From Clostridia bacterium (GTDB taxonomy: Bacteria; Bacillota; Clostridia; TANB77; CAG-465), in contig JAQUWH010000009.1 of assembly GCA_028692955.1 (NCBI GenBank), forward strand, positions 1 through 55,666: a stretch of DNA of 55,666 nucleotides. The letters are read 5' to 3'. The position numbers and the translations under genes are program-made. Below are positions 1-55,666 of this stretch, one piece after another. How positions within the stretch are numbered: the first letter of the stretch is position 1; each line of letters opens with the position of its first letter. Below the pieces are notes generated by a model that searched no databases, was not told the origin of the DNA, and saw nothing but the letters and a program-made list of their open reading frames with translations.

Positions 1-153
1 GAAGAAAGAATAAATTATGAAATATCGTTTTATGTAAAAGATAATAATTTAATTGGAGAAATTACATATTATATTCCACCAAAAGAAACACCATCAACAG
101 AAAATACAGATAAAAAGCAAGAAGGAATTGACAAAAAAGATGCAGTTGGCTAG
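1..153 (+). CDS. C-terminal end of an unidentified protein (partial)
   Basis: An open frame enters from the left edge and ends at TAG 151-153, giving the last 50 residues of a protein. It holds a beta-strand-like stretch (YEISFYVKDNNLIGEITYYI) and then a hydrophilic Lys/Glu/Thr-rich tail. In many Bacillota the gene before rsgA is the PASTA kinase prkC, and a short beta-rich extracellular end would be compatible with that or with a penicillin-binding-protein tail. Too little is present to choose, so the function is left open. A terminator follows directly. Confidence 0.55.
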   Translation, partial: EERINYEISFYVKDNNLIGEITYYIPPKETPSTENTDKKQEGIDKKDAVG

Positions 154-160
154 CTACTAG

Positions 161-208
161 AAGAAATCGGAGTGAAAGTTAAAAATCACTTCGATTCTTT
201 TATTTTTC
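161..208 (+). terminator. Intrinsic terminator after the first partial gene
   Basis: The arms 161-175 and 186-199 pair over about 14 bp with one bulged A and one G.T pair. A T-rich tract (198-208) follows. It separates the upstream gene from rsgA. Confidence 0.75.
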
Positions 209-237
209 TTGCAAAAATCACTATTATATAGTAAGAT
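209..237 (+). promoter_or_regulatory. SigA-type promoter for rsgA
   Basis: TTGCAA at 209-214, 17-nt spacer, TAAGAT at 232-237, about 24 nt before the rsgA ATG. The -35 box overlaps the T-tract of the preceding terminator. The TTGCAA form of the -35 recurs at four other promoters of this window. Confidence 0.65.
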
Positions 238-260
238 ATATAGTAAATATAGGAGTGTAT

Positions 261-1175
261 ATGGAAAAAACAATAGTAGCTAAAGTAACAGAAAATTTAC
301 TAGACAAGTATGTATTAGAGGATGAAAATGGTAACAGATTGGAAGCTATATTAACTGGTAATGCCAAGAAGAAGAGTAATATTCTTATTGGAGATATGGT
401 TGAATGTAGTAAAAATGGAGATGTCTATACGATTCATAATGTATTGATAAGAAAGAATATGCTCATTCGACCACCAGTAGCAAACATTGATATTCTTGTC
501 ATTGTCATATCAATCACATCACCAAAACCAGATTATATATTACTTGATAAACAGCTTTTAATTTGTAAAAGTAAAAATATTAAACCAATTATTTGTATCA
601 ATAAAATAGATTTATTGAACTCTGACACGGAAGCCAAACTAGAATTAGAATATATACAAAAAGTATATGGTAAATTAGAAATTGATATTGTTTATACTAG
701 TACATTAAAGCAAGAAGGAATAGAAGAATTAAAGAAATTATTAAATGGGAAAACATCTGCCTTTTCTGGTAATTCAGGTGTTGGTAAATCAAGTATCGCA
801 AAAGAAATGATTAATAAAGTAATGAATGAGGAGATTCTAACTGGAAATGTAAGTAAAAAGACTAATAAAGGGAAACATACTACTAAATATATTAAACTAT
901 ATCATTTAGATAATCAGACATATATATTAGATACTCCAGGTTTTTCTAGCTATGAACTATATGATATTGATTACAAAGAATTATCGACATTCTATGCCGA
1001 ATTTAATGAGATTAAATGTGACTTTGAAGATTGTAGACATGTGAATGAAGATAGTAAAGTTTGCTCTATTAAAAGACAAGTAAATGAAGGAATGATAGAT
1101 AGAGGTAGATATGAAAGATATGTCTATCTATATAACAAATTAAAAGAAATAGATGATAGAAAATATAAGAGGTGA
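261..1175 (+). CDS. rsgA: RsgA, ribosome small-subunit-dependent GTPase
   Basis: A 304-residue circularly permuted GTPase that assists late maturation of the 30S subunit. The G-motifs come in permuted order: NKID (about residue 113), then the P-loop GNSGVGKSS (about 170), then DTPGF (about 224). A C-terminal zinc site follows with the spacing C-x4-C-x-H-x7-C (CDFEDCRHV..., about 250). The N-terminal OB-fold region precedes the GTPase domain. I place the start at ATG 261 because AGGAG 251-255 sits 5 nt upstream; a GTG at 255 lies inside that ribosome binding site. The gene is followed by rpe, the standard Bacillota order. Family and function are secure. Confidence 0.96.
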   Translation: MEKTIVAKVTENLLDKYVLEDENGNRLEAILTGNAKKKSNILIGDMVECSKNGDVYTIHNVLIRKNMLIRPPVANIDILVIVISITSPKPDYILLDKQLLICKSKNIKPIICINKIDLLNSDTEAKLELEYIQKVYGKLEIDIVYTSTLKQEGIEELKKLLNGKTSAFSGNSGVGKSSIAKEMINKVMNEEILTGNVSKKTNKGKHTTKYIKLYHLDNQTYILDTPGFSSYELYDIDYKELSTFYAEFNEIKCDFEDCRHVNEDSKVCSIKRQVNEGMIDRGRYERYVYLYNKLKEIDDRKYKR

Positions 1176-1180
1176 TAAAA

Positions 1181-2572
1181 GTGCAAAAGAACATATCAGT
1201 ATCCATATTGGATTCTAAAAATATACCAGAAAGTATTCGTTTATTAAAGACGGTAGCTATTCATGATAATTTTTTTCAACTCTGGATACATTTTGATGTG
1301 ATGGATGGTAAATTTGTCCCACATACTGGTGTAGATATACAATATATTAAAACTGCAAAGAATCTTGGCTTTTATGTAGATACTCATCTTATGGTGGAAA
1401 ATCCAATAGGAGACAAATATATAGAAAAAGTAATTGAATATGGAACGGATACAATTACGATTCATTATGAAATTCCCAATTTTGAGATAATTTTAAAAAG
1501 ATTAGTTGCTTTAAAAAAAGAATTATATGAAAATGAGAAAAGAATATTAACGATTGGTATTAGCATAAAACCTGATACTAGCGTAGAAGTATTAAAAAAA
1601 TATAATGACCTATTTGATTTATTACTCATCATGAGCGTTGAACCTGGACTTGGCGGTCAAACTTACTTAAATCAAACCAATGATAAAATTAAAGAGGCAA
1701 AAGAGCTTTTTAGTGATAAAATCATTCAAGTAGATGGTGGTATTCATATTAACAATATAGAGGAGCCATTAACTCTTGGTGTGGATAGCTTTGTGGTAGG
1801 TTCCTATTTAACTAAAAATAATATGTTAGATAATCTATTAAAATTAAATATTTTAAAATATTTACGTGAGTTACCAAAAGACGGAAATTTAGATTTTGAT
1901 AAAAAATTACTCATGATAACACCAGGTGGCTATGGAGAAAAGGATATTTTACTTGGAATTTCTGTTCCTACCATGAGAGGAGCAGCAAAATTTTGGTATA
2001 AGAAAATTAGTTTGAGTACGCTAGATCCATTTATATCTAGTAAATATCATGACGATAGGAGATTTGCTATTTTCTGTATGTCTAATATGGTAAAACAATA
2101 TTACGCTAAAAAAGATATTGAAAAAATTAATGATATTGTTAAGTATATGCAAAAAAATATTAAATATATTAATAATTGGGATTTAACAGATGAAACAGCA
2201 CCAAATATTTTAGGTTATTATTTATTACTATTAAATGAAAAAGAGAGAAAAAAAGAAGTAGAAACCTATACGAGCAAAGAAGATATTTGGATGAAAAGAA
2301 TAGGCATTGTATCTTTGTTAAATATGCCTAAAAATGGCTATACCGATTTTTGTATCAAAATGTGTGAGCCGCATATGTATCATGAACATCATTTAATTCA
2401 GAAAGCGATTGGATGGGTGCTAAGAGAGGCATATAAAAAAGAACCAAAAAAGATACTTGAATTATTAGTAGAAAAAAATGAAGAAAGAAAATTGCCAAAT
2501 ATTTTACTTTCCTATGCTTGTGAAAAAATGAGTGGAAATGAAAAGAAAATGGTAAAAAGAAAACAGGTGTAA
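1181..2572 (+). CDS. rpe: Ribulose-phosphate 3-epimerase fused to an AlkD-type DNA glycosylase
   Basis: A 463-residue two-domain protein. Residues about 1-220 are a TIM-barrel pentose-phosphate epimerase with its active-site signatures intact: HFDVMDGKFVPH, THLMVENP, EPGLGGQ and the VDGG aspartate loop. Residues about 222-463 read as a HEAT-repeat DNA alkylation repair protein of the AlkD family: WDLTD near residue 333 supplies the Trp and Asp at AlkD spacing, and AIGWVLREA near the end supplies the second Trp. The domains join without an obvious linker and no stop or start separates them. GTG 1181 is preferred over GTG 1172, because AGAGG at 1168-1172 is well spaced only for the former. An Rpe/AlkD fusion is unusual; each domain alone is a confident call. 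Confidence 0.88.
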   Translation: MQKNISVSILDSKNIPESIRLLKTVAIHDNFFQLWIHFDVMDGKFVPHTGVDIQYIKTAKNLGFYVDTHLMVENPIGDKYIEKVIEYGTDTITIHYEIPNFEIILKRLVALKKELYENEKRILTIGISIKPDTSVEVLKKYNDLFDLLLIMSVEPGLGGQTYLNQTNDKIKEAKELFSDKIIQVDGGIHINNIEEPLTLGVDSFVVGSYLTKNNMLDNLLKLNILKYLRELPKDGNLDFDKKLLMITPGGYGEKDILLGISVPTMRGAAKFWYKKISLSTLDPFISSKYHDDRRFAIFCMSNMVKQYYAKKDIEKINDIVKYMQKNIKYINNWDLTDETAPNILGYYLLLLNEKERKKEVETYTSKEDIWMKRIGIVSLLNMPKNGYTDFCIKMCEPHMYHEHHLIQKAIGWVLREAYKKEPKKILELLVEKNEERKLPNILLSYACEKMSGNEKKMVKRKQV

Positions 2573-2574
2573 CG

Positions 2575-3252
2575 ATGTATATAGGAATCATAGGAGCAAT
2601 GGACTCTGAAATCGCATTCTTACTTGAAAAGATGCAAGAAGTAAAGGTAAATAAAATTGGACCATTCGTGTATTATAATGGTGAAATATATAGTAAGCAA
2701 GTTGTTGCAGTTCAGTGTTTAGAGGGAAAAGTAAATGCTGCTATTTGCACACAATTATTGATAGAAAATTTCGATATTGAATATGTATTAAATATTGGTG
2801 TTGCTGGAGCTATTGACAAAAGGCTTTCCATTGGTGGAATTGCCTTAAGTTCTGCTACCGTTGAATTTGATAACGATACGACAGCATTAGGCTATGAACT
2901 AGGTCATACTTTTGGACTTGATAAAACAGTGATAGAATGTAGCGAAACTATTTTATCAAGAATCTATCACATAGCAAAAGAAAAAGAAAATGTTCTAGTA
3001 GGAGTAATTGCTTCTTCTGATCGATTTGTAGAGGATAATATAACAAAAAATATGTTAAAAGATAAATTTAATGCGATTGCAGTGGATATGGAAACGGCAG
3101 CCATTAATCATGTATGCGCTTTAAATAATATTAGATTCTGTGCGATTCGCGCTATATCAGATAATGGCAGCAAAGTTGAATTTAAAAAGTTTCTAGAAAA
3201 TGCTCTAGATAGTATCAATCGAATTATATTTGAATTTTTAAAAAATAATTGA
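2575..3252 (+). CDS. mtnN: 5'-methylthioadenosine/S-adenosylhomocysteine nucleosidase
   Basis: A 225-residue purine nucleosidase that removes adenine from MTA and SAH in methionine salvage and methyl-cycle detoxification. The IGAMDSEIAFL start carries the catalytic-site glutamate region. NIGVAGAID gives the phosphorylase-fold glycine motif, VDMETAAI the substrate-binding Glu, and RAISDNGS the catalytic aspartate. Length matches the family (about 230). The ATG is 2 nt after the rpe-alkD stop, so it is cotranscribed with rsgA. It ends in TGA, one of the proofs that UGA is a stop here. Confidence 0.95.
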   Translation: MYIGIIGAMDSEIAFLLEKMQEVKVNKIGPFVYYNGEIYSKQVVAVQCLEGKVNAAICTQLLIENFDIEYVLNIGVAGAIDKRLSIGGIALSSATVEFDNDTTALGYELGHTFGLDKTVIECSETILSRIYHIAKEKENVLVGVIASSDRFVEDNITKNMLKDKFNAIAVDMETAAINHVCALNNIRFCAIRAISDNGSKVEFKKFLENALDSINRIIFEFLKNN

Positions 3253-3277
3253 AATAGGATATGATTCATGTTACAAT
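3249..3277 (+). promoter_or_regulatory. Promoter for pfkA
   Basis: TTGAAA 3249-3254, 17-nt spacer, TACAAT 3272-3277. The -35 box overlaps the mtnN stop codon. The pfkA ATG follows 28 nt later behind AAAGGAGTGA. Confidence 0.65.
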
Positions 3278-3305
3278 AGAATAAACTAAAGGAGTGAATT
3301 GATTT

Positions 3306-4388
3306 ATGAGAAAAGTAGCATTAATGACTGCTGGAGGAGATTGCCCAGGTCTTAATAGCGTTATAAAGGCAGTAGTCATGTCTGCACAAAAAAAAGATAT
3401 TGAAATTATTGGCATTATGGATGGGTATAAAGGGTTTGTAGAACAAACCTATGTAAAGCTTGATAAAACGAGTGTATATAACATTGAAACAGAGGGAGGA
3501 ACCATTCTTGGAGCATCTAATAAAGAATGTCCTTTCCATTATCCTGTGGATGATAAAAAGGAACATTATGAAGATATGGTGGAACCTTCAGTTCAAGCAC
3601 TGAAAAAAATTGGCGTAGATGGAATGATTATCATTGGCGGAGATGGAACGTTAGATTCTGCAAGAGTGATTGAAGAACATGGAATGCAAACTATAGGAAT
3701 TCCTAAAACAATTGACAATGATATGGTAGCAAGTAATCCTACAATTGGATTTCAAACTGCAGTAGAAAATGCAGTAGGTGCTATTCGTAAGGTAAAAACA
3801 ACTGCATACTCGCATAGAAGAGTCATGGTGGTTGAAATGATGGGAAGAACATCAGGTTATCTAACATTATATGGTGGTTTTGCTGCTGGTGCTGATATTA
3901 TATTATTACCAGAACTAGAGTATGATTTAGAAGATATTTGTGAAAGAATCAAAGATATCATGAATGGTGGTAAACGTTATGTTATTATTGCTACTTCAGA
4001 AGCAGCAAAAGGAAGAGGAAAAGATGAAACCATCTCTAGAATTGTAAAAGATAGTTTTGAACAAAAAAGATATGGTGGTATTGCAGAGAAATTATCACAA
4101 GAAATAGAAGAAAAAACGGGCTATGAGTCCAGACCTGTTGTACTTGGCCATATTCAAAGAGGCGGAGAACCATGCACTGCTGACATTATACTGGGTGCAA
4201 GACTTGGTGATTATGCGATGAATTTAATTGCAGATGGTAGAACAGGGTATATTGTTGGTGTACAAGACAGTGAATTAATGAAAACAAAATTTCCAAAGGT
4301 AAGAGATGCAAGAATTCTTGACCTTGATACTAACGATGTTTATAGAACTGCAAAGGATATGGGAATATTTTTTGGAGTTAAGGAATAA
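3306..4388 (+). CDS. pfkA: 6-phosphofructokinase, long form with PKTIDND motif
   Basis: A 360-residue glycolytic phosphofructokinase, longer than the usual 320-residue Bacillus/E. coli type. GGDGTLDSAR carries a Gly at the position (E. coli 104) that favours ATP, where PPi enzymes have Asp. PKTIDND carries Lys at the position (E. coli Gly124) typical of PPi-dependent and mixed-clade enzymes. This Gly/Lys pairing is known from actinobacterial ATP-PFKs (group III). MMGRTSGYL and HIQRGG supply the substrate-binding residues. I infer an ATP enzyme of the mixed-substrate clade, probably without the classical PEP/ADP control. It is monocistronic and followed by a tRNA. Confidence 0.93.
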   Translation: MRKVALMTAGGDCPGLNSVIKAVVMSAQKKDIEIIGIMDGYKGFVEQTYVKLDKTSVYNIETEGGTILGASNKECPFHYPVDDKKEHYEDMVEPSVQALKKIGVDGMIIIGGDGTLDSARVIEEHGMQTIGIPKTIDNDMVASNPTIGFQTAVENAVGAIRKVKTTAYSHRRVMVVEMMGRTSGYLTLYGGFAAGADIILLPELEYDLEDICERIKDIMNGGKRYVIIATSEAAKGRGKDETISRIVKDSFEQKRYGGIAEKLSQEIEEKTGYESRPVVLGHIQRGGEPCTADIILGARLGDYAMNLIADGRTGYIVGVQDSELMKTKFPKVRDARILDLDTNDVYRTAKDMGIFFGVKE

Positions 4389-4403
4389 AAACTAATAGAA
4401 TAC

Positions 4404-4432
4404 TTGCAAAAAAAAACAAATAATGTTACAAT
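4404..4432 (+). promoter_or_regulatory. Promoter for tRNA-Trp
   Basis: TTGCAA 4404-4409, 17-nt A-rich spacer, TACAAT 4427-4432. The predicted start lies about 20 nt before the mature tRNA 5' end. Confidence 0.7.
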
Positions 4433-4461
4433 ATTAGTGTTACATTAATATTGTAATGGAT

Positions 4462-4535
4462 AGGGGTATAGTACATCGGTAGTATAACGGTCTCCAAAAC
4501 CGCTGAGCTAGGTTCGATTCCTAGTACCCCTGCCA
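4462..4535 (+). tRNA. tRNA-Trp (CCA anticodon)
   Basis: A full cloverleaf can be folded. The acceptor stem is AGGGGTA/TACCCCT with discriminator G and an encoded CCA end (4533-4535). The D-stem is GTAC/GTAT, the anticodon loop is CTCCAAA with anticodon CCA, and the T-arm is CTAGG-TTCGATT-CCTAG. It is a single tRNA with its own promoter. A CCA anticodon reads only UGG, in line with UGA remaining a stop codon. Confidence 0.95.
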
Positions 4536-4569
4536 ATATAAAAATAGAGTCGTACTTCGACTTTGAACT

Positions 4570-4650
4570 AAAACTTGGTGCGCATGTATCAAGTTTTGTT
4601 TTATTATATATCGAGAAAGATTTGATGTAAAAAGTGTCAAATCTTTATTT
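4570..4650 (+). terminator. Two successive terminators after tRNA-Trp
   Basis: Hairpin 1: AAAACTTG 4570-4577 pairs with CAAGTTTT 4590-4597, followed by GTTTTATT. Hairpin 2: AAAGATTTGA 4616-4625 pairs with TCAAATCTTT 4637-4646, followed by ATTTAT. The rest of 4536-4757 is AT-rich leader with a TGGTATAAT extended -10 at 4716-4723 that probably starts the flavodoxin-like gene. Confidence 0.65.
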
Positions 4651-4757
4651 ATCTGCAAAAGTAAAGTATATTTTGTAAAGTTTGATATTAATTGTAGAAT
4701 TTTGGCTTTTATTTTGGTATAATAGAGCATAATTGAAAGCAAATGGGTGAGATGAAA

Positions 4758-5237
4758 ATGAAAATTGTATATTATAGTAAAACAGGTCATACGGAACATT
4801 ATGCAAAAATGTTAGGTAAAGAATTAGAAATAGAGGCAATTCCTTTTTCTGAAATAAAGAAGATTAACAAAGAAGAACAAGTTGTATTTATGAGCTGGGT
4901 ATTTGCTAGTGGTATTAAAAAACTAAAAAAAGTTCTGAGTCAATACAATGTCATATGTGTTGCGGCAGTCGGTATGAATGTAAAAAGTGATGATAACACT
5001 AAATTACTAGTAGAGACTAATAGGCTAACAATTCCCTTTTTCTATTTACAGGGTGGATTAAATTACGATAGATTAAAAGGTTTTGAGGGTAGTTTATTAA
5101 AAATGGTAGCAAAAAAAGTAATAGAAGAAAACAGAGAGCAAGATAAAGAGTTAATTAAGATTTTTAAAAATGGTGGAGATTTCGTCTCTAAAGAAAATTT
5201 GACTGATATGATAGGACATCTTAAAAGTATTTTATAA
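4758..5237 (+). CDS. Flavodoxin-domain protein
   Basis: A 159-residue protein that begins with the FMN phosphate loop of flavodoxins (YYSKTGHTEHYA; typical pattern S/T-x-T-G-x-T). The C-terminal half departs from electron-carrier flavodoxins and resembles the flavodoxin-like proteins of the protoporphyrinogen-oxidase/menaquinone type. A role as a small FMN oxidoreductase is inferred; the redox partner is unknown. GGGTGAG at 4745-4751 fits the ATG at 4758 best. ATGs at 4743 and 4752 would give longer forms but lack properly spaced binding sites. It precedes a GNAT gene by 24 nt. Confidence 0.8.
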   Translation: MKIVYYSKTGHTEHYAKMLGKELEIEAIPFSEIKKINKEEQVVFMSWVFASGIKKLKKVLSQYNVICVAAVGMNVKSDDNTKLLVETNRLTIPFFYLQGGLNYDRLKGFEGSLLKMVAKKVIEENREQDKELIKIFKNGGDFVSKENLTDMIGHLKSIL

Positions 5238-5261
5238 AATAATCCATGTAGGTGAAAATAT

Positions 5262-5720
5262 ATGAAACTGTATTATTTAAAAGAAAAACCAGAATATATA
5301 AAGGAATTTGTTTTGCTATGTCATGAGGAATGGGGAAAACCATGGAGTGATAATGAAGTTGAGGAAAAAATTAGTAATAAGATGCATTATACGCAAAAAA
5401 GACTTGAGAATTTTCCAACCATTATCTTACTCGAAGAAAATAAACTATTAGGTTTTGTTTCCTTATTTGAAGAAGACTGTGATGAAAGAAAGAATTTGAC
5501 CCCATGGTATGCCACGTTATACGTAAAAAAGGGGTATCGAGGAAGGCATTTATCTAAATTATTAAACGATGCCATTATAGTAGAAGCAAAAAGACTTCAT
5601 TACAAGAAAATTTATCTAAAAACAGATTTGGAGAATTTTTATGAAAAATATGGATTTCACTTTTTAGAAACTATATCAAGTGGAGAAAAAATTTATTGTC
5701 AATGGTTAGAGAAAGAGTAG
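5262..5720 (+). CDS. GNAT-family N-acetyltransferase
   Basis: A 152-residue single GNAT domain. Strand 4 and the acetyl-CoA loop are visible as LYVKKGYRGRHLSKLL (a form of the Q/R-x-x-G-x-G/A signature, here RGRHLS). The family's terminal FYEKYGF motif follows near residue 128. Substrate unknown. It follows the flavodoxin-like gene and precedes a broken pyrophosphohydrolase gene by 1 nt, so these small genes look like a loosely assembled accessory operon. AGGTGA lies 8 nt before the ATG. Confidence 0.88.
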   Translation: MKLYYLKEKPEYIKEFVLLCHEEWGKPWSDNEVEEKISNKMHYTQKRLENFPTIILLEENKLLGFVSLFEEDCDERKNLTPWYATLYVKKGYRGRHLSKLLNDAIIVEAKRLHYKKIYLKTDLENFYEKYGFHFLETISSGEKIYCQWLEKE

Positions 5721-5721
5721 T

Positions 5722-6059
5722 ATGGAAAGAGTATATCATAAACTGATAAGAGATGGCATGCCAAAAATTATTATGAATAATAATGAAACCCCTATTTACT
5801 ATAAATTGAAAGATGAAGAATACTAGGAAGCTTTGCTACAAAAAGATAGTGAAGAATTACTAGAAGTAAGAAATGTCACTTCTGTGGGAGAAAAAAAGAG
5901 GAATTAGCAGATAAATTAGAATTAATTCGAGCTATGGCAAAATATAATGGTTTTAAACTAGAGGATGTTATAGAAGAAGCAGATAAGAAGAATAAAGCAA
6001 ATGGTGGCTTTGAAAAAAGATTATTTTTAGAAAAAGTGATAACAGGAGATAAGGATTAA
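5722..6059 (+). pseudogene. Broken MazG-like NTP pyrophosphohydrolase
   Basis: The reading frame starts MERVYHKLIRDGMPKII, the usual beginning of the small (about 110-residue) phosphoribosyl-ATP pyrophosphohydrolase-like/MazG family. It is broken twice. TAG at 5824-5826 stands where family members normally have Trp after DEEY, a TGG-to-TAG change. A net one-base loss near the seven-A run at 5891-5897 then shifts the frame. After the shift the remainder is readable (EELADKLELIRAMAKYNGF ... GGFEKRLFLEKV) up to TAA 6057-6059, including the metal-binding EELAD stretch. The family removes pyrophosphate from NTPs. Decay looks recent because the rest is well preserved. Confidence 0.88.
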
Positions 6060-6060
6060 T

Positions 6061-6486
6061 ATGGATGAAAAAATGATAAAAGTAGTAGGAACGATGTTCT
6101 TTAGGGAAGGTAAACTATTAATTGATAAACCTAGAAAAAGACCAACTTTTCAAATGATAGGTGGTAGAGTAGAAGAAAAGGAAACACCACTACAGGCAGC
6201 GATAAGAGAATGTCATGAAGAATTGGGGGAGAAAGCAATCTTCGATGCTAATAAATTTGACTTTGTAATGGATTTTATTGAAATTGCAACAAGTGACCCT
6301 AACTTGAAAATTCATATGCATATTTTTATCTATCAAGGGGAATTGTTAGGGGAATTAACCATCTCTGAAGAAATAGAAAAATTTATGTGGTTTGGGATAG
6401 AAGATGATATTCATTTATTGTCTAACACATTAAAAAATGAAATTATTCCTTATGCTACTAAACATAAGCTACTATACAAAAACTAA
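6061..6486 (+). CDS. NUDIX hydrolase
   Basis: A 141-residue NUDIX protein. A complete Nudix box runs from about residue 39: G-x5-E-x7-R-E-x2-E-E-L-G is satisfied by GRVEEKETPLQAAIRECHEE and the following LG, so the Mg-binding glutamates are intact. It likely hydrolyses a nucleoside-diphosphate-linked substrate. The ATG is 2 nt after the broken MazG-like gene. Pairing of two NTP-cleaning families suggests a former nucleotide-sanitation unit, of which only the NUDIX part is still whole. Confidence 0.9.
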   Translation: MDEKMIKVVGTMFFREGKLLIDKPRKRPTFQMIGGRVEEKETPLQAAIRECHEELGEKAIFDANKFDFVMDFIEIATSDPNLKIHMHIFIYQGELLGELTISEEIEKFMWFGIEDDIHLLSNTLKNEIIPYATKHKLLYKN

Positions 6487-6522
6487 TGAGTTACTTATTA
6501 TAGAATAAAAAATGGAGGATTT

Positions 6523-7773
6523 ATGGAAAATTGGAAAAAGAAAATTAGTTTGTTTTTAACGAGTCAGGCGATTTCACTAATTGGATCGTCCATTGTTCAG
6601 TATGCTATTATTTGGTTTATTACCTTAAAGACGCAATCTGGATGGATGATGACATTATCAACAATTTGTGGATTTGTTCCACAAGTTTTAATATCACTAT
6701 TTGCAGGTGTGTGGGCAGATAGATTTAATAAAAAACACATTATTATGCTATCAGATGGTTTGATTGCACTTTCAACTTTAATCATTTCTATACTATTCTT
6801 CTTTGGAATAGATAGTATATGGCTATTGTTTGTTGCCCTTGGCATTAGGTCGCTTGGCAGTGGCGTTCAAACACCTACTGTGACAGCCTTTATACCAGAG
6901 GTAGTACCAGAAGATAAATTAATGAGAGTGAACGGTATTAATACGACAATACAATCTATCATGTTAATTATATCACCGGCTATTAGCGGTGCTCTACTTG
7001 CTAGTGTTAGTTTGCAATATATATTTTTAGTGGATGTTGTAACAGCGATTATTGGAATAGGTGTATTTTCTTTTGTGAAAATAACATTTAAGAAAAAAGA
7101 AGTAGAACACGCTAATTATTTTGATTCTATCAAAGAAGGAGTCGTATATACAAAAAATCATAAACTTATATCTAGGATGCTTATCTATTTATTTGTTGCT
7201 AATTTTTTAGTGGCACCGCTAGGAATTATGACACCATTGTTAGTAACTAGAGCTTTTGGAGCAGATCCAATTTATCTTACCCTTAATGAAATTGTATTCT
7301 TTGTTGGAAACATATTAGGTGGTGTGTTGATTTCTGCTTGGGGAGGATTTAAAAATAGAATCAAGACAATTGGCTTAGGTTGCATTTGCTGTGGTATTTT
7401 ATCTATTTTCCTTGGGTTACCTTTTGGTTTTATTTTTTACTTAATAGTCATGGGAATAATGGGGGTTACGATGCCATTATTTAATACCCCATTTATTACC
7501 ATGTTTCAAGAAAATGTAGAACCTGAAAAACAAGGTAGAGTATTTTCTTTAATCAGTATTATAACAGGTGGTACAATACCGATTTCAATGATGCTTTATG
7601 GGCCACTTGCTGACTACGTTAAAATTGAATATATTTTAATATCTATTGGTATTTTATTTTGTATAGGCACTATTTTCTTGTTAAAAGATAAAGTGTTAAA
7701 AACAAATCTAGAACATAGCAAAGATAACAAAGAAGAAGAAATTTTAAATGAAATAGAAGTAGAGCAATCTTGA
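6523..7773 (+). CDS. MFS exporter, DHA3/macrolide-efflux type
   Basis: A 416-residue polytopic membrane protein with the span pattern of a 12-TM major facilitator. WADRFNKKHIIMLSD between TM2 and TM3 is the MFS signature in the form found in DHA3 (MefA-like) drug/macrolide exporters. RSLGSGVQTPTVTAFIPEVV is also typical of that group. The C-terminal tail is acidic and Lys/Glu-rich. The substrate cannot be told from sequence. The ATG has GGAGG 7 nt upstream. A short AGCAATC/GATTGCT hairpin across the stop codon may terminate it. Confidence 0.88.
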   Translation: MENWKKKISLFLTSQAISLIGSSIVQYAIIWFITLKTQSGWMMTLSTICGFVPQVLISLFAGVWADRFNKKHIIMLSDGLIALSTLIISILFFFGIDSIWLLFVALGIRSLGSGVQTPTVTAFIPEVVPEDKLMRVNGINTTIQSIMLIISPAISGALLASVSLQYIFLVDVVTAIIGIGVFSFVKITFKKKEVEHANYFDSIKEGVVYTKNHKLISRMLIYLFVANFLVAPLGIMTPLLVTRAFGADPIYLTLNEIVFFVGNILGGVLISAWGGFKNRIKTIGLGCICCGILSIFLGLPFGFIFYLIVMGIMGVTMPLFNTPFITMFQENVEPEKQGRVFSLISIITGGTIPISMMLYGPLADYVKIEYILISIGILFCIGTIFLLKDKVLKTNLEHSKDNKEEEILNEIEVEQS

Positions 7774-7831
7774 TTGCTTTACTTTTATGTGAATTTGTAG
7801 TAAAATATAATGGTAAATTTAGGAGAACAAT

Positions 7832-8143
7832 ATGTTTTTAAAAAATGACAATGAATTTGTCTGTAAAAATTGTGGCAAAAAAGTAGAGAAATTACATTAC
7901 ACATCAAGGGATCATTGCAATCATTGTTTATACTCGATTCATATTGATATTACACCAGGGGATAGAGAAAATGATTGTCTTGGTTTACTTGTCCCAATTA
8001 ACGTAATAGAAAATACTAAAAAAGGACAGGTTATCTTATATCGATGTAATAGGTGCGGTAGCAAGATAAAAAATATAGTGGCAAAAGATGATAATAAAGA
8101 AGAAATATTTAGAATAGTAGAGAACTATGCTAAAAATGGTTAA
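7832..8143 (+). CDS. RNHCP-domain zinc protein
   Basis: A 103-residue protein with two CxxC pairs: FVCKNCGKKV at the N-terminus and YRCNRCGSKI near residue 72. Between them is a variant of the family signature, RDHCNHCLYSIHID, where most members have RNHCPxCL, and then TPGDRENDC. This is the RNHCP domain (PF12647 by recognition), whose function is not established. The gene ends 13 nt before the argS start and is probably cotranscribed with it. Nothing suggests it is broken. Confidence 0.87.
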   Translation: MFLKNDNEFVCKNCGKKVEKLHYTSRDHCNHCLYSIHIDITPGDRENDCLGLLVPINVIENTKKGQVILYRCNRCGSKIKNIVAKDDNKEEIFRIVENYAKNG

Positions 8144-8156
8144 GAGAGGATGTAAC

Positions 8157-9866
8157 ATGGAGGAATTAAAGAAAATAGTAGCAAGTAGTATTGGAATTGC
8201 GTTAAGCAATGAAATGGATTGTAATGAAATTTTAGATAAGATTGAAGTGCCAAAAGATAAAATAAATGGTGACTTTGCTTATCCATGTTTTCATCTTGCA
8301 AAAATTATGCGAAATTCACCCGCTAATATTGCGAGTGAATTAAAAGAAAAAATTACATTAGCAAATAATATAAAAAGAGTGGAAGCAGTCAATGGCTATC
8401 TTAATTTCTATATGGATAATGCAAATTTAACGAGTGAAACTCTTGCTAAAATCATGAATGAAAAAGAAATGTATGGCTCAAGTGATATAGGAAATGGTCA
8501 AAATATTGTGATTGATTATTCTTCCCCTAATATAGCAAAACCATTCCATTTAGGTCATTTTAGAAATACAGTACTGGGAAGTGCTATGTATCGTTTATAC
8601 CAAGAACTTGGTTATCATATGATTGGAATCAATTATTTAGGTGATTGGGGAAGACAATTTGGCTTATTAATAGAAGGATATAACAGATACAAAGAGGAAT
8701 ACGATATTGAAAAAGACCCATTAAATGCTTTATCTGATATCTATGTAAGAATTAATACACTTGCTAAAGAAGATGAAACTGTCATGGATGCAGCACGTGA
8801 ACAATTTAAAAGATTAGAACAAGGTGATACAGAACTCTTAAAGAAATGGGAATATTTTAGAGAAATTTCCTTAAAAGAGTATAATAGAATTTATGAGATA
8901 CTGGGATGCCATTTTGATTCGTATAATGGAGAAGCTTTCTATAATGATAAAATGGAAGAAGTCATTGACATTTTAATAAAAAAGAATGTACTTATCGATA
9001 GTCAAGGCGCAAAAGTAGTAGAGGTTGGAAACAACATGCCACCTTGTATTGTTTTAAAATCGAATGGCTCTACCATTTATGCAACACGTGATTTAGCTGC
9101 TATATTATATAGAGCAAGAACGTATGATTTTACAAAAGCTATCTATGTAACGGGTTCTGAACAGATCTTGCACTTTAGACAAGTATTTGAAGTAGCAAAA
9201 AATCTAGTAGATGAGAAGTATCAAAAAGGATTGGTTCACATTCCATATGGTATGATTCGATTAAAGACTGGAAAAATGTCGACAAGAGAAGGCAATATTG
9301 TCTATATCAATGACCTTATTAATGATGCTATTTATAAATCTAAAGCAATCATTGTACAGAAGAATGCTCAAATAGAGAATGTAGAAAAACTTGCAAAACA
9401 AGTTGGTGTTGGAGCATTAGTATTTAATTATTTAAAATCCAATAAATTAAAGGATATTATATTTGATTTAGATGAGACATTACGATTTGATGGTGAAACA
9501 GGACCGTATGTACAATATACTTATGTAAGAATTCGTTCTTTGCTTGAAAAGGCAAACTTTGATGAAAATAACAAAGAAATAAAATTTGAGCAATTAGCAA
9601 ATGAAGCTGAAATTAACTTAATTAAAGAATTAGCTCAATTTGAAACTATCATACTAAAAGCAGCAAATGAGTATGAACCATCTATTTTAACAAGATACAT
9701 TATTGATATTGCAACATTGTTTTCTAGATTCTATAACGAATGTCAAGTATTAAATTGTGAAGATGAAAATTTAAAACTTGCTAGATGTGCACTTTCTTAT
9801 TGCACGGGTATTGTAATTAAAAAAGGACTTGCTATCCTTGGCATTGAATGTCCAGATAGAATGTAA
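8157..9866 (+). CDS. argS: Arginyl-tRNA synthetase
   Basis: A 569-residue class Ia synthetase that charges tRNA-Arg. The HIGH box appears as KPFHLGH (about residue 133) inside the conserved SSPNIAKPFHLGHFRN segment. The KMSKS region is KMSTREG (about 373), as usual for ArgRS. The C-terminal anticodon-binding DALR-type helical domain is present (TRYIIDIATLFSRFYNEC). I place the start at ATG 8157 behind GAGAGGA 8144-8150; a longer reading to 8127 would overlap the RNHCP gene. No T-box leader is visible. Confidence 0.96.
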   Translation: MEELKKIVASSIGIALSNEMDCNEILDKIEVPKDKINGDFAYPCFHLAKIMRNSPANIASELKEKITLANNIKRVEAVNGYLNFYMDNANLTSETLAKIMNEKEMYGSSDIGNGQNIVIDYSSPNIAKPFHLGHFRNTVLGSAMYRLYQELGYHMIGINYLGDWGRQFGLLIEGYNRYKEEYDIEKDPLNALSDIYVRINTLAKEDETVMDAAREQFKRLEQGDTELLKKWEYFREISLKEYNRIYEILGCHFDSYNGEAFYNDKMEEVIDILIKKNVLIDSQGAKVVEVGNNMPPCIVLKSNGSTIYATRDLAAILYRARTYDFTKAIYVTGSEQILHFRQVFEVAKNLVDEKYQKGLVHIPYGMIRLKTGKMSTREGNIVYINDLINDAIYKSKAIIVQKNAQIENVEKLAKQVGVGALVFNYLKSNKLKDIIFDLDETLRFDGETGPYVQYTYVRIRSLLEKANFDENNKEIKFEQLANEAEINLIKELAQFETIILKAANEYEPSILTRYIIDIATLFSRFYNECQVLNCEDENLKLARCALSYCTGIVIKKGLAILGIECPDRM

Positions 9867-9874
9867 TCAATACG

Positions 9875-9906
9875 AAAAAGACTTATTCAAAATAATAAGT
9901 CTTTTT
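9875..9906 (+). terminator. argS terminator
   Basis: A perfect 13-bp stem (9875-9887 with 9894-9906) has a six-base loop and ends in five T. It isolates the CRISPR leader from argS. Confidence 0.9.
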
Positions 9907-10040
9907 CCAGCTATATGCCAACAAACCCGTTGAAATCAATAAATCAAAAAATAACAGTTTACCTGGAAAATATTTGCCATAATGTTGATATTTCAGTCTT
10001 TATGTGCTATTATATATTACAACAATGTATGTTTTTCAAT
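9907..10040 (+). promoter_or_regulatory. Probable CRISPR leader
   Basis: This is 134 bp of noncoding AT-rich DNA between the argS terminator and the first CRISPR repeat. An open frame crosses it and runs into the repeats, but it has no ribosome binding site and is not coding. The leader role is inferred from position: the degenerate repeat is at the opposite (10570) end, which marks this side as leader-proximal. I cannot point to a clear -35/-10 pair. Confidence 0.5.
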
Positions 10041-10598
10041 GGTTTAACTTTAACAATAGTTGTATTTAAATTCGACAAAATTCGACAAATAGAAAAATTA
10101 AAAAGCAGTTTAACTTTAACAATAGTTGTATTTAAATTATTCTAAACCGCCAAACTTGCTTGGTAGCAATCTAGTTTAACTTTAACAATAGTTGTATTTA
10201 AATATGGGATGAAAAATTAGCAACTAGAATTAGAAATGAGTTTAACTTTAACAATAGTTGTATTTAAATCAAGAATGTCGTTCAATATAGTTCAAGCGGA
10301 AATGGTTTAACTTTAACAATAGTTGTATTTAAATCTTCTATATATAGTAAATGGTCATCTTCTCTTGCAGTTTAACTTTAACAATAGTTGTATTTAAATT
10401 TTTTAGAAAACTCTCTTAATTTGTTATATATTTTTAAGTTTAACTTTAACAATAGTTGTATTTAAATAATGAAGAAATAGAAACAAAACCAGTTAAAATT
10501 GTGGCTTAACTTTAACAATAGTTGTATTTAAATTGTTATACCTCTATTTTATTGTTTTGATCTTGCAACGTTTAATTTAACAGTGGTTGTAGTTATAT
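10041..10598 (+). CRISPR. CRISPR array, nine 30-nt repeats, no adjacent cas genes
   Basis: The 30-nt repeat starts GTTTAACTTTAAC and ends GTTGTATTTAAAT. Copies begin at 10041, 10108, 10174, 10240, 10305, 10370, 10438 and 10504, plus a decayed copy at 10570. Copies 1-7 are identical, copy 8 has T-to-C at position 2, and copy 9 has a 1-base deletion and several changes. The eight spacers are 35-38 nt and all different. A 30-nt repeat that opens GTTT and ends AAAT with a weak central stem (AAC-AATA-GTT) is the Cas6-processed type I-B/III-A style rather than type II. No cas gene lies between here and either window edge (10 kb left, 45 kb right). Confidence 0.95.
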
Positions 10599-10604
10599 TA
10601 AACA

Positions 10605-10642
10605 TCAAAAAATAACCAGTTAACTTAAATTAGCTGGTTATT
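10605..10642 (-). terminator. Terminator of the DUF1294 gene
   Basis: AATAACCAG 10611-10619 pairs with CTGGTTATT 10634-10642. Read on the - strand it is followed by a T-run (10605-10612 as A on the + strand). One arm overlaps the end of the DUF1294 coding region. It also separates the CRISPR array from that gene. Confidence 0.75.
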
Positions 10643-10918
10643 AATCATATACGAGACAATGTAATAAAGTGAAATAATATTGATAAGGATGACTATAGGA
10701 ATGCCTATTGTAAATTTTTTGTGTCTTGTTTTATGTCTGAATACATAAATGCCAGCATAGATACCAATTCCACCAAGTAGTAAAGCCAGTATAAATAGTG
10801 CCTTTTCGCTGATTCTATAATCATGCTTTTCTGCTTGTTTTTTATCATATAACATTGTTAAGAATGCAATTAAATTTATTAATAGGACATAACCTATTAG
10901 TATAAAGATATAATTCAT
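10625..10918 (-). CDS. DUF1294 small membrane protein
   Basis: A 97-residue protein with three hydrophobic segments: residues about 3-23, 41-62 and 72-93. Between the first two lie DKKQAEKHDYRISE, and after the second FRHKTRHKKF, the charged signatures of DUF1294 (PF06961 by recognition). Its function is unknown. It is one of only four - strand genes here. AAGGTG precedes the ATG, and a TATACT box (10936-10941 in reverse) lies close upstream, so it has its own short transcript. Confidence 0.9.
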   Translation of the reverse strand: MNYIFILIGYVLLINLIAFLTMLYDKKQAEKHDYRISEKALFILALLLGGIGIYAGIYVFRHKTRHKKFTIGIPIVILINIISLYYIVSYMINNQLI

Positions 10919-11023
10919 GTGTTCACCTTGTTTTTAGTATAGCACATTGAGGTAATAAAATAAAGAGAGAAAACACTTTTTAAGGTTTCTTAAATATTTT
11001 GTTATAAAGTTTATTCGTAATTC

Positions 11024-11052
11024 TTGACAATTAAGCCTTTGTATTATATAAT
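11024..11052 (+). promoter_or_regulatory. Consensus SigA promoter of rpmF
   Basis: TTGACA 11024-11029, 17-nt spacer, TATAAT 11047-11052: a perfect housekeeping promoter, as expected for a ribosomal protein gene. About 60 nt of leader follow. Confidence 0.9.
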
Positions 11053-11121
11053 GTATTGGTAAATGATAATAGTTGCTTAATGAAAATATAAACTATGTTA
11101 GGCTTTTAAGGAGGGAATACA

Positions 11122-11322
11122 ATGGCACAACCAAAAAGAAGATGGTCTAAAGAGAGAACACATTTAAAACGTTCTACTTGGAAATTAGATGAAGTAAATG
11201 TATCTACTTGTTCAAATTGTGGTGAACCAGTAATGTCACATAAGGCTTGTCCTTCTTGTGGATACTACAATAAAAAACAAGCAGTTGAAATTAAAGAAAA
11301 AGAAAATAAAACAGAAAACTAA
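11122..11322 (+). CDS. rpmF: 50S ribosomal protein L32
   Basis: A 66-residue L32 with the conserved basic N-terminus (MAQPKRRWSKERTHLKRS) and a four-cysteine zinc ribbon (C30, C33, C43, C46). It is therefore the zinc-containing (C+) form. The usual neighbour yceD (DUF177) is not upstream; rpmF stands alone between a consensus promoter and a terminator. AAGGAGGG lies 6 nt before the ATG. Confidence 0.97.
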   Translation: MAQPKRRWSKERTHLKRSTWKLDEVNVSTCSNCGEPVMSHKACPSCGYYNKKQAVEIKEKENKTEN

Positions 11323-11331
11323 AATATTTTA

Positions 11332-11355
11332 CTCCACATTCGTGGAGCTTTTTTT
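11332..11355 (+). terminator. rpmF terminator
   Basis: CTCCAC 11332-11337 pairs with GTGGAG 11342-11347 around ATTC, followed by C and seven T. A classic intrinsic terminator. Confidence 0.93.
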
Positions 11356-11373
11356 ATATATGTATAAGGTGAG

Positions 11374-12801
11374 GTGAATCATATTAATAAGGTATTCATA
11401 TATGGTGTAAAAAAAGATAGTATTGCAGATGAAATCGGTCTGCAAAAAGGTGATTATATTATCACCATTAATGGGGAAGAAATCATAGATATATTAGATT
11501 ATAAATTTCATATAGATGATGAGTATGTAGAATTGGAAGTTGAACACGCAAATGGTGAAGTAGAAATTTTTGAAATTGAAAAAGATGTATCTGAAGATTT
11601 AGGAATTGAGTTTGAACATGAACTTATTGATAAACCTAAAAACTGCACTAATAAATGTATTTTTTGTTTCATGGAACAATTGCCAGAAAACGTCAGAGAT
11701 ACCCTTATTTTTAAAGATGATGACTACAGATTATCTTTCTTTACTGGTAACTATATTACGCTTACAAATATGAAAGAATCTGATATTGATAGAATTATAC
11801 GTTATCGACTTTCACCGATTAATATATCGATTCATGCAACCGATGAAACAGTAAGATGTATGATGTTAAATAATAGATTTGCTGGTAAGGTTTTATCGTA
11901 TTTAGATAAGTTATACCAAGCTGGTATTTCCATGAATACACAGATTGTACTTTGTAAAGGAATTAATGATGGACAAATATTAGAAAAGACGATTCAAGAC
12001 TTGGCAAAGTATACGCCAGTATTAAAGAGTATCTGTATAGTTCCAGTAGGCTTGTCTAAAAATCGTGAGGGACTATATGATTTAAAAAAGATAGAAAAAG
12101 AAGATTGTATCAATACGATTGATATGGTATCAAGTTATCAAGAGGGTTTTAAAAAGAAGTTTAAGTCTCCTATTATTTATTTAGCAGATGAATTTTATTT
12201 AAAAGCAAATAAAAAGATACCGAATTATTCTGATTATTTAGATTTTGGTGAAATTGAAGATGGTATTGGCATGATATCATTATTTGACCATGACTTTAAC
12301 CGTAAGTTAAAGAAAGTAAAAGAGGAAGTATCTCTTGGAATTATTAATAAAGATATGACTAAAACGGTTACTTTAATAACAGGAAAAATAGTTGACAAAT
12401 ATATTAGATTAAAAGCAAAAAGAATCAGTAGACTTTTTAATAACATTACAATTAAAGTTGTATCTGTTGAAAATGAATATTTCGGAACAGATATCACTGT
12501 AACAGGGCTTGTTGTTGGTAGGGATATTATATCTACACTTAGCAAATTAATGCAAGATGGCGTTTTTCTTGGTGATTATGTCATTTTACCAGAAGTGATG
12601 TTAAAAGACGATGAAGATATTTTTTTAGATGATACTACATTACAACAAGTGCAAGAAGGTATTGACACCAATATTGTTGTTTCTGATGGAACGGCAGATG
12701 GTTTTGTTGATGCTATTATTCAAGAATTTCCAAATAAAAAAATAATTAAATTCAACAAAAAATCAAATAGACAAAGTTATGAAAATAGTATTAACCATTA
12801 A
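11374..12801 (+). CDS. PDZ / radical SAM DUF512 protein
   Basis: About 475 residues. An N-terminal PDZ-like segment (GLQKGDYIITINGEEI, about 23-38) is followed by CTNKCIFCFMEQLP (about 90-103), a CxxxCxxC cluster motif, and then a C-terminal DUF512 region ending near ILPEVMLKDDEDIFLDD. This architecture is conserved in Bacillota and often annotated as an Fe-S oxidoreductase; its reaction is unknown. The start is uncertain: GTG 11374 is the first in-frame start but lies inside the AAGGTGAGGTGA stretch, so translation might begin at a nearby non-standard codon. It forms an operon with the pseudouridine synthase, prfB and the SPL-like gene. Confidence 0.9.
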   Translation: MNHINKVFIYGVKKDSIADEIGLQKGDYIITINGEEIIDILDYKFHIDDEYVELEVEHANGEVEIFEIEKDVSEDLGIEFEHELIDKPKNCTNKCIFCFMEQLPENVRDTLIFKDDDYRLSFFTGNYITLTNMKESDIDRIIRYRLSPINISIHATDETVRCMMLNNRFAGKVLSYLDKLYQAGISMNTQIVLCKGINDGQILEKTIQDLAKYTPVLKSICIVPVGLSKNREGLYDLKKIEKEDCINTIDMVSSYQEGFKKKFKSPIIYLADEFYLKANKKIPNYSDYLDFGEIEDGIGMISLFDHDFNRKLKKVKEEVSLGIINKDMTKTVTLITGKIVDKYIRLKAKRISRLFNNITIKVVSVENEYFGTDITVTGLVVGRDIISTLSKLMQDGVFLGDYVILPEVMLKDDEDIFLDDTTLQQVQEGIDTNIVVSDGTADGFVDAIIQEFPNKKIIKFNKKSNRQSYENSINH

Positions 12802-12814
12802 TAGGAGGCATAAA

Positions 12815-13516
12815 ATGGAATTAAACGTCATTTATGAAGATAATCATATTATTGTAGTTGTAAAACCTGTTGGGGTACCAGTACAAGAAGACAAAACTGG
12901 TGATAGAGATATGTTAACAATTATCAAAGAATATTTAAAAGAAAAATACAATAAGCCAGGGAATGTATATTTAGGTTTGGTACACAGATTAGACAGAATG
13001 GTTGGTGGTGTGATGGTATTTGCCAAAACATCAAAGGCTGCTTCAAGACTATCAGAATATATTAGGCAAAAGAATGTGAAAAAGAAATATTATGCTGTTG
13101 TCAATGGGATTTTACCATTAGAAAAGAAAAAGGTAGTGCTAGAAAATTATTTATTAAAAAATGAAAGACTAAATATGAGTAGAATTGTCAATCCTGATGA
13201 AAAGGGAGCCAAACTTGCAAGCCTTGAGTATACAACGTTAAGAAATTTCGAATACAATAATAAAGAATATAGTTTTGTAGATATTACCTTGCATACAGGA
13301 AGGCATCATCAAATTAGAGCGCAATTTTCACATATTGGTCATCCGCTTTATGGTGATATCAAATATGGTCAAAAAGTAAATAAAGTAGGAGAAAATCTTG
13401 CACTCTGGTCGTATTATTTGTCTTTTTTTCATCCTACCAAAGATGAATATTTAGAATTTACTTTTAAACCTCGTGAACTAAAAAATTATGATAAGATATG
13501 GAGTGAATGTAAATAA
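12815..13516 (+). CDS. RluA-family pseudouridine synthase
   Basis: A 233-residue single-domain RNA pseudouridine synthase. The catalytic motif is HRLDRMVGGVMVFAKT (about residue 56), with the invariant Asp of HRLD; the usual TSG is replaced by VGG. HTGRHHQIRAQFSHIGHPLYGD supplies the second conserved motif. There is no S4 domain, so it is a short RluA/RluD-type enzyme whose rRNA or tRNA target cannot be named. AGGAGG 12803-12808 fixes the start at ATG 12815. It shares one base with prfB. Confidence 0.92.
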   Translation: MELNVIYEDNHIIVVVKPVGVPVQEDKTGDRDMLTIIKEYLKEKYNKPGNVYLGLVHRLDRMVGGVMVFAKTSKAASRLSEYIRQKNVKKKYYAVVNGILPLEKKKVVLENYLLKNERLNMSRIVNPDEKGAKLASLEYTTLRNFEYNNKEYSFVDITLHTGRHHQIRAQFSHIGHPLYGDIKYGQKVNKVGENLALWSYYLSFFHPTKDEYLEFTFKPRELKNYDKIWSECK

Positions 13517-14622
13517 TGGATATAGATAGTTTAAAGATACTATTAAACCAGATGAAAGAACAGTTTCATACAATTAAAGAGGCACTTATGCTAAATAAAA
13601 AGAAAGAACGATTAGTAGAACTGGAAAATTTGACAATGCAAAGTGGCTTTTGGGAAGATAGTTCTATGCAAGCTTCTGTTCTTCCTGAAATGAAAATCAT
13701 TAAAAATACATTGGAGAAAATAGAGTTTCTTGAAAAAGAGATAAGTGATTTTTCTGGCTATATAGAATTAGCAGAAGAGATGCATGATGAAGAAAGCTAT
13801 CAAGAAGCAGTTAATTTATCAAAATTATTATCTCAAAAATTGGAGAAGCTAGAAATTGATACTTTGCTTTCTGAAGAATATGATGCAAGCAATGCTATTG
13901 TTACGATTCACCCAGGTGCTGGTGGTACAGAATCTCAAGATTGGGCTTTGATGTTGTATAGGATGTATACCAGATGGAGTGAAAAATCAGACTTTGAAAT
14001 TGAAGTCCTTGATTTACAAGATGGTGAAGAGGCAGGATTAAAATCTGTTTCATTTCTCGTAAAAGGAATGAATGCTTATGGCTATTTAAAAGGTGAAAAT
14101 GGGGTACATAGATTGGTTAGAATATCCCCTTTTGATAGCAATAGCAGAAGACATACCTCTTTTGCAGCGCTTGAGATTATTCCTGAAATAGACGATACAA
14201 TTAACGTTGAAATAAAACCGGAAGAGATTGAGATGGATGTATATCGAGCTAGTGGTGCTGGGGGACAACATGTCAATAAAACATCTTCTGCTGTAAGATT
14301 AAAGCATCTGCCAACAGGTATTGTAGTTAGTTGTCAAACAGAAAGATCACAGTTACAAAATAGAGAAAATGCCATGAAAATGTTAAAAGCAAAAATATAT
14401 AAATTAGAAAGACAAAATCGTGAAAAAATGATGAGTGATATTAAAGGGGAATCCTCAGATAATTCATGGGGAAACCAAATCAGGTCATATGTATTTTGTC
14501 CCTATACGCTAGTAAAAGACCATAGAACGAACTTTGAAGTAGGTAATGTAGCTGGGGTAATGGACGGTAAAATAGATGACTTTATTTACGAATATTTGAA
14601 GTATTTAAAAAATACAAAGTAA
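13516..14622 (+). CDS. prfB: Peptide chain release factor 2, uninterrupted
   Basis: A 368-residue RF2 that terminates at UGA and UAA. The codon-recognition tripeptide SPF (about residue 204, RISPFDSNSRRHTSF) marks RF2 rather than RF1, and GGQ (about 249, GAGGQHVNKTSS) is the peptidyl-hydrolysis motif. Most bacteria need a programmed +1 frameshift at an in-frame UGA near codon 25. Here the frame is continuous: the stretch TIKEALMLNKKKERL takes the place of the LxGYL-stop-D region, with no CTTTGA slip site. Autoregulation by frameshifting is therefore absent. The ATG overlaps the preceding stop (TAATG). Confidence 0.96.
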   Translation: MDIDSLKILLNQMKEQFHTIKEALMLNKKKERLVELENLTMQSGFWEDSSMQASVLPEMKIIKNTLEKIEFLEKEISDFSGYIELAEEMHDEESYQEAVNLSKLLSQKLEKLEIDTLLSEEYDASNAIVTIHPGAGGTESQDWALMLYRMYTRWSEKSDFEIEVLDLQDGEEAGLKSVSFLVKGMNAYGYLKGENGVHRLVRISPFDSNSRRHTSFAALEIIPEIDDTINVEIKPEEIEMDVYRASGAGGQHVNKTSSAVRLKHLPTGIVVSCQTERSQLQNRENAMKMLKAKIYKLERQNREKMMSDIKGESSDNSWGNQIRSYVFCPYTLVKDHRTNFEVGNVAGVMDGKIDDFIYEYLKYLKNTK

Positions 14623-14640
14623 ACTAAAGGAATGATAAAA

Positions 14641-15531
14641 ATGGAATTTGTAAAAGCCAAAACAATTATTTCTAAAGTAAACTATGGGGATAAGTGGTAT
14701 GGTGTTTTATACAATATGAACCTGTACAGGGGCTGCTGTCACGGATGTATTTATTGTGATAGTAGAAGTAATTGTTATCATGTAGAAAACTTTGATACAG
14801 TAAGAAGTAAAGAAAATGCTATTGCTATTTTAGAACAAGAATTGTATAGTAAAAGAGAAAAAGGAGTTATTGGTATTGGTTCTATGTCAGACCCGTATAA
14901 TCCATTTGAAAAAGAATATGAAATAACAAGAAAAGCATTAGAACTTGTTGCTAAATATCAATATGGTATTTCTATTACAACGAAAAGTGATTTAATTGTA
15001 AGGGACGTAGACTTATTAAAAAAGATTAACGAGAAAAATGATGTGATTGTTGCTTTCACTATTACTACGGCAGATGATGCTATCTCCAAGGTGATTGAGC
15101 CGAATGTGAGCATTTCATCAGAACGATTTCGTGCTATCAGGGAACTTACGAGTAATGGAATTTATACTGGTATTATGATGTCACCAGTTTTACCATATAT
15201 TACAGATAATAAAGATAATATAAAAGAGATAGTAAGGCTTGCTTATGAAAATGGCGCTAATTTTATATATACGTATATGGGAATGACATTAAGGGAAAAC
15301 CAAAGGGATTATTACTATGATAAACTAGAAAAACATTTTAAAGGATTGAAGCAAAAATATATGACTAGATATGGTGATCAATATAACTGTACTGTACCAG
15401 GCTATAGAGAGTTATATCAGCTATTTACAACAGAGTGTGATAAGTATGGTATTGTATATACAATGAAAGATATAATAAGTGGATATCAAAAAAAGAAAAA
15501 TCGATATGAACAAATAACTCTATTTGAATAG
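14641..15531 (+). CDS. SPL-like radical SAM protein
   Basis: A 296-residue radical SAM protein. GCCHGCIYCDSRS near residue 30 carries the CxxxCxxC iron-sulfur motif in the form seen in spore-photoproduct-lyase-like proteins (the COG1533 type). It lacks the specific C-terminal cysteine context needed to call a true SplB, so a DNA-photolesion role is not claimed. GIGSMSDPYNPFE is another conserved block of the group. ATG 14641 is chosen because AAAGGA 14626-14631 is well spaced for it but abuts the ATG at 14632. It is last in the operon, with a terminator across its stop codon. Confidence 0.88.
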   Translation: MEFVKAKTIISKVNYGDKWYGVLYNMNLYRGCCHGCIYCDSRSNCYHVENFDTVRSKENAIAILEQELYSKREKGVIGIGSMSDPYNPFEKEYEITRKALELVAKYQYGISITTKSDLIVRDVDLLKKINEKNDVIVAFTITTADDAISKVIEPNVSISSERFRAIRELTSNGIYTGIMMSPVLPYITDNKDNIKEIVRLAYENGANFIYTYMGMTLRENQRDYYYDKLEKHFKGLKQKYMTRYGDQYNCTVPGYRELYQLFTTECDKYGIVYTMKDIISGYQKKKNRYEQITLFE

Positions 15532-15545
15532 GGTTATTTTTATTT
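15515..15545 (+). terminator. Terminator overlapping the SPL-like gene end
   Basis: AATAACTCTA and TAGGGTTATT pair over ten positions with one T.G pair, around a loop that contains part of the last codons. A TTTTTATTT tract follows. The stop codon TAG lies in the 3' arm. Confidence 0.8.
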
Positions 15546-15581
15546 ATATTTTTTGCTTTATTAGTAAAATAACAGTAACTC

Positions 15582-15610
15582 TTTACTTATGCTTTCATAA
15601 GTGGTATAAT
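15582..15610 (+). promoter_or_regulatory. Promoter of the HAD gene
   Basis: TTTACT 15582-15587, 17-nt spacer, TATAAT 15605-15610 with an extended -10 (TGG just before TATAAT). The same TTTACT/TGGTATAAT arrangement recurs at 48945-48973. Confidence 0.72.
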
Positions 15611-15639
15611 ACATCAAAAACAACAAAGGAGATTTTCGA

Positions 15640-16317
15640 ATGAAGTCTTATTGCGACCCTTCTTTAAAGGGAAAAAAACTTTGTATTATTGATATAGATG
15701 GCACTTTTTTAAGAAAGTTTACCACAATATTTAATACAATTATCGAGGAACTATTCGGCAAAAATATATTGGTTAGGGGTATAAATTTACTTTTTAACCG
15801 GATTAACGATTTAGATATAATTAGTAATAGTATGTTTATGTTTAAATTCGTTATGCTCATTTATTCTATTCTTTCGTTTACAAATTTCAAACAAAATTGT
15901 GCAAAGTACGAAGAAAGATATTATGAATTAGCCAAGAAAGGAATTAAAAGTTCCTATGACGATTACGTAGCAAAACTGGAAGAACTCGGCTATTATGTTT
16001 TGTTTGTTTCGCATAATGTATATACCCATCGTTTTGAAATTCTTGGTGATAGAATCATCACGCCAAAGAATAAACGAAGGTATTTACCAAAATATTTTCA
16101 GGAATTAGATGTTAGATATGTGATTGGAAACAATTATATGGATGATATAGTATCTGGAATGCGATTAAACAAAAAATATCGAAAGGCCGGAAAACCGGAA
16201 GTAACAATCATGTATCTTGGGCATAGTAGTATTATCAAGAATATGATGTATAAGAAGGTCAATTGCTTTTTAGGCATGAGTCAAGTCGTAGCATATATCA
16301 AGGAATTAAACAATTAA
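15640..16317 (+). CDS. HAD-superfamily hydrolase
   Basis: A 225-residue HAD-fold protein. Motif I is IIDIDGTFL (about residue 15-23) with both aspartates. Motif II is probably LFVSHN, and motif IV is GNNYMDDI. The cap region (about 60-85) is strongly hydrophobic, ISNSMFMFKFVMLIYSILSF, which may touch the membrane. It resembles the poorly characterised HAD phosphatases of the phosphoserine-phosphatase-like group. The substrate is unknown. It is a single-gene unit between its own promoter and a strong terminator. Confidence 0.8.
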   Translation: MKSYCDPSLKGKKLCIIDIDGTFLRKFTTIFNTIIEELFGKNILVRGINLLFNRINDLDIISNSMFMFKFVMLIYSILSFTNFKQNCAKYEERYYELAKKGIKSSYDDYVAKLEELGYYVLFVSHNVYTHRFEILGDRIITPKNKRRYLPKYFQELDVRYVIGNNYMDDIVSGMRLNKKYRKAGKPEVTIMYLGHSSIIKNMMYKKVNCFLGMSQVVAYIKELNN

Positions 16318-16318
16318 A

Positions 16319-16360
16319 AACAAAACAGAGATGAATTATTTTTTATCTCTGTTTTGTTCT
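16319..16360 (+). terminator. HAD gene terminator
   Basis: AACAAAACAGAGAT (16319-16332) pairs perfectly with ATCTCTGTTTTGTT (16345-16358) across a 12-nt AT loop. Confidence 0.85.
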
Positions 16361-16440
16361 CATATTATGAGAGAAATGAAATATAGTGGTACTTAAGTAA
16401 TAAAAAAGTAATAATAATTACTAATTTTACTGTAAAAGTA

Positions 16441-16468
16441 TTGAAATCCTTAAATTATATGATATAAT
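16441..16468 (+). promoter_or_regulatory. Promoter of the rubredoxin-GltS gene
   Basis: TTGAAA 16441-16446, 16-nt spacer, TATAAT 16463-16468, 26 nt before the ATG. AAGGAGG 16482-16488 is the ribosome binding site. Confidence 0.7.
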
Positions 16469-16494
16469 TAATGTATCATTTAAGGAGGAATATT

Positions 16495-17916
16495 ATGGCA
16501 ATATATCAATGTCCAATTTGTGGATATGAATATGATGAAGAAAAAGAAGGAGTAAAGTGGAGTGATTTACCAGAAGATTGGAAGTGCATTATTTGCGGAG
16601 CTCCTAAAGAAGTATTTATACAAAAAAGTAGTAAAAGCAAACAACAAGAGGTATTCGTACAGCAAAAACAAGATACTGGTAGTGAAAAAACTTTAGAATA
16701 TCCAAAAGAATTTGCTAAATCACATTCAGAATTTGATGAATATATGAATCTGATACATGAGATGTCAAAGTCTGGAAAAACAGTGATAGATGGAATGTCT
16801 ACAAAATTACCTGTAATTTCTTGGAAAGATATTTTAATACTAGGTGCAGGACTTGCTAAATTTCCGTTAATGGAGCATGAAGAAGTTACTTTAAAAACAA
16901 TTATTGGAAAAAAAGCAAAAAAACCAATGGAGTTAGCATCGCCAGTATATATATCACATATGTCATTTGGCGCTTTATCAAAAGAAGCTAAAATATCACT
17001 TGCTAAGGGCTCTGCAGCAGTAAAGACTGCTATTTGTAGTGGTGAAGGTGGAATACTTCCAGAAGAATTTGAAAATGCATATAAATATATATTTGAATAT
17101 GTACCTAATTTATATAGTGTAAACGATGAAAATTTAAGAAAAGCAGATGCTATTGAAATTAAGATTGGGCAAGGAACTAAGCCTGGAATGGGTGGTCATC
17201 TGCCAGGCGATAAAGTAACAGAAGAGATTGCAAAAATTAGGAGCAAGGAAGTCGGAAAAGATATTATTAGTCCAGCAAGATTTGAATCGATTCAATCAAA
17301 GGACGATTTAAAATCCCTTATTTCTAATTTAAGAAAACGCTCAGAAGGAAGACCAATTGGAGTCAAAATTGCTGCAGGACATATTGAACAAGACTTAGCA
17401 TTTATTGCTTATGCAAATCCGGATTTTATCACAATAGATGGAAGAGGTGGCGCTACAGGAGCAAGTCCAAAAGTAGTAAAAGATTCTACTTCTGTTCCTA
17501 CTATATTTGCATTATATAGGGCTAAAAAATATCTTATGGAGAATAACCTAGAAATTGACTTAGTCATAACGGGTGGGTTAAGAATATCATCTGACTTTGC
17601 AAAGGCAATTGCAATGGGGGCGGATGCAGTAGCAATTTCATCTGCTGCAATGATGTCTATTGCATGTCAGCAGTATAGAGTTTGTCAGAATGGAAACTGC
17701 CCTATGGGAGTTGCAACACAAGATAATGAGTTAAGAAAACGTCTGAAGATAGATATGTCGAGTAAAAGACTTGAAAATTATTTAAATGTTTGCAATCATG
17801 AATTAAAAACATTTGCTAGATTAACTGGAAATCACAATATACATGATTTATCTAATGATGATTTATGTACTGTGAATTCTGAAATTGCAAATCATACTAA
17901 TATATCACATGTGTAA
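16495..17916 (+). CDS. Rubredoxin fused to an FMN glutamate-synthase-like domain
   Basis: A 473-residue redox protein. Residues 1-45 are a rubredoxin with Cys 6, 9, 31 and 34 holding one iron. After a Lys/Gln-rich linker, residues about 100-440 form the FMN-binding TIM-barrel domain of glutamate synthase (HMSFGALSKEAK, GQGTKPGMGGHLPGDKV, DGRGGATGASP). CQNGNCPMGVATQD carries the 3Fe-4S cysteines. It lacks both the N-terminal amidotransferase and the GltD subunit. It therefore probably takes electrons through rubredoxin for an FMN-dependent reaction that may or may not be glutamate synthesis. It is followed 9 nt later by a 2-hydroxyacid dehydrogenase, which suggests functional coupling. Confidence 0.9.
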   Translation: MAIYQCPICGYEYDEEKEGVKWSDLPEDWKCIICGAPKEVFIQKSSKSKQQEVFVQQKQDTGSEKTLEYPKEFAKSHSEFDEYMNLIHEMSKSGKTVIDGMSTKLPVISWKDILILGAGLAKFPLMEHEEVTLKTIIGKKAKKPMELASPVYISHMSFGALSKEAKISLAKGSAAVKTAICSGEGGILPEEFENAYKYIFEYVPNLYSVNDENLRKADAIEIKIGQGTKPGMGGHLPGDKVTEEIAKIRSKEVGKDIISPARFESIQSKDDLKSLISNLRKRSEGRPIGVKIAAGHIEQDLAFIAYANPDFITIDGRGGATGASPKVVKDSTSVPTIFALYRAKKYLMENNLEIDLVITGGLRISSDFAKAIAMGADAVAISSAAMMSIACQQYRVCQNGNCPMGVATQDNELRKRLKIDMSSKRLENYLNVCNHELKTFARLTGNHNIHDLSNDDLCTVNSEIANHTNISHV

Positions 17917-17925
17917 GGAGTTATC

Positions 17926-18879
17926 ATGAAAAATAAAGTAGTGATTGTTGGAGCAGGCAATGTTGGAACCTCTCTTGCTTTTAAATTAATAGATACAAAT
18001 AGTTGTGTTAATGAAATTATTTTTATAGATATCAATAATAGCAAAGTACAATGGGAATGTATGGATTTGAATCATTGTCTTCCCTATGTCAATAAAAAAA
18101 TAACCATTAAAAGTGGTAGTTATGATGATTGTAAAGATGCAAATATTGTTGTCTTAACAGCTGATGCTGGTGAAAATATCATTAAAAGTAGATTAGAAGT
18201 AGCACAAATAAATACAAATCTGGTAAAAGAAATAGTAACAAATGTAGTAAAGACTGGCTTTAATGGTATTTTTGTAGTGGCTACAAATCCAGTTGACATT
18301 ATTACTTATGTTGTTAACAAGGTATCTGGATTTCCAAGAAATAAAATAATTGGAACAGGTACGTTGTTAGATACAGTAAGATTTAAATATTTACTTGCCG
18401 ATAAACTAAATGTACCATATGATGCAATTGATGTTATGGTACTAGGTGAGCATGGGGATTCATCCTTTCCTGTTATTTCAAATGGTAAAATTAAAAATGA
18501 GAACATGGCTAGTTATTTTTTCAAACATCATATTTCATTGCAAGAAATAGATACTCTCTATGAAGATGTAAGAAAAGCAGGTATACAAGTTGCTTCTTTA
18601 AAAGGAAATACTAGTTTTGCAATTAGTATGTCAATTTTGAAAATAATACAAACCATTAGTAAAGATGAAAAAATGGTACTTCCTCTATCAGTATTTCTCC
18701 AAAATGAATATGGAGAAAATAATATTTGTGTTAGTGTACCCTGTACACTTAATGCTCTAGGGGCTGAAGTTGTTAAGGATATGAAATTGAATACAAAAGA
18801 GCAGGAAGCATTTTCATATAGCACAAAAACAATAACAAATGTGCTTATTAGCAAGATAAATCCAATGTTAAAAAAATAA
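17926..18879 (+). CDS. L-lactate/malate-family dehydrogenase with atypical substrate loop
   Basis: A 317-residue NAD-dependent 2-hydroxyacid dehydrogenase. The Rossmann motif is GAGNVG (residues 9-14). The catalytic His is in GEHGDSSFP, the substrate Arg in LDTVR, and the second Arg is kept in the mobile loop (KSRLEV). The specificity residue, Gln in lactate and Arg in malate dehydrogenases (position 102 of the LDH numbering), aligns with Glu83 here (TADAGENIIKSR). An acidic residue should disfavour a plain dicarboxylate, so a different 2-oxoacid is possible. It forms an operon with the rubredoxin-flavoprotein. Confidence 0.88.
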   Translation: MKNKVVIVGAGNVGTSLAFKLIDTNSCVNEIIFIDINNSKVQWECMDLNHCLPYVNKKITIKSGSYDDCKDANIVVLTADAGENIIKSRLEVAQINTNLVKEIVTNVVKTGFNGIFVVATNPVDIITYVVNKVSGFPRNKIIGTGTLLDTVRFKYLLADKLNVPYDAIDVMVLGEHGDSSFPVISNGKIKNENMASYFFKHHISLQEIDTLYEDVRKAGIQVASLKGNTSFAISMSILKIIQTISKDEKMVLPLSVFLQNEYGENNICVSVPCTLNALGAEVVKDMKLNTKEQEAFSYSTKTITNVLISKINPMLKK

Positions 18880-18884
18880 GTGGA

Positions 18885-18909
18885 AAGCCTATCGTTTGAT
18901 AGGTTTTTT
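18885..18909 (+). terminator. Terminator after the dehydrogenase
   Basis: CCTATC 18888-18893 and GATAGG 18898-18903 pair around GTTT, followed by six T and C. Confidence 0.9.
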
Positions 18910-18910
18910 C

Positions 18911-18939
18911 TTGCATATTAAATCTTAATATGTTAATAT
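18911..18939 (+). promoter_or_regulatory. Promoter of the CNNM gene
   Basis: TTGCAT 18911-18916, 17-nt spacer, TAATAT 18934-18939, directly behind the previous terminator. Confidence 0.6.
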
Positions 18940-18963
18940 TATATACATTAAGGAGTGATCTAT

Positions 18964-19998
18964 TTGTTAGGAAAAATTATTTTACTGGTAGTACTTATCG
19001 TAGTCAATGGCCTATTTGCTTCTTCTGAAATTGCTTTTTTATCATTAGATAAAAGAAAACTAAAAGAAAAAGTAAAAGAACAACATAAAAAATCAATCAA
19101 AATACAAAAATTATTAGAGGATCCAAGTGTATTTTTAGCAACAATACAAATTGGTATTACTCTAGCAGGTTTCCTTGCAAGTGCATTTGCTGCCGAAACG
19201 TTTGCTGATATGATTGTTGAGAATCTATCCGTTACATTTATGTCTGCTACTAGTTTTAAATCGTTAGTAGTAGTAATTGTCACATTAATTCTTTCATACT
19301 TTACATTAGTATTTGGTGAATTAGTACCTAAAAAACTAGCACTTGCATATCCGGAAAAGATTTCATACTTTATGGTGAATTTTATTTCTATTTTAATGAA
19401 AGTAGCGTATCCATTTGTATGGTTACTCACTGCTTCTACCAATTTAGTGTCAAACCTATTAAGAATTAAGAAAAAAGAAGATGAAAAATTAACGGAAGAG
19501 GAAATAAAAAAGATTATTATTAGTGGAAGAGATGATGGTGCCATTGAAGATGGAGAAAAAAATCTCATCTTTAATATCTTTACGCTAAATGATAAAGAGG
19601 CATCAGATGCTATGACTAAAAAAGAAGACATGGTGATTGTTGATATTAAGTCAGACGCAAAAGAAATATTATCTGTCATTAAAAAGTATAAATTTACTAG
19701 ATTTCCAGTGAAAGAACAAGATACAATTGTTGGTATCTTAAATGTAAAAGATTTGTTAATTGATTATTCTAAAAATGCAAAATTAGATTTACATGGCGTT
19801 ATGAGAAAACCTGTCTTTGTTTATGGCAATGAAAAAATAGATGATGTGTTTAAAATGATGCAAAACACAAGGCAAGCGATGTCGATTGTAAAGGATACAA
19901 ATGATGCTGTTATTGGTTTAATCACGCTTGAAGATGCCATTGAAGAACTAGTAGGAGACATTTTTGATGAATATGATGCTTTACCAAATAACAGTTAA
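18964..19998 (+). CDS. CNNM/CBS-domain membrane protein without CorC domain
   Basis: A 344-residue hemolysin-C/CNNM-type protein. An N-terminal DUF21 membrane domain with about four hydrophobic helices (residues 1-155, including NGLFASSEIAFLSL and FGELVPKKLA) is followed by two CBS domains (about 190-340; ending GLITLEDAIEELVGDIFDEY). Family members have a further ~80-residue CorC_HlyC domain. This protein stops right after the second CBS pair, so it is a short form. A role in Mg2+ or other divalent cation transport is inferred from the family. TTG 18964 is preferred because AGGAG 18951-18955 is spaced for it and overlaps the alternative GTG 18955. Confidence 0.88.
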   Translation: MLGKIILLVVLIVVNGLFASSEIAFLSLDKRKLKEKVKEQHKKSIKIQKLLEDPSVFLATIQIGITLAGFLASAFAAETFADMIVENLSVTFMSATSFKSLVVVIVTLILSYFTLVFGELVPKKLALAYPEKISYFMVNFISILMKVAYPFVWLLTASTNLVSNLLRIKKKEDEKLTEEEIKKIIISGRDDGAIEDGEKNLIFNIFTLNDKEASDAMTKKEDMVIVDIKSDAKEILSVIKKYKFTRFPVKEQDTIVGILNVKDLLIDYSKNAKLDLHGVMRKPVFVYGNEKIDDVFKMMQNTRQAMSIVKDTNDAVIGLITLEDAIEELVGDIFDEYDALPNNS

Positions 19999-20020
19999 AG
20001 TTAAGGGAAGATGATTTTAA

Positions 20021-20049
20021 AAATCCAGTAATATTACTGGATTTATTTC
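20021..20049 (+). terminator. Palindromic terminator after the CNNM gene
   Basis: 20021-20044 is a perfect 24-bp palindrome (AAATCCAGTAAT and its complement). Only a weak TTTATTTC tract follows, so termination strength is uncertain. Confidence 0.6.
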
Positions 20050-20060
20050 ATGCAAAAAAC

Positions 20061-20089
20061 TTGCAAAAAACGACAAATTGTGATAATAT
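20061..20089 (+). promoter_or_regulatory. Promoter of tgt
   Basis: TTGCAA 20061-20066, 17-nt spacer, TAATAT 20084-20089, 37 nt before the tgt ATG. Confidence 0.65.
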
Positions 20090-20123
20090 ATTAACATAAT
20101 ATTTAAAAGATTGGAAGGAATAG

Positions 20124-21260
<1,137 letters not shown>

Positions 21261-21327
21261 ATGAGTTTTTAGTATAATGATAAATATATTACAAAGAATA
21301 AATAATGTACTAGAATTGAGGTAAAAA

Positions 21328-22905
21328 ATGGACATAGATAATGATATAAAAAATATGCCAAAGCCAAAGAAAAAAGGCGAAAAAAATATATTTGTTACGA
21401 TATTTAAATTAGTAGCAATCGTAGTTGTACTTATTATACAAATTGTTATAATGCTTGCGTTATATACAACGGCTCAGGGGCTATATACTTATGCAAGAAT
21501 AGTATTTGATATTGCTAAAATTGTTGTTATATTATATTTATTATACCATCATGATAATTCTGCTTACAAAGTATCTTGGATATTGTTTATCCTATTTTTC
21601 CCGGTTATGGGACTTGTAGCCTATTTATTATGGGGTAATAGTAAATTAAGAAAGAAAAAAGAGCTTGCATTAAGAAAAATTAGAGTACAATCTGAAGACT
21701 TACTAAGAGATAGTGAAAATGTAGCAAAAGAAATTCTTTCTATTGATGAGTATAAGTATAAACAAATACAATATATATCAAAAGTAACTGGTTTCCCTGT
21801 CTATAAAAACCAAGGACTTGAATATTTTGAAATAGGGGAAAAGTTTTTTGAAAGATTAAAACAAGATTTACAGAAAGCTGAAAAATACATTCTATTAGAA
21901 TTTTATATTTTATCGAAAGGTAAATTGTGGGATGAAATCTTTGCCATTTTAAAGGAGAAAGCAAATCAAGGTGTGAAAGTTGAATTAATCCTTGATTCAC
22001 TAGGATGCCTTTTTAGACTACCAAAGGACTTTAAAAGACAAATGGAAGAAGCAGGCATTGAATTATATATGTTTAATCCTTTTAGTGTGATGCTTAGTGG
22101 GTATATCAATTATAGGGATCATAGGAAAATAGTAGTTATCGATGGAAAAATTGGTTATACTGGCGGTGTTAATATTGCAGATGAATATGTCAATGTGATT
22201 GAAAAATATGGTCACTGGAAAGATGGTGGTATTAAAATACAAGGAAACTGTGTTTGGAGTTATGCTTTAATCTTTTTAAGAGATAAAGAAGAAATCTCTA
22301 AAGTACCTGCAGACTATGATGCATACAAAGTAGTAGATACAGGATTTAATGAATCAAATGGATATGTATTGCCTTGTTCCGATGGACCAGATAATAGAAA
22401 AAATCCATTTGAAAATACTTTTATCCAGACGATTAACTATGCTAAAAAATATGTATATTTAACTACTCCATATTTTATTACCAGTGAGACTTTACTAAAT
22501 TCTATTCTAAATGCGGCAAGAAGCGGTGTAGATGTTAGACTTGTAACACCGCATATACCGGATAAAAAAATAGTACAGATTGTTACCCGTTCCTATTATG
22601 AAGTTCTACTAGAAGCAGGCGTGAAAGTATATGAATATAAGCCTGGATTTATCCATGCTAAAACATTAGTTTCAGATGATGATACTTCTATTATTGGAAC
22701 TGCTAACCTTGATTACAGAAGTATGCATCTAAATTTTGAATGTATTAATTTTTCATATATGACAGGGGAAGAACTACGTATTAAAGAAGACTTTGAACAT
22801 ACGATTAAAAATTGTATTCCTATTAGTTTGGAAGAGTGGAAATTAAGACCAATTACACAAAAATGGTTAGAAGCAATTTGCTCTGCCTTCTCACCAATGT
22901 TTTAA
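21328..22905 (+). CDS. cls: Cardiolipin synthase
   Basis: A 525-residue phospholipase-D-superfamily enzyme that joins two phosphatidylglycerols into cardiolipin at the membrane. Two or three N-terminal hydrophobic helices (about 25-105) are followed by two HKD motifs: HRKIVVIDGKIGYTGG (about 264) and HAKTLVSDDDTSIIGTAN (about 444). YTGGVNIADEY and GTANLDYRSM complete the catalytic blocks. The N-terminus is Lys-rich and cytosolic. The hairpin just after the gene also contains the ribosome binding site of the next gene. Confidence 0.95.
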   Translation: MDIDNDIKNMPKPKKKGEKNIFVTIFKLVAIVVVLIIQIVIMLALYTTAQGLYTYARIVFDIAKIVVILYLLYHHDNSAYKVSWILFILFFPVMGLVAYLLWGNSKLRKKKELALRKIRVQSEDLLRDSENVAKEILSIDEYKYKQIQYISKVTGFPVYKNQGLEYFEIGEKFFERLKQDLQKAEKYILLEFYILSKGKLWDEIFAILKEKANQGVKVELILDSLGCLFRLPKDFKRQMEEAGIELYMFNPFSVMLSGYINYRDHRKIVVIDGKIGYTGGVNIADEYVNVIEKYGHWKDGGIKIQGNCVWSYALIFLRDKEEISKVPADYDAYKVVDTGFNESNGYVLPCSDGPDNRKNPFENTFIQTINYAKKYVYLTTPYFITSETLLNSILNAARSGVDVRLVTPHIPDKKIVQIVTRSYYEVLLEAGVKVYEYKPGFIHAKTLVSDDDTSIIGTANLDYRSMHLNFECINFSYMTGEELRIKEDFEHTIKNCIPISLEEWKLRPITQKWLEAICSAFSPMF

Positions 22906-22920
22906 AATGAGATATAAGAT

Positions 22921-22958
22921 ACCTCAAAATAGCATATATTGTTTTGAGGTGTATTTTT
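22921..22958 (+). promoter_or_regulatory. Hairpin with embedded ribosome binding site and T-tract before the patatin-1 ATG
   Basis: ACCTCAAAAT (22921-22930) pairs with GTTTTGAGGT (22941-22950) over 10 bp with one terminal T.G pair. It is followed by GTATTTTT and the ATG at 22959. The 3' arm contains GAGGTG, the only Shine-Dalgarno sequence for the downstream gene. It can serve as the cls terminator and, in read-through RNA, would mask the ribosome binding site. The same arrangement occurs before two nearby genes. Confidence 0.75.
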
Positions 22959-23834
22959 ATGAGTTTAGGCCTTGCTTTAAGTGGTGGGGGAACAAAAGGT
23001 GCTGCGCATATAGGTGTAATAAAGGCACTACTAGAAGAGCATATTGATATAGGATATATATCAGGAACTAGCAGTGGTAGTATCATTGCGTCGCTATTTG
23101 CACTAGGGTATAGTACAGAAGAAATGAAAGAACTGTTTCAACAAACATGTAGTAAAATAATAGATTTTGATTTAATGATTCCATTTAAAATTATCAAATC
23201 TATTATAACAGGAAATTTACAAGTAAAGGGAATTGCAAAAGGAAAAAAGTTAGAAAGCATTCTTTCTGCCTGTTGCTATGAAAAGAAGATAGTTGACATT
23301 AGTCAAATTAAAATGCCAATTGCGATTCCTACTGTGGATATAAGGACAGCAGAAGTAATTTACTTTACCAATAGGAAGATATCTTGTCCACGAAGTATGT
23401 TGTATGATGATACCCCTACTTGTAATAATACAGGAAAATTAGCTCAAATTGTAAGAGCAAGTTGTAGTTTACCGGGTGTGTATGAACCAAAAATAATAGG
23501 AGATAATGTATTAGTAGATGGTGGCATTCGTATGAATACTCCGGTTTCCATTTTAAAAAGAATTGGAGCAAGTAAAGTACTTGCTGTTAGCTTTGATAGA
23601 AACAAGAAGAAAGAAACAAGTTATGATAATTTAGTTTGCATTTCAATGCAATCTTTTGATATTATGGGACATCAAGTAAATCAAACTGAGGTTGAAGAAG
23701 CAGATTTAGTGATACGACCTAAATTAAAGGACATGAATGTATTAAACTGTGGGGAAATAGAAAGCAGCATAACAAGTGGTTACCGTGCTACTAAAGAGGC
23801 AATTGGATCGATACGTGAATTAGTAGGAATATAA
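22959..23834 (+). CDS. Patatin-like phospholipase 1
   Basis: A 291-residue bacterial patatin (RssA-like) with a Ser-Asp catalytic dyad. The oxyanion loop is GGGTKGAAHIG (residues about 9-19), the nucleophile elbow is GTSSGS (about 39-44), and the catalytic Asp is in VDGGIRMNTPV (about 188). It is predicted to act as a lipid acyl hydrolase; the substrate is unknown. No signal peptide, so it is cytosolic or membrane-peripheral. It follows cardiolipin synthase, which may point to membrane lipid turnover. A second patatin lies 1.4 kb downstream. Confidence 0.92.
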   Translation: MSLGLALSGGGTKGAAHIGVIKALLEEHIDIGYISGTSSGSIIASLFALGYSTEEMKELFQQTCSKIIDFDLMIPFKIIKSIITGNLQVKGIAKGKKLESILSACCYEKKIVDISQIKMPIAIPTVDIRTAEVIYFTNRKISCPRSMLYDDTPTCNNTGKLAQIVRASCSLPGVYEPKIIGDNVLVDGGIRMNTPVSILKRIGASKVLAVSFDRNKKKETSYDNLVCISMQSFDIMGHQVNQTEVEEADLVIRPKLKDMNVLNCGEIESSITSGYRATKEAIGSIRELVGI

Positions 23835-23840
23835 TGTTTA

Positions 23841-23877
23841 ACACCTTTTATGATAAAACAATAAATGGTATTTTTTC
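23841..23877 (+). terminator. Probable terminator of patatin-1
   Basis: An imperfect stem (AACACCTTTTAT around 23841-23855 with ATAAATGGTATT around 23861-23872; two mismatches) is followed by a TTTTTT run. The remaining stretch up to 24079 is noncoding AT-rich DNA that holds the pilin-1 promoter. Confidence 0.55.
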
Positions 23878-23968
23878 GAAATTTCAAGACTTCTATTTCT
23901 ATAATCTATGTCATAAAAGTACAAACTGCATATGTGAGAGATATCCAAACAAATCTTATCGCAAAATG

Positions 23969-23997
23969 TTGCAAAAAGTAATAGTATAGGATAAAAT
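23969..23997 (+). promoter_or_regulatory. Promoter of pilin-like gene 1
   Basis: TTGCAA 23969-23974, 17-nt spacer, TAAAAT 23992-23997. A leader of about 75 nt leads to AGGAGG and the GTG start. Confidence 0.6.
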
Positions 23998-24079
23998 ATA
24001 AATTGATGTGTTATATATTGGCTTATAAAATATGTAAACAATTATGGATCAGCTTAATTAAAATAGGAGGAATGGAACA

Positions 24080-25066
24080 GTGAAAACAAAAGAAGCAAAC
24101 AAGGAAGGTATATCATTAATAGTATTAGTTATAACAATTATTGTAGTAATTATACTAGCAGCAGCAGTGATACTGACACTAAACAACAATAATCCAATTA
24201 ATAATGCCAAAGAATCTACGTTTAAAAATAATGTTGATACATATAAAACTACTTTATCTCTGTATATATCAAATAAGATATTAGAAGATGATAAATTTAA
24301 TATAAGTACCATTAAAATAGAAGATATACCAACGATTGATGCAGATAAATTTGAAATAAAAGGTGGAGAATTAGTAATAAAAGAAACAGCTAGTAATCAA
24401 GAAAAAGAGTGGGCAACAAGTTTAGAAATCTGCCAATATAATGAATTAAATGATGAAATAGTACAATTTGAAAATGGAGTAAAAGGAACAGAGATGGAAG
24501 TGGTAACTAGTGAAGATACTATAGTTACTAGATGTGGAAGAAATTTATGTCCTAGTTTTAACCCTTTTTCTAAGTATGGTATAACAGCAACAAATCTTGA
24601 TGATGGTTCTTTAAATTTGAATGGTGTATTCGATTCAGCTATTGCTCTAGATTTATCAAGTGTATCATTAAAACTTCCAGGAAATAATATCTATTATTTG
24701 TCTAAAAATAGTACTGTAAATGGATTATATGTTCAAGTAAATAGAATGAGATTAGGTACACAAATTGCTTTAGGTGGAACATATGATTCGTATCAAAAGA
24801 ATACTATACAAGTAAATGATTATCAAGTAGGTGATGTTATAAGGCCATTTTTAGGATTTAGGCCAGGAGTAAGTTTTGATAATGAGAATATATCATTTCA
24901 ACTTGAACTTGGAAATGTGTATCATCCATATGAAAAATATCAAGGTGAAACCTATACAATCAAATCCAATACCCCAACAAAAATCCCATTGTTAGATGGA
25001 TGTAATACACTTTTTGCGGAAAATGGAACTATTAAAGTAAAATATATTGCAAAAGGAAATATGTAA
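24080..25066 (+). CDS. Pilin-like surface protein 1 with phage-tail-like outer domain
   Basis: A 328-residue protein. A short basic leader ends in Gly10, then a prepilin-style hydrophobic helix ISLIVLVITIIVVIILAAAV, and then NNNNPI. The residue at mature position 5 is Val, not the usual Glu. The middle (about 45-135) is variable. The outer part has RCGRNL and, near the C-terminus, QLELGNVYHPYEKYQGETYT and FAENGTIKVKY. That layout closely resembles the end regions of phage tail/minor structural proteins (G-R/K-N-L ... QLE-G ... YEPY-G-T-Y). No pilus assembly gene is present. The start is GTG 24080 behind AGGAGG. A paralogue lies at 33815. Confidence 0.75.
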   Translation: MKTKEANKEGISLIVLVITIIVVIILAAAVILTLNNNNPINNAKESTFKNNVDTYKTTLSLYISNKILEDDKFNISTIKIEDIPTIDADKFEIKGGELVIKETASNQEKEWATSLEICQYNELNDEIVQFENGVKGTEMEVVTSEDTIVTRCGRNLCPSFNPFSKYGITATNLDDGSLNLNGVFDSAIALDLSSVSLKLPGNNIYYLSKNSTVNGLYVQVNRMRLGTQIALGGTYDSYQKNTIQVNDYQVGDVIRPFLGFRPGVSFDNENISFQLELGNVYHPYEKYQGETYTIKSNTPTKIPLLDGCNTLFAENGTIKVKYIAKGNM

Positions 25067-25151
25067 ATAATAAAATGAAAGTATCACTAAAGTTCAAATG
25101 TTTAAAGTATGTAATAAAAAAATAAAAATAATGTAGATATTGATTTATTTC

Positions 25152-25190
25152 CCTCACATATGGTATAACTATACCATGGAGGTATTTTTT
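25152..25190 (+). promoter_or_regulatory. Hairpin abutting the ribosome binding site before patatin-2
   Basis: ATGGTATA (25160-25167) pairs with TATACCAT (25170-25177) around a two-base loop. CCTC 25152-25155 can further pair with GAGG 25179-25182, which is the Shine-Dalgarno sequence. TATTTTTT and the ATG at 25191 follow. The plan matches the hairpins before patatin-1 and dpaA, although here the core stem and the T-tract are separated by GGAGGTA. Confidence 0.65.
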
Positions 25191-26372
25191 ATGCCTAATA
25201 AAAAAGTAAGTAAAATAAGAGTAGGGGATGAGAAAATTGCATTATCACTGGAAGGTGGTGGCGCAAGAGGAGCTTATCAAATAGGAGCAGTCAAGGCGTT
25301 ATTTGAACATGGATACAAATTTGATGCGGTTGTAGGTACGTCAATTGGCGCTATCAATGGAGCATATATTGCACAAAATGAATTTGATAAGATATATAAT
25401 ATGTGGGAGAGTATGTCATTTAAGGATTTATTTGACTTAGACAATGATATTATGAAAAGAGCATTACTAGTTGATTTAGATATTGATTCTATCAAATATC
25501 TATCTAAAAAACTGGGTGAAGCTGTAAAAAATAAAGGACTAGACACCGTTAGAATGAGAGAAATACTAAATGACGGTATTGATGAAGAGAAATTAAGAAA
25601 TTCACCTATACTATATGGCCTTGTCACTATGTGTATTAGTGATATCAACGGAGAAGAAAAGTTTATTCATGATATACCAGAAGGCAAAGTTGTGGATTAT
25701 ATAATGGCTAGTTCTAATCTTCCTGTTTTCAAAAGATCCATTATAGATAATAAAAAATATTTAGATGGTGGTGCTTGGGATAATTGTCCTGTTCATATGT
25801 TAGAAGAAAAGGGATATAGAAAAGCAATTGTCATTAGAGCTCATAAACGAATACGCATCAGGGATTACAAGAATATTTTAAAAAGAGGAAATATTACACT
25901 CAATATGATTGAACCTATTGACACTTTACCAAGTATTCTTAACTTTGATAGCTCAAATTTGAAAGAAGAAATGAAACTTGGCTACTATGATGCTTTAAAA
26001 TATATTCAAGATTTGGATGGCTTTCGTTATTATTTTAACAATTTAAAAGAAGAGGATATCTTAACAATGCTACATAGAGTAAATCCTTTAGCAATAGAAA
26101 AATTAGCAAAATTACTTAGAGTTAGGTTAGTCAAAGGTGAAACTATTTATGAAACGCTGATTGATAAAATCATACCGTTACTAGTACAAAAAACAAAAGA
26201 AAAAGCAGAACAGAGTACAAAAAACGCAGTAATAGCAATAGTGGAACATATTTTACTTAAGAACCAAGTAGAGCGATACAAAATATATAATTTTAAAGAT
26301 GTTATTACTTTAAGTGGTGCTAAACAAGATACTAAAGATCCTTTAGAGTTATTTGTCTCTTTGCTATTGTAA
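25191..26372 (+). CDS. Patatin-like phospholipase 2
   Basis: A 393-residue patatin-family protein, longer than patatin-1. The oxyanion loop is GGGARGAYQIG (about residues 21-31), the nucleophile GTSIGA (about 47), and the catalytic Asp in LDGGAWDNCPV (about 189). After the catalytic core, residues about 230-393 form a charged alpha-helical C-terminal region without recognised motifs (EKAEQSTKNAVIAIVEH). The start ATG 25191 is fixed by GGAGG 25178-25182. A longer reading would cross the hairpin. Only 48 nt separate it from the next gene, dpaA, so the two may share a transcript controlled by the intervening hairpin. Confidence 0.9.
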   Translation: MPNKKVSKIRVGDEKIALSLEGGGARGAYQIGAVKALFEHGYKFDAVVGTSIGAINGAYIAQNEFDKIYNMWESMSFKDLFDLDNDIMKRALLVDLDIDSIKYLSKKLGEAVKNKGLDTVRMREILNDGIDEEKLRNSPILYGLVTMCISDINGEEKFIHDIPEGKVVDYIMASSNLPVFKRSIIDNKKYLDGGAWDNCPVHMLEEKGYRKAIVIRAHKRIRIRDYKNILKRGNITLNMIEPIDTLPSILNFDSSNLKEEMKLGYYDALKYIQDLDGFRYYFNNLKEEDILTMLHRVNPLAIEKLAKLLRVRLVKGETIYETLIDKIIPLLVQKTKEKAEQSTKNAVIAIVEHILLKNQVERYKIYNFKDVITLSGAKQDTKDPLELFVSLLL

Positions 26373-26381
26373 TTTTTTATG

Positions 26382-26420
26382 AATTCATTCCATATGATGA
26401 TACTATGGGGTGAATTTTTT
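26382..26420 (+). promoter_or_regulatory. Terminator-like hairpin containing the dpaA ribosome binding site
   Basis: AATTCATTCCATA (26382-26394) pairs with TATGGGGTGAATT (26404-26416) over 13 bp with two T.G pairs and a 9-nt loop. Six T (26415-26420) run straight into the ATG at 26421. GGGGTGA in the 3' arm is the only plausible Shine-Dalgarno sequence. As drawn it is both a good intrinsic terminator for patatin-2 and a mask for dpaA translation. Confidence 0.8.
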
Positions 26421-27203
26421 ATGAAAAAATATTGTATTATTGGAGATGATAATAGAAGTAATTATATTAGAAAAATATATACAGATTTAGGTGTTAAAAT
26501 AACTGATTATTTCAAAGCAGATTATGTGATAGCACCAATACCTTTTAGCCGTGATGGTATTCGTATCACGGATACAACGATAAACTGTGAAGAATTTATA
26601 ACTGCAATAGAGGATAAAATATTGTTTACTGGTGCTATAAAAGAGAGTATAAAAAAGAAATTAAAAAACATCAAATACTATGATTTGATGGAAATGGATG
26701 ATGTAGCAATTCTTAATGCGATACCGACTGCAGAAGGAGCTATTTTAAAAGCTATTGAAAACTCAGATATAACGATTCATGGTTCTAATTGCCTAGTCAT
26801 GGGATATGGTAGAATTGGTAAAATACTTGCTAGTATGTTAAAAGGGATTGGAGCCAATGTATATTGCGAAGCAAGAAAGAAAAAAGATTTAGCTTTTATC
26901 GAAGCTTATGGATATCATAAAGTTGCACTGGAAGATATTAATAATTGTTTATCACATATGGATTATATTTTTAATACCATACCAATTCAATTATTAGATG
27001 AGCAAAGATTGCATTTGGTTAAGAAAGATACAATTATCATTGATCTTGCCTCCGCCCCTGGTGGCATTGATTTAAAAAAAGCAAAAGAATTAGGACTTAA
27101 TGTTATATGGGCTTTATCTTTACCGGGGAAAGTAGCACCAAAAACGGCAGCTATTTATTTAAAAGATATAATTGATAAAATCATCAAGGAAGAATCGCTA
27201 TAA
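26421..27203 (+). CDS. dpaA: Dipicolinate synthase subunit A (DpaA/SpoVFA-like)
   Basis: A 260-residue Rossmann protein with the B. subtilis SpoVFA signatures: NAIPTAEGAILKAI, ITIHGSNCLVMGYGRIGK (nucleotide loop G-x-G-x-x-G), DLASAPGGID and LPGKVAPKTAA. SpoVFA/B make dipicolinic acid in the mother cell during sporulation. It is shorter than SpoVFA (about 297), mainly in the N-terminal half. The usual partner dpaB (spoVFB) is not next to it; a DHH-type gene follows after a terminator. The call of family is strong; sporulation itself is inferred and needs the partner genes elsewhere. Confidence 0.88.
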   Translation: MKKYCIIGDDNRSNYIRKIYTDLGVKITDYFKADYVIAPIPFSRDGIRITDTTINCEEFITAIEDKILFTGAIKESIKKKLKNIKYYDLMEMDDVAILNAIPTAEGAILKAIENSDITIHGSNCLVMGYGRIGKILASMLKGIGANVYCEARKKKDLAFIEAYGYHKVALEDINNCLSHMDYIFNTIPIQLLDEQRLHLVKKDTIIIDLASAPGGIDLKKAKELGLNVIWALSLPGKVAPKTAAIYLKDIIDKIIKEESL

Positions 27204-27219
27204 CAGTGATTCTTTTTTG
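27191..27219 (+). terminator. dpaA terminator
   Basis: AGAATCGCT (27191-27199) pairs with AGTGATTCT (27205-27213) with one G.T pair, followed by TTTTTT. The stop codon lies in the loop. Confidence 0.85.
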
Positions 27220-27299
27220 TGTTTTTGTATAAATTTTATCTTATCTCTTAAAATATGACAAAAAATGTTGTATAATAGTAGTAAAAAAGGAGACAAACT

Positions 27300-27821
27300 A
27301 TGGAATATATTGTAACATCAAAAACAAATCCTAATCTAGATGAGATTGCTTCTATGCATGCTTATTGTGAATTTATCAACAAATTAGGATTTCAAGCTGG
27401 TTATTATATAAGTGGGAATACAAATCATGCAGTGGTTCAATTTTGTGATGCAAATTCAATTGTATTAAATAGCATGGATGCGGTTTCAACTGATGCAGGT
27501 ATTATCATAATAGGAACATGTGATACTTATCAAATAACTAAAGAAATACAACAAGATAAAGTGACAGAGATTGTATTGAACAAAGAAATACAAAATAATA
27601 GATTACCATTTGATAATGCTAATATACAAATAGAAACGGTAGCTGCTCTTTCTACTTTAATTACACAAAGATTTAGGGAACATCATATGCCAATCTCAAG
27701 AGAGAGTACATTACTTTTATATCACGCGATAATGGAATGTACCAATAATTCAAATAAAAATGAAATTACTGATTTAGATAGAAAAGTGGTAAGTTATCTA
27801 AAAGAAAATTTGGATAGCTAG
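27300..27821 (+). CDS. Degenerate DHH-family phosphoesterase-like protein
   Basis: A 173-residue protein related to the first domain of DHH phosphoesterases/type II pyrophosphatases. The N-terminus TSKTNPNLDEIASMHAYCEF corresponds to the metal motif that normally reads NPDxDxI/AxA, and NIQIETVAALSTLI matches the conserved segment after the DHH motif. The metal ligands are altered: Asn for Asp in NPNLD, and no DHH triplet (VLNKEIQNN where family members have I-D-H-R). The DHHA1 substrate domain is missing. It is probably inactive as a metalloenzyme or a divergent binding protein. AAGGAG lies 8 nt before the ATG, and folD follows 12 nt after the stop, implying an operon. Confidence 0.65.
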   Translation: MEYIVTSKTNPNLDEIASMHAYCEFINKLGFQAGYYISGNTNHAVVQFCDANSIVLNSMDAVSTDAGIIIIGTCDTYQITKEIQQDKVTEIVLNKEIQNNRLPFDNANIQIETVAALSTLITQRFREHHMPISRESTLLLYHAIMECTNNSNKNEITDLDRKVVSYLKENLDS

Positions 27822-27833
27822 AAAAGAGGAAAT

Positions 27834-28670
27834 ATGATAGTTGATATAAAAAAGATGATAAGTAAAAAAGAAGAAGAATTAGTAAAGAGGCTAGCCGTAT
27901 TAAAACAAAAAAATAAAATACCTAAAATAGTATTTATTGTTGCAAATGAGGATGAAGCTTCAAAGTCATATATTAGAAGTAAAATAAAAATATGTGATAA
28001 ACTTGGTATCAAACAAGAAGAAATATACTTTACCCATACTTGTAGTGAAGAAGAAGTAGTAGAATGCATCAAGAAACTTAATCAAGATAAAGCAGTTACT
28101 GGAATATTAGTACAACTTCCTATTTATCATCATTTGAATGTAAATACAATTGTTAATAGTATTAAACCAAGTAAAGATGTAGATGGATTTCATACTTTTA
28201 ATGTAGGTAGCCTCTATTCCGGCTGTCAAAACATCATACCATGTACTCCAAAAGGCATTATGAGTATTCTTGATGAATTAGGAATCGAACTTTCTGGTAA
28301 ATATGTTGTTGTGATTGGTAGAAGTAATATAGTGGGTAAACCCATTGCACAACTTTTGCTCCAAAAAGATAGTACCGTTACGATATGCCATAGTAAAACT
28401 AGGAATTTAAAAGAGTATACTAAAGAGGCAGATATCTTAATCGTAGCAGCTGGAATTTCAAATCTAGTAACAAAAGATATGATAAAAAAGGATTCAGTTA
28501 TTATTGATGTAGGTATTAACAGGGTAAAGGATAAAATAGTGGGAGATGTTGCTACAATAGAAGTAGCAAAAAAAGCAAAGTATGTAACACCGGTCCCAGG
28601 TGGAGTAGGTCCGATGACAATTATATCTTTAATTGAAAACCTAGTTGAAATGGTAGAAAATAGCAAATAA
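27834..28670 (+). CDS. folD: Methylene-tetrahydrofolate dehydrogenase/cyclohydrolase
   Basis: A 278-residue bifunctional one-carbon enzyme that converts 5,10-methylene-THF to 10-formyl-THF with NADP. SKSYIRSKIK holds the catalytic Tyr and Lys. VQLPIYHHLN and KDVDGFH are the active-site Gln and Asp blocks. VIGRSNIVGKP is the nucleotide loop and TPVPGGVGPMTI the C-terminal signature. Length is standard. The Lys/Glu-rich N-terminus is normal for low-GC bacteria. A terminator follows before the heat-shock operon. Confidence 0.97.
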   Translation: MIVDIKKMISKKEEELVKRLAVLKQKNKIPKIVFIVANEDEASKSYIRSKIKICDKLGIKQEEIYFTHTCSEEEVVECIKKLNQDKAVTGILVQLPIYHHLNVNTIVNSIKPSKDVDGFHTFNVGSLYSGCQNIIPCTPKGIMSILDELGIELSGKYVVVIGRSNIVGKPIAQLLLQKDSTVTICHSKTRNLKEYTKEADILIVAAGISNLVTKDMIKKDSVIIDVGINRVKDKIVGDVATIEVAKKAKYVTPVPGGVGPMTIISLIENLVEMVENSK

Positions 28671-28677
28671 AATGAGT

Positions 28678-28712
28678 AAAATTCCATCAATTTGGTTGTT
28701 GGAATTTTGTTA
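28678..28712 (+). terminator. folD terminator
   Basis: AAAATTCCA (28678-28686) pairs with TGGAATTTT (28700-28708), followed by GTTA. The stem itself supplies the T-run. Confidence 0.75.
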
Positions 28713-28757
28713 TCACAAAACTTTCACATAAAATAGTGATTTTTTATAAAAAAGTGC

Positions 28758-28786
28758 TTGACAAACCAAAAAGATAGGTGTATTAT
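28758..28786 (+). promoter_or_regulatory. SigA promoter of the hrcA-grpE-dnaK-dnaJ operon
   Basis: TTGACA 28758-28763, 17-nt spacer, TATTAT 28781-28786, immediately before the CIRCE operator. Confidence 0.88.
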
Positions 28787-28794
28787 ATATAAAG

Positions 28795-28821
28795 TTAGCA
28801 CTCATAACATGAAAGTGCTAA
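28795..28821 (+). promoter_or_regulatory. CIRCE operator (HrcA binding site)
   Basis: TTAGCACTC - 9 nt - AAGTGCTAA. This is the CIRCE inverted repeat (TTAGCACTC-N9-GAGTGCTAA) with one change, G to A, at the inner position of the right half. It lies at the transcription start and just ahead of the hrcA ribosome binding site, so HrcA should repress the whole operon in the absence of stress. Confidence 0.95.
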
Positions 28822-28832
28822 AAGGTGATTGT

Positions 28833-29858
28833 ATGAATTTGGACGATAGAAAAAAGAAAATATTATCATCTGTTGTAGAAGATTATATTTCATCTGCTGA
28901 ACCAGTAGGTTCTAAAACATTAGTGGATAAGTATCATTTGGAATATAGTAGTGCTACAATAAGAAATGAAATGAAGTTATTAGAAGAAGAAGGCTTTTTA
29001 GAGCAACCACATATTTCAGCAGGTAGGATTCCATCTACAAAAGGGTATCGCTATTACGTTGATAATTTAATGAAAGAACAAAAATTATCGATGGTTGATA
29101 TTAGTTATATTGATAATAGTATTACTGGTTTTGGAGATACGGAAAAATTACTAGAGCAAGCTGCTGATGTTATTTCAAAGATATTGTTAAGACCAACAGT
29201 GCTTACGCTAAAACAACAAGACTTGCTTGAGAACATTAAAATTGTAAAAGTATCTGATAAGTTATTACTTATTATTATTTTATCACAAAATGGTACAGTA
29301 AAAGATTGTTTTGCAAAGCTTACCGATGTAGTACAGGATCAAATAATAGATGAATTAACAGAAGTATTAAATCAAAGTTTAGTGGGTACTCCACTTGAAA
29401 ACTTAAGTTTAGTTTTAAATAATGTTATTGCTAAAGAATTAAATAATTTCTCATTTGTACTAGATAAAATATGTGAGAGTATTAAATATGAAATGGAAAA
29501 AGATTGCAAAAAACTAAATGCAAATGTGGAAACTATTTTAGATTTACCTGAATTTTCAGATGCAGAAAAAGCAAAAAACTTTGTAAATATGATTTCTACC
29601 AAAGAAATTATAGATGATACGATTGAAAAAGCAATATCAAATGACCTGGGTATTATCATTGGTTCTGAAAGTAAAGAAGTTATGTTAAAAGATTGTAGTA
29701 TTATTTCACTTGATATACAGAAAAATAAAAAGCATATTGGGAAGATATCTGTTATCAGTCCCAAAAGACTTGATTATTCAAAAACGATATCTACATTAAA
29801 ATATATTAATAGTAAATTTAAAAATTTGCTACTTAATGATAAAGAAGAAGGGGGATAA
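28833..29858 (+). CDS. hrcA: Heat-inducible transcription repressor HrcA
   Basis: A 341-residue repressor of class I heat-shock genes. The N-terminal winged-helix domain includes SSAEPVGSKTLVDKYHLEYS and SATIRNEMKLLEEEGFLEQPH, with SAGRIPSTKGYRYYVD following. The C-terminal GAF-like dimerisation region covers about 100-341. The start is ATG 28833 behind AAAAGGTG. A longer in-frame reading from 28758 would begin inside the promoter and is rejected. It controls the adjacent CIRCE element and so its own operon. Confidence 0.96.
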   Translation: MNLDDRKKKILSSVVEDYISSAEPVGSKTLVDKYHLEYSSATIRNEMKLLEEEGFLEQPHISAGRIPSTKGYRYYVDNLMKEQKLSMVDISYIDNSITGFGDTEKLLEQAADVISKILLRPTVLTLKQQDLLENIKIVKVSDKLLLIIILSQNGTVKDCFAKLTDVVQDQIIDELTEVLNQSLVGTPLENLSLVLNNVIAKELNNFSFVLDKICESIKYEMEKDCKKLNANVETILDLPEFSDAEKAKNFVNMISTKEIIDDTIEKAISNDLGIIIGSESKEVMLKDCSIISLDIQKNKKHIGKISVISPKRLDYSKTISTLKYINSKFKNLLLNDKEEGG

Positions 29859-29859
29859 G

Positions 29860-30414
29860 ATGGAAAGTAATGAAAACTTAAATGAGGAACTAGAGGAAAA
29901 TGTAATCAGTGATTCAGAAGAATTGAATTTAGAAGATGGACAAATTGATAAGGATGAATACATTGCTAAATTAAATGATCATTTAAATGAGCAAAAGAAA
30001 AAGGCAGATGAGTATTTTGAACATCTAAAAAGAAACATGGCTGAATTTGATAATTTTAAAAAGAGAATGTCAAAAGAAAAAGAAAATCTATATCTGACAA
30101 TTACATCAGATGTCCTTGGGGATATTTTACCAGTAATTGACACATTTGAAAAAGCAATATTAGCAAAGACAAAAGATGAGTCATATAAAAGCGGAATGGT
30201 AATGATATATAATCAACTAAATGACACGTTAAAAAAATTTGGATTAGAAGAAATTGAATGTTTGAATCAAACCTTTGATCCTAATTATCACGAAGCAGTA
30301 ATGCATGTAGAAGATGATAATTATGGGGAAAAAGAAATTATAGAAGTATTAAGAAAAGGCTACAAAATTGGTGATAAAGTAATACGTCATTCAATGGTTA
30401 AAGTAGCAAATTAA
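29860..30414 (+). CDS. grpE: Nucleotide exchange factor GrpE
   Basis: A 184-residue co-chaperone that drives ADP release from DnaK. An acidic N-terminus (about 1-35) leads into the long coiled coil (HLNEQKKKADEYFEHLKRNM) and FDNFKKRMSKEKENL. The C-terminal beta domain ends with DKVIRHSMVKVA. ATG 29860 is chosen because GGGGG upstream is well placed; ATG 29836 lies inside the hrcA coding end. It is 1 nt after hrcA. Confidence 0.96.
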   Translation: MESNENLNEELEENVISDSEELNLEDGQIDKDEYIAKLNDHLNEQKKKADEYFEHLKRNMAEFDNFKKRMSKEKENLYLTITSDVLGDILPVIDTFEKAILAKTKDESYKSGMVMIYNQLNDTLKKFGLEEIECLNQTFDPNYHEAVMHVEDDNYGEKEIIEVLRKGYKIGDKVIRHSMVKVAN

Positions 30415-30502
30415 TTATTTTGGTATTGACTTAATACTATGTATTAATAACATAGTTTAAGTATACAATATATATAACTTTGTATTTTTAGGAGGTAATC
30501 AT

Positions 30503-32338
30503 ATGTCAAAAGTTATTGGAATAGATTTAGGAACAACTAACTCATGTGTTTCTGTAATAGAAAATGGTGAACCAGTTGTAATACCTAATGCAGAAGGAGC
30601 AAGAACAACGCCATCTATTGTTGCATTTGCAAAAAATGGAGAAAGACTTGCAGGTCAAGTAGCAAAACGTCAAGCTGTTACAAATCATGATAGAACAGTA
30701 ATGTCTGTTAAAAGAGATATGGGAACAGATAAAAAAGTTAAAATTGATGATAAGGAATATACACCACAGGAAATTTCTGCTATGGTTTTACAAAAATTAA
30801 AATCAGATGCTGAAAATTATCTTGGTGAAAAAGTAACACAAGCAGTTATCACTGTACCGGCTTACTTTAGTGATTCACAAAGACAAGCTACAAAAGATGC
30901 AGGTAGAATTGCTGGTCTTGAAGTATTAAGAATTATCAATGAACCAACAGCAGCATCTCTTGCTCATGGTTTTGATAAAGACACAGAACAAAAAATCATG
31001 GTATATGACCTTGGTGGCGGTACATTCGACGTATCTATTTTAGATATTGCAGATGGTGTTTTTGAAGTTATGGCTACATCTGGTAATAACAAACTAGGTG
31101 GAGACGATTTCGATGAAAGAGTTATTAATTATCTTGTTGCTGAATTTAAGAAAGATAGTGGTATTGATTTATCAAAAGACAATATGGCTATGCAAAGATT
31201 AAAGGAAGCTGCTGAAAAAGCTAAAATAGAACTTTCTTCAGTAATGCAAGCTCAAATTAATCTACCATTTATTACAGCTGATTCAACAGGACCAAAACAT
31301 TTAGACATTACATTAACTAGATCTAAATTTGAAGAATTAATTTCTGATTTAGTAGAATCTACAGTTGAACCTGTTAACCAAGCTATGAAAGATTCAGGTC
31401 TTACATTTGATAAAATTGATAAAATATTATTGGTTGGTGGTTCTACACGTGTTCCACTTGTACAAGAAACAGTAAAAAGAATTACAAATAAAGAACCATA
31501 CAAAGGTATCAATCCCGATGAATGTGTTGCTATTGGTGCAGCTATTCAAGGTGGTGTATTAACTGGTGAAGTAAAAGATTTAGTATTATTAGATGTTACT
31601 CCACTATCACTTGGTATTGAAACTTATGGTGGTGTATTTACTAAATTAATTGATAGAAATACAACAATACCAACTAAAAAATCTCAAATATTTAGTACAG
31701 CTGCTGATGGTCAAACATCTGTTGAAGTGCATGTATTACAAGGTGAAAGAGAAATTGCATCTTACAATAAAACTTTAGGAAGATTTAGCTTAACTGGTAT
31801 TCCACCAGCTCCAAGAGGTGTTCCTCAAATTGAAGTTACATTTGATATTGATGCTAATGGTATCGTTCATGTTACAGCTAAAGATATGGCAACTAATAAC
31901 GAACAAAAAATTGCTATTACAGCTAGTACAAATCTAACAGAAGATGAAATACAAAAAGCTGTAAAAGAAGCAGAAGCACATGCAACAGAAGATAAGAAGA
32001 AAAAAGAAGAAGTTGAAGTTAGAAATAATGCTGATTCTTTAGTATATAATACAGAGAAAACTTTAAAAGAATTAGAAGGAAAAATTTCTGATGAAGAAAA
32101 ATCAAAAGTTGAAGTAGAACTTGAAAGCGTTAAAAAAGCATTAGAAGGAACAGATACAGAAGCAATTAAATCTGCAAGCGAAAAATTAACTCAAGTATTC
32201 TATGAAATATCTCAAAAATTATATGCACAAGCAAATCCACAAGGAGGAGCTTCAGAACAAACTACTACTGCAGAGGGAACTGAAAATGTTGTACATGATG
32301 CAGATTACAAAGTAGAAGATGATAATAACAATAAATAA
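30503..32338 (+). CDS. dnaK: Chaperone DnaK (Hsp70)
   Basis: A 611-residue Hsp70. [13 protein letters not shown] is phosphate loop 1, [15 protein letters not shown] phosphate loop 2, and [13 protein letters not shown] the adenosine motif. The linker [13 protein letters not shown] joins to the substrate-binding domain. The helical lid ends in an acidic tail, [13 protein letters not shown], in place of the more common EEVK-type end. The 88-bp gap after grpE is AT-rich with a TTGACT at 30426-30431 that could be an internal -35, but no convincing -10 pairs with it. AGGAGG precedes the ATG. Confidence 0.98.
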
Positions 32339-32366
32339 TTAGTAAAGTATTATCATAATATTTAGG

Positions 32367-32400
32367 TAAAGGGTGCAAAGAAACTTTTCACCCTTTATTT
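32367..32400 (+). terminator. Partial terminator between dnaK and dnaJ
   Basis: TAAAGGGTG and CACCCTTTA pair across a 12-nt loop, followed by TTTA. It probably lowers dnaJ expression relative to dnaK by leaky termination. Confidence 0.7.
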
Positions 32401-32421
32401 AGAATATAGGGGGAAATTTTT

Positions 32422-33591
32422 GTGGCAGATTCAAAAGATTATTATGGATTATTAGGTGTTTCAAAAGATGCTACAGACGAAGAATTAAAAAAAGCATATA
32501 GACAAATGGCAAAAAAATATCATCCTGATGCTCAGCAAGGTGAAGCTGCTAAAAAAGAAGCAGAAGTTAAATTTAAAGAAATAAATGAAGCTTATTCTGT
32601 ACTTTCTGACAAAACAAAGCGTGCTCAATATGATAGATTCGGTTCTAATTTTGAACAAGCTGGTTTTGGCGGTGGAGCCGGTGGCTATGGCGGTTTCGGT
32701 GGTTTTGATTTTTCAGGCTTTGGAAATGGTATGGGTGTTGATATTGATTTAGATGATATTTTAGGAAGTGTATTTGGTGGAGGCTTTGGAGGATTTGGTG
32801 GAAAAGCCAAGAAAACAGGTCCATCAAAGGGCGCTGATTTAAGATATAACATGAATATCACTTTTGAAGAGGCTGCTTTTGGAACAAAGAAAGAAATTAA
32901 TGTATCAAAAAATGAAATATGTGATGTTTGCCATGGAAATGGTGCAAAACCAGGAAGCAATGTTGTTACTTGTGATATGTGTCATGGAAGTGGTAAAGTA
33001 CAAACAACACAAAATACCATCATGGGAACTTTTGCAACAGTAAAAACTTGTGAAAAATGTGGTGGTGAAGGAAAAGTTATTACGGAACCATGTGAAAAAT
33101 GTAATAAACGAGGTACGATTCGAAAAACAAAGAAAATTGAAGTAAATATACCAGGTGGTATTGATAATGGCCAAGCAATTTCGATTCATGGTGAAGGAGA
33201 TTGTGGTAAAAAAGGTGGCCCAGCAGGCGATTTATTTGTTGTTGTTAATGTAGAACCACACAAGATATTTACAAGACGTGGATTTGATATATTAGAAACA
33301 ATTAGTGTTCCATTTGCTAAATTAACGCTAGGTGGTATTATCAAAGTTCCAACGCTGGAAGAAGAAGTGGAATATACAATACCAGAAGGAACACAAACAG
33401 GAACAAAATTTAAATTAAGAGAAAAAGGAATTCAAAACATACATGGTAGAGGTAGAGGTAATCTGGAATTTACTGTGATAGTGGATATTCCTAAAAAATT
33501 GACTGATGAACAAAGAGAGATTCTAACTCAATTTGCCTCTTCTTTTGGGGATGAAGTAAATAGCAAGAAAAAAGGATTCTTTGGAAGATAG
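32422..33591 (+). CDS. dnaJ: Chaperone DnaJ (Hsp40)
   Basis: A 389-residue class A DnaJ. The J domain (1-70) has the HPD motif in KKYHPDA. A Gly/Phe-rich region follows (about 75-130), then four zinc repeats (CDVCHGNG, CDMCHGSG, CEKCGGEG, CEKCNKRG; the last is CxxCxxxG) and the C-terminal substrate-binding domain. The start is GTG 32422 behind AGGGGGAAA, giving MADSKDYY. It ends with a KKKGFFGR tail, typical of Bacillota DnaJ. Confidence 0.97.
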   Translation: MADSKDYYGLLGVSKDATDEELKKAYRQMAKKYHPDAQQGEAAKKEAEVKFKEINEAYSVLSDKTKRAQYDRFGSNFEQAGFGGGAGGYGGFGGFDFSGFGNGMGVDIDLDDILGSVFGGGFGGFGGKAKKTGPSKGADLRYNMNITFEEAAFGTKKEINVSKNEICDVCHGNGAKPGSNVVTCDMCHGSGKVQTTQNTIMGTFATVKTCEKCGGEGKVITEPCEKCNKRGTIRKTKKIEVNIPGGIDNGQAISIHGEGDCGKKGGPAGDLFVVVNVEPHKIFTRRGFDILETISVPFAKLTLGGIIKVPTLEEEVEYTIPEGTQTGTKFKLREKGIQNIHGRGRGNLEFTVIVDIPKKLTDEQREILTQFASSFGDEVNSKKKGFFGR

Positions 33592-33685
33592 GTAAAAAAT
33601 ATATAGTTAATAGTTTAATGAATAATAAAATAAATCTTTGTGAATAGTTAAAATGTAAAATTCATCAATTAATTTGATTTAATAA

Positions 33686-33723
33686 AAATTGGAGTGATTT
33701 GTATAAATCTGCTTCAATTTTTT
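33686..33723 (+). terminator. Terminator of the heat-shock operon
   Basis: The outer arms 33686-33694 and 33712-33720 pair over 9 bp with one G.T. The inner arms GATTT 33696-33700 and AAATC 33705-33709 pair around GTAT. Six T follow. It lies about 95 nt after dnaJ; the preceding stretch 33592-33685 is noncoding AT-rich DNA with nothing recognisable. Confidence 0.85.
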
Positions 33724-33745
33724 ATGCCTAAAATAAGTAAAATAC

Positions 33746-33774
33746 TTGAAAAAGAAATGTGTATATTATATAAT
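33746..33774 (+). promoter_or_regulatory. Promoter of pilin-like gene 2
   Basis: TTGAAA 33746-33751, 17-nt spacer, TATAAT 33769-33774. The ATG follows 40 nt later behind GGAGG. Confidence 0.78.
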
Positions 33775-33814
33775 AAAAAGTATATAATACTGGGTAAATC
33801 GGAGGAATTGATCA

Positions 33815-34813
33815 ATGAAAGCAAAGGGAAATGCAAAGAGAGGTATCAGTCTCATAACGTTAGTAATAACGATAATAGTGGTAATAGTACTGGCAGCGGC
33901 AGTGATACTTACCCTAAATAATAACAATCCAATAGAAAATGCTAAAGAGGCAAAAATAACTCATGAAATTGCAACATATAAGGAAAGCTTAAATTTTAAA
34001 ATCTGTAATTTACTAACTGATAAAAGTACAACAGAAATAAATGTTATGATTGGTGAAAAAAATAACAAAAACGAATACAAAATAAAAGAATATATACCTG
34101 AAATAAAGGATGAATATGCAGAAATATTTGGGATTGAAAATAACAATCTTGTCATTTCGAAAAATCAAACAATAATAAAAGAAGGATTTATAGCTGGAAT
34201 AGTTGAAAAAGCAAATAATGAAACTATAAATTTAAATGATACAATAGTTCAATTTGAAGATGCAAAACAAGGTACAGAAATGGTTGTTACAACAACAGAA
34301 GATACTAAAGTTACCAGATGTGGGAGAAATTTATATAATTTAGAAATAATTAGGGGAGCTAACTATCAGCAAATTGAAAAATTTGAAAATGGATTTCTTT
34401 TGGATTATAATGTTGATAGGATAGTAGTGATGTCTAATAGATGTGTAAAAAAAGATAAAAGTTATTACAATAGTTTAAGTTATGAATATATAGGGGGATT
34501 TGAACCGCAGCCTTATACTTATGTTACTAATCTTAATGATAGCCAATATATTGCTATAAATCATACCTTTGTAAGTACGATAGAAAGTCTTTATTTTGGA
34601 ATATATGTTAATCATGGGAATGATTTAGGTAAATTTAAAATTATTAATCCACAATTAGAATTAGGTTCTATTTCTCATCCATATGAATCCTATAAAGGAG
34701 ACACTTATGAAATAAAGGCAAATACACCAACTAGAATAACCGCTTTTGATGGAGTAAATACAGTATTTGCAGAAAATGGAAATGTTAATGTAAAATATGT
34801 TAAAAATAATTAA
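33815..34813 (+). CDS. Pilin-like surface protein 2 with phage-tail-like outer domain
   Basis: A 332-residue paralogue of the protein at 24080. The leader again ends in Gly10, followed by ISLITLVITIIVVIVLAAAV and ILTLNNNNPI. Mature position 5 is Thr instead of Glu. The middle third differs from the paralogue. Then DTIVQFEDAKQGTEMVV, TRCGRNL, and the end block QLELGSISHPYESYKGDTY and FAENGNVNVKYV match it. The DNA of the shared helix differs at many silent positions, so the similarity is kept by selection and is not a recent copy. It has its own promoter and is probably shown on the cell surface. Confidence 0.75.
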   Translation: MKAKGNAKRGISLITLVITIIVVIVLAAAVILTLNNNNPIENAKEAKITHEIATYKESLNFKICNLLTDKSTTEINVMIGEKNNKNEYKIKEYIPEIKDEYAEIFGIENNNLVISKNQTIIKEGFIAGIVEKANNETINLNDTIVQFEDAKQGTEMVVTTTEDTKVTRCGRNLYNLEIIRGANYQQIEKFENGFLLDYNVDRIVVMSNRCVKKDKSYYNSLSYEYIGGFEPQPYTYVTNLNDSQYIAINHTFVSTIESLYFGIYVNHGNDLGKFKIINPQLELGSISHPYESYKGDTYEIKANTPTRITAFDGVNTVFAENGNVNVKYVKNN

Positions 34814-34846
34814 ATATATTCAATAAAAGCAGGATCTTTGTCAATA

Positions 34847-34891
34847 GTGAACTGAACCCAAAAAGTATCTAACTTTTTGGGTTCAGTTCAC
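34847..34891 (+). repeat. 20-bp perfect inverted repeat, IS-end-like
   Basis: GTGAACTGAACCCAAAAAGT (34847-34866) is followed by ATCTA and its exact complement (34872-34891). It lies between the convergent pilin-2 and zinc-ribbon genes. No T-run follows on either strand, so it is not a typical terminator, though it may stop both transcripts. From memory the arm resembles the ends of IS3-family (IS150-group) elements (TGAACTG-ACCCAAAAAGTTAGA), which suggests a collapsed IS or very short MITE. No target-site duplication is evident. Confidence 0.7.
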
Positions 34892-34913
34892 ATTTATTAT
34901 GGTTATTTTTTAT

Positions 34914-35171
34914 TTAGGTTTGTGTCAAAGAGTGTTGCTCAATAAACTCTCTGACTTTTTTTGGCAGCTGTTTTTCCAATATACATATTTGTTTTCCACA
35001 TTTTGGACAAATCGCAGAAAAACAAATTATATACAAGAACTCACCAACTGAATCAGGGACCATCTCTCCAATTGGTTCAATGCCTTCATTTAATGATACG
35101 GAAATAATTTCTGAACATTCCTTACACCGAACATTAAACTTAGAATCCATAGGGCTGATTTTTTTCCTCAT
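34914..35171 (-). CDS. Small zinc-ribbon protein C
   Basis: An 85-residue protein with two CxxC pairs, CKECSEII (about residue 16) and CPKCGKQI (about 55), the layout of a zinc ribbon like CpXC-domain proteins. A short hydrophobic stretch (FLYIICFSAI) precedes the second pair. No enzymatic motif. It is the third gene of a - strand operon of three related proteins. AAAGGAG lies 6 nt before the ATG. The function is unknown. Confidence 0.72.
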   Translation of the reverse strand: MRKKISPMDSKFNVRCKECSEIISVSLNEGIEPIGEMVPDSVGEFLYIICFSAICPKCGKQICILEKQLPKKVREFIEQHSLTQT

Positions 35172-35189
35172 TGGATACTCCTTTATTTT

Positions 35190-35447
35190 TTATTTTGTTT
35201 TCTTGCAATACCTATCTAGTGCCTTAAAGCAAAGTGATTCTTGCAAAGCTTTTGAAAGGAATACTTCTGATATACCGATTGGGCTACCGCAGTGAATGCA
35301 TAAAGTATAGAAATAGAAAGTAAATCCTTTTCCACTTTCTAATATGCAATCACATTGCACATCTTCTGCGTATACTGTAAAAGATTTGGTGCAATCTGCA
35401 CAAGTACAAATCATATGTGACCACAGCTCTTTATCAAGTTTGTTCAT
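35190..35447 (-). CDS. Small zinc-ribbon protein B
   Basis: An 85-residue protein with CTCADC near residue 14 and CIHCGSPI near 50, giving two CxxC pairs with the same spacing plan as its neighbours. The C-terminal part (SKALQESLCFKALDRYCKK) is helical and basic. The start is the second ATG (35447). The first at 35462 lies on the GGAGG ribosome binding site itself. Unknown function; CpXC-like by layout only. Confidence 0.72.
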   Translation of the reverse strand: MNKLDKELWSHMICTCADCTKSFTVYAEDVQCDCILESGKGFTFYFYTLCIHCGSPIGISEVFLSKALQESLCFKALDRYCKKTK

Positions 35448-35478
35448 TTTGATTTCCTCCATAGTGGTTATTTTTTTC

Positions 35479-35664
35479 TTATTCTTCTGACAACACTATT
35501 ATGTCACCACAGTGTTTGCAATGCACGTATTGGATTTTTTTCATGGTTTTCTTCCACATTTCATTTGTTTCCGCTTCTAATCCATTTTTAAGTTCAAGAG
35601 TATTGGCCTCATTTACATAACCGCATTTAGAGCAAAGGATTGAGTATGAGAAAAATTTTTCCAT
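35479..35664 (-). CDS. Small zinc-ribbon protein A
   Basis: A 61-residue protein, first gene of the - strand operon. CSKCGYVN and CKHCGDII supply the two CxxC pairs, separated by about 35 residues with an acidic middle (ELKNGLEAETNE). The start is ATG 35664; the ATG at 35679 overlaps GGAGG. The function is unknown. The three tandem proteins share length, cysteine spacing and start architecture, so they look like old duplicates. Confidence 0.72.
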   Translation of the reverse strand: MEKFFSYSILCSKCGYVNEANTLELKNGLEAETNEMWKKTMKKIQYVHCKHCGDIIVLSEE

Positions 35665-35718
35665 TTTTGTTACCTCCATATTAATTATTGTTTGGATATA
35701 TTCATACTTATGTTAATG

Positions 35719-35747
35719 ATTATATCACTAGATACGGTAAAAGTCAA
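35719..35747 (-). promoter_or_regulatory. SigA promoter of the zinc-ribbon operon
   Basis: On the - strand: TTGACT (35747-35742), 17-nt spacer, TATAAT (35724-35719). This is close to consensus, so the operon is probably expressed constitutively. Confidence 0.82.
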
Positions 35748-35820
35748 CTTTTTCTCTTGCTTATTGATACTTGCATAATTTGCTCGATTTTGTAATAGTA
35801 TAGAAAGATATGGTGAAATA

Positions 35821-35849
35821 TTGTAAACTTTACCTTTTTGTTGTATAAT
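35821..35849 (+). promoter_or_regulatory. Promoter of the ABC exporter operon
   Basis: TTGTAA 35821-35826, 17-nt spacer, TATAAT 35844-35849, divergent from the zinc-ribbon promoter about 100 bp away. Confidence 0.72.
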
Positions 35850-35868
35850 ACCAAGATAGAAAAGAGTG

Positions 35869-36585
35869 ATGAATTTGAAAAAAGTAATCTATACGTTAAA
35901 AAACGTCATGAAAACATATGAATCTTTTAGTGAAATAACACATGCACTAGATAATGTATCTTTTGAATTATACAAAGGGCAAGTGATTGTGATACTTGGT
36001 CCATCCGGTTCCGGTAAATCTACGATGTTAAATGTACTTTCCGGTATTGACAATCCTACTTCTGGTCAGATTATATTTGATAAAGTAAATATTGAAAAAA
36101 TGTCAGAGAAAGAATTAACGGAATATAGGGAGAAGAATCTTGGATTTATCTTTCAGTCATATAATTTAATTCCTAACTTAACTGTATATGAAAATGTGGA
36201 ACTTGGTTCACATCTATCTGAAAATACATTAGATATAGCTGAAATCCTTGAAATTGTCGGATTAAGTGAAATGAAACATAAATTCCCTTATCAACTTTCT
36301 GGTGGTCAAATGCAAAGGGTTGCTATTGCACGTGCAGTGGCAAAAAATCCTAAAGTACTATTTTGTGACGAACCAACAGGAGCTCTTGATGAGAAAGTGG
36401 GTAAGCAAACATTAAAACTTTTACAAGATATTAACAAAAAGTATAATACTACTGTCATAATAGTAACGCATAATCCAGCGATAGCTTTACTTGCTAATAT
36501 GGTGATTAAAATGAATAGTGGAAAGGTAGTTAGTATCACAGAAAATGAAAATACAATAGACGCTAATGAAATTGGGTGGGCATAA
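35869..36585 (+). CDS. ABC transporter ATPase 1 (MacB/LolD type)
   Basis: About 238 residues. Walker A is GPSGSGKST, the Q-loop FIFQSYNLIP, the signature LSGGQMQRVAIARA, Walker B VLFCDEPTGALD, and the switch His is in VTHNP. This is the LolD/MacB/BceA class that energises FtsX-type permeases. The start is uncertain (GTG 35866, ATG 35869 or TTG 35875; AAAGAGTGAT lies across the first two). The stop overlaps the permease ATG by one base. The second ATPase after the permease is a paralogue. Confidence 0.92.
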   Translation: MNLKKVIYTLKNVMKTYESFSEITHALDNVSFELYKGQVIVILGPSGSGKSTMLNVLSGIDNPTSGQIIFDKVNIEKMSEKELTEYREKNLGFIFQSYNLIPNLTVYENVELGSHLSENTLDIAEILEIVGLSEMKHKFPYQLSGGQMQRVAIARAVAKNPKVLFCDEPTGALDEKVGKQTLKLLQDINKKYNTTVIIVTHNPAIALLANMVIKMNSGKVVSITENENTIDANEIGWA

Positions 36586-39161
36586 TGGGCTTGTTATTTT
36601 TAAATGCCTTTAAAGGACTTAAATTTAAAAAAGTACAAATGATAGGTATTATCTTTTGTATCATTTTATCAACCAGCATTTATACTGCAATGAATACAGC
36701 ATTAGATAGAATGGAAGATAGATATCATAACTATTTAAAAGAACAAAATGTAGAAGATTTTTCTTTTATTCCGAAAATTGATTATGCAAAAGATTACACC
36801 AAAGAAGAGATTGAAGAGTTAAAGAAAAATGAACTAAAAGATATACCAGCGCAGCAGATGAATCTAGTCAATCAATATCAAATGACAATAGGTATAGAAA
36901 ATATACCTAATATTGATAACCTATACAAGGCAATCGAGTATATCTTTAATAACAATGGTGCCAATGATAAAAAACTAGAAGGTAAAATGGCAGAAACAAA
37001 ACAAAAATATGATTTTAACTATACAAAGGAAACTGTTAAAGTATCCACACATGATAAATATCTATACAAATCAATACCTTATACAGGAAGTGAAACCATA
37101 AATGTTCCATATGTTGTAGAAGGAAGACTTCCTGAAAAGGATAATGAAATAACAGTTTTACCTGCATTTGCTAATAAAAATGATATTAAGCTAAATGATA
37201 AATATACGATTGGTGAGACAGAATATACGATTGTTGGATTTGTAAATTCACCTAATCATATCTTTCCTTTAATATCAATAAATAGACCAATGTATAATGA
37301 AAAAACTGATAATATCATGTATATGAATGAGGCAACTTTTGAGGCTTTTTCTGGTGTGAAGGAATCTTCGTATATAGCAGCATTTAATGATAGAGAAAAA
37401 ACAATGGAGTTTGAGACATTAGGCGATTTATTTATGAATGACGAAAATATCAGTTTAAATCCGCTTACTGCTCTAAAATTATTAAGAGTCAATTCTTTAG
37501 AAGCGGAAATAGCAACAAGTAGATTATTCTCTGAATATTTCTTGTATTTATTACTTGGTATTTCTATCTTTGTCATTATTGTTATTACAAAGAAAAGAAT
37601 CGAAGATGAAAGACTACAAATTGGTGTTTTAAAATCACTTGGTTATAAATCACTTTCCATTGCAGTAAGTTATCTTGTCTATCCGATTATTGGTAGTTTA
37701 ATTGGTGGGGTTATTGGCTATGGAATTGGAGTATTAGCACATGAACCTTTAACGAATATGTATGTGAGTTACTTTAATTTACCAATAGAGGGCTTTAAAA
37801 TAAATTTAACATATTTGTTTAACTCTACAATACTACCGCTTATATTATTAAGTGTGCTTGCTTTCTTAATTGCCATCTTTATGCTTAGAAAGAAACCATT
37901 ACAATTACTAAAAGAGGGAAGTAATTTAAAAGTTAATTTATTGAGTAGATTTGTTACTTTTGTAACAAGAAAATTCCCATTTAAAACGAGATTTAAATTA
38001 TCACTTGCTTCACGTTCACTTGGAAAATTAGCCATTGTAACCCTTACTTCATTTTGTACAGGATTATTAATTGTTCTTGTTTTAATAGGTATGAATATGT
38101 TTGAATCTATGATTAGCAAGACGTTTGATGGACTGGATTTTAAGAACAGTGTATCCTATCAAGCGGCAAGAACTGATACAAGTGAAGTAGATGACTTAAT
38201 ATATAACACAAGTATTGACCTTATCAAGGTAAAAAGAGAGAATGGAACTATTGAAGAGGTAGATTTAAACAAAAAGCAAAATAACAATAGGATGATGATG
38301 AAAAAATCTGAAAATAATGAGGAAGAAAAAGAAGCAATCAAAAAAATGTCAGTTACGATGAATGGAATTGATACAGTTACTCATTATATCACGATTAAAG
38401 ATAAAGAAGGAAATGATCTACTTGGAAAGTTGAAGGATGAAAATGATATCATTATTAACAAAAATATTTCTGAAATTATCAATGTTACCACTGGCGATAC
38501 TTTAATTTTTGAAAATGCTGATAAAGAATATGAATTTACTATAGTTGGAATACAAGATTCCTTTATGGGAAATCAAGCTTATTGTATGAGAAATTATATT
38601 TCTACCTTATTTGAGGATACCGTTTCATATAACGCAAAATATACATCTGACCCAAAATACGATAATATGTCCAATATACCAGAAGATGAGATGAATGCTA
38701 TTACTAGTGTATTTAGCATTGGTGATTTAAAAGATAACATGGGCAATCAATTTGAATCTTCTAATGGTGCTATCTATTTTGTTATTGCATTTGCTTCTGT
38801 ACTTGCATTAGTGATTATACTAGTCATTGCCAATATTATTGTAGAAGAAAACAAAAAAACAATTTCATTAATGAAAGTAATGGGATACAAAAATAAAGTG
38901 ATTAGCCAAATTGTTCTAAATATTTATACACCTTTTGTTGTTATTGCTTATCTTCTTTCGATTCCAGCAATGAAAGCAATCCTAACAGAAATTGTAAAAG
39001 CATTGACAAAAGATATGGAACTTGCTATTCCAATTGAGTTTTCTATTATTAAAGCATTAGCTGGACTGGTAGGATTATTAGTTGCGTATTATTTTGCGAT
39101 ATTTATATCTAGAAAATCATTAGATAAAATTCCTTTATCTATTGCACTAAAAAGAGAGTAG
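36585..39161 (+). CDS. FtsX-type ABC permease
   Basis: An 858-residue permease with a single N-terminal helix (about 12-30), a large extracytoplasmic region (about 40-310), three helices (about 315-440), then a second module with one helix near 485, another extracytoplasmic region (about 510-720) and three C-terminal helices. This is two FtsX-like units in one chain, as in BceB-like or YxdM-like exporters and lipoprotein/peptide-type transporters. An acidic, Asn/Lys-rich segment (NKKQNNNRMMMKKSENNEE) lies in the second outer loop. ATG 36585 is behind GGGTGGG. Likely substrates are peptides or lipids; not determinable here. Confidence 0.9.
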   Translation: MGLLFLNAFKGLKFKKVQMIGIIFCIILSTSIYTAMNTALDRMEDRYHNYLKEQNVEDFSFIPKIDYAKDYTKEEIEELKKNELKDIPAQQMNLVNQYQMTIGIENIPNIDNLYKAIEYIFNNNGANDKKLEGKMAETKQKYDFNYTKETVKVSTHDKYLYKSIPYTGSETINVPYVVEGRLPEKDNEITVLPAFANKNDIKLNDKYTIGETEYTIVGFVNSPNHIFPLISINRPMYNEKTDNIMYMNEATFEAFSGVKESSYIAAFNDREKTMEFETLGDLFMNDENISLNPLTALKLLRVNSLEAEIATSRLFSEYFLYLLLGISIFVIIVITKKRIEDERLQIGVLKSLGYKSLSIAVSYLVYPIIGSLIGGVIGYGIGVLAHEPLTNMYVSYFNLPIEGFKINLTYLFNSTILPLILLSVLAFLIAIFMLRKKPLQLLKEGSNLKVNLLSRFVTFVTRKFPFKTRFKLSLASRSLGKLAIVTLTSFCTGLLIVLVLIGMNMFESMISKTFDGLDFKNSVSYQAARTDTSEVDDLIYNTSIDLIKVKRENGTIEEVDLNKKQNNNRMMMKKSENNEEEKEAIKKMSVTMNGIDTVTHYITIKDKEGNDLLGKLKDENDIIINKNISEIINVTTGDTLIFENADKEYEFTIVGIQDSFMGNQAYCMRNYISTLFEDTVSYNAKYTSDPKYDNMSNIPEDEMNAITSVFSIGDLKDNMGNQFESSNGAIYFVIAFASVLALVIILVIANIIVEENKKTISLMKVMGYKNKVISQIVLNIYTPFVVIAYLLSIPAMKAILTEIVKALTKDMELAIPIEFSIIKALAGLVGLLVAYYFAIFISRKSLDKIPLSIALKRE

Positions 39162-39170
39162 GTGAATGGT

Positions 39171-39887
39171 ATGGAAGAGAAAAAAACAATATTAAAACTT
39201 GAAAACGTATATAAAACGTATATGCAAGGTGGAACCAAGACACATGCCTTAAATAATATAGATTTAGATATTAAAAGTGGGGAAATAGTCGTGATACTCG
39301 GTCCGTCTGGTGCTGGTAAGACCACTTTACTGAATGTATTATCTGGTCTTGATAGTCCAACTAGTGGTAGAATACTTTTTGATGGTAAAGATATTGCCAA
39401 GTATTCACAAATGAAACTAACTAAATTTAGAAAAGAAAATCTTGGATTTATCTTTCAAACATACAATTTGCTTGAACATTTAAATGTAAAAGAAAATGTA
39501 ATGGTGGGGGCAAAGTTAGGAAAATCAAAAGATAATGTTGATGAGATTATTGAAGTGGTTGGACTTTCTAACCACAAGAAAAAATATATGCATGAACTAT
39601 CTGGTGGTGAACAACAACGTGTTTCTATTGCTAGAGCACTTGCTAAAAAACCAAGTATCATGTTTGCAGATGAGCCGACAGGTGCCCTTGATGAGAAGAC
39701 TGGAAAAATTGTACTTAGAACCTTAATCGAAGCAAATGAAAAACTTGGTACAACGATGATTATTGTGACGCATAATCCAGGTATTGCAAAAATTGGAGAT
39801 AGAGTTTTACATGTCAATAGTGGTGTGATCGATAAAGAAATAATCAATGAAACAAGAATGGCACCAGAAGAAATTCCTTGGGGTTAA
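39171..39887 (+). CDS. ABC transporter ATPase 2 (MacB/LolD type)
   Basis: A 238-residue ATPase close to ATPase 1: Walker A GPSGAGKTT, FIFQTYNLLE, LSGGEQQRVSIARA, Walker B IMFADEPTGALDEKTGK and VTHNPG. The two genes flank one permease, so the exporter probably uses a heterodimer of ATPases. Both sites have the full set of catalytic residues. ATG 39171 is preferred because AGGTGA is 6-7 nt upstream. The start at 39162 lies on that site. A strong hairpin follows the stop. Confidence 0.92.
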   Translation: MEEKKTILKLENVYKTYMQGGTKTHALNNIDLDIKSGEIVVILGPSGAGKTTLLNVLSGLDSPTSGRILFDGKDIAKYSQMKLTKFRKENLGFIFQTYNLLEHLNVKENVMVGAKLGKSKDNVDEIIEVVGLSNHKKKYMHELSGGEQQRVSIARALAKKPSIMFADEPTGALDEKTGKIVLRTLIEANEKLGTTMIIVTHNPGIAKIGDRVLHVNSGVIDKEIINETRMAPEEIPWG

Positions 39888-39910
39888 AAACTATTATTAT
39901 TATGTATAGA

Positions 39911-39949
39911 TAGAAGTATTATGATAAAAAGTAATACTTCTATTTTTTT
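39911..39949 (+). terminator. Terminator of the ABC exporter operon
   Basis: AGAAGTATT and AATACTTCT pair across a 13-nt A-rich loop, followed by a seven-T tract. Confidence 0.88.
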
Positions 39950-40127
39950 ACGTAAAAAGAATAAAAAAGGAGAAGAAAATGCAAACGAAACACATAACAA
40001 AATTAGCGAAAAGATAAGAAGTACAATTGAATCTATGTGTGGAACTATGCCAGAAAATTTGCCTACACCAGAAAAGAGCTTAAAGGAACTTGCAAAAGAA
40101 GATAAATATTTATTAGATAATCATTAA
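39921..40127 (+). CDS. Possible small protein, start unclear
   Basis: A 68-codon frame. Its first ATG lies inside the terminator loop, so the real N-terminus, if any, is internal. AAAGGAG (39967-39973) has an ATG at good distance (39979) only in another frame, which closes after 12 codons. The downstream part (MCGTMPENLPTPEKSLKE) has protein-like composition, so the gene may be frameshifted or use a rare start. Low confidence; no family recognised. Confidence 0.25.
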   Translation: MIKSNTSIFLRKKNKKGEENANETHNKISEKIRSTIESMCGTMPENLPTPEKSLKELAKEDKYLLDNH

Positions 40128-40132
40128 TATAG

Positions 40133-40154
40133 TGAGATAAATATCTCATTTTTT
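40133..40154 (+). terminator. Terminator before rsmE
   Basis: TGAGATA 40133-40139 and TATCTCA 40142-40148 pair around AA, followed by TTTTTT. Confidence 0.82.
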
Positions 40155-40168
40155 CTACCTTTATTATC

Positions 40169-40197
40169 TTGTATAACTAGGGAAAATTTGGTATAAT
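40169..40197 (+). promoter_or_regulatory. Promoter of rsmE
   Basis: TTGTAT 40169-40174, 17-nt spacer, TATAAT 40192-40197, 15 nt before the ATG. AGGTGG at 40202-40207 is the ribosome binding site. Confidence 0.72.
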
Positions 40198-40212
40198 GAA
40201 CTAGGTGGTAAA

Positions 40213-40947
40213 ATGGCAAGAAGATTTATTGTTAAGAGTCAGGATATAGTAAAAAATGAAGAGCAAATGATGGAAATTTTAGGAGAAGAAGTAAAACATA
40301 TACAGGTTTTACGATTTAATGTTGGTGATGATATCGTTATCAATGAATATAACTGTAAAATACTTGAGATGAGAAGAGATCGTATTTTACTTGAAAAATT
40401 GTCTCTTGTACCTAAAAATGGTGAACCAAATTTGGAGTTAACATTATATATAGCTGTTTTAAAAAGTGATAAATTAGATTTTGTCGTTCAAAAAGCAGTT
40501 GAACTTGGTGTTAAGAAAATCATTCCTTTTTTCTCGCATAATGTAATTGTTAAATTAGATGAGGCGGGAAAGAACAAAAGAAGAGAGAAATTAGATAAAA
40601 TTGCTAAGGAAGCATGTAAACAATGTGGTAGAACGGATGAGGTAGAGGTATTAAATTTTGCAACATTTAAAGAAGTTTTATCTAGCATGAAAGAGTTTGA
40701 TGTTAATTTATTTGCTTATGAAAAGGAAAAGGAAAGTATTGACTATGTGATGAAAACTATAAAAGAGCAACCTTGTCATACTATATCATGTATCATAGGA
40801 CCCGAGGGAGGTTTTACTTCCGATGAAGCGGAGGATTTATCTAATGAAGACCATGTTAAAATAGTAAGTTTGGGAGAAAGAATCCTAAGAGCAGAAACTG
40901 CTGCTTTAAATATTATTTCCATTATAATGTACGAATTAGATAAATAA
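40213..40947 (+). CDS. rsmE: 16S rRNA m3U1498 methyltransferase
   Basis: A 244-residue SPOUT methyltransferase. An N-terminal PUA-like domain (1-70) is followed by the trefoil-knot domain with KSDKLDFVVQKAVELGV, IGPEGGFTSDEAE and SLGERILRAETAALN, the SAM-binding knot motifs. It methylates N3 of U1498 in the 30S decoding centre. In many Bacillota it follows prmA and dnaJ. Here it is a separate unit with its own promoter, about 6.6 kb from dnaJ. Confidence 0.95.
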   Translation: MARRFIVKSQDIVKNEEQMMEILGEEVKHIQVLRFNVGDDIVINEYNCKILEMRRDRILLEKLSLVPKNGEPNLELTLYIAVLKSDKLDFVVQKAVELGVKKIIPFFSHNVIVKLDEAGKNKRREKLDKIAKEACKQCGRTDEVEVLNFATFKEVLSSMKEFDVNLFAYEKEKESIDYVMKTIKEQPCHTISCIIGPEGGFTSDEAEDLSNEDHVKIVSLGERILRAETAALNIISIIMYELDK

Positions 40948-40992
40948 TATATTTGTTTTTATTTACTATATTGTAATATTTGTGAAATATTA

Positions 40993-41021
40993 TTGAAATA
41001 TTATGCAAAACGTTATATAAT
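40993..41021 (+). promoter_or_regulatory. Promoter of the DUF4321-radC-mre operon
   Basis: TTGAAA 40993-40998, 17-nt spacer, TATAAT 41016-41021, 38 nt before the DUF4321 ATG. Since the genes to 46623 are closely spaced in one direction, this is probably the main promoter of the cell-shape cluster. Confidence 0.75.
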
Positions 41022-41059
41022 GTAGCAGATAGTGAACGTAGGAAGAAAGAGGAAAAAAT

Positions 41060-41320
41060 ATGAGAAAAACAATAATTGCAATTTTTGGAATTGTAGGTAT
41101 GTTAGTAGGTTTTTATTTAGGTGAATTGGCACAATCAGTGTCTTGGCTTAAATGGCTTGCTATTGGTGGAGAGATTGGATTTAAAAATCCAGTTATATTA
41201 GATTTATCTTTTTTACAGTTAACACTTGGTATTTGGTTTAAGATAAGTGTTTGTGGTGTGATTTGTATGGTAATATTTGGATTTGTTGGTAGAAAAGTAG
41301 CTCATTGGCTAAAAGTATAA
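41060..41320 (+). CDS. DUF4321 membrane protein
   Basis: An 86-residue protein with two hydrophobic helices (about 3-28 and 58-80). Between them LAIGGEIGFKNPVILDLSFL matches the loop of DUF4321 proteins, which in Bacillota commonly lie beside maf, radC and mreB. The function is unknown but context ties it to envelope growth. Its end overlaps the radC start by 16 nt. Confidence 0.85.
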   Translation: MRKTIIAIFGIVGMLVGFYLGELAQSVSWLKWLAIGGEIGFKNPVILDLSFLQLTLGIWFKISVCGVICMVIFGFVGRKVAHWLKV

Positions 41321-42003
41321 TTGAGCTTCCGTATGATGATAGACCCTATGAAAAACTGGAACTAGTAGGGGCTAATCATCTAACTAATTCAGAATTACTT
41401 GCTATTGTCATTAAAACTGGGACAAGTCGATATAACTGTGTGGAAATTGCACAAAATATATTAACAGTTTCTTCTGATACAGAAAGTCAAAACGATTTAG
41501 AATATTTCATGAATTTATCTATGGAAGAATTGAAAAGTTTTGAAGGGATTGGTAGAGTTAAAGCAATACAAATAAAAGCAGTAATTGAACTTGCAAGGAG
41601 AATTGCTAATACTCATACATTGGAAAAAAAGAAAATTATTTCTCCAAAAGATGTCTATAATCTATTAGGTAAAAAATATTTAGGAGAAAAACAAGAAATA
41701 TTAAAAACAGTTATATTAAATAAACAAAATGCCATACTATCAATAGTAACAAATGCAAAGGGAAGTATTGACAAAGTTGAAATTGGTATGAAGGAAGTTT
41801 TTAGTGAACCTATTAAACAATTAGCAAGTGGTATTATTTTGGTTCATAATCATCCTAGTGGAAGTTTAGTTCCAAGTAAGAGTGATATTGAATTTACAAA
41901 TAAGGTTTGTGAGTATTCTAAAATCTTTGGTATAGAATTGTTAGATCATATTATTATTGGTAATAATAGTTATATGAGTCTAAAAGAACAAAAGAAGTTT
42001 TAA
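41305..42003 (+). CDS. radC: RadC-family JAMM-domain protein
   Basis: A 232-residue RadC/YsxA protein. The N-terminal helix-hairpin-helix region (about 60-100, FEGIGRVKAIQIKA) could bind DNA. The C-terminal JAB/JAMM-like metalloprotease fold carries HNHPSG-x8-D (about residue 180-195). The role in DNA repair originally claimed for RadC is doubtful. The position between DUF4321 and mreB is conserved in Bacillota. TTG 41305 is the only suitable start in frame, and its ribosome binding site is weak. Confidence 0.92.
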   Translation: MAKSIIELPYDDRPYEKLELVGANHLTNSELLAIVIKTGTSRYNCVEIAQNILTVSSDTESQNDLEYFMNLSMEELKSFEGIGRVKAIQIKAVIELARRIANTHTLEKKKIISPKDVYNLLGKKYLGEKQEILKTVILNKQNAILSIVTNAKGSIDKVEIGMKEVFSEPIKQLASGIILVHNHPSGSLVPSKSDIEFTNKVCEYSKIFGIELLDHIIIGNNSYMSLKEQKKF

Positions 42004-42056
42004 GTAAAAATGTAGTTTAAATATAGTAGTAATGTAGATAAGAAAAGGTGGTAAAT

Positions 42057-43073
42057 ATGGGACTTGTATCAAAAGATATCGGAATTGACTTAGGTACTTC
42101 AAATATAAGAGTACATACAAAAGGAAAAGGTGTGATTTTAGAAGAGCCATCTGTTGTGGCAATTAATAAAATAACAGGTGAGATACTTGCGGTTGGAAAT
42201 CAAGCAAAAGAAATGCTGGGAAGAACGCCTGGTAATATTGATGCATTGAAACCATTAAAAGATGGGGTGATCGCTGATTTTGCGGCTACAAGAATGCTAA
42301 TACAGACACTTATTTCAAGAGTCATTCCAAAGAGCTTGTTTTCCAAACCAAGGGTAGTGGTATCTATTCCTTCTGGCATAACAGATGTAGAGGAAAGAGC
42401 TGCCGAAGGGGTTGCATATAAAGCCGGTGCAAAAGAAGTTTACTTGATGGAAGAAGTAATGGCTGCTGCAATAGGTGCAGGTTTAAAAGTGGAACGCGCT
42501 GAAGGCTCTATGATAGTAGATATTGGTGGTGGTACAAGTGAAATGGCAGTACTTTCTTTAGGTGGTATTGTTGTTTCTAATTCTATCAAAATAGCAGGTG
42601 AAAAATTAGATAGAGATATAGTAGAATATATTAAAGATAAATTTAATGTAATTATTGGACTTCGCGAAGCTGAAGAGGTAAAAAAACAAATTGGTGCTGC
42701 TTCTTCTGCTATGACAGAAGAAAAGATAAATTTAAAGGGTAGAAATTTAACAACTGGACTACCAGAGACAATTGTTGTAACAACTTATGATATAAATGAG
42801 GCTATCATTGATTCATTAAGAGAAATACTAAGAGTAATTAAAGTAACATTAGAACAAACACCACCAGAACTTGCTTCTGACGTTATGGAAAGTGGTATTA
42901 TCCTTTCAGGTGGGGTCGCACAACTAAAAAATATAGATAGATATATTTCTGAACAAACTGGTATTCCAGTATATGTAGCAGATAATCCAGCACAATGTGT
43001 GATTAAGGGTGTTGGCAAAACATTGGATAGTATACAAGTATTAAAAAAAGCGGTAAAAACAAAAAAAAGTTAA
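42057..43073 (+). CDS. mreB: Rod-shape-determining actin MreB
   Basis: A 338-residue bacterial actin that organises the elongasome at the membrane. GIDLGTSNIRVHTKG is phosphate loop 1, VDIGGGTSEMAVLSLGGIV phosphate loop 2, and LSGGVAQLKNID the adenosine loop. IGAGLKVERAEGSM matches the MreB IGAGL-P region but with V-E in place of the usual P-I-x-E. ATG 42057 is behind AAAGGTGG (42044-42051). The longer reading from GTG 42048 starts on that site. mreC follows. Confidence 0.95.
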   Translation: MGLVSKDIGIDLGTSNIRVHTKGKGVILEEPSVVAINKITGEILAVGNQAKEMLGRTPGNIDALKPLKDGVIADFAATRMLIQTLISRVIPKSLFSKPRVVVSIPSGITDVEERAAEGVAYKAGAKEVYLMEEVMAAAIGAGLKVERAEGSMIVDIGGGTSEMAVLSLGGIVVSNSIKIAGEKLDRDIVEYIKDKFNVIIGLREAEEVKKQIGAASSAMTEEKINLKGRNLTTGLPETIVVTTYDINEAIIDSLREILRVIKVTLEQTPPELASDVMESGIILSGGVAQLKNIDRYISEQTGIPVYVADNPAQCVIKGVGKTLDSIQVLKKAVKTKKS

Positions 43074-43091
43074 AAAAAGGAGAGTATGGTA

Positions 43092-43937
43092 ATGAATTAT
43101 AGATATAATTTTGATGATAATAAAAGAAATAAAAAGAAAAAAATTCTTTTCATTATTATTGTGTTTATTTTTGTTATTGTATTCTCTGCTTTTTTCTTTA
43201 AGTCGTCGTCTAATTCTGTGATTAGTAAGATATCTGGTGTTATTACGTATCCCTTTGACAAAATGTATGAATTTGTGTCAAGTGGTATAAATGGCATTAA
43301 AGGGTATTTTAGTAATAGCAAGAAATTAAATGATGAAAAGGTCACTCTTCAAAATGAAGTAAATACTTTGCAAATGAAGTTATTAGAGTCTCAAAAAATA
43401 TTGGATGAAAATTCTTCATTAAAGCAGATGCTGGAAATAAAAAAAGTATATCAGCATTTTAATATAAAAATGGGAAAAATTATGTATCGTGAACATGACA
43501 ACTGGACCCAAACTTTTAAAATTAACATTGGTACAAATGATGGAGTAAAAGTAGGTAAAGCTGTGGTACATAAAGATGGCTTGGTAGGATATGTTTCATC
43601 TGTTGAGGCTGATACTGCAACAGTGATTACAATACTTGATCCATCGTCTTCTGTTAGTGTGACGATTAGTACGGTAAACGAACCAGCTATTCTAAAGGGA
43701 GATTTAAATCTGAAATCACAAAATAAGTTATCTTTAGATTTTATACCTTTGGATGCCAATATATCTATTTCTGACATGTTATATACTTCTGGGCTTGGGT
43801 CAACTTACCCAGCTTCTATACCAGTTGGTAAAATTATAGAAGTGATGAATAATAAAAATGATATGAACCGCTATGCGATTGTAGAGCCAAATGTCAGCAT
43901 CAGAACGATATCAGAAGTGGGCGTCATTATAGAGTAA
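43092..43937 (+). CDS. mreC: Rod-shape-determining protein MreC
   Basis: A 281-residue bitopic protein. The N-terminal Lys-rich cytosolic part is followed by one membrane helix (ILFIIIVFIFVIVFSAFFF, about 16-36), then a coiled coil (about 70-120, LNDEKVTLQNEVNTLQMKLL), then the beta-barrel domain (HDNWTQTFKINIGTNDGVKV, GLGSTYPASIPVGKI). It links MreB to the penicillin-binding protein outside. ATG 43092 fits AAAGGAG better than ATG 43086. Confidence 0.95.
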   Translation: MNYRYNFDDNKRNKKKKILFIIIVFIFVIVFSAFFFKSSSNSVISKISGVITYPFDKMYEFVSSGINGIKGYFSNSKKLNDEKVTLQNEVNTLQMKLLESQKILDENSSLKQMLEIKKVYQHFNIKMGKIMYREHDNWTQTFKINIGTNDGVKVGKAVVHKDGLVGYVSSVEADTATVITILDPSSSVSVTISTVNEPAILKGDLNLKSQNKLSLDFIPLDANISISDMLYTSGLGSTYPASIPVGKIIEVMNNKNDMNRYAIVEPNVSIRTISEVGVIIE

Positions 43938-43949
43938 AGGGATAATAAG

Positions 43950-44477
43950 ATGAAAAAGAAACTATTAACATTTGTTTATATCTTAATTTTAATAACTATT
44001 ATATTTATTTTTCAAATGTTTATTATCAATAATAGGACATTATTTGGTGTAAAGCCTAATTTGATACTTATTTCAACCATCATCGTTAGTTTATGGTATG
44101 GGCTTTATGCCGGTACCTTCTATTCTTTTGTGATAGGTTTGATTACTGATTTACTATTTGGTAATACGTTTGGATTATTTACTGTGTCTTATACGATGAT
44201 AGGTGCAGTGATTGGATACTTAAATACAACTTATCGAAAAGAAAATAAAGTATCACTCATTTATCTTACGATACTTGCTACTTTTCTTTTTGAAATTATC
44301 AGTTATATTATTTATGCGGTTACATTTCATGTGTTTGCTAATATTTTTTATTTATTAATACAAGCATTTTTAGGTTCTTTACTCAATATTGTTATTGTAT
44401 ACATTGTATATTCACTGATATATAAAATAGCGGAATCTTTAGATCATAGACTAAAACAAGATGGAAATGTGTTTTAA
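43950..44477 (+). CDS. mreD: Rod-shape-determining protein MreD
   Basis: A 175-residue integral membrane protein with five or six hydrophobic segments (starting LTFVYILILITIIFIFQMFI). LFGVKPNLILI and GLITDLLFGNTFGLF match the MreD pattern (P-D/N-L ... G-x-x-x-D). It sits between mreC and the class B penicillin-binding protein, the standard order. Confidence 0.92.
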   Translation: MKKKLLTFVYILILITIIFIFQMFIINNRTLFGVKPNLILISTIIVSLWYGLYAGTFYSFVIGLITDLLFGNTFGLFTVSYTMIGAVIGYLNTTYRKENKVSLIYLTILATFLFEIISYIIYAVTFHVFANIFYLLIQAFLGSLLNIVIVYIVYSLIYKIAESLDHRLKQDGNVF

Positions 44478-44493
44478 AAGGTGGTGAAATTCT

Positions 44494-46623
44494 TTGAAAA
44501 AAACATTCAAAAAGATATTTGAACTATTAAATAATAGATATTTAATGTTATCTGTTATTATCATCGCCATAGCTGCTATTTTTGTAGTTAGATTATTTAT
44601 GTTGCAAATCATTAATGGAAAAGAATATAGAGAAAAATCTGAAAAAAGAATGTTAAGAACTGAAATAATTGAAGCACCACGTGGTGAATTTTACGATAGA
44701 AATGGTGTTGTACTTGCTACTAGTAAAAGATCGTATAATGTCAATATTTATAAAGTAAATGTAGAAGTAGAAGAACAAAATGAAGCAATATCCAAGGTGG
44801 TTTCTATTCTAGATAAAAATAATGATAGAATTTATTCTACTTTTCCTATTAATGATGAGATGAATGACTTTACTTTTTCAGATGAAAGTAACTTAAAAAA
44901 GTGGAAGAAAGAAAACAAAATAAATGAAAATGCCACTTTTGACGAAACAATACAAGCTTTTACAAAGAAATATGCACTTGAATCTTACACTGACAATAAA
45001 AATCATCTTATCAAAATGATTGAAATCAAGTATGAAGGAAATGTCAATGCTTATTCATTATTAAATAGTGCTGTAATAGCAAAAGACATTAAGGAAGAAT
45101 CAGTAGCACAAATTGAAGAGAAGAAAAGTGAACTATATGGATTTAATATTGTTTCGTCTCCGAAAAGATATTATACTAATGCTAACTTATTCTCACACGT
45201 AATTGGCTATGTAAGTAATATTGATAAGAACGAATATGATAATAAAAAAGAAGATGGATATACGTTAAATAGTACCATTGGTAAAACTGGAGTAGAACAA
45301 TCTGCTGAACAATACTTAAAAGGAGTCAATGGCGTAAAGAAAGTAGAAACAGATCGATATGGGAACATCTCGTCTGAAACAATAACAAAAGAGGCGGTAA
45401 CAGGAAATAGTGTTACACTTACGATAGATTATAGATTACAAAAAACAGCGCAAGAGGCTCTTGAAACTACTATTACTGATTTAAGAGAGGGTAGAATTAC
45501 CGGAAAAAAAATTCAGGATGCCAATTCTGGTAGTGTTGTTGTTTTAGATTGTCAAACTGGTGAAGTATTAGCAATGGCAAATTATCCAAATTATGATACC
45601 AATTTGTTTGTTGGTGGTATCAGTACAAGTGATTGGAAAAGAATATCAGAAGATGCTTTAAAACCAATGTATAACAGAGCAATATCCGGTACCTATTCAC
45701 CAGGTTCTACTTATAAAATGTTAGTAGGTCTTGCAGGATTACAAACAGGCAAAATTACAGTAGACGAAAAATATTATGACCCTGGTATTTATCCTTATGG
45801 GCATAAACCAGTATGTTGGAAATATTCTTCCTATAGAACTACACATGGTTGGATTAATGTATCTGGTGCTATTAAAGGCTCTTGTAACTGCTTTTTCTAT
45901 GAAGTAGGAAGAAGGATGGGAATAGAAGAAGTAGTTAAATTTTCAAAATTATTTGGCCTTGGCGAAAAAACAGGGATAGAATTGCCACAAGAATCTCCAG
46001 GTCAAATAGCAGGTGCTGATAATTCTGCTGAAGATGGATTAAAATCACCTTGGTATTTAGGTGACACACTTTCTGCAGTCATTGGACAACATGAAAATCA
46101 GTATACACCAATACAATTAGCCAATTATATCTCTGTACTTGCAAATGGTGGTACATTAAATAAAGTATCAGTTATTAAAGAGATAAAGAATGAAACAACA
46201 TTTAACGAAGTTTCATTAACTGATGTTGAAAAGAGCATGGAAGAATTTACAAAAGTAAAATTTGAACAAAGAAAAATTGATATTAACAAAGAATATCTAA
46301 ACGCGATCAAAGAAGGAATGCTATCTGTTACAACTGAAACAGGTGGTACCGCTAATATTGTATTTAAAAATAGTAATATAAAAGTAGCGGGTAAAACGGG
46401 TACTTCACAAGTAAGTAGTGGCACCAATAATGGACTATTTGTTGGCTTTGCGCCATATGATAATCCAAAAATTGCAGTAGTAGCCATTATAGAACATGGA
46501 GAAGAAGGTACTTATACCGCAAATGTAGTAAAACCAATTATGGAAGAATATTTTAAAATTAGTGAACAAGATAAGTTAAATGAGAAAGTACAAAATGTAG
46601 TAGAGAATAAAGTAGAGTTTTAG
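44494..46623 (+). CDS. mrdA: Penicillin-binding protein 2, class B transpeptidase
   Basis: A 709-residue elongasome transpeptidase. A single N-terminal helix (about 16-38) anchors it, followed by the PBP dimer/pedestal domain (EAPRGEFYDRNG, about 67; FSHVIGYVSNID) and the transpeptidase domain. The active-site motifs are all present: SPGSTYK (SxxK, about residue 405), SCN in GAIKGSCNCFF (SxN, about 466), and KTGTSQ (KTG, about 634). It is shorter than some Bacillota homologues but complete. TTG 44494 has AAGGTGGTGA 7 nt upstream. It ends the mre operon, and a terminator follows. Confidence 0.95.
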   Translation: MKKTFKKIFELLNNRYLMLSVIIIAIAAIFVVRLFMLQIINGKEYREKSEKRMLRTEIIEAPRGEFYDRNGVVLATSKRSYNVNIYKVNVEVEEQNEAISKVVSILDKNNDRIYSTFPINDEMNDFTFSDESNLKKWKKENKINENATFDETIQAFTKKYALESYTDNKNHLIKMIEIKYEGNVNAYSLLNSAVIAKDIKEESVAQIEEKKSELYGFNIVSSPKRYYTNANLFSHVIGYVSNIDKNEYDNKKEDGYTLNSTIGKTGVEQSAEQYLKGVNGVKKVETDRYGNISSETITKEAVTGNSVTLTIDYRLQKTAQEALETTITDLREGRITGKKIQDANSGSVVVLDCQTGEVLAMANYPNYDTNLFVGGISTSDWKRISEDALKPMYNRAISGTYSPGSTYKMLVGLAGLQTGKITVDEKYYDPGIYPYGHKPVCWKYSSYRTTHGWINVSGAIKGSCNCFFYEVGRRMGIEEVVKFSKLFGLGEKTGIELPQESPGQIAGADNSAEDGLKSPWYLGDTLSAVIGQHENQYTPIQLANYISVLANGGTLNKVSVIKEIKNETTFNEVSLTDVEKSMEEFTKVKFEQRKIDINKEYLNAIKEGMLSVTTETGGTANIVFKNSNIKVAGKTGTSQVSSGTNNGLFVGFAPYDNPKIAVVAIIEHGEEGTYTANVVKPIMEEYFKISEQDKLNEKVQNVVENKVEF

Positions 46624-46628
46624 TGAAT

Positions 46629-46670
46629 AAAAGATAAATTCCTGCCTGTTGGTAGAAGTTTATCTTTTAT
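46629..46670 (+). terminator. Terminator of the mre operon
   Basis: AAAAGATAAA (46629-46638) pairs with TTTATCTTTT (46659-46668), with further partial pairing inside. The following stretch to 46777 is AT-rich with TATAAT at 46753-46758 for the next gene. Confidence 0.72.
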
Positions 46671-46777
46671 CCCGTCTTGTTGAATGAAAACTTTACCTAA
46701 ATATTATCTAAACTTATGTAACCAAAAGCTTTTATTTAAAAAAAGTTTATGATATAATAATTTTAGGTGATTGTGAT

Positions 46778-48199
46778 ATGAGTAATTATAAAATGATAAA
46801 AAATATTAATCCAAATATCTATAGAGGATATGATATTAGAGCAATTTATGGAACTGACTTAAATGAAGATATTGCGTATACAATAGGTCTTGCTTATGGC
46901 GCCTATATCTTACAAAATGGCTATCATCAATGTGTGATAGGTCATGATAATAGAGAGTCTTCTGTTCCAATTTATGAGGCTTTGGTGGAAGGAATTATAT
47001 CAGCTGGAGAGATTGAAGTAAAATTAATTGGTTTAGTAACAACTCCTATGTATTATTTTGCACAAATACATTTAAATGAAAAAGATGGAATTATGCCAGG
47101 CATTATGATTACAGCAAGCCATAATCCAAAAGAATATAATGGTTTAAAATTATCTTTTAATGACTTTGGAAATGCTTGTGGACAAATGATACAAGACTTT
47201 AGAGTTTTTGTTGAAGAAAACACAGCTAAATTACTTGAAGATGGAGAAGCTTCTGTAATAGGAAATACTACTAAATGTGAAATACGTGAAGATTATTTAA
47301 CACTTGTTAAAAAATCAATTACGATGGGAGATAAAAAGATTAAGGTGGTAGTTGATACTGCAAATGGAACTGCATCAATCATTGCTAAAGAAATGTATGA
47401 TATGTTCCAAAATATAGAATTAGTTCCATTATATATGGAATCTGATTCTAATTTTCCAAATCATCATCCAGATCCAAGTGTTGAAAGTAATAATGAGGCA
47501 TTAAAAAAAGCTGTTATAGCAAACAAAGCAGACATTGGAATTGGTATTGATGGAGACGGTGATAGAGTTGGTGTAATTGATGAAAACGGAACGATGATAT
47601 ATATTGATTTCTTCGCTATTATCATATGGAGAGACATCATGTCAAAAGTATCTAATAAAAATGCTTTATTTGATGTTAAATGTTCAAAATCTTTATTAGA
47701 TGAGATAGTAAAACTAGGTGGAAATCCTGTATGCTATCGAACAGGCAACTCATATATGAAAGCAAAGATGAGAGAAGGAAACTTTGCCTTTGGTAATGAA
47801 CTTTCAGGTCATGTCTTCTTTAATGATAAATGGCCAAATATAGATGATGGCTTATATGCCGGTTTAAGACTAATAGAGATATTGTCGAAAACAGATAAAT
47901 CACTTTCTCACTTATTAGACGGCGTAACAAGATATTATTCAACACCAGAAATTGTCATCAAATCAAATGATGATACAAAGTTTGATGTCATTGAAAAAGT
48001 AAAAAGATATTCTATGTCACAGGAATACAAAGTAAATGATATTGATGGGGTAAGAGTAGAATTTGATAATGGTTGGGCACTTGTTCGTGCTTCTAATACA
48101 GGACCAAATATCACTGCGAGGTTTGAAGGCAAAACAGAGGACGATATGGTAAAAATCCAAAAGGAATTTATGACTGTATTAAATGATTTTATATCATAA
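46778..48199 (+). CDS. manB: Phosphomannomutase/phosphoglucomutase
   Basis: A 473-residue alpha-D-phosphohexomutase. The phosphoserine loop is TASHNPKEYNG (about 112), the metal loop DGDGDRVG (about 266), and the sugar loop GNELSGHVFFND (about 340), followed by the phosphate-binding ARFEGKTEDD near the end (RxS/N replaced by RASNTGPN upstream). It supplies mannose-1-P or glucose-1-P for nucleotide sugars, in keeping with the polysaccharide operon downstream. Preference between mannose and glucose is not clear. The gene symbol is by family only. Confidence 0.9.
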   Translation: MSNYKMIKNINPNIYRGYDIRAIYGTDLNEDIAYTIGLAYGAYILQNGYHQCVIGHDNRESSVPIYEALVEGIISAGEIEVKLIGLVTTPMYYFAQIHLNEKDGIMPGIMITASHNPKEYNGLKLSFNDFGNACGQMIQDFRVFVEENTAKLLEDGEASVIGNTTKCEIREDYLTLVKKSITMGDKKIKVVVDTANGTASIIAKEMYDMFQNIELVPLYMESDSNFPNHHPDPSVESNNEALKKAVIANKADIGIGIDGDGDRVGVIDENGTMIYIDFFAIIIWRDIMSKVSNKNALFDVKCSKSLLDEIVKLGGNPVCYRTGNSYMKAKMREGNFAFGNELSGHVFFNDKWPNIDDGLYAGLRLIEILSKTDKSLSHLLDGVTRYYSTPEIVIKSNDDTKFDVIEKVKRYSMSQEYKVNDIDGVRVEFDNGWALVRASNTGPNITARFEGKTEDDMVKIQKEFMTVLNDFIS

Positions 48200-48237
48200 T
48201 ACTTAATGTCATAGCAATAAAATGAAAGAGTGATAAG

Positions 48238-48933
48238 ATGGCTAATCCAGAAGAAATAGTGAATCATTTACGCACTAAATATACACAGGAATATCCAGAA
48301 ATATTTGAAGGATATGATCAAGGTGAATATTCTGAAATAGAAGTTCAAAGTTTTTTTAAAAGTGAAGAAAAAAAGAGAGAAGAAAGAAAAGATTTTGTAG
48401 TAAAAAACAAATATATTGAAATAGAGGACTATTGTAATGACCATAATCTGCAAAATGATTTTTCTGAACTTGCAATTGCTTATAGTGAATATATTACTGC
48501 TGTTGTTGAATCCACTGCGTACTCAAAAGACATGATGGGAAATAGTACTGCAATAACAAGATCTTATATGGAAAACCTCAATAAAAACAGAAGAAGTAAA
48601 CATAATAATACAATACAAAAAACGATATCATTAAATAATGAGTTGATCAAAGGTGGACATATATTATATCGAGACTTTATTGATACAGAATCCATTTCCT
48701 CTATTGATCAAAATCAAAGGGATGAATTTGGAGATTTTATCTTTGCATTTGAAACGGCAAGAGCACAGGTGATAAGGGAACGATTTGATAAGGATAGAAG
48801 TAACGTTTTTAAGGAAGGTCTAAAGGCACAAACTGTACCACTGGATATAACTAACATAGAAAAAGTGGAACATGACTATCGCATTACTGTTCCTCATAAA
48901 GTAGATAAATTGATAGATGATTTTAACAAATAA
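48238..48933 (+). CDS. Unrecognised charged helical protein
   Basis: A 231-residue hydrophilic protein with no membrane segment, signal peptide or known motif. It is rich in Glu, Lys, Asn and Asp and looks largely helical (for example SEEKKREERKDFVVKNKY). A central MEAL-like stretch ITAVVESTAYSKDMMGNSTA is the least charged part. It lies 38 nt after the phosphohexomutase gene with its own GAGTGAT site and is followed by a promoter. The function cannot be assigned. Confidence 0.65.
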   Translation: MANPEEIVNHLRTKYTQEYPEIFEGYDQGEYSEIEVQSFFKSEEKKREERKDFVVKNKYIEIEDYCNDHNLQNDFSELAIAYSEYITAVVESTAYSKDMMGNSTAITRSYMENLNKNRRSKHNNTIQKTISLNNELIKGGHILYRDFIDTESISSIDQNQRDEFGDFIFAFETARAQVIRERFDKDRSNVFKEGLKAQTVPLDITNIEKVEHDYRITVPHKVDKLIDDFNK

Positions 48934-48944
48934 TAGTGGCACAC

Positions 48945-48973
48945 TTTACTTTTTATGTAAAGTATGGTATAAT
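48945..48973 (+). promoter_or_regulatory. Promoter of the 86-residue gene
   Basis: TTTACT 48945-48950, 17-nt spacer, TATAAT 48968-48973 with extended -10 TGG. It is built like the HAD-gene promoter at 15582. Confidence 0.72.
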
Positions 48974-49033
48974 TTGATAGGTTAAATGAATTTGTGGGAA
49001 AAAAACTTTTTGAACAAATGGGAGGAAAAAACG

Positions 49034-49294
49034 ATGAGGAATATAGAAATAGATGCTAAAATCTCTTCTTATATGGTAAAATTTGCAAAAGCAAGTGAAT
49101 TGCTTGAAAAGAAAAGGGCCGGCTATCCCGTGTCTATTGATTTGGAAGAGTTGAAAAAAATAGTAAAAGAATACATATTTTTTTGTAAAGAAAAAGATAT
49201 TGATTGTGGTGTAATCAGCATTACGGAAAACTTCGAAAAGAACCTACAGGTTTTCCTTTTAGGTGAGATCTCAAAGTTTTATTCGTTGAGATAA
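49034..49294 (+). CDS. Small unrecognised protein
   Basis: An 86-residue soluble protein (MRNIEIDAKISSYMVKFAKA...), helical and Lys/Glu-rich with two Cys (FFCKEKDIDCG). GGGAGG 49020-49025 fixes ATG 49034. A longer reading from 48986 would cross that site. No family recognised. It has its own promoter and terminator, which argues that it is a real gene. Confidence 0.68.
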   Translation: MRNIEIDAKISSYMVKFAKASELLEKKRAGYPVSIDLEELKKIVKEYIFFCKEKDIDCGVISITENFEKNLQVFLLGEISKFYSLR

Positions 49295-49312
49295 GAAAGC
49301 AATTTGTTAGTT

Positions 49313-49343
49313 AAGGTAGTATTATTAATACTACCTTATTTTT
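49313..49343 (+). terminator. Terminator after the 86-residue gene
   Basis: AAGGTAGTATT (49313-49323) pairs perfectly with AATACTACCTT (49327-49337) around ATT, followed by ATTTTTT. Confidence 0.92.
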
Positions 49344-49420
49344 TGTTATAAAAAGTCTAATTTACTTGTCGAAGTGGGTAAAAAACTACTTCATAATTTG
49401 TATAATTTTAGCTTAAAAGC

Positions 49421-49449
49421 TTTCAAAACTAAAAATTATATGATATAAT
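49421..49449 (+). promoter_or_regulatory. Promoter and leader of the polysaccharide operon
   Basis: TTTCAA 49421-49426, 17-nt spacer, TATAAT 49444-49449. The transcript would have a leader of about 110 nt containing a hairpin (AAATTAGTA and TACTAATTT, about 49498-49522) but no T-run, so a transcription attenuator is not evident. The stretch between the terminator at 49343 and this promoter shows nothing else. Confidence 0.6.
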
Positions 49450-49567
49450 TTGCCAAGGTGGTGATGTCCAAAAAATAGGAAAAGGTTGATTGTGGAAAAA
49501 TTAGTATAAAAATACTAATTTAAAGATAATTTATTAATAATAGTTACTAGAAAAGAAGGAGATTAAA

Positions 49568-50350
49568 ATGAAATTTATAGAAAAATGTAAAGAAATTTTT
49601 AAATATAGGCATATGTTGATGACATTGGTAAAACAGGATATTAATGGTAGGTATAAAGGGTCTTTCTTAGGATTTTTATGGACACTTTTAAATCCATTAC
49701 TAATGTTAGTAGTATATTCAGTTGTATTTCAATTTATATTTAAATCTGGAATAGAGCATTATCCAATTTATTTGTTTATTTGTTTAATGCCATGGAATAC
49801 ATTTGCAAATTGCATTGCAAATGGTACAACTTGTGTTTCAAATAATGCGAGTATATTAAAAAAAGTATATTTTCCAAGAGAAATATTACCACTTTCAGTA
49901 GTGATTAGTAATACAATACAATATTTCTTTAGTGCAGTTATCATATTTATTGCTTTACTTGTATCAGGAGTAGGGCTATCTTGGTTTGCACTATTTTTAC
50001 CACTGATTGTATTGATACAAGCAATATTTACATTAGGTATTATATTCTTGCTGTCAGCAGCTAACGTATATGTAAGAGATGTACAATATATTATGAATCC
50101 TGTTATGATGATTTGGATGTATGCTTCACCTATACTATATAGCATTAGTATGATTCCAGAAAAATTTATATCGCTTTATAGGCTAAATCCAATGGTATCA
50201 ATTATGGAAGGATATCAGAAAATATTATATTCTAAGACTTTCCCAGATTTTAAAAGTTTAGGTTTAGTATTTTTAGTATCAATTGTCATCTTTATTATTG
50301 GTTATTTGGCGTTTAATAAACTACAAAGACGTTTTGCAGAGGAGGTATAG
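49568..50350 (+). CDS. ABC-2 polysaccharide export permease
   Basis: A 260-residue integral membrane protein of the TagG/Wzm (ABC-2) family with about six helices. LVKQDINGRYKGSFLGFLW at the N-terminus is the conserved amphipathic entry helix, and NVYVRDVQYIMNPVMMIWMY plus LNPMVSIMEGYQ are the typical loop motifs of teichoic-acid and O-antigen exporters. It pairs with the ATPase 5 nt downstream. It most likely moves a lipid-linked glycan across the membrane. Confidence 0.93.
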   Translation: MKFIEKCKEIFKYRHMLMTLVKQDINGRYKGSFLGFLWTLLNPLLMLVVYSVVFQFIFKSGIEHYPIYLFICLMPWNTFANCIANGTTCVSNNASILKKVYFPREILPLSVVISNTIQYFFSAVIIFIALLVSGVGLSWFALFLPLIVLIQAIFTLGIIFLLSAANVYVRDVQYIMNPVMMIWMYASPILYSISMIPEKFISLYRLNPMVSIMEGYQKILYSKTFPDFKSLGLVFLVSIVIFIIGYLAFNKLQRRFAEEV

Positions 50351-50355
50351 TCAAG

Positions 50356-51111
50356 ATGAGTAATCATTCAAAAAAAGGAAAAGAAGAAGTTGCAATATCT
50401 GTTAAAAATGTAACAAAGCAATTTATTATATATGAAGACAAAGCATATTTTTTAAAAGAAAGGCTTGCTAATTTAAGAAGAAATAAAAAAGTAAAGCATG
50501 TGGTGTTAGATGATATATCATGTGATATTAAAAAAGGAGAATCTGTTGCACTGATTGGTGTTAATGGATCTGGTAAATCTACTTTACTAAAATTATTAAA
50601 TAAAATCATCTATCCAGAAAAAGGTACTATTGAAATTAATGGTAAAGTTTCTAGTATGATTGAACTTGGCGCTGGATTTAATACTGACTTTACGGGAAGA
50701 GAAAACATCTATTTTAATGCCTCTATGTATGGTCTTGGTAAAAAAGAAGTAGACCCGATTATTAACGATATTATAGAGTTTTCTGAGTTAGGTGAATTTA
50801 TAGAAACACCAGTTAGAACCTATTCTTCAGGTATGTACATGAGACTTGCTTTTTCAATCGCAGTTAATGTACAAGCCGAAATTTTGTTAATTGATGAAAT
50901 ACTTGCAGTGGGGGATTCACACTTCCAAAATAAATGTTTGGAAAAAATGAAAGAATTAAAACGATTAGGAAAAACAATGGTATTTGTTTCACATAGTGTA
51001 GAACAAGTAAAAAGCTTTTGCGACAGAGCATTATGGATCAAAAGTGGCAAATTAGCGCTAGATGGTCCAACAGATGAGGTATTAAAAGAGTATATAAAGG
51101 AACAAGGGTAA
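50356..51111 (+). CDS. ABC polysaccharide export ATPase (TagH/Wzt type)
   Basis: A 251-residue ATPase. Walker A is GVNGSGKST, the signature is YSSGMYMRLAFSIA (the SSGM form of polysaccharide exporters), and Walker B ILLIDEILAVGD, with the switch His in FVSHS. The preceding SMIELGAGFNTDFTGRENI is also typical of the class. There is no C-terminal glycan-binding domain of the Wzt type, so export probably does not depend on a cap recognised by this subunit. It is translated with the preceding permease. Confidence 0.94.
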   Translation: MSNHSKKGKEEVAISVKNVTKQFIIYEDKAYFLKERLANLRRNKKVKHVVLDDISCDIKKGESVALIGVNGSGKSTLLKLLNKIIYPEKGTIEINGKVSSMIELGAGFNTDFTGRENIYFNASMYGLGKKEVDPIINDIIEFSELGEFIETPVRTYSSGMYMRLAFSIAVNVQAEILLIDEILAVGDSHFQNKCLEKMKELKRLGKTMVFVSHSVEQVKSFCDRALWIKSGKLALDGPTDEVLKEYIKEQG

Positions 51112-51116
51112 TGTAA

Positions 51117-52868
51117 ATGAAAAATGATGGTAAAATAGAAGTTGGTTATATCAATACAGATAACATGTATATAGAAAATTATAAAAAAGTTTTTAAAAAT
51201 GCTGTTATTAAAAATTGTGATGTAGAAATTCAAAAAATATATGAAGATAATAATCACTTGAAAGATAATATATTGTATGATGAATATATAAAATTAACTT
51301 ATGTATATGAAAATCCTGGATTATTATTGGATGGAAACTTTTATTTTCTAGAAGAGATACATAGTTTCTTTCATAACGAACTATTTCTTGCCTATAAAGA
51401 TCTAAATCATATATCTACTCACATTATATGGGTTAAAGATAAACATAATAGTTATATAAAAGAGATATTAGATTGTATTAAAGAAAATGTTTATGGGAGT
51501 ATTGCAGAAATTATTTCAGTGATAAGTAAAAGAGATTTAAAAGAAAATATGAACATGATTGAAATAATTGATGAAAAAGTATATCTTTATCCTTATGAAT
51601 ACTTCTTTCCTATTGATTATGAACATATTGGTAAGGATTTTTCTGCTAATACAAAAGCTTTGTATTATGAAAAAGAAATTAAATTATCTTCAAAAATGAA
51701 AAGGAAAATAGCGATACTGAAAAAAATCTCTCCTACTTCTTACAGATATCTTTTTAACATAATAAGAAGAGTTAGAGGTAGCGTAGGGTATAAGATATAT
51801 TTATCTAAAAATAAGATAAAGTCTAGCCTTAAAAGACAAAAAAGTACGAGTGTTGAAGATACCTTAAAAGTTCTTGATACATATATTGAATCAAAAGATG
51901 ATATATCGTACATTATTTTCCATAATCCTACTTGGCTTGGTGTAACTAGTGCAACGAAAGAATTATTTACTAATCTAGTACCATTGCAGTCAATACGCGA
52001 TAGAGCAAATGTTGAGACAATCGTAAATAAAATATTAGAACTTGGTGTAAAACAAGTGATATTTAGTGCATTTGATTATGGATGGGACAAAATTGCTATA
52101 CGTCTAAAGGAATTGAATCCAAATATCAAATTGAAAAGTTTTTGGCATGGTAGTCATTCACAGGTAATAGAAAAAATAAATTGGGACACTAATTTATTAG
52201 TGATAAATCTACATAAACAGGGAATTATTGATGTTATGGGAACTTGTAAAGAAAGTCTTGTTAACTTTTATAAAGCGCAGGGATACTGTACAGCATTTAT
52301 ACAAAATACAGTTCGATTTACAAATGAGATAAATGGAAGACTAAAAAGTGTGAAGAAAAATGAAGAGCCAAATACAAGAATCGGTCTTTATGCTGCTGGT
52401 GTTAATTGGAGAAAAAATACATATAACCAAATGCTTGCTACATCATTAATGGAAAATTCAGTATTAGAATTAGTTCCTTTGGATTACAAATTTAAGGAGA
52501 CTGCTATTAGAAATAACTTAAATATGGAAGGTAGTACAAGTCATATAAAAAGAGAGGAGTTAATTGCTAAAATGGCATCTAACAATCTTAACTTATATGT
52601 TACTTTTTCAGAATGTGCTCCTATGCTACCAATAGAGAGTTTGGAAGCAGGTACAGTTTGTATTACAGGAAACAATCATCATTATTTTGATAACACTAAG
52701 TTATATGATTACCTTGTAGTAGAGCGAGAAGATGATGTTATATCAATTTATGAGAAGATGAAGTATGCACTTGAAAATAGTGATAAAATATTAGAGATAT
52801 ATAGAAATTGGAAAGATGAGTATGATATTTTATCTAAACAAAGTGTTACTGAATTTATAGAAATGTAA
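51117..52868 (+). CDS. Two-domain glycosyltransferase with a DXD-less GT32-like front
   Basis: A 583-residue protein. The C-terminal part (about 250-583) is paralogous to the next gene along its full length: HNPTWLGVTSA, SFWHGSHSQ, YAAGVNWRKNTYNQ, REELIAKMASNNLNLY and the GT4-like SECAPMLPIESLEAG. The N-terminal part (about 1-200) follows the order of GT32 (capsule, Gly_transf_sug) enzymes: YDEYIKLTYVYENPGLLLDG near 54-73, a VYLYPYEYFFPIDYEH block and NTKALYYEKE. The catalytic DXD is replaced by Asp72-Gly-Asn, so this half is probably inactive. Basic linker between the halves (residues about 200-245). Confidence 0.78.
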   Translation: MKNDGKIEVGYINTDNMYIENYKKVFKNAVIKNCDVEIQKIYEDNNHLKDNILYDEYIKLTYVYENPGLLLDGNFYFLEEIHSFFHNELFLAYKDLNHISTHIIWVKDKHNSYIKEILDCIKENVYGSIAEIISVISKRDLKENMNMIEIIDEKVYLYPYEYFFPIDYEHIGKDFSANTKALYYEKEIKLSSKMKRKIAILKKISPTSYRYLFNIIRRVRGSVGYKIYLSKNKIKSSLKRQKSTSVEDTLKVLDTYIESKDDISYIIFHNPTWLGVTSATKELFTNLVPLQSIRDRANVETIVNKILELGVKQVIFSAFDYGWDKIAIRLKELNPNIKLKSFWHGSHSQVIEKINWDTNLLVINLHKQGIIDVMGTCKESLVNFYKAQGYCTAFIQNTVRFTNEINGRLKSVKKNEEPNTRIGLYAAGVNWRKNTYNQMLATSLMENSVLELVPLDYKFKETAIRNNLNMEGSTSHIKREELIAKMASNNLNLYVTFSECAPMLPIESLEAGTVCITGNNHHYFDNTKLYDYLVVEREDDVISIYEKMKYALENSDKILEIYRNWKDEYDILSKQSVTEFIEM

Positions 52869-52881
52869 GGATGGAGTAATA

Positions 52882-53934
52882 ATGAATAGACATGTAAAAA
52901 AGATATTTTCTATATTTAAATATTCAAAAAAAGAAGTAGAAAATATAATCCAAAACATAAATAGATGCAAGGATCGTGAATACATTGTTATGTATAATCC
53001 TGAATGTATTGGTGTTATGAATTCTGCAAAAGAAATATTTGAAAATACGATAGAGTTAAAGGAACAGTTTCACAAAAAAGCAATTGAGACAATTGCTCGT
53101 GCAGTAGTGGATTCTCATATTAAACAGATTATTTTTTCTACTATGGCTTATGGATACGATGCTTTAGCCGAAAAGATATATAATCTAAATGAAAATATTA
53201 AGGTGAAGTTTTTATGGCATGGCTCTCATAGTTTATTTGTAAACGATAATGAAGAATATTTTCTTAATTCTATTTTAGACCTGCAAAAAAGGGGCATCGT
53301 TACAGCAATTGGCTTTGCAAAAGAGAGTATGGCTAAATTTTACCAAATGAAAGGATTTAATGCGTACTTTGTTAAAAATACTGTTCATATACATCATGAA
53401 TTGCCAGCTAATAGGATAAATCAGGATGAAGTCAAGATTGGTTTATACGCCGCAGGAGATAGATGGGAAAAAAATACATATAATCAGCTTAGTGCTTGTA
53501 GTTTAGTGAGCCGAAAGTTAGTAGTGGATTGTATACCAGCTACTGAACTTACAATGAATTATTGTAAATTAATGAATATTAAGTTAAGTAATGAATCTTG
53601 TAATCATAGTGTTTCAAGGGAAGAACTAATTAATAAGCTTTCTAACAACGATGTTAACCTATATGCTACTTTTACAGAATGTTCACCATTAATTCCGCTT
53701 GAAAGTTTAGAGTGTGGAGTTCCATGTGTAATAGGAGATAATACGCACTATTTTAAGGATACAGAATTAGAACAATATTTGGTAGTTAAAAGTGAAGATA
53801 ATATAGATGAAATAGCTGACAAAATTAAATTATGTATAGAAAACAAATCCAAAATAATAGATTTATATAAAAATTGGAAAAAAACATATGATGATCAAAG
53901 TAAAGAAAGTGTAAATCAGTTTTTGAAAGGATGA
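52882..53934 (+). CDS. Glycosyltransferase, paralogue of the preceding C-terminal domain
   Basis: A 350-residue protein that aligns with the C-terminal two thirds of the previous gene product: YNPECIGVMNSAKEIF, FLWHGSHSLF, YAAGDRWEKNTYNQ, SREELINKLSNNDVNLY, ECSPLIPLESLECG and a similar NWKKTYDDQSKES end. The GT-B C-terminal half is recognisable from the Glu-rich loop (TECSPLIPLESLE), which binds the nucleotide sugar in GT4-type enzymes. It lacks the GT32-like front. The sugar and linkage are unknown. It follows after 13 nt with an RBS-like GGATGGAG. Confidence 0.8.
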   Translation: MNRHVKKIFSIFKYSKKEVENIIQNINRCKDREYIVMYNPECIGVMNSAKEIFENTIELKEQFHKKAIETIARAVVDSHIKQIIFSTMAYGYDALAEKIYNLNENIKVKFLWHGSHSLFVNDNEEYFLNSILDLQKRGIVTAIGFAKESMAKFYQMKGFNAYFVKNTVHIHHELPANRINQDEVKIGLYAAGDRWEKNTYNQLSACSLVSRKLVVDCIPATELTMNYCKLMNIKLSNESCNHSVSREELINKLSNNDVNLYATFTECSPLIPLESLECGVPCVIGDNTHYFKDTELEQYLVVKSEDNIDEIADKIKLCIENKSKIIDLYKNWKKTYDDQSKESVNQFLKG

Positions 53935-53938
53935 TTTT

Positions 53939-55084
53939 ATGAAATATGGATTATTAGTATGGAAAATGACGGATAATATTGGTGATGATATACAGTCGTA
54001 TGCTGCAAAGAGATTTTTACCCAAAATCGATTATTATATTGATAGAGAATCATTAGACACTTTTTTACCTTTTGACAAAGAAGAAGTAGCTATGATTATG
54101 AATGGTTGGTATTTACATCACAAAGAAAATTTTCCACCATCTGAATATATTATACCACATTTAACTTCTATGTATTTTTCTACTGGTGATAATTGGACAA
54201 TTGAAAAAAGTGTTTATTTGACTAAGTATGGTAAAGAATATTTAGAGAAATTTGGACCAATAGGAGTAAGAGATTTTGCAACAGGTGAAAGACTTTCTCA
54301 ACTTGGCATCAAGAATTATTTTTCGGGATGTATGACCTTAACATTACCTAAATTTAATAATGTTAAAAAAGGCGATTATATATGTTCAGTGGACTTAGGT
54401 GAAGAAAAAAACGAAAAGCTAAGAACTTACTATAAAGATAAGAATCAAGAAATCATCTATACTGCACAAGCGTTAGATCCTGATAAAAATAGTAGGCTTA
54501 CCTATGAACAACGTTTTGAAAATATAGAAAAATTACTAAAACTATATCAAGGTGCCAAAGCTATTATAACGACACGCCTTCATTGTGCATTACCTTGTCT
54601 TGCACTGGGTTTACCTGTTATCTTAATCTATAATGAATCTTCTTTTGATAGATTAGCAAGTTTTAAAAATTTAATGACCATGATGAGTAATGAAGAATTC
54701 ATGAAATTTGACGGTGAATTGAATTATGCAAATCATCAAGAAGAGATTGATAAGATTCGTAAACCATTGATTGAAAGTTGTGAAAAGTTTATTGAATTTA
54801 CAAAAAATAAACCTGAAAATAAAGAACTGCTAGAGATAGAAGAGTATAAAAGGGTGAAAAGACTGGATTATATTGAATGGATAAAGGATATTATGAAGGT
54901 TGAAATAGCAGATAGAGATAAAGATTTAAAATATTTTAGGGAATATCAAAAGCAAGCCGATAAAGAATTATTAGAGTGCAGGAAAGAAATTGATATTTTA
55001 ACTGGAAAAATTCAAAAAAACAAAAGAACTTTTAAAAGCAATGTTAAACACGTTGCAAAAAAAATCTTGAATTATAAAAAATAA
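53939..55084 (+). CDS. Polysaccharide pyruvyl transferase family protein
   Basis: A 381-residue protein. The N-terminus TDNIGDDIQSYAAKRFL is the usual start of the polysaccharide pyruvyl transferase (PF04230) fold, GPIGVRDFATGERLSQLGI the conserved middle, and ITTRLHCALPCLALGLPVILI the most characteristic end block. It adds a ketal-linked pyruvate, and hence negative charge, to a wall or capsule sugar. A C-terminal coiled-coil tail (about 320-370, rich in Lys/Glu) is unusual for the family and may tether it to partners. Confidence 0.88.
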   Translation: MKYGLLVWKMTDNIGDDIQSYAAKRFLPKIDYYIDRESLDTFLPFDKEEVAMIMNGWYLHHKENFPPSEYIIPHLTSMYFSTGDNWTIEKSVYLTKYGKEYLEKFGPIGVRDFATGERLSQLGIKNYFSGCMTLTLPKFNNVKKGDYICSVDLGEEKNEKLRTYYKDKNQEIIYTAQALDPDKNSRLTYEQRFENIEKLLKLYQGAKAIITTRLHCALPCLALGLPVILIYNESSFDRLASFKNLMTMMSNEEFMKFDGELNYANHQEEIDKIRKPLIESCEKFIEFTKNKPENKELLEIEEYKRVKRLDYIEWIKDIMKVEIADRDKDLKYFREYQKQADKELLECRKEIDILTGKIQKNKRTFKSNVKHVAKKILNYKK

Positions 55085-55117
55085 TATAAAATAGTATTAT
55101 AATAAAAAGGAGAATAT

Positions 55118-55666
55118 ATGGAAGTAAATAATAAAGTAATACATTACTGTTGGTTTGGAGGAAATCCATTATCTGATTTTGTTAAAAAATGTATTGAGAC
55201 TTGGAAAAAGTTTTTACCAGATTTCGAAATAAAAGAATGGAATGAAAAAAACTTTGATGTAAATCAATGTGCTTTTTCAAAAGGGGCATATGAACAGAAA
55301 AAATGGGCATTTGTATCTGATTATACAAGAGTGAAAGTTTTAGAAGAATTCGGTGGTTTGTATTTAGATACTGATGTTGAGATTACTAAAGATATATCAA
55401 AGTTTTTAAATGACGATTTAGTACTAGGTCAAGAAGATTCAAAAATGGCTAATGCAGCAGTTGTTTGGGTTAAAGAGAAGCATAATAAGCATATACAGAA
55501 TCTATTACACTTTTATGAGACACAAGAAAAATTTAATGCTTCTGGTGATATGTATGATATAAGTATACCAAGAATTGTAAAAAAATACCTAGAAACCATT
55601 GGCTTTAATAGAGATATAGATGAAATTCAAAAGATTGATAATGATACTGTTATTATTTATCCAATG
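55118..55666 (+). CDS. GT32 glycosyltransferase (partial, runs off the right edge)
   Basis: The first 183 residues of a GT32/Gly_transf_sug enzyme (capsular polysaccharide type). KVIHYCWFGGNPLSDFVKKC is the family start, KKWAFVSDYTRVKVLEEFGG the donor-side helix, and LDTDVE (Asp84-Thr-Asp86) the metal-binding DXD. In contrast to the GT32-like front domain of the gene at 51117, the catalytic aspartates are intact. AAAAAGGAG precedes the ATG. The sequence stops at the window end with the frame still open. Confidence 0.9.
   Translation, partial: MEVNNKVIHYCWFGGNPLSDFVKKCIETWKKFLPDFEIKEWNEKNFDVNQCAFSKGAYEQKKWAFVSDYTRVKVLEEFGGLYLDTDVEITKDISKFLNDDLVLGQEDSKMANAAVVWVKEKHNKHIQNLLHFYETQEKFNASGDMYDISIPRIVKKYLETIGFNRDIDEIQKIDNDTVIIYPM

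Follow-up and report, generated by a model that had tools for sequence, protein, structure and literature searches.

Within the window (the whole stretch of Clostridia DNA analysed here, 55,666 nucleotides in length), two genes encoding patatin-like phospholipases (patatin-1 and patatin-2) and dpaA, the product of which corresponds to dipicolinate synthase subunit A, lie behind hairpins that overlap the Shine-Dalgarno (SD) sequence. These sites are designated J1, J2, and J3, respectively (Table 1). The dpaA product also matched TIGR02853, below the cut-off of that model. An earlier sequence-only reading of this DNA had described, before each of the three genes, the same succession of stem-loop, SD in or touching the 3' arm, T-tract, and ATG; both sequence and folding analyses confirmed this arrangement, with tracts of five or six T. 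At J2, the SD GGAGG is placed in the outer helix and is followed by six T and then by the ATG at 25191. The arm sequences of J1, J2, and J3 are unrelated to one another, as that reading had also stated.

Table 1. Features of the three hairpin sites and adjacent genes (positions in the window), and two further genes of the home genome carrying a hairpin of the same design
Feature	Position	Strand	Description
J1 hairpin before patatin-1	22919..22952	+	14 pairs including G-U, 22919-22932/22939-22952; 6-nt loop
J1 predicted -10 CATATATT	22933..22940	+	Loop and start of 3' arm; predicted from sequence and CATA-type positional enrichment
J1 Shine-Dalgarno GAGGTG	22946..22951	+	Within 3' arm; sequence
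J1 T5 tract	22954..22958	+	Abuts ATG 22959; sequence
Patatin-like phospholipase 1 (patatin-1)	22959..23834	+	Pfam PF01734, 1.5e-32
J2 hairpin before patatin-2	25152..25182	+	8-bp stem 25160-25167/25170-25177 plus outer CCTC 25152-25155/GAGG 25179-25182
J2 predicted sigma-A -10 TATAAC (TGGTATAAC)	25164..25169	+	5' arm and loop; putative
J2 alternative predicted -10 CATATGGT	25157-25164	+	Sequence
Patatin-like phospholipase 2 (patatin-2)	25191..26372	+	Pfam PF01734, 1.2e-30
J3 hairpin before dpaA	26382..26416	+	13 bp, arms 26382-26394/26404-26416
J3 predicted sporulation-type -10 CATATGAT	26391..26398	+	End of 5' arm and loop
J3 Shine-Dalgarno GGGGTG	26407..26412	+	Inside 3' arm; sequence
J3 T6 tract	26415..26420	+	Abuts ATG 26421; sequence
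Dipicolinate synthase subunit A (dpaA)	26421..27203	+	NCBIfam NF006162, 271.5 bits (cut-off 261)
spoIIM, home genome	L096:5719-6321		PF01944, 3.2e-11; TIGR02831, 2.9e-15, below that model's cut-off
asd, home genome	L056:3838-4827		TIGR01296, over cut-off

The hairpins at J1 and J3 exceed chance. Dinucleotide shuffles folded as well as the native sequence in 0/200 cases for J1 (41-nt core) and 2/200 for J3, and the energy of the J3 stem was reached by 0/100 shuffles in a separate test. With 9/200 shuffles folding as well, the J2 hairpin is marginal. Among the leaders of patatin-2 orthologues, it was seen solely in the home genome, that is, the genome containing the window; two other leaders (L155 and L169) passed the weak threshold, but by means of other stems. 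Patatin-2, already singled out as the weakest case, can thus not be retained as a conserved member of the group.

Leaders of orthologous genes were searched for hairpins overlapping the SD, with a threshold of dG <= -7. Within the same family, such hairpins were found in 26 of 29 usable spoIIM leaders and in 8 of 34 dpaA leaders, and the same design occurs in many leaders of asd orthologues. Arm sequences differ among genes and among orthologues with pairing kept, and the covariation that the sequence-only reading had proposed to look for was detected: in a 17-sequence spoIIM alignment, 95.5% of the cells in 13 pairs are paired, with 10 double changes, and the covariation score is 0.316 versus 0.198 in shuffled alignments (0/500 reach it). 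Slid controls for this alignment were 26-52% paired, and a 30-row alignment displayed covariation in the same direction. The spoIIM arms vary in sequence; two parts are constant, namely the location of the SD within the 3' arm and the presence of GCATANNATG, or near variants, in the loop. A search with a covariance model (R1), for which spoIIM and asd leaders had served as input, mainly re-found those leaders, with one extra match of the same design before a DUF3298 gene in genome G032 (L272); in the few loci read among its weaker matches, no gene start was found behind the hairpin.

In the B. subtilis consensus sequences, CATANNNT is the -10 type of sigma-E and sigma-K. A sporulation-type -10 of this kind occurs in the loop or the 5' arm of the hairpins, 5-7 nt ahead of the SD, the distance being 5 nt in 21/33 dpaA and 20/28 asd leaders and 7 nt in 23/29 spoIIM leaders. 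A -10-like box lies 2-12 nt ahead of the SD in 33/34 same-family dpaA leaders, and the position of the box is the same in orthologue leaders with and without a hairpin. The spoIIM leaders also carry, ca. 16 nt upstream, a -35-like box, ATAA. In the home genome, CATA-type boxes are enriched 25-35 nt ahead of starts, and strong hairpins were found at 5 of 49 co-directional starts with a CATA-type box versus 4 of 333 without. Sigma-E/K-like genes were identified, with scores under the cut-off curated for the sigma-K model. The suspected link with sporulation is supported, dpaA and spoIIM being sporulation genes. The sigma class of the J1 box before patatin-1 is uncertain. At J2, TGGTATAAC and the TGATATAAT that is found at a similar place in several patatin-2 orthologue leaders appear to resemble ordinary sigma-A promoters.

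With a -10 in the loop or the 5' arm, and start sites placed according to these motifs, the gene's own transcript would be devoid of the 5' arm, so that the mask over the SD could fold only in read-through RNA. When RNAs of five home-genome genes were folded, the SD unpaired value was 0.00-0.14 for the read-through form; for the predicted native form, with its leader of 11-20 nt, it was 0.38-0.88.

The frequency of such hairpins was estimated by scanning 1.18 Mb of the 1.25-Mb home genome, with 1026 genes delivered by a simple purpose-made gene caller, counts restricted to SD-bearing starts, and expectations derived from shuffles. SD pairing in general was not enriched in this genome (P>=0.9, 130 seen versus 115.8 expected, sd 8.2). 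Strong SD-holding hairpins were, with 6 seen versus 1.65 expected at dG <= -10, 5 versus 0.55 at dG <= -12, and again 5 versus 0.55 for those with T4+ before the start at dG <= -7. A sample from another genus (G035, ca. 357 kb) yielded 2 versus 0.05 expected at dG <= -12, and a 365-kb sample (G015) a weak excess (6 versus 2.2 at dG <= -7; none at <= -10). Since enrichment is confined to very strong hairpins, the genes concerned form a short special list rather than reflecting a general habit. In the home genome, this list includes patatin-1, dpaA, spoIIM, asd, a gene for a CmpB-like membrane protein, and a metallo-beta-lactamase-fold gene. The compact regulatory class envisaged in the sequence-only reading is supported as a recurrent design of stem, T-tract, and masked SD, but not as a broad genome-wide masking of SDs.

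If the hairpin guards against read-through, its presence is expected solely where the preceding gene is co-directional and lacks its own terminator. For asd, hairpins were found in 9 of 10 leaders in this exposed context versus 1 of 16 elsewhere, i.e. with a divergent neighbour or a separate terminator (p=3e-5), and for dpaA in 8/19 versus 0/15 (p=0.005), the two genes together giving 17/29 exposed contexts versus 1/31 others. When four gene families were pooled, the figures were 46/78 and 2/36, the rows from related genomes being non-independent. Independent contrasts on gene trees were 3 to 0 for asd and ca. 1.5-2 to 0 for dpaA, too few for significance; overall, the phylogeny-independent contrasts (ca. 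5 to 0) point in the expected direction and are below significance for want of numbers. No association between hairpin and upstream context was observed for iscS and patatin-1. The iscS leaders were considered as a further case for this rule, and the hairpins in L311, L312, and L321 fit it, but not the gene as a whole. In several of the exposed dpaA and iscS leaders, both the hairpin and a terminator are missing.

Of the dpaA, spoIIM, and asd leaders, 27 of the 44 that possess a hairpin have five or more T directly ahead of the start, versus 5 of the 47 hairpin-less ones, and, in the home genome, T5+ tracts accompany 5/9 strong hairpins versus 23/763 other starts. The asd leaders without a hairpin often retain four T. 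The combination typical of intrinsic terminators, a stable stem with a T-tract immediately behind it, is present at J1, at J3, and in those 27 leaders, but not in all members, and termination is probably part of the action of the element. That the sites would be nothing but terminators of the upstream genes, overlapping the next SD as a result of genome compactness and masking it with no role of its own, is consistent with these T-tracts and with the ordinary separate terminator often found in hairpin-less orthologues (15/34 same-family dpaA leaders). We regard this explanation as unlikely, since the remaining 17 of the 44 hairpin leaders keep the SD paired with no T5, a contrast that is partly built in by the SD-overlap search. 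These include spoIIM of the home genome (dG -19.8, GGTGATAACTATG). The SD mask would thus be the constant component and the T-tract a frequent addition, with the same reservation about the search, and not the obligatory part that the sequence-only reading had made of it. Intrinsic (Rho-independent) terminators likewise have a stem and a T-tract where the upstream gene ends; they differ in that, here, the 3' arm is the SD of the next gene, the loop is its -10, and the T-tract is sometimes absent.

The dyads span the promoter, and a CIRCE-like repeat occurs nearby (ca. 28790-28832), which would suit a repressor operator laid over the -10 in the manner of CIRCE for HrcA, in which case the RNA hairpin would be incidental. 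The sense-strand RNA is not distinguishably favoured either; stability of the sense over the antisense fold was discarded as RNA-level proof because shuffled control hairpins, with more G-U pairs, had the same bias. We nevertheless find an operator highly improbable: no conserved repeat is common to the unrelated arms of J1, J2, and J3, the arms of genes and orthologues diverge with their pairing retained, and neither the dependence on upstream orientation and separate terminators nor the link with T-tracts is expected of an operator. A leader hairpin in the gene's own mRNA, opened by a cue as in RNA thermometers, riboswitches, or attenuators, might account for the SD in the stem, which is typical of thermometers. 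It appears very unlikely, as an Rfam scan of the window returned one tRNA only, with no known riboswitch or thermometer family, and no conserved aptamer or sensor domain was apparent, the conserved part being the -10 and the SD. This explanation was set aside because the -10-like box lies within the hairpin, and the native RNA should then be produced without the 5' arm. The previous proposal that these genes are made only when the hairpin is opened or bypassed is hence narrowed to a definite, predicted bypass, and opening by a signal is not needed.

Based on these computational data, the conserved sites are likely to represent a merged terminator, promoter, and ribosome-binding site mask that insulates the gene from read-through. 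Each would be a stretch of ca. 45 bp in which hairpin, promoter -10, and ribosome-binding site overlap. RNA polymerase arriving from a co-directional upstream gene would transcribe both arms, so that the hairpin folds and covers the SD; at sites with a T-tract behind it, the hairpin may terminate transcription as well. In sporulating cells, initiation by a sigma-E/K-type holoenzyme at the -10 box, placed in the loop or the 5' arm, would yield a transcript beginning at or just before the SD. This transcript would lack the 5' arm and be translated, with a leader of some 11-20 nt. Late genes such as dpaA, spoIIM, and a sporulation-promoted asd would in this way be silent in growing cells despite read-through, and patatin-1 is probably among the genes so guarded. 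If patatin-2, just upstream of dpaA, is vegetative, this would be a situation where dpaA needs such a guard. The sequence-only reading had assigned the hairpins a dual role as terminator of the upstream gene and off-switch of the downstream one; both predicted effects agree with this mechanism, but the promoter inside the hairpin had been missed.

Comparable devices are known from other systems. In IS10 and IS50, an inverted repeat near the end of the element hides the ribosome-binding site of the transposase on read-through RNA only; these are the ends of mobile elements, without a sporulation promoter or terminator, unlike the sites described here. In phage T4, long early transcripts of gene e (also soc, 49, and I-TevI) fold a helix that hides the SD, and late promoters just upstream of the ribosome-binding site give a well-translated RNA without the 5' strand (PMC3014915). 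The likeness lies in an SD mask restricted to read-through RNA, with start sites that are here predicted from motifs. T4 gene e differs in being a phage gene under late T4 promoters. The genes considered here are chromosomal and have sporulation-type boxes, a terminator T-tract is often present, and the design recurs among orthologues within a family of uncultured Clostridia. In B. subtilis, translation of read-through RNA from spoIIG was proposed to be blocked at sigG (spoIIIG) by a large hairpin, which RNA initiated at the sigG promoter is unable to form (PMC5942855). That case also concerns a sporulation gene, with a hairpin confined to read-through RNA as is predicted here, but a single gene with a hairpin of 20+ bp, as compared with several other genes, ca. 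13-15 bp, and a -10 in the loop; the sigE-sigG spacer of the home genome has ordinary terminator-like hairpins. As for T4 gene e and sigG, pairing of the SD in long upstream-initiated RNA was found here, both by folding of the five home-genome genes and by covariation. The trick itself thus has precedents in phage T4 and in a single Bacillus gene, and its repeated use in a Clostridia lineage appears to be new, to the extent that a literature search in which subscription papers were mostly out of reach, and which found no description of recurrent use in sporulation genes, gives weak evidence of novelty.

Where genomes are compact, genes with tightly timed expression are permanently at risk from transcription running in from their neighbours. 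The fusion of terminator, sporulation promoter, and ribosome-binding site mask may tentatively be viewed as a lineage-wide architecture of small-genome Clostridia, evolving when a late gene gains a co-directional upstream neighbour and providing a general rule for silence against read-through, an extension about which we are somewhat more doubtful than confident. If true, this would be an evolvable, sequence-only solution serving several genes, and gene order alone would predict which sporulation genes are guarded. A promoter in a hairpin loop with the SD in the arm would also offer a compact part for insulated expression. For annotators, a terminator-like hairpin over a start codon would not necessarily denote a regulated leader.

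Most relatives share another inverted repeat, AATACAC...GTGTATT, in their patatin-1 leaders (L123-L152). Its 5' arm is overlapped by CATAAAAT, the Shine-Dalgarno (SD) sequence sits just within the end of its loop, and a T5-T6 tract and then the start codon come next. In the window, the gene flanked by both patatins encodes a product with a prepilin-like N-terminus (ISLIVLVITIIVVIILAAAVILTL), for which Pfam and NCBIfam searches returned no match. DpaA is short (260 aa), as it is in the relatives, and in all of these its N-terminal domain was matched only in part.

Further downstream, a CIRCE-like inverted repeat (TTAGCACTC ... GTGCTAA), probably the hrcA operator, immediately precedes a gene start, with dnaK and dnaJ lying farther downstream. 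The gap between these two genes holds a terminator-like hairpin with GGGGG within its 3' arm, followed by T5 and then the GTG of dnaJ. This hairpin is a fourth look-alike of the hairpin-SD-T-ATG sites, within a heat-shock operon.

Coordinates of the features discussed
Feature	Location	Position
Gene between the patatins	window	24080-25066
dpaA	window	26421-27203
CIRCE-like repeat	window	28790-28832
Gene start after the repeat	window	28833
dnaK	window	30503-32338
dnaK-dnaJ hairpin	window	32391-32421
dnaJ start (GTG)	window	32422
sigE-sigG spacer	L038 (G000:C3)	about 3330-3640
IscS/NifS-like gene	L308	16837-17985
IscS/NifS-like gene	L321	
spoVT-like gene	L287 (G015)	1570-2109

Whereas an SD-masking read-through hairpin has been described for B. 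subtilis sigG (PMC5942855), the sigE-sigG spacer of the home genome carries terminator-like hairpins of the ordinary kind in its place. Upstream of a spoVT-like gene in a relative's genome lies CTCAAACA...TGTTTGAG, with the SD within the 3' arm (dG -7.8). In two other genera, the start of an IscS/NifS-like gene is preceded by a strong SD-holding hairpin, the loop of which contains a TATAAT/TATAAAAT-like box, and the hairpin design may therefore not be restricted to sporulation promoters.
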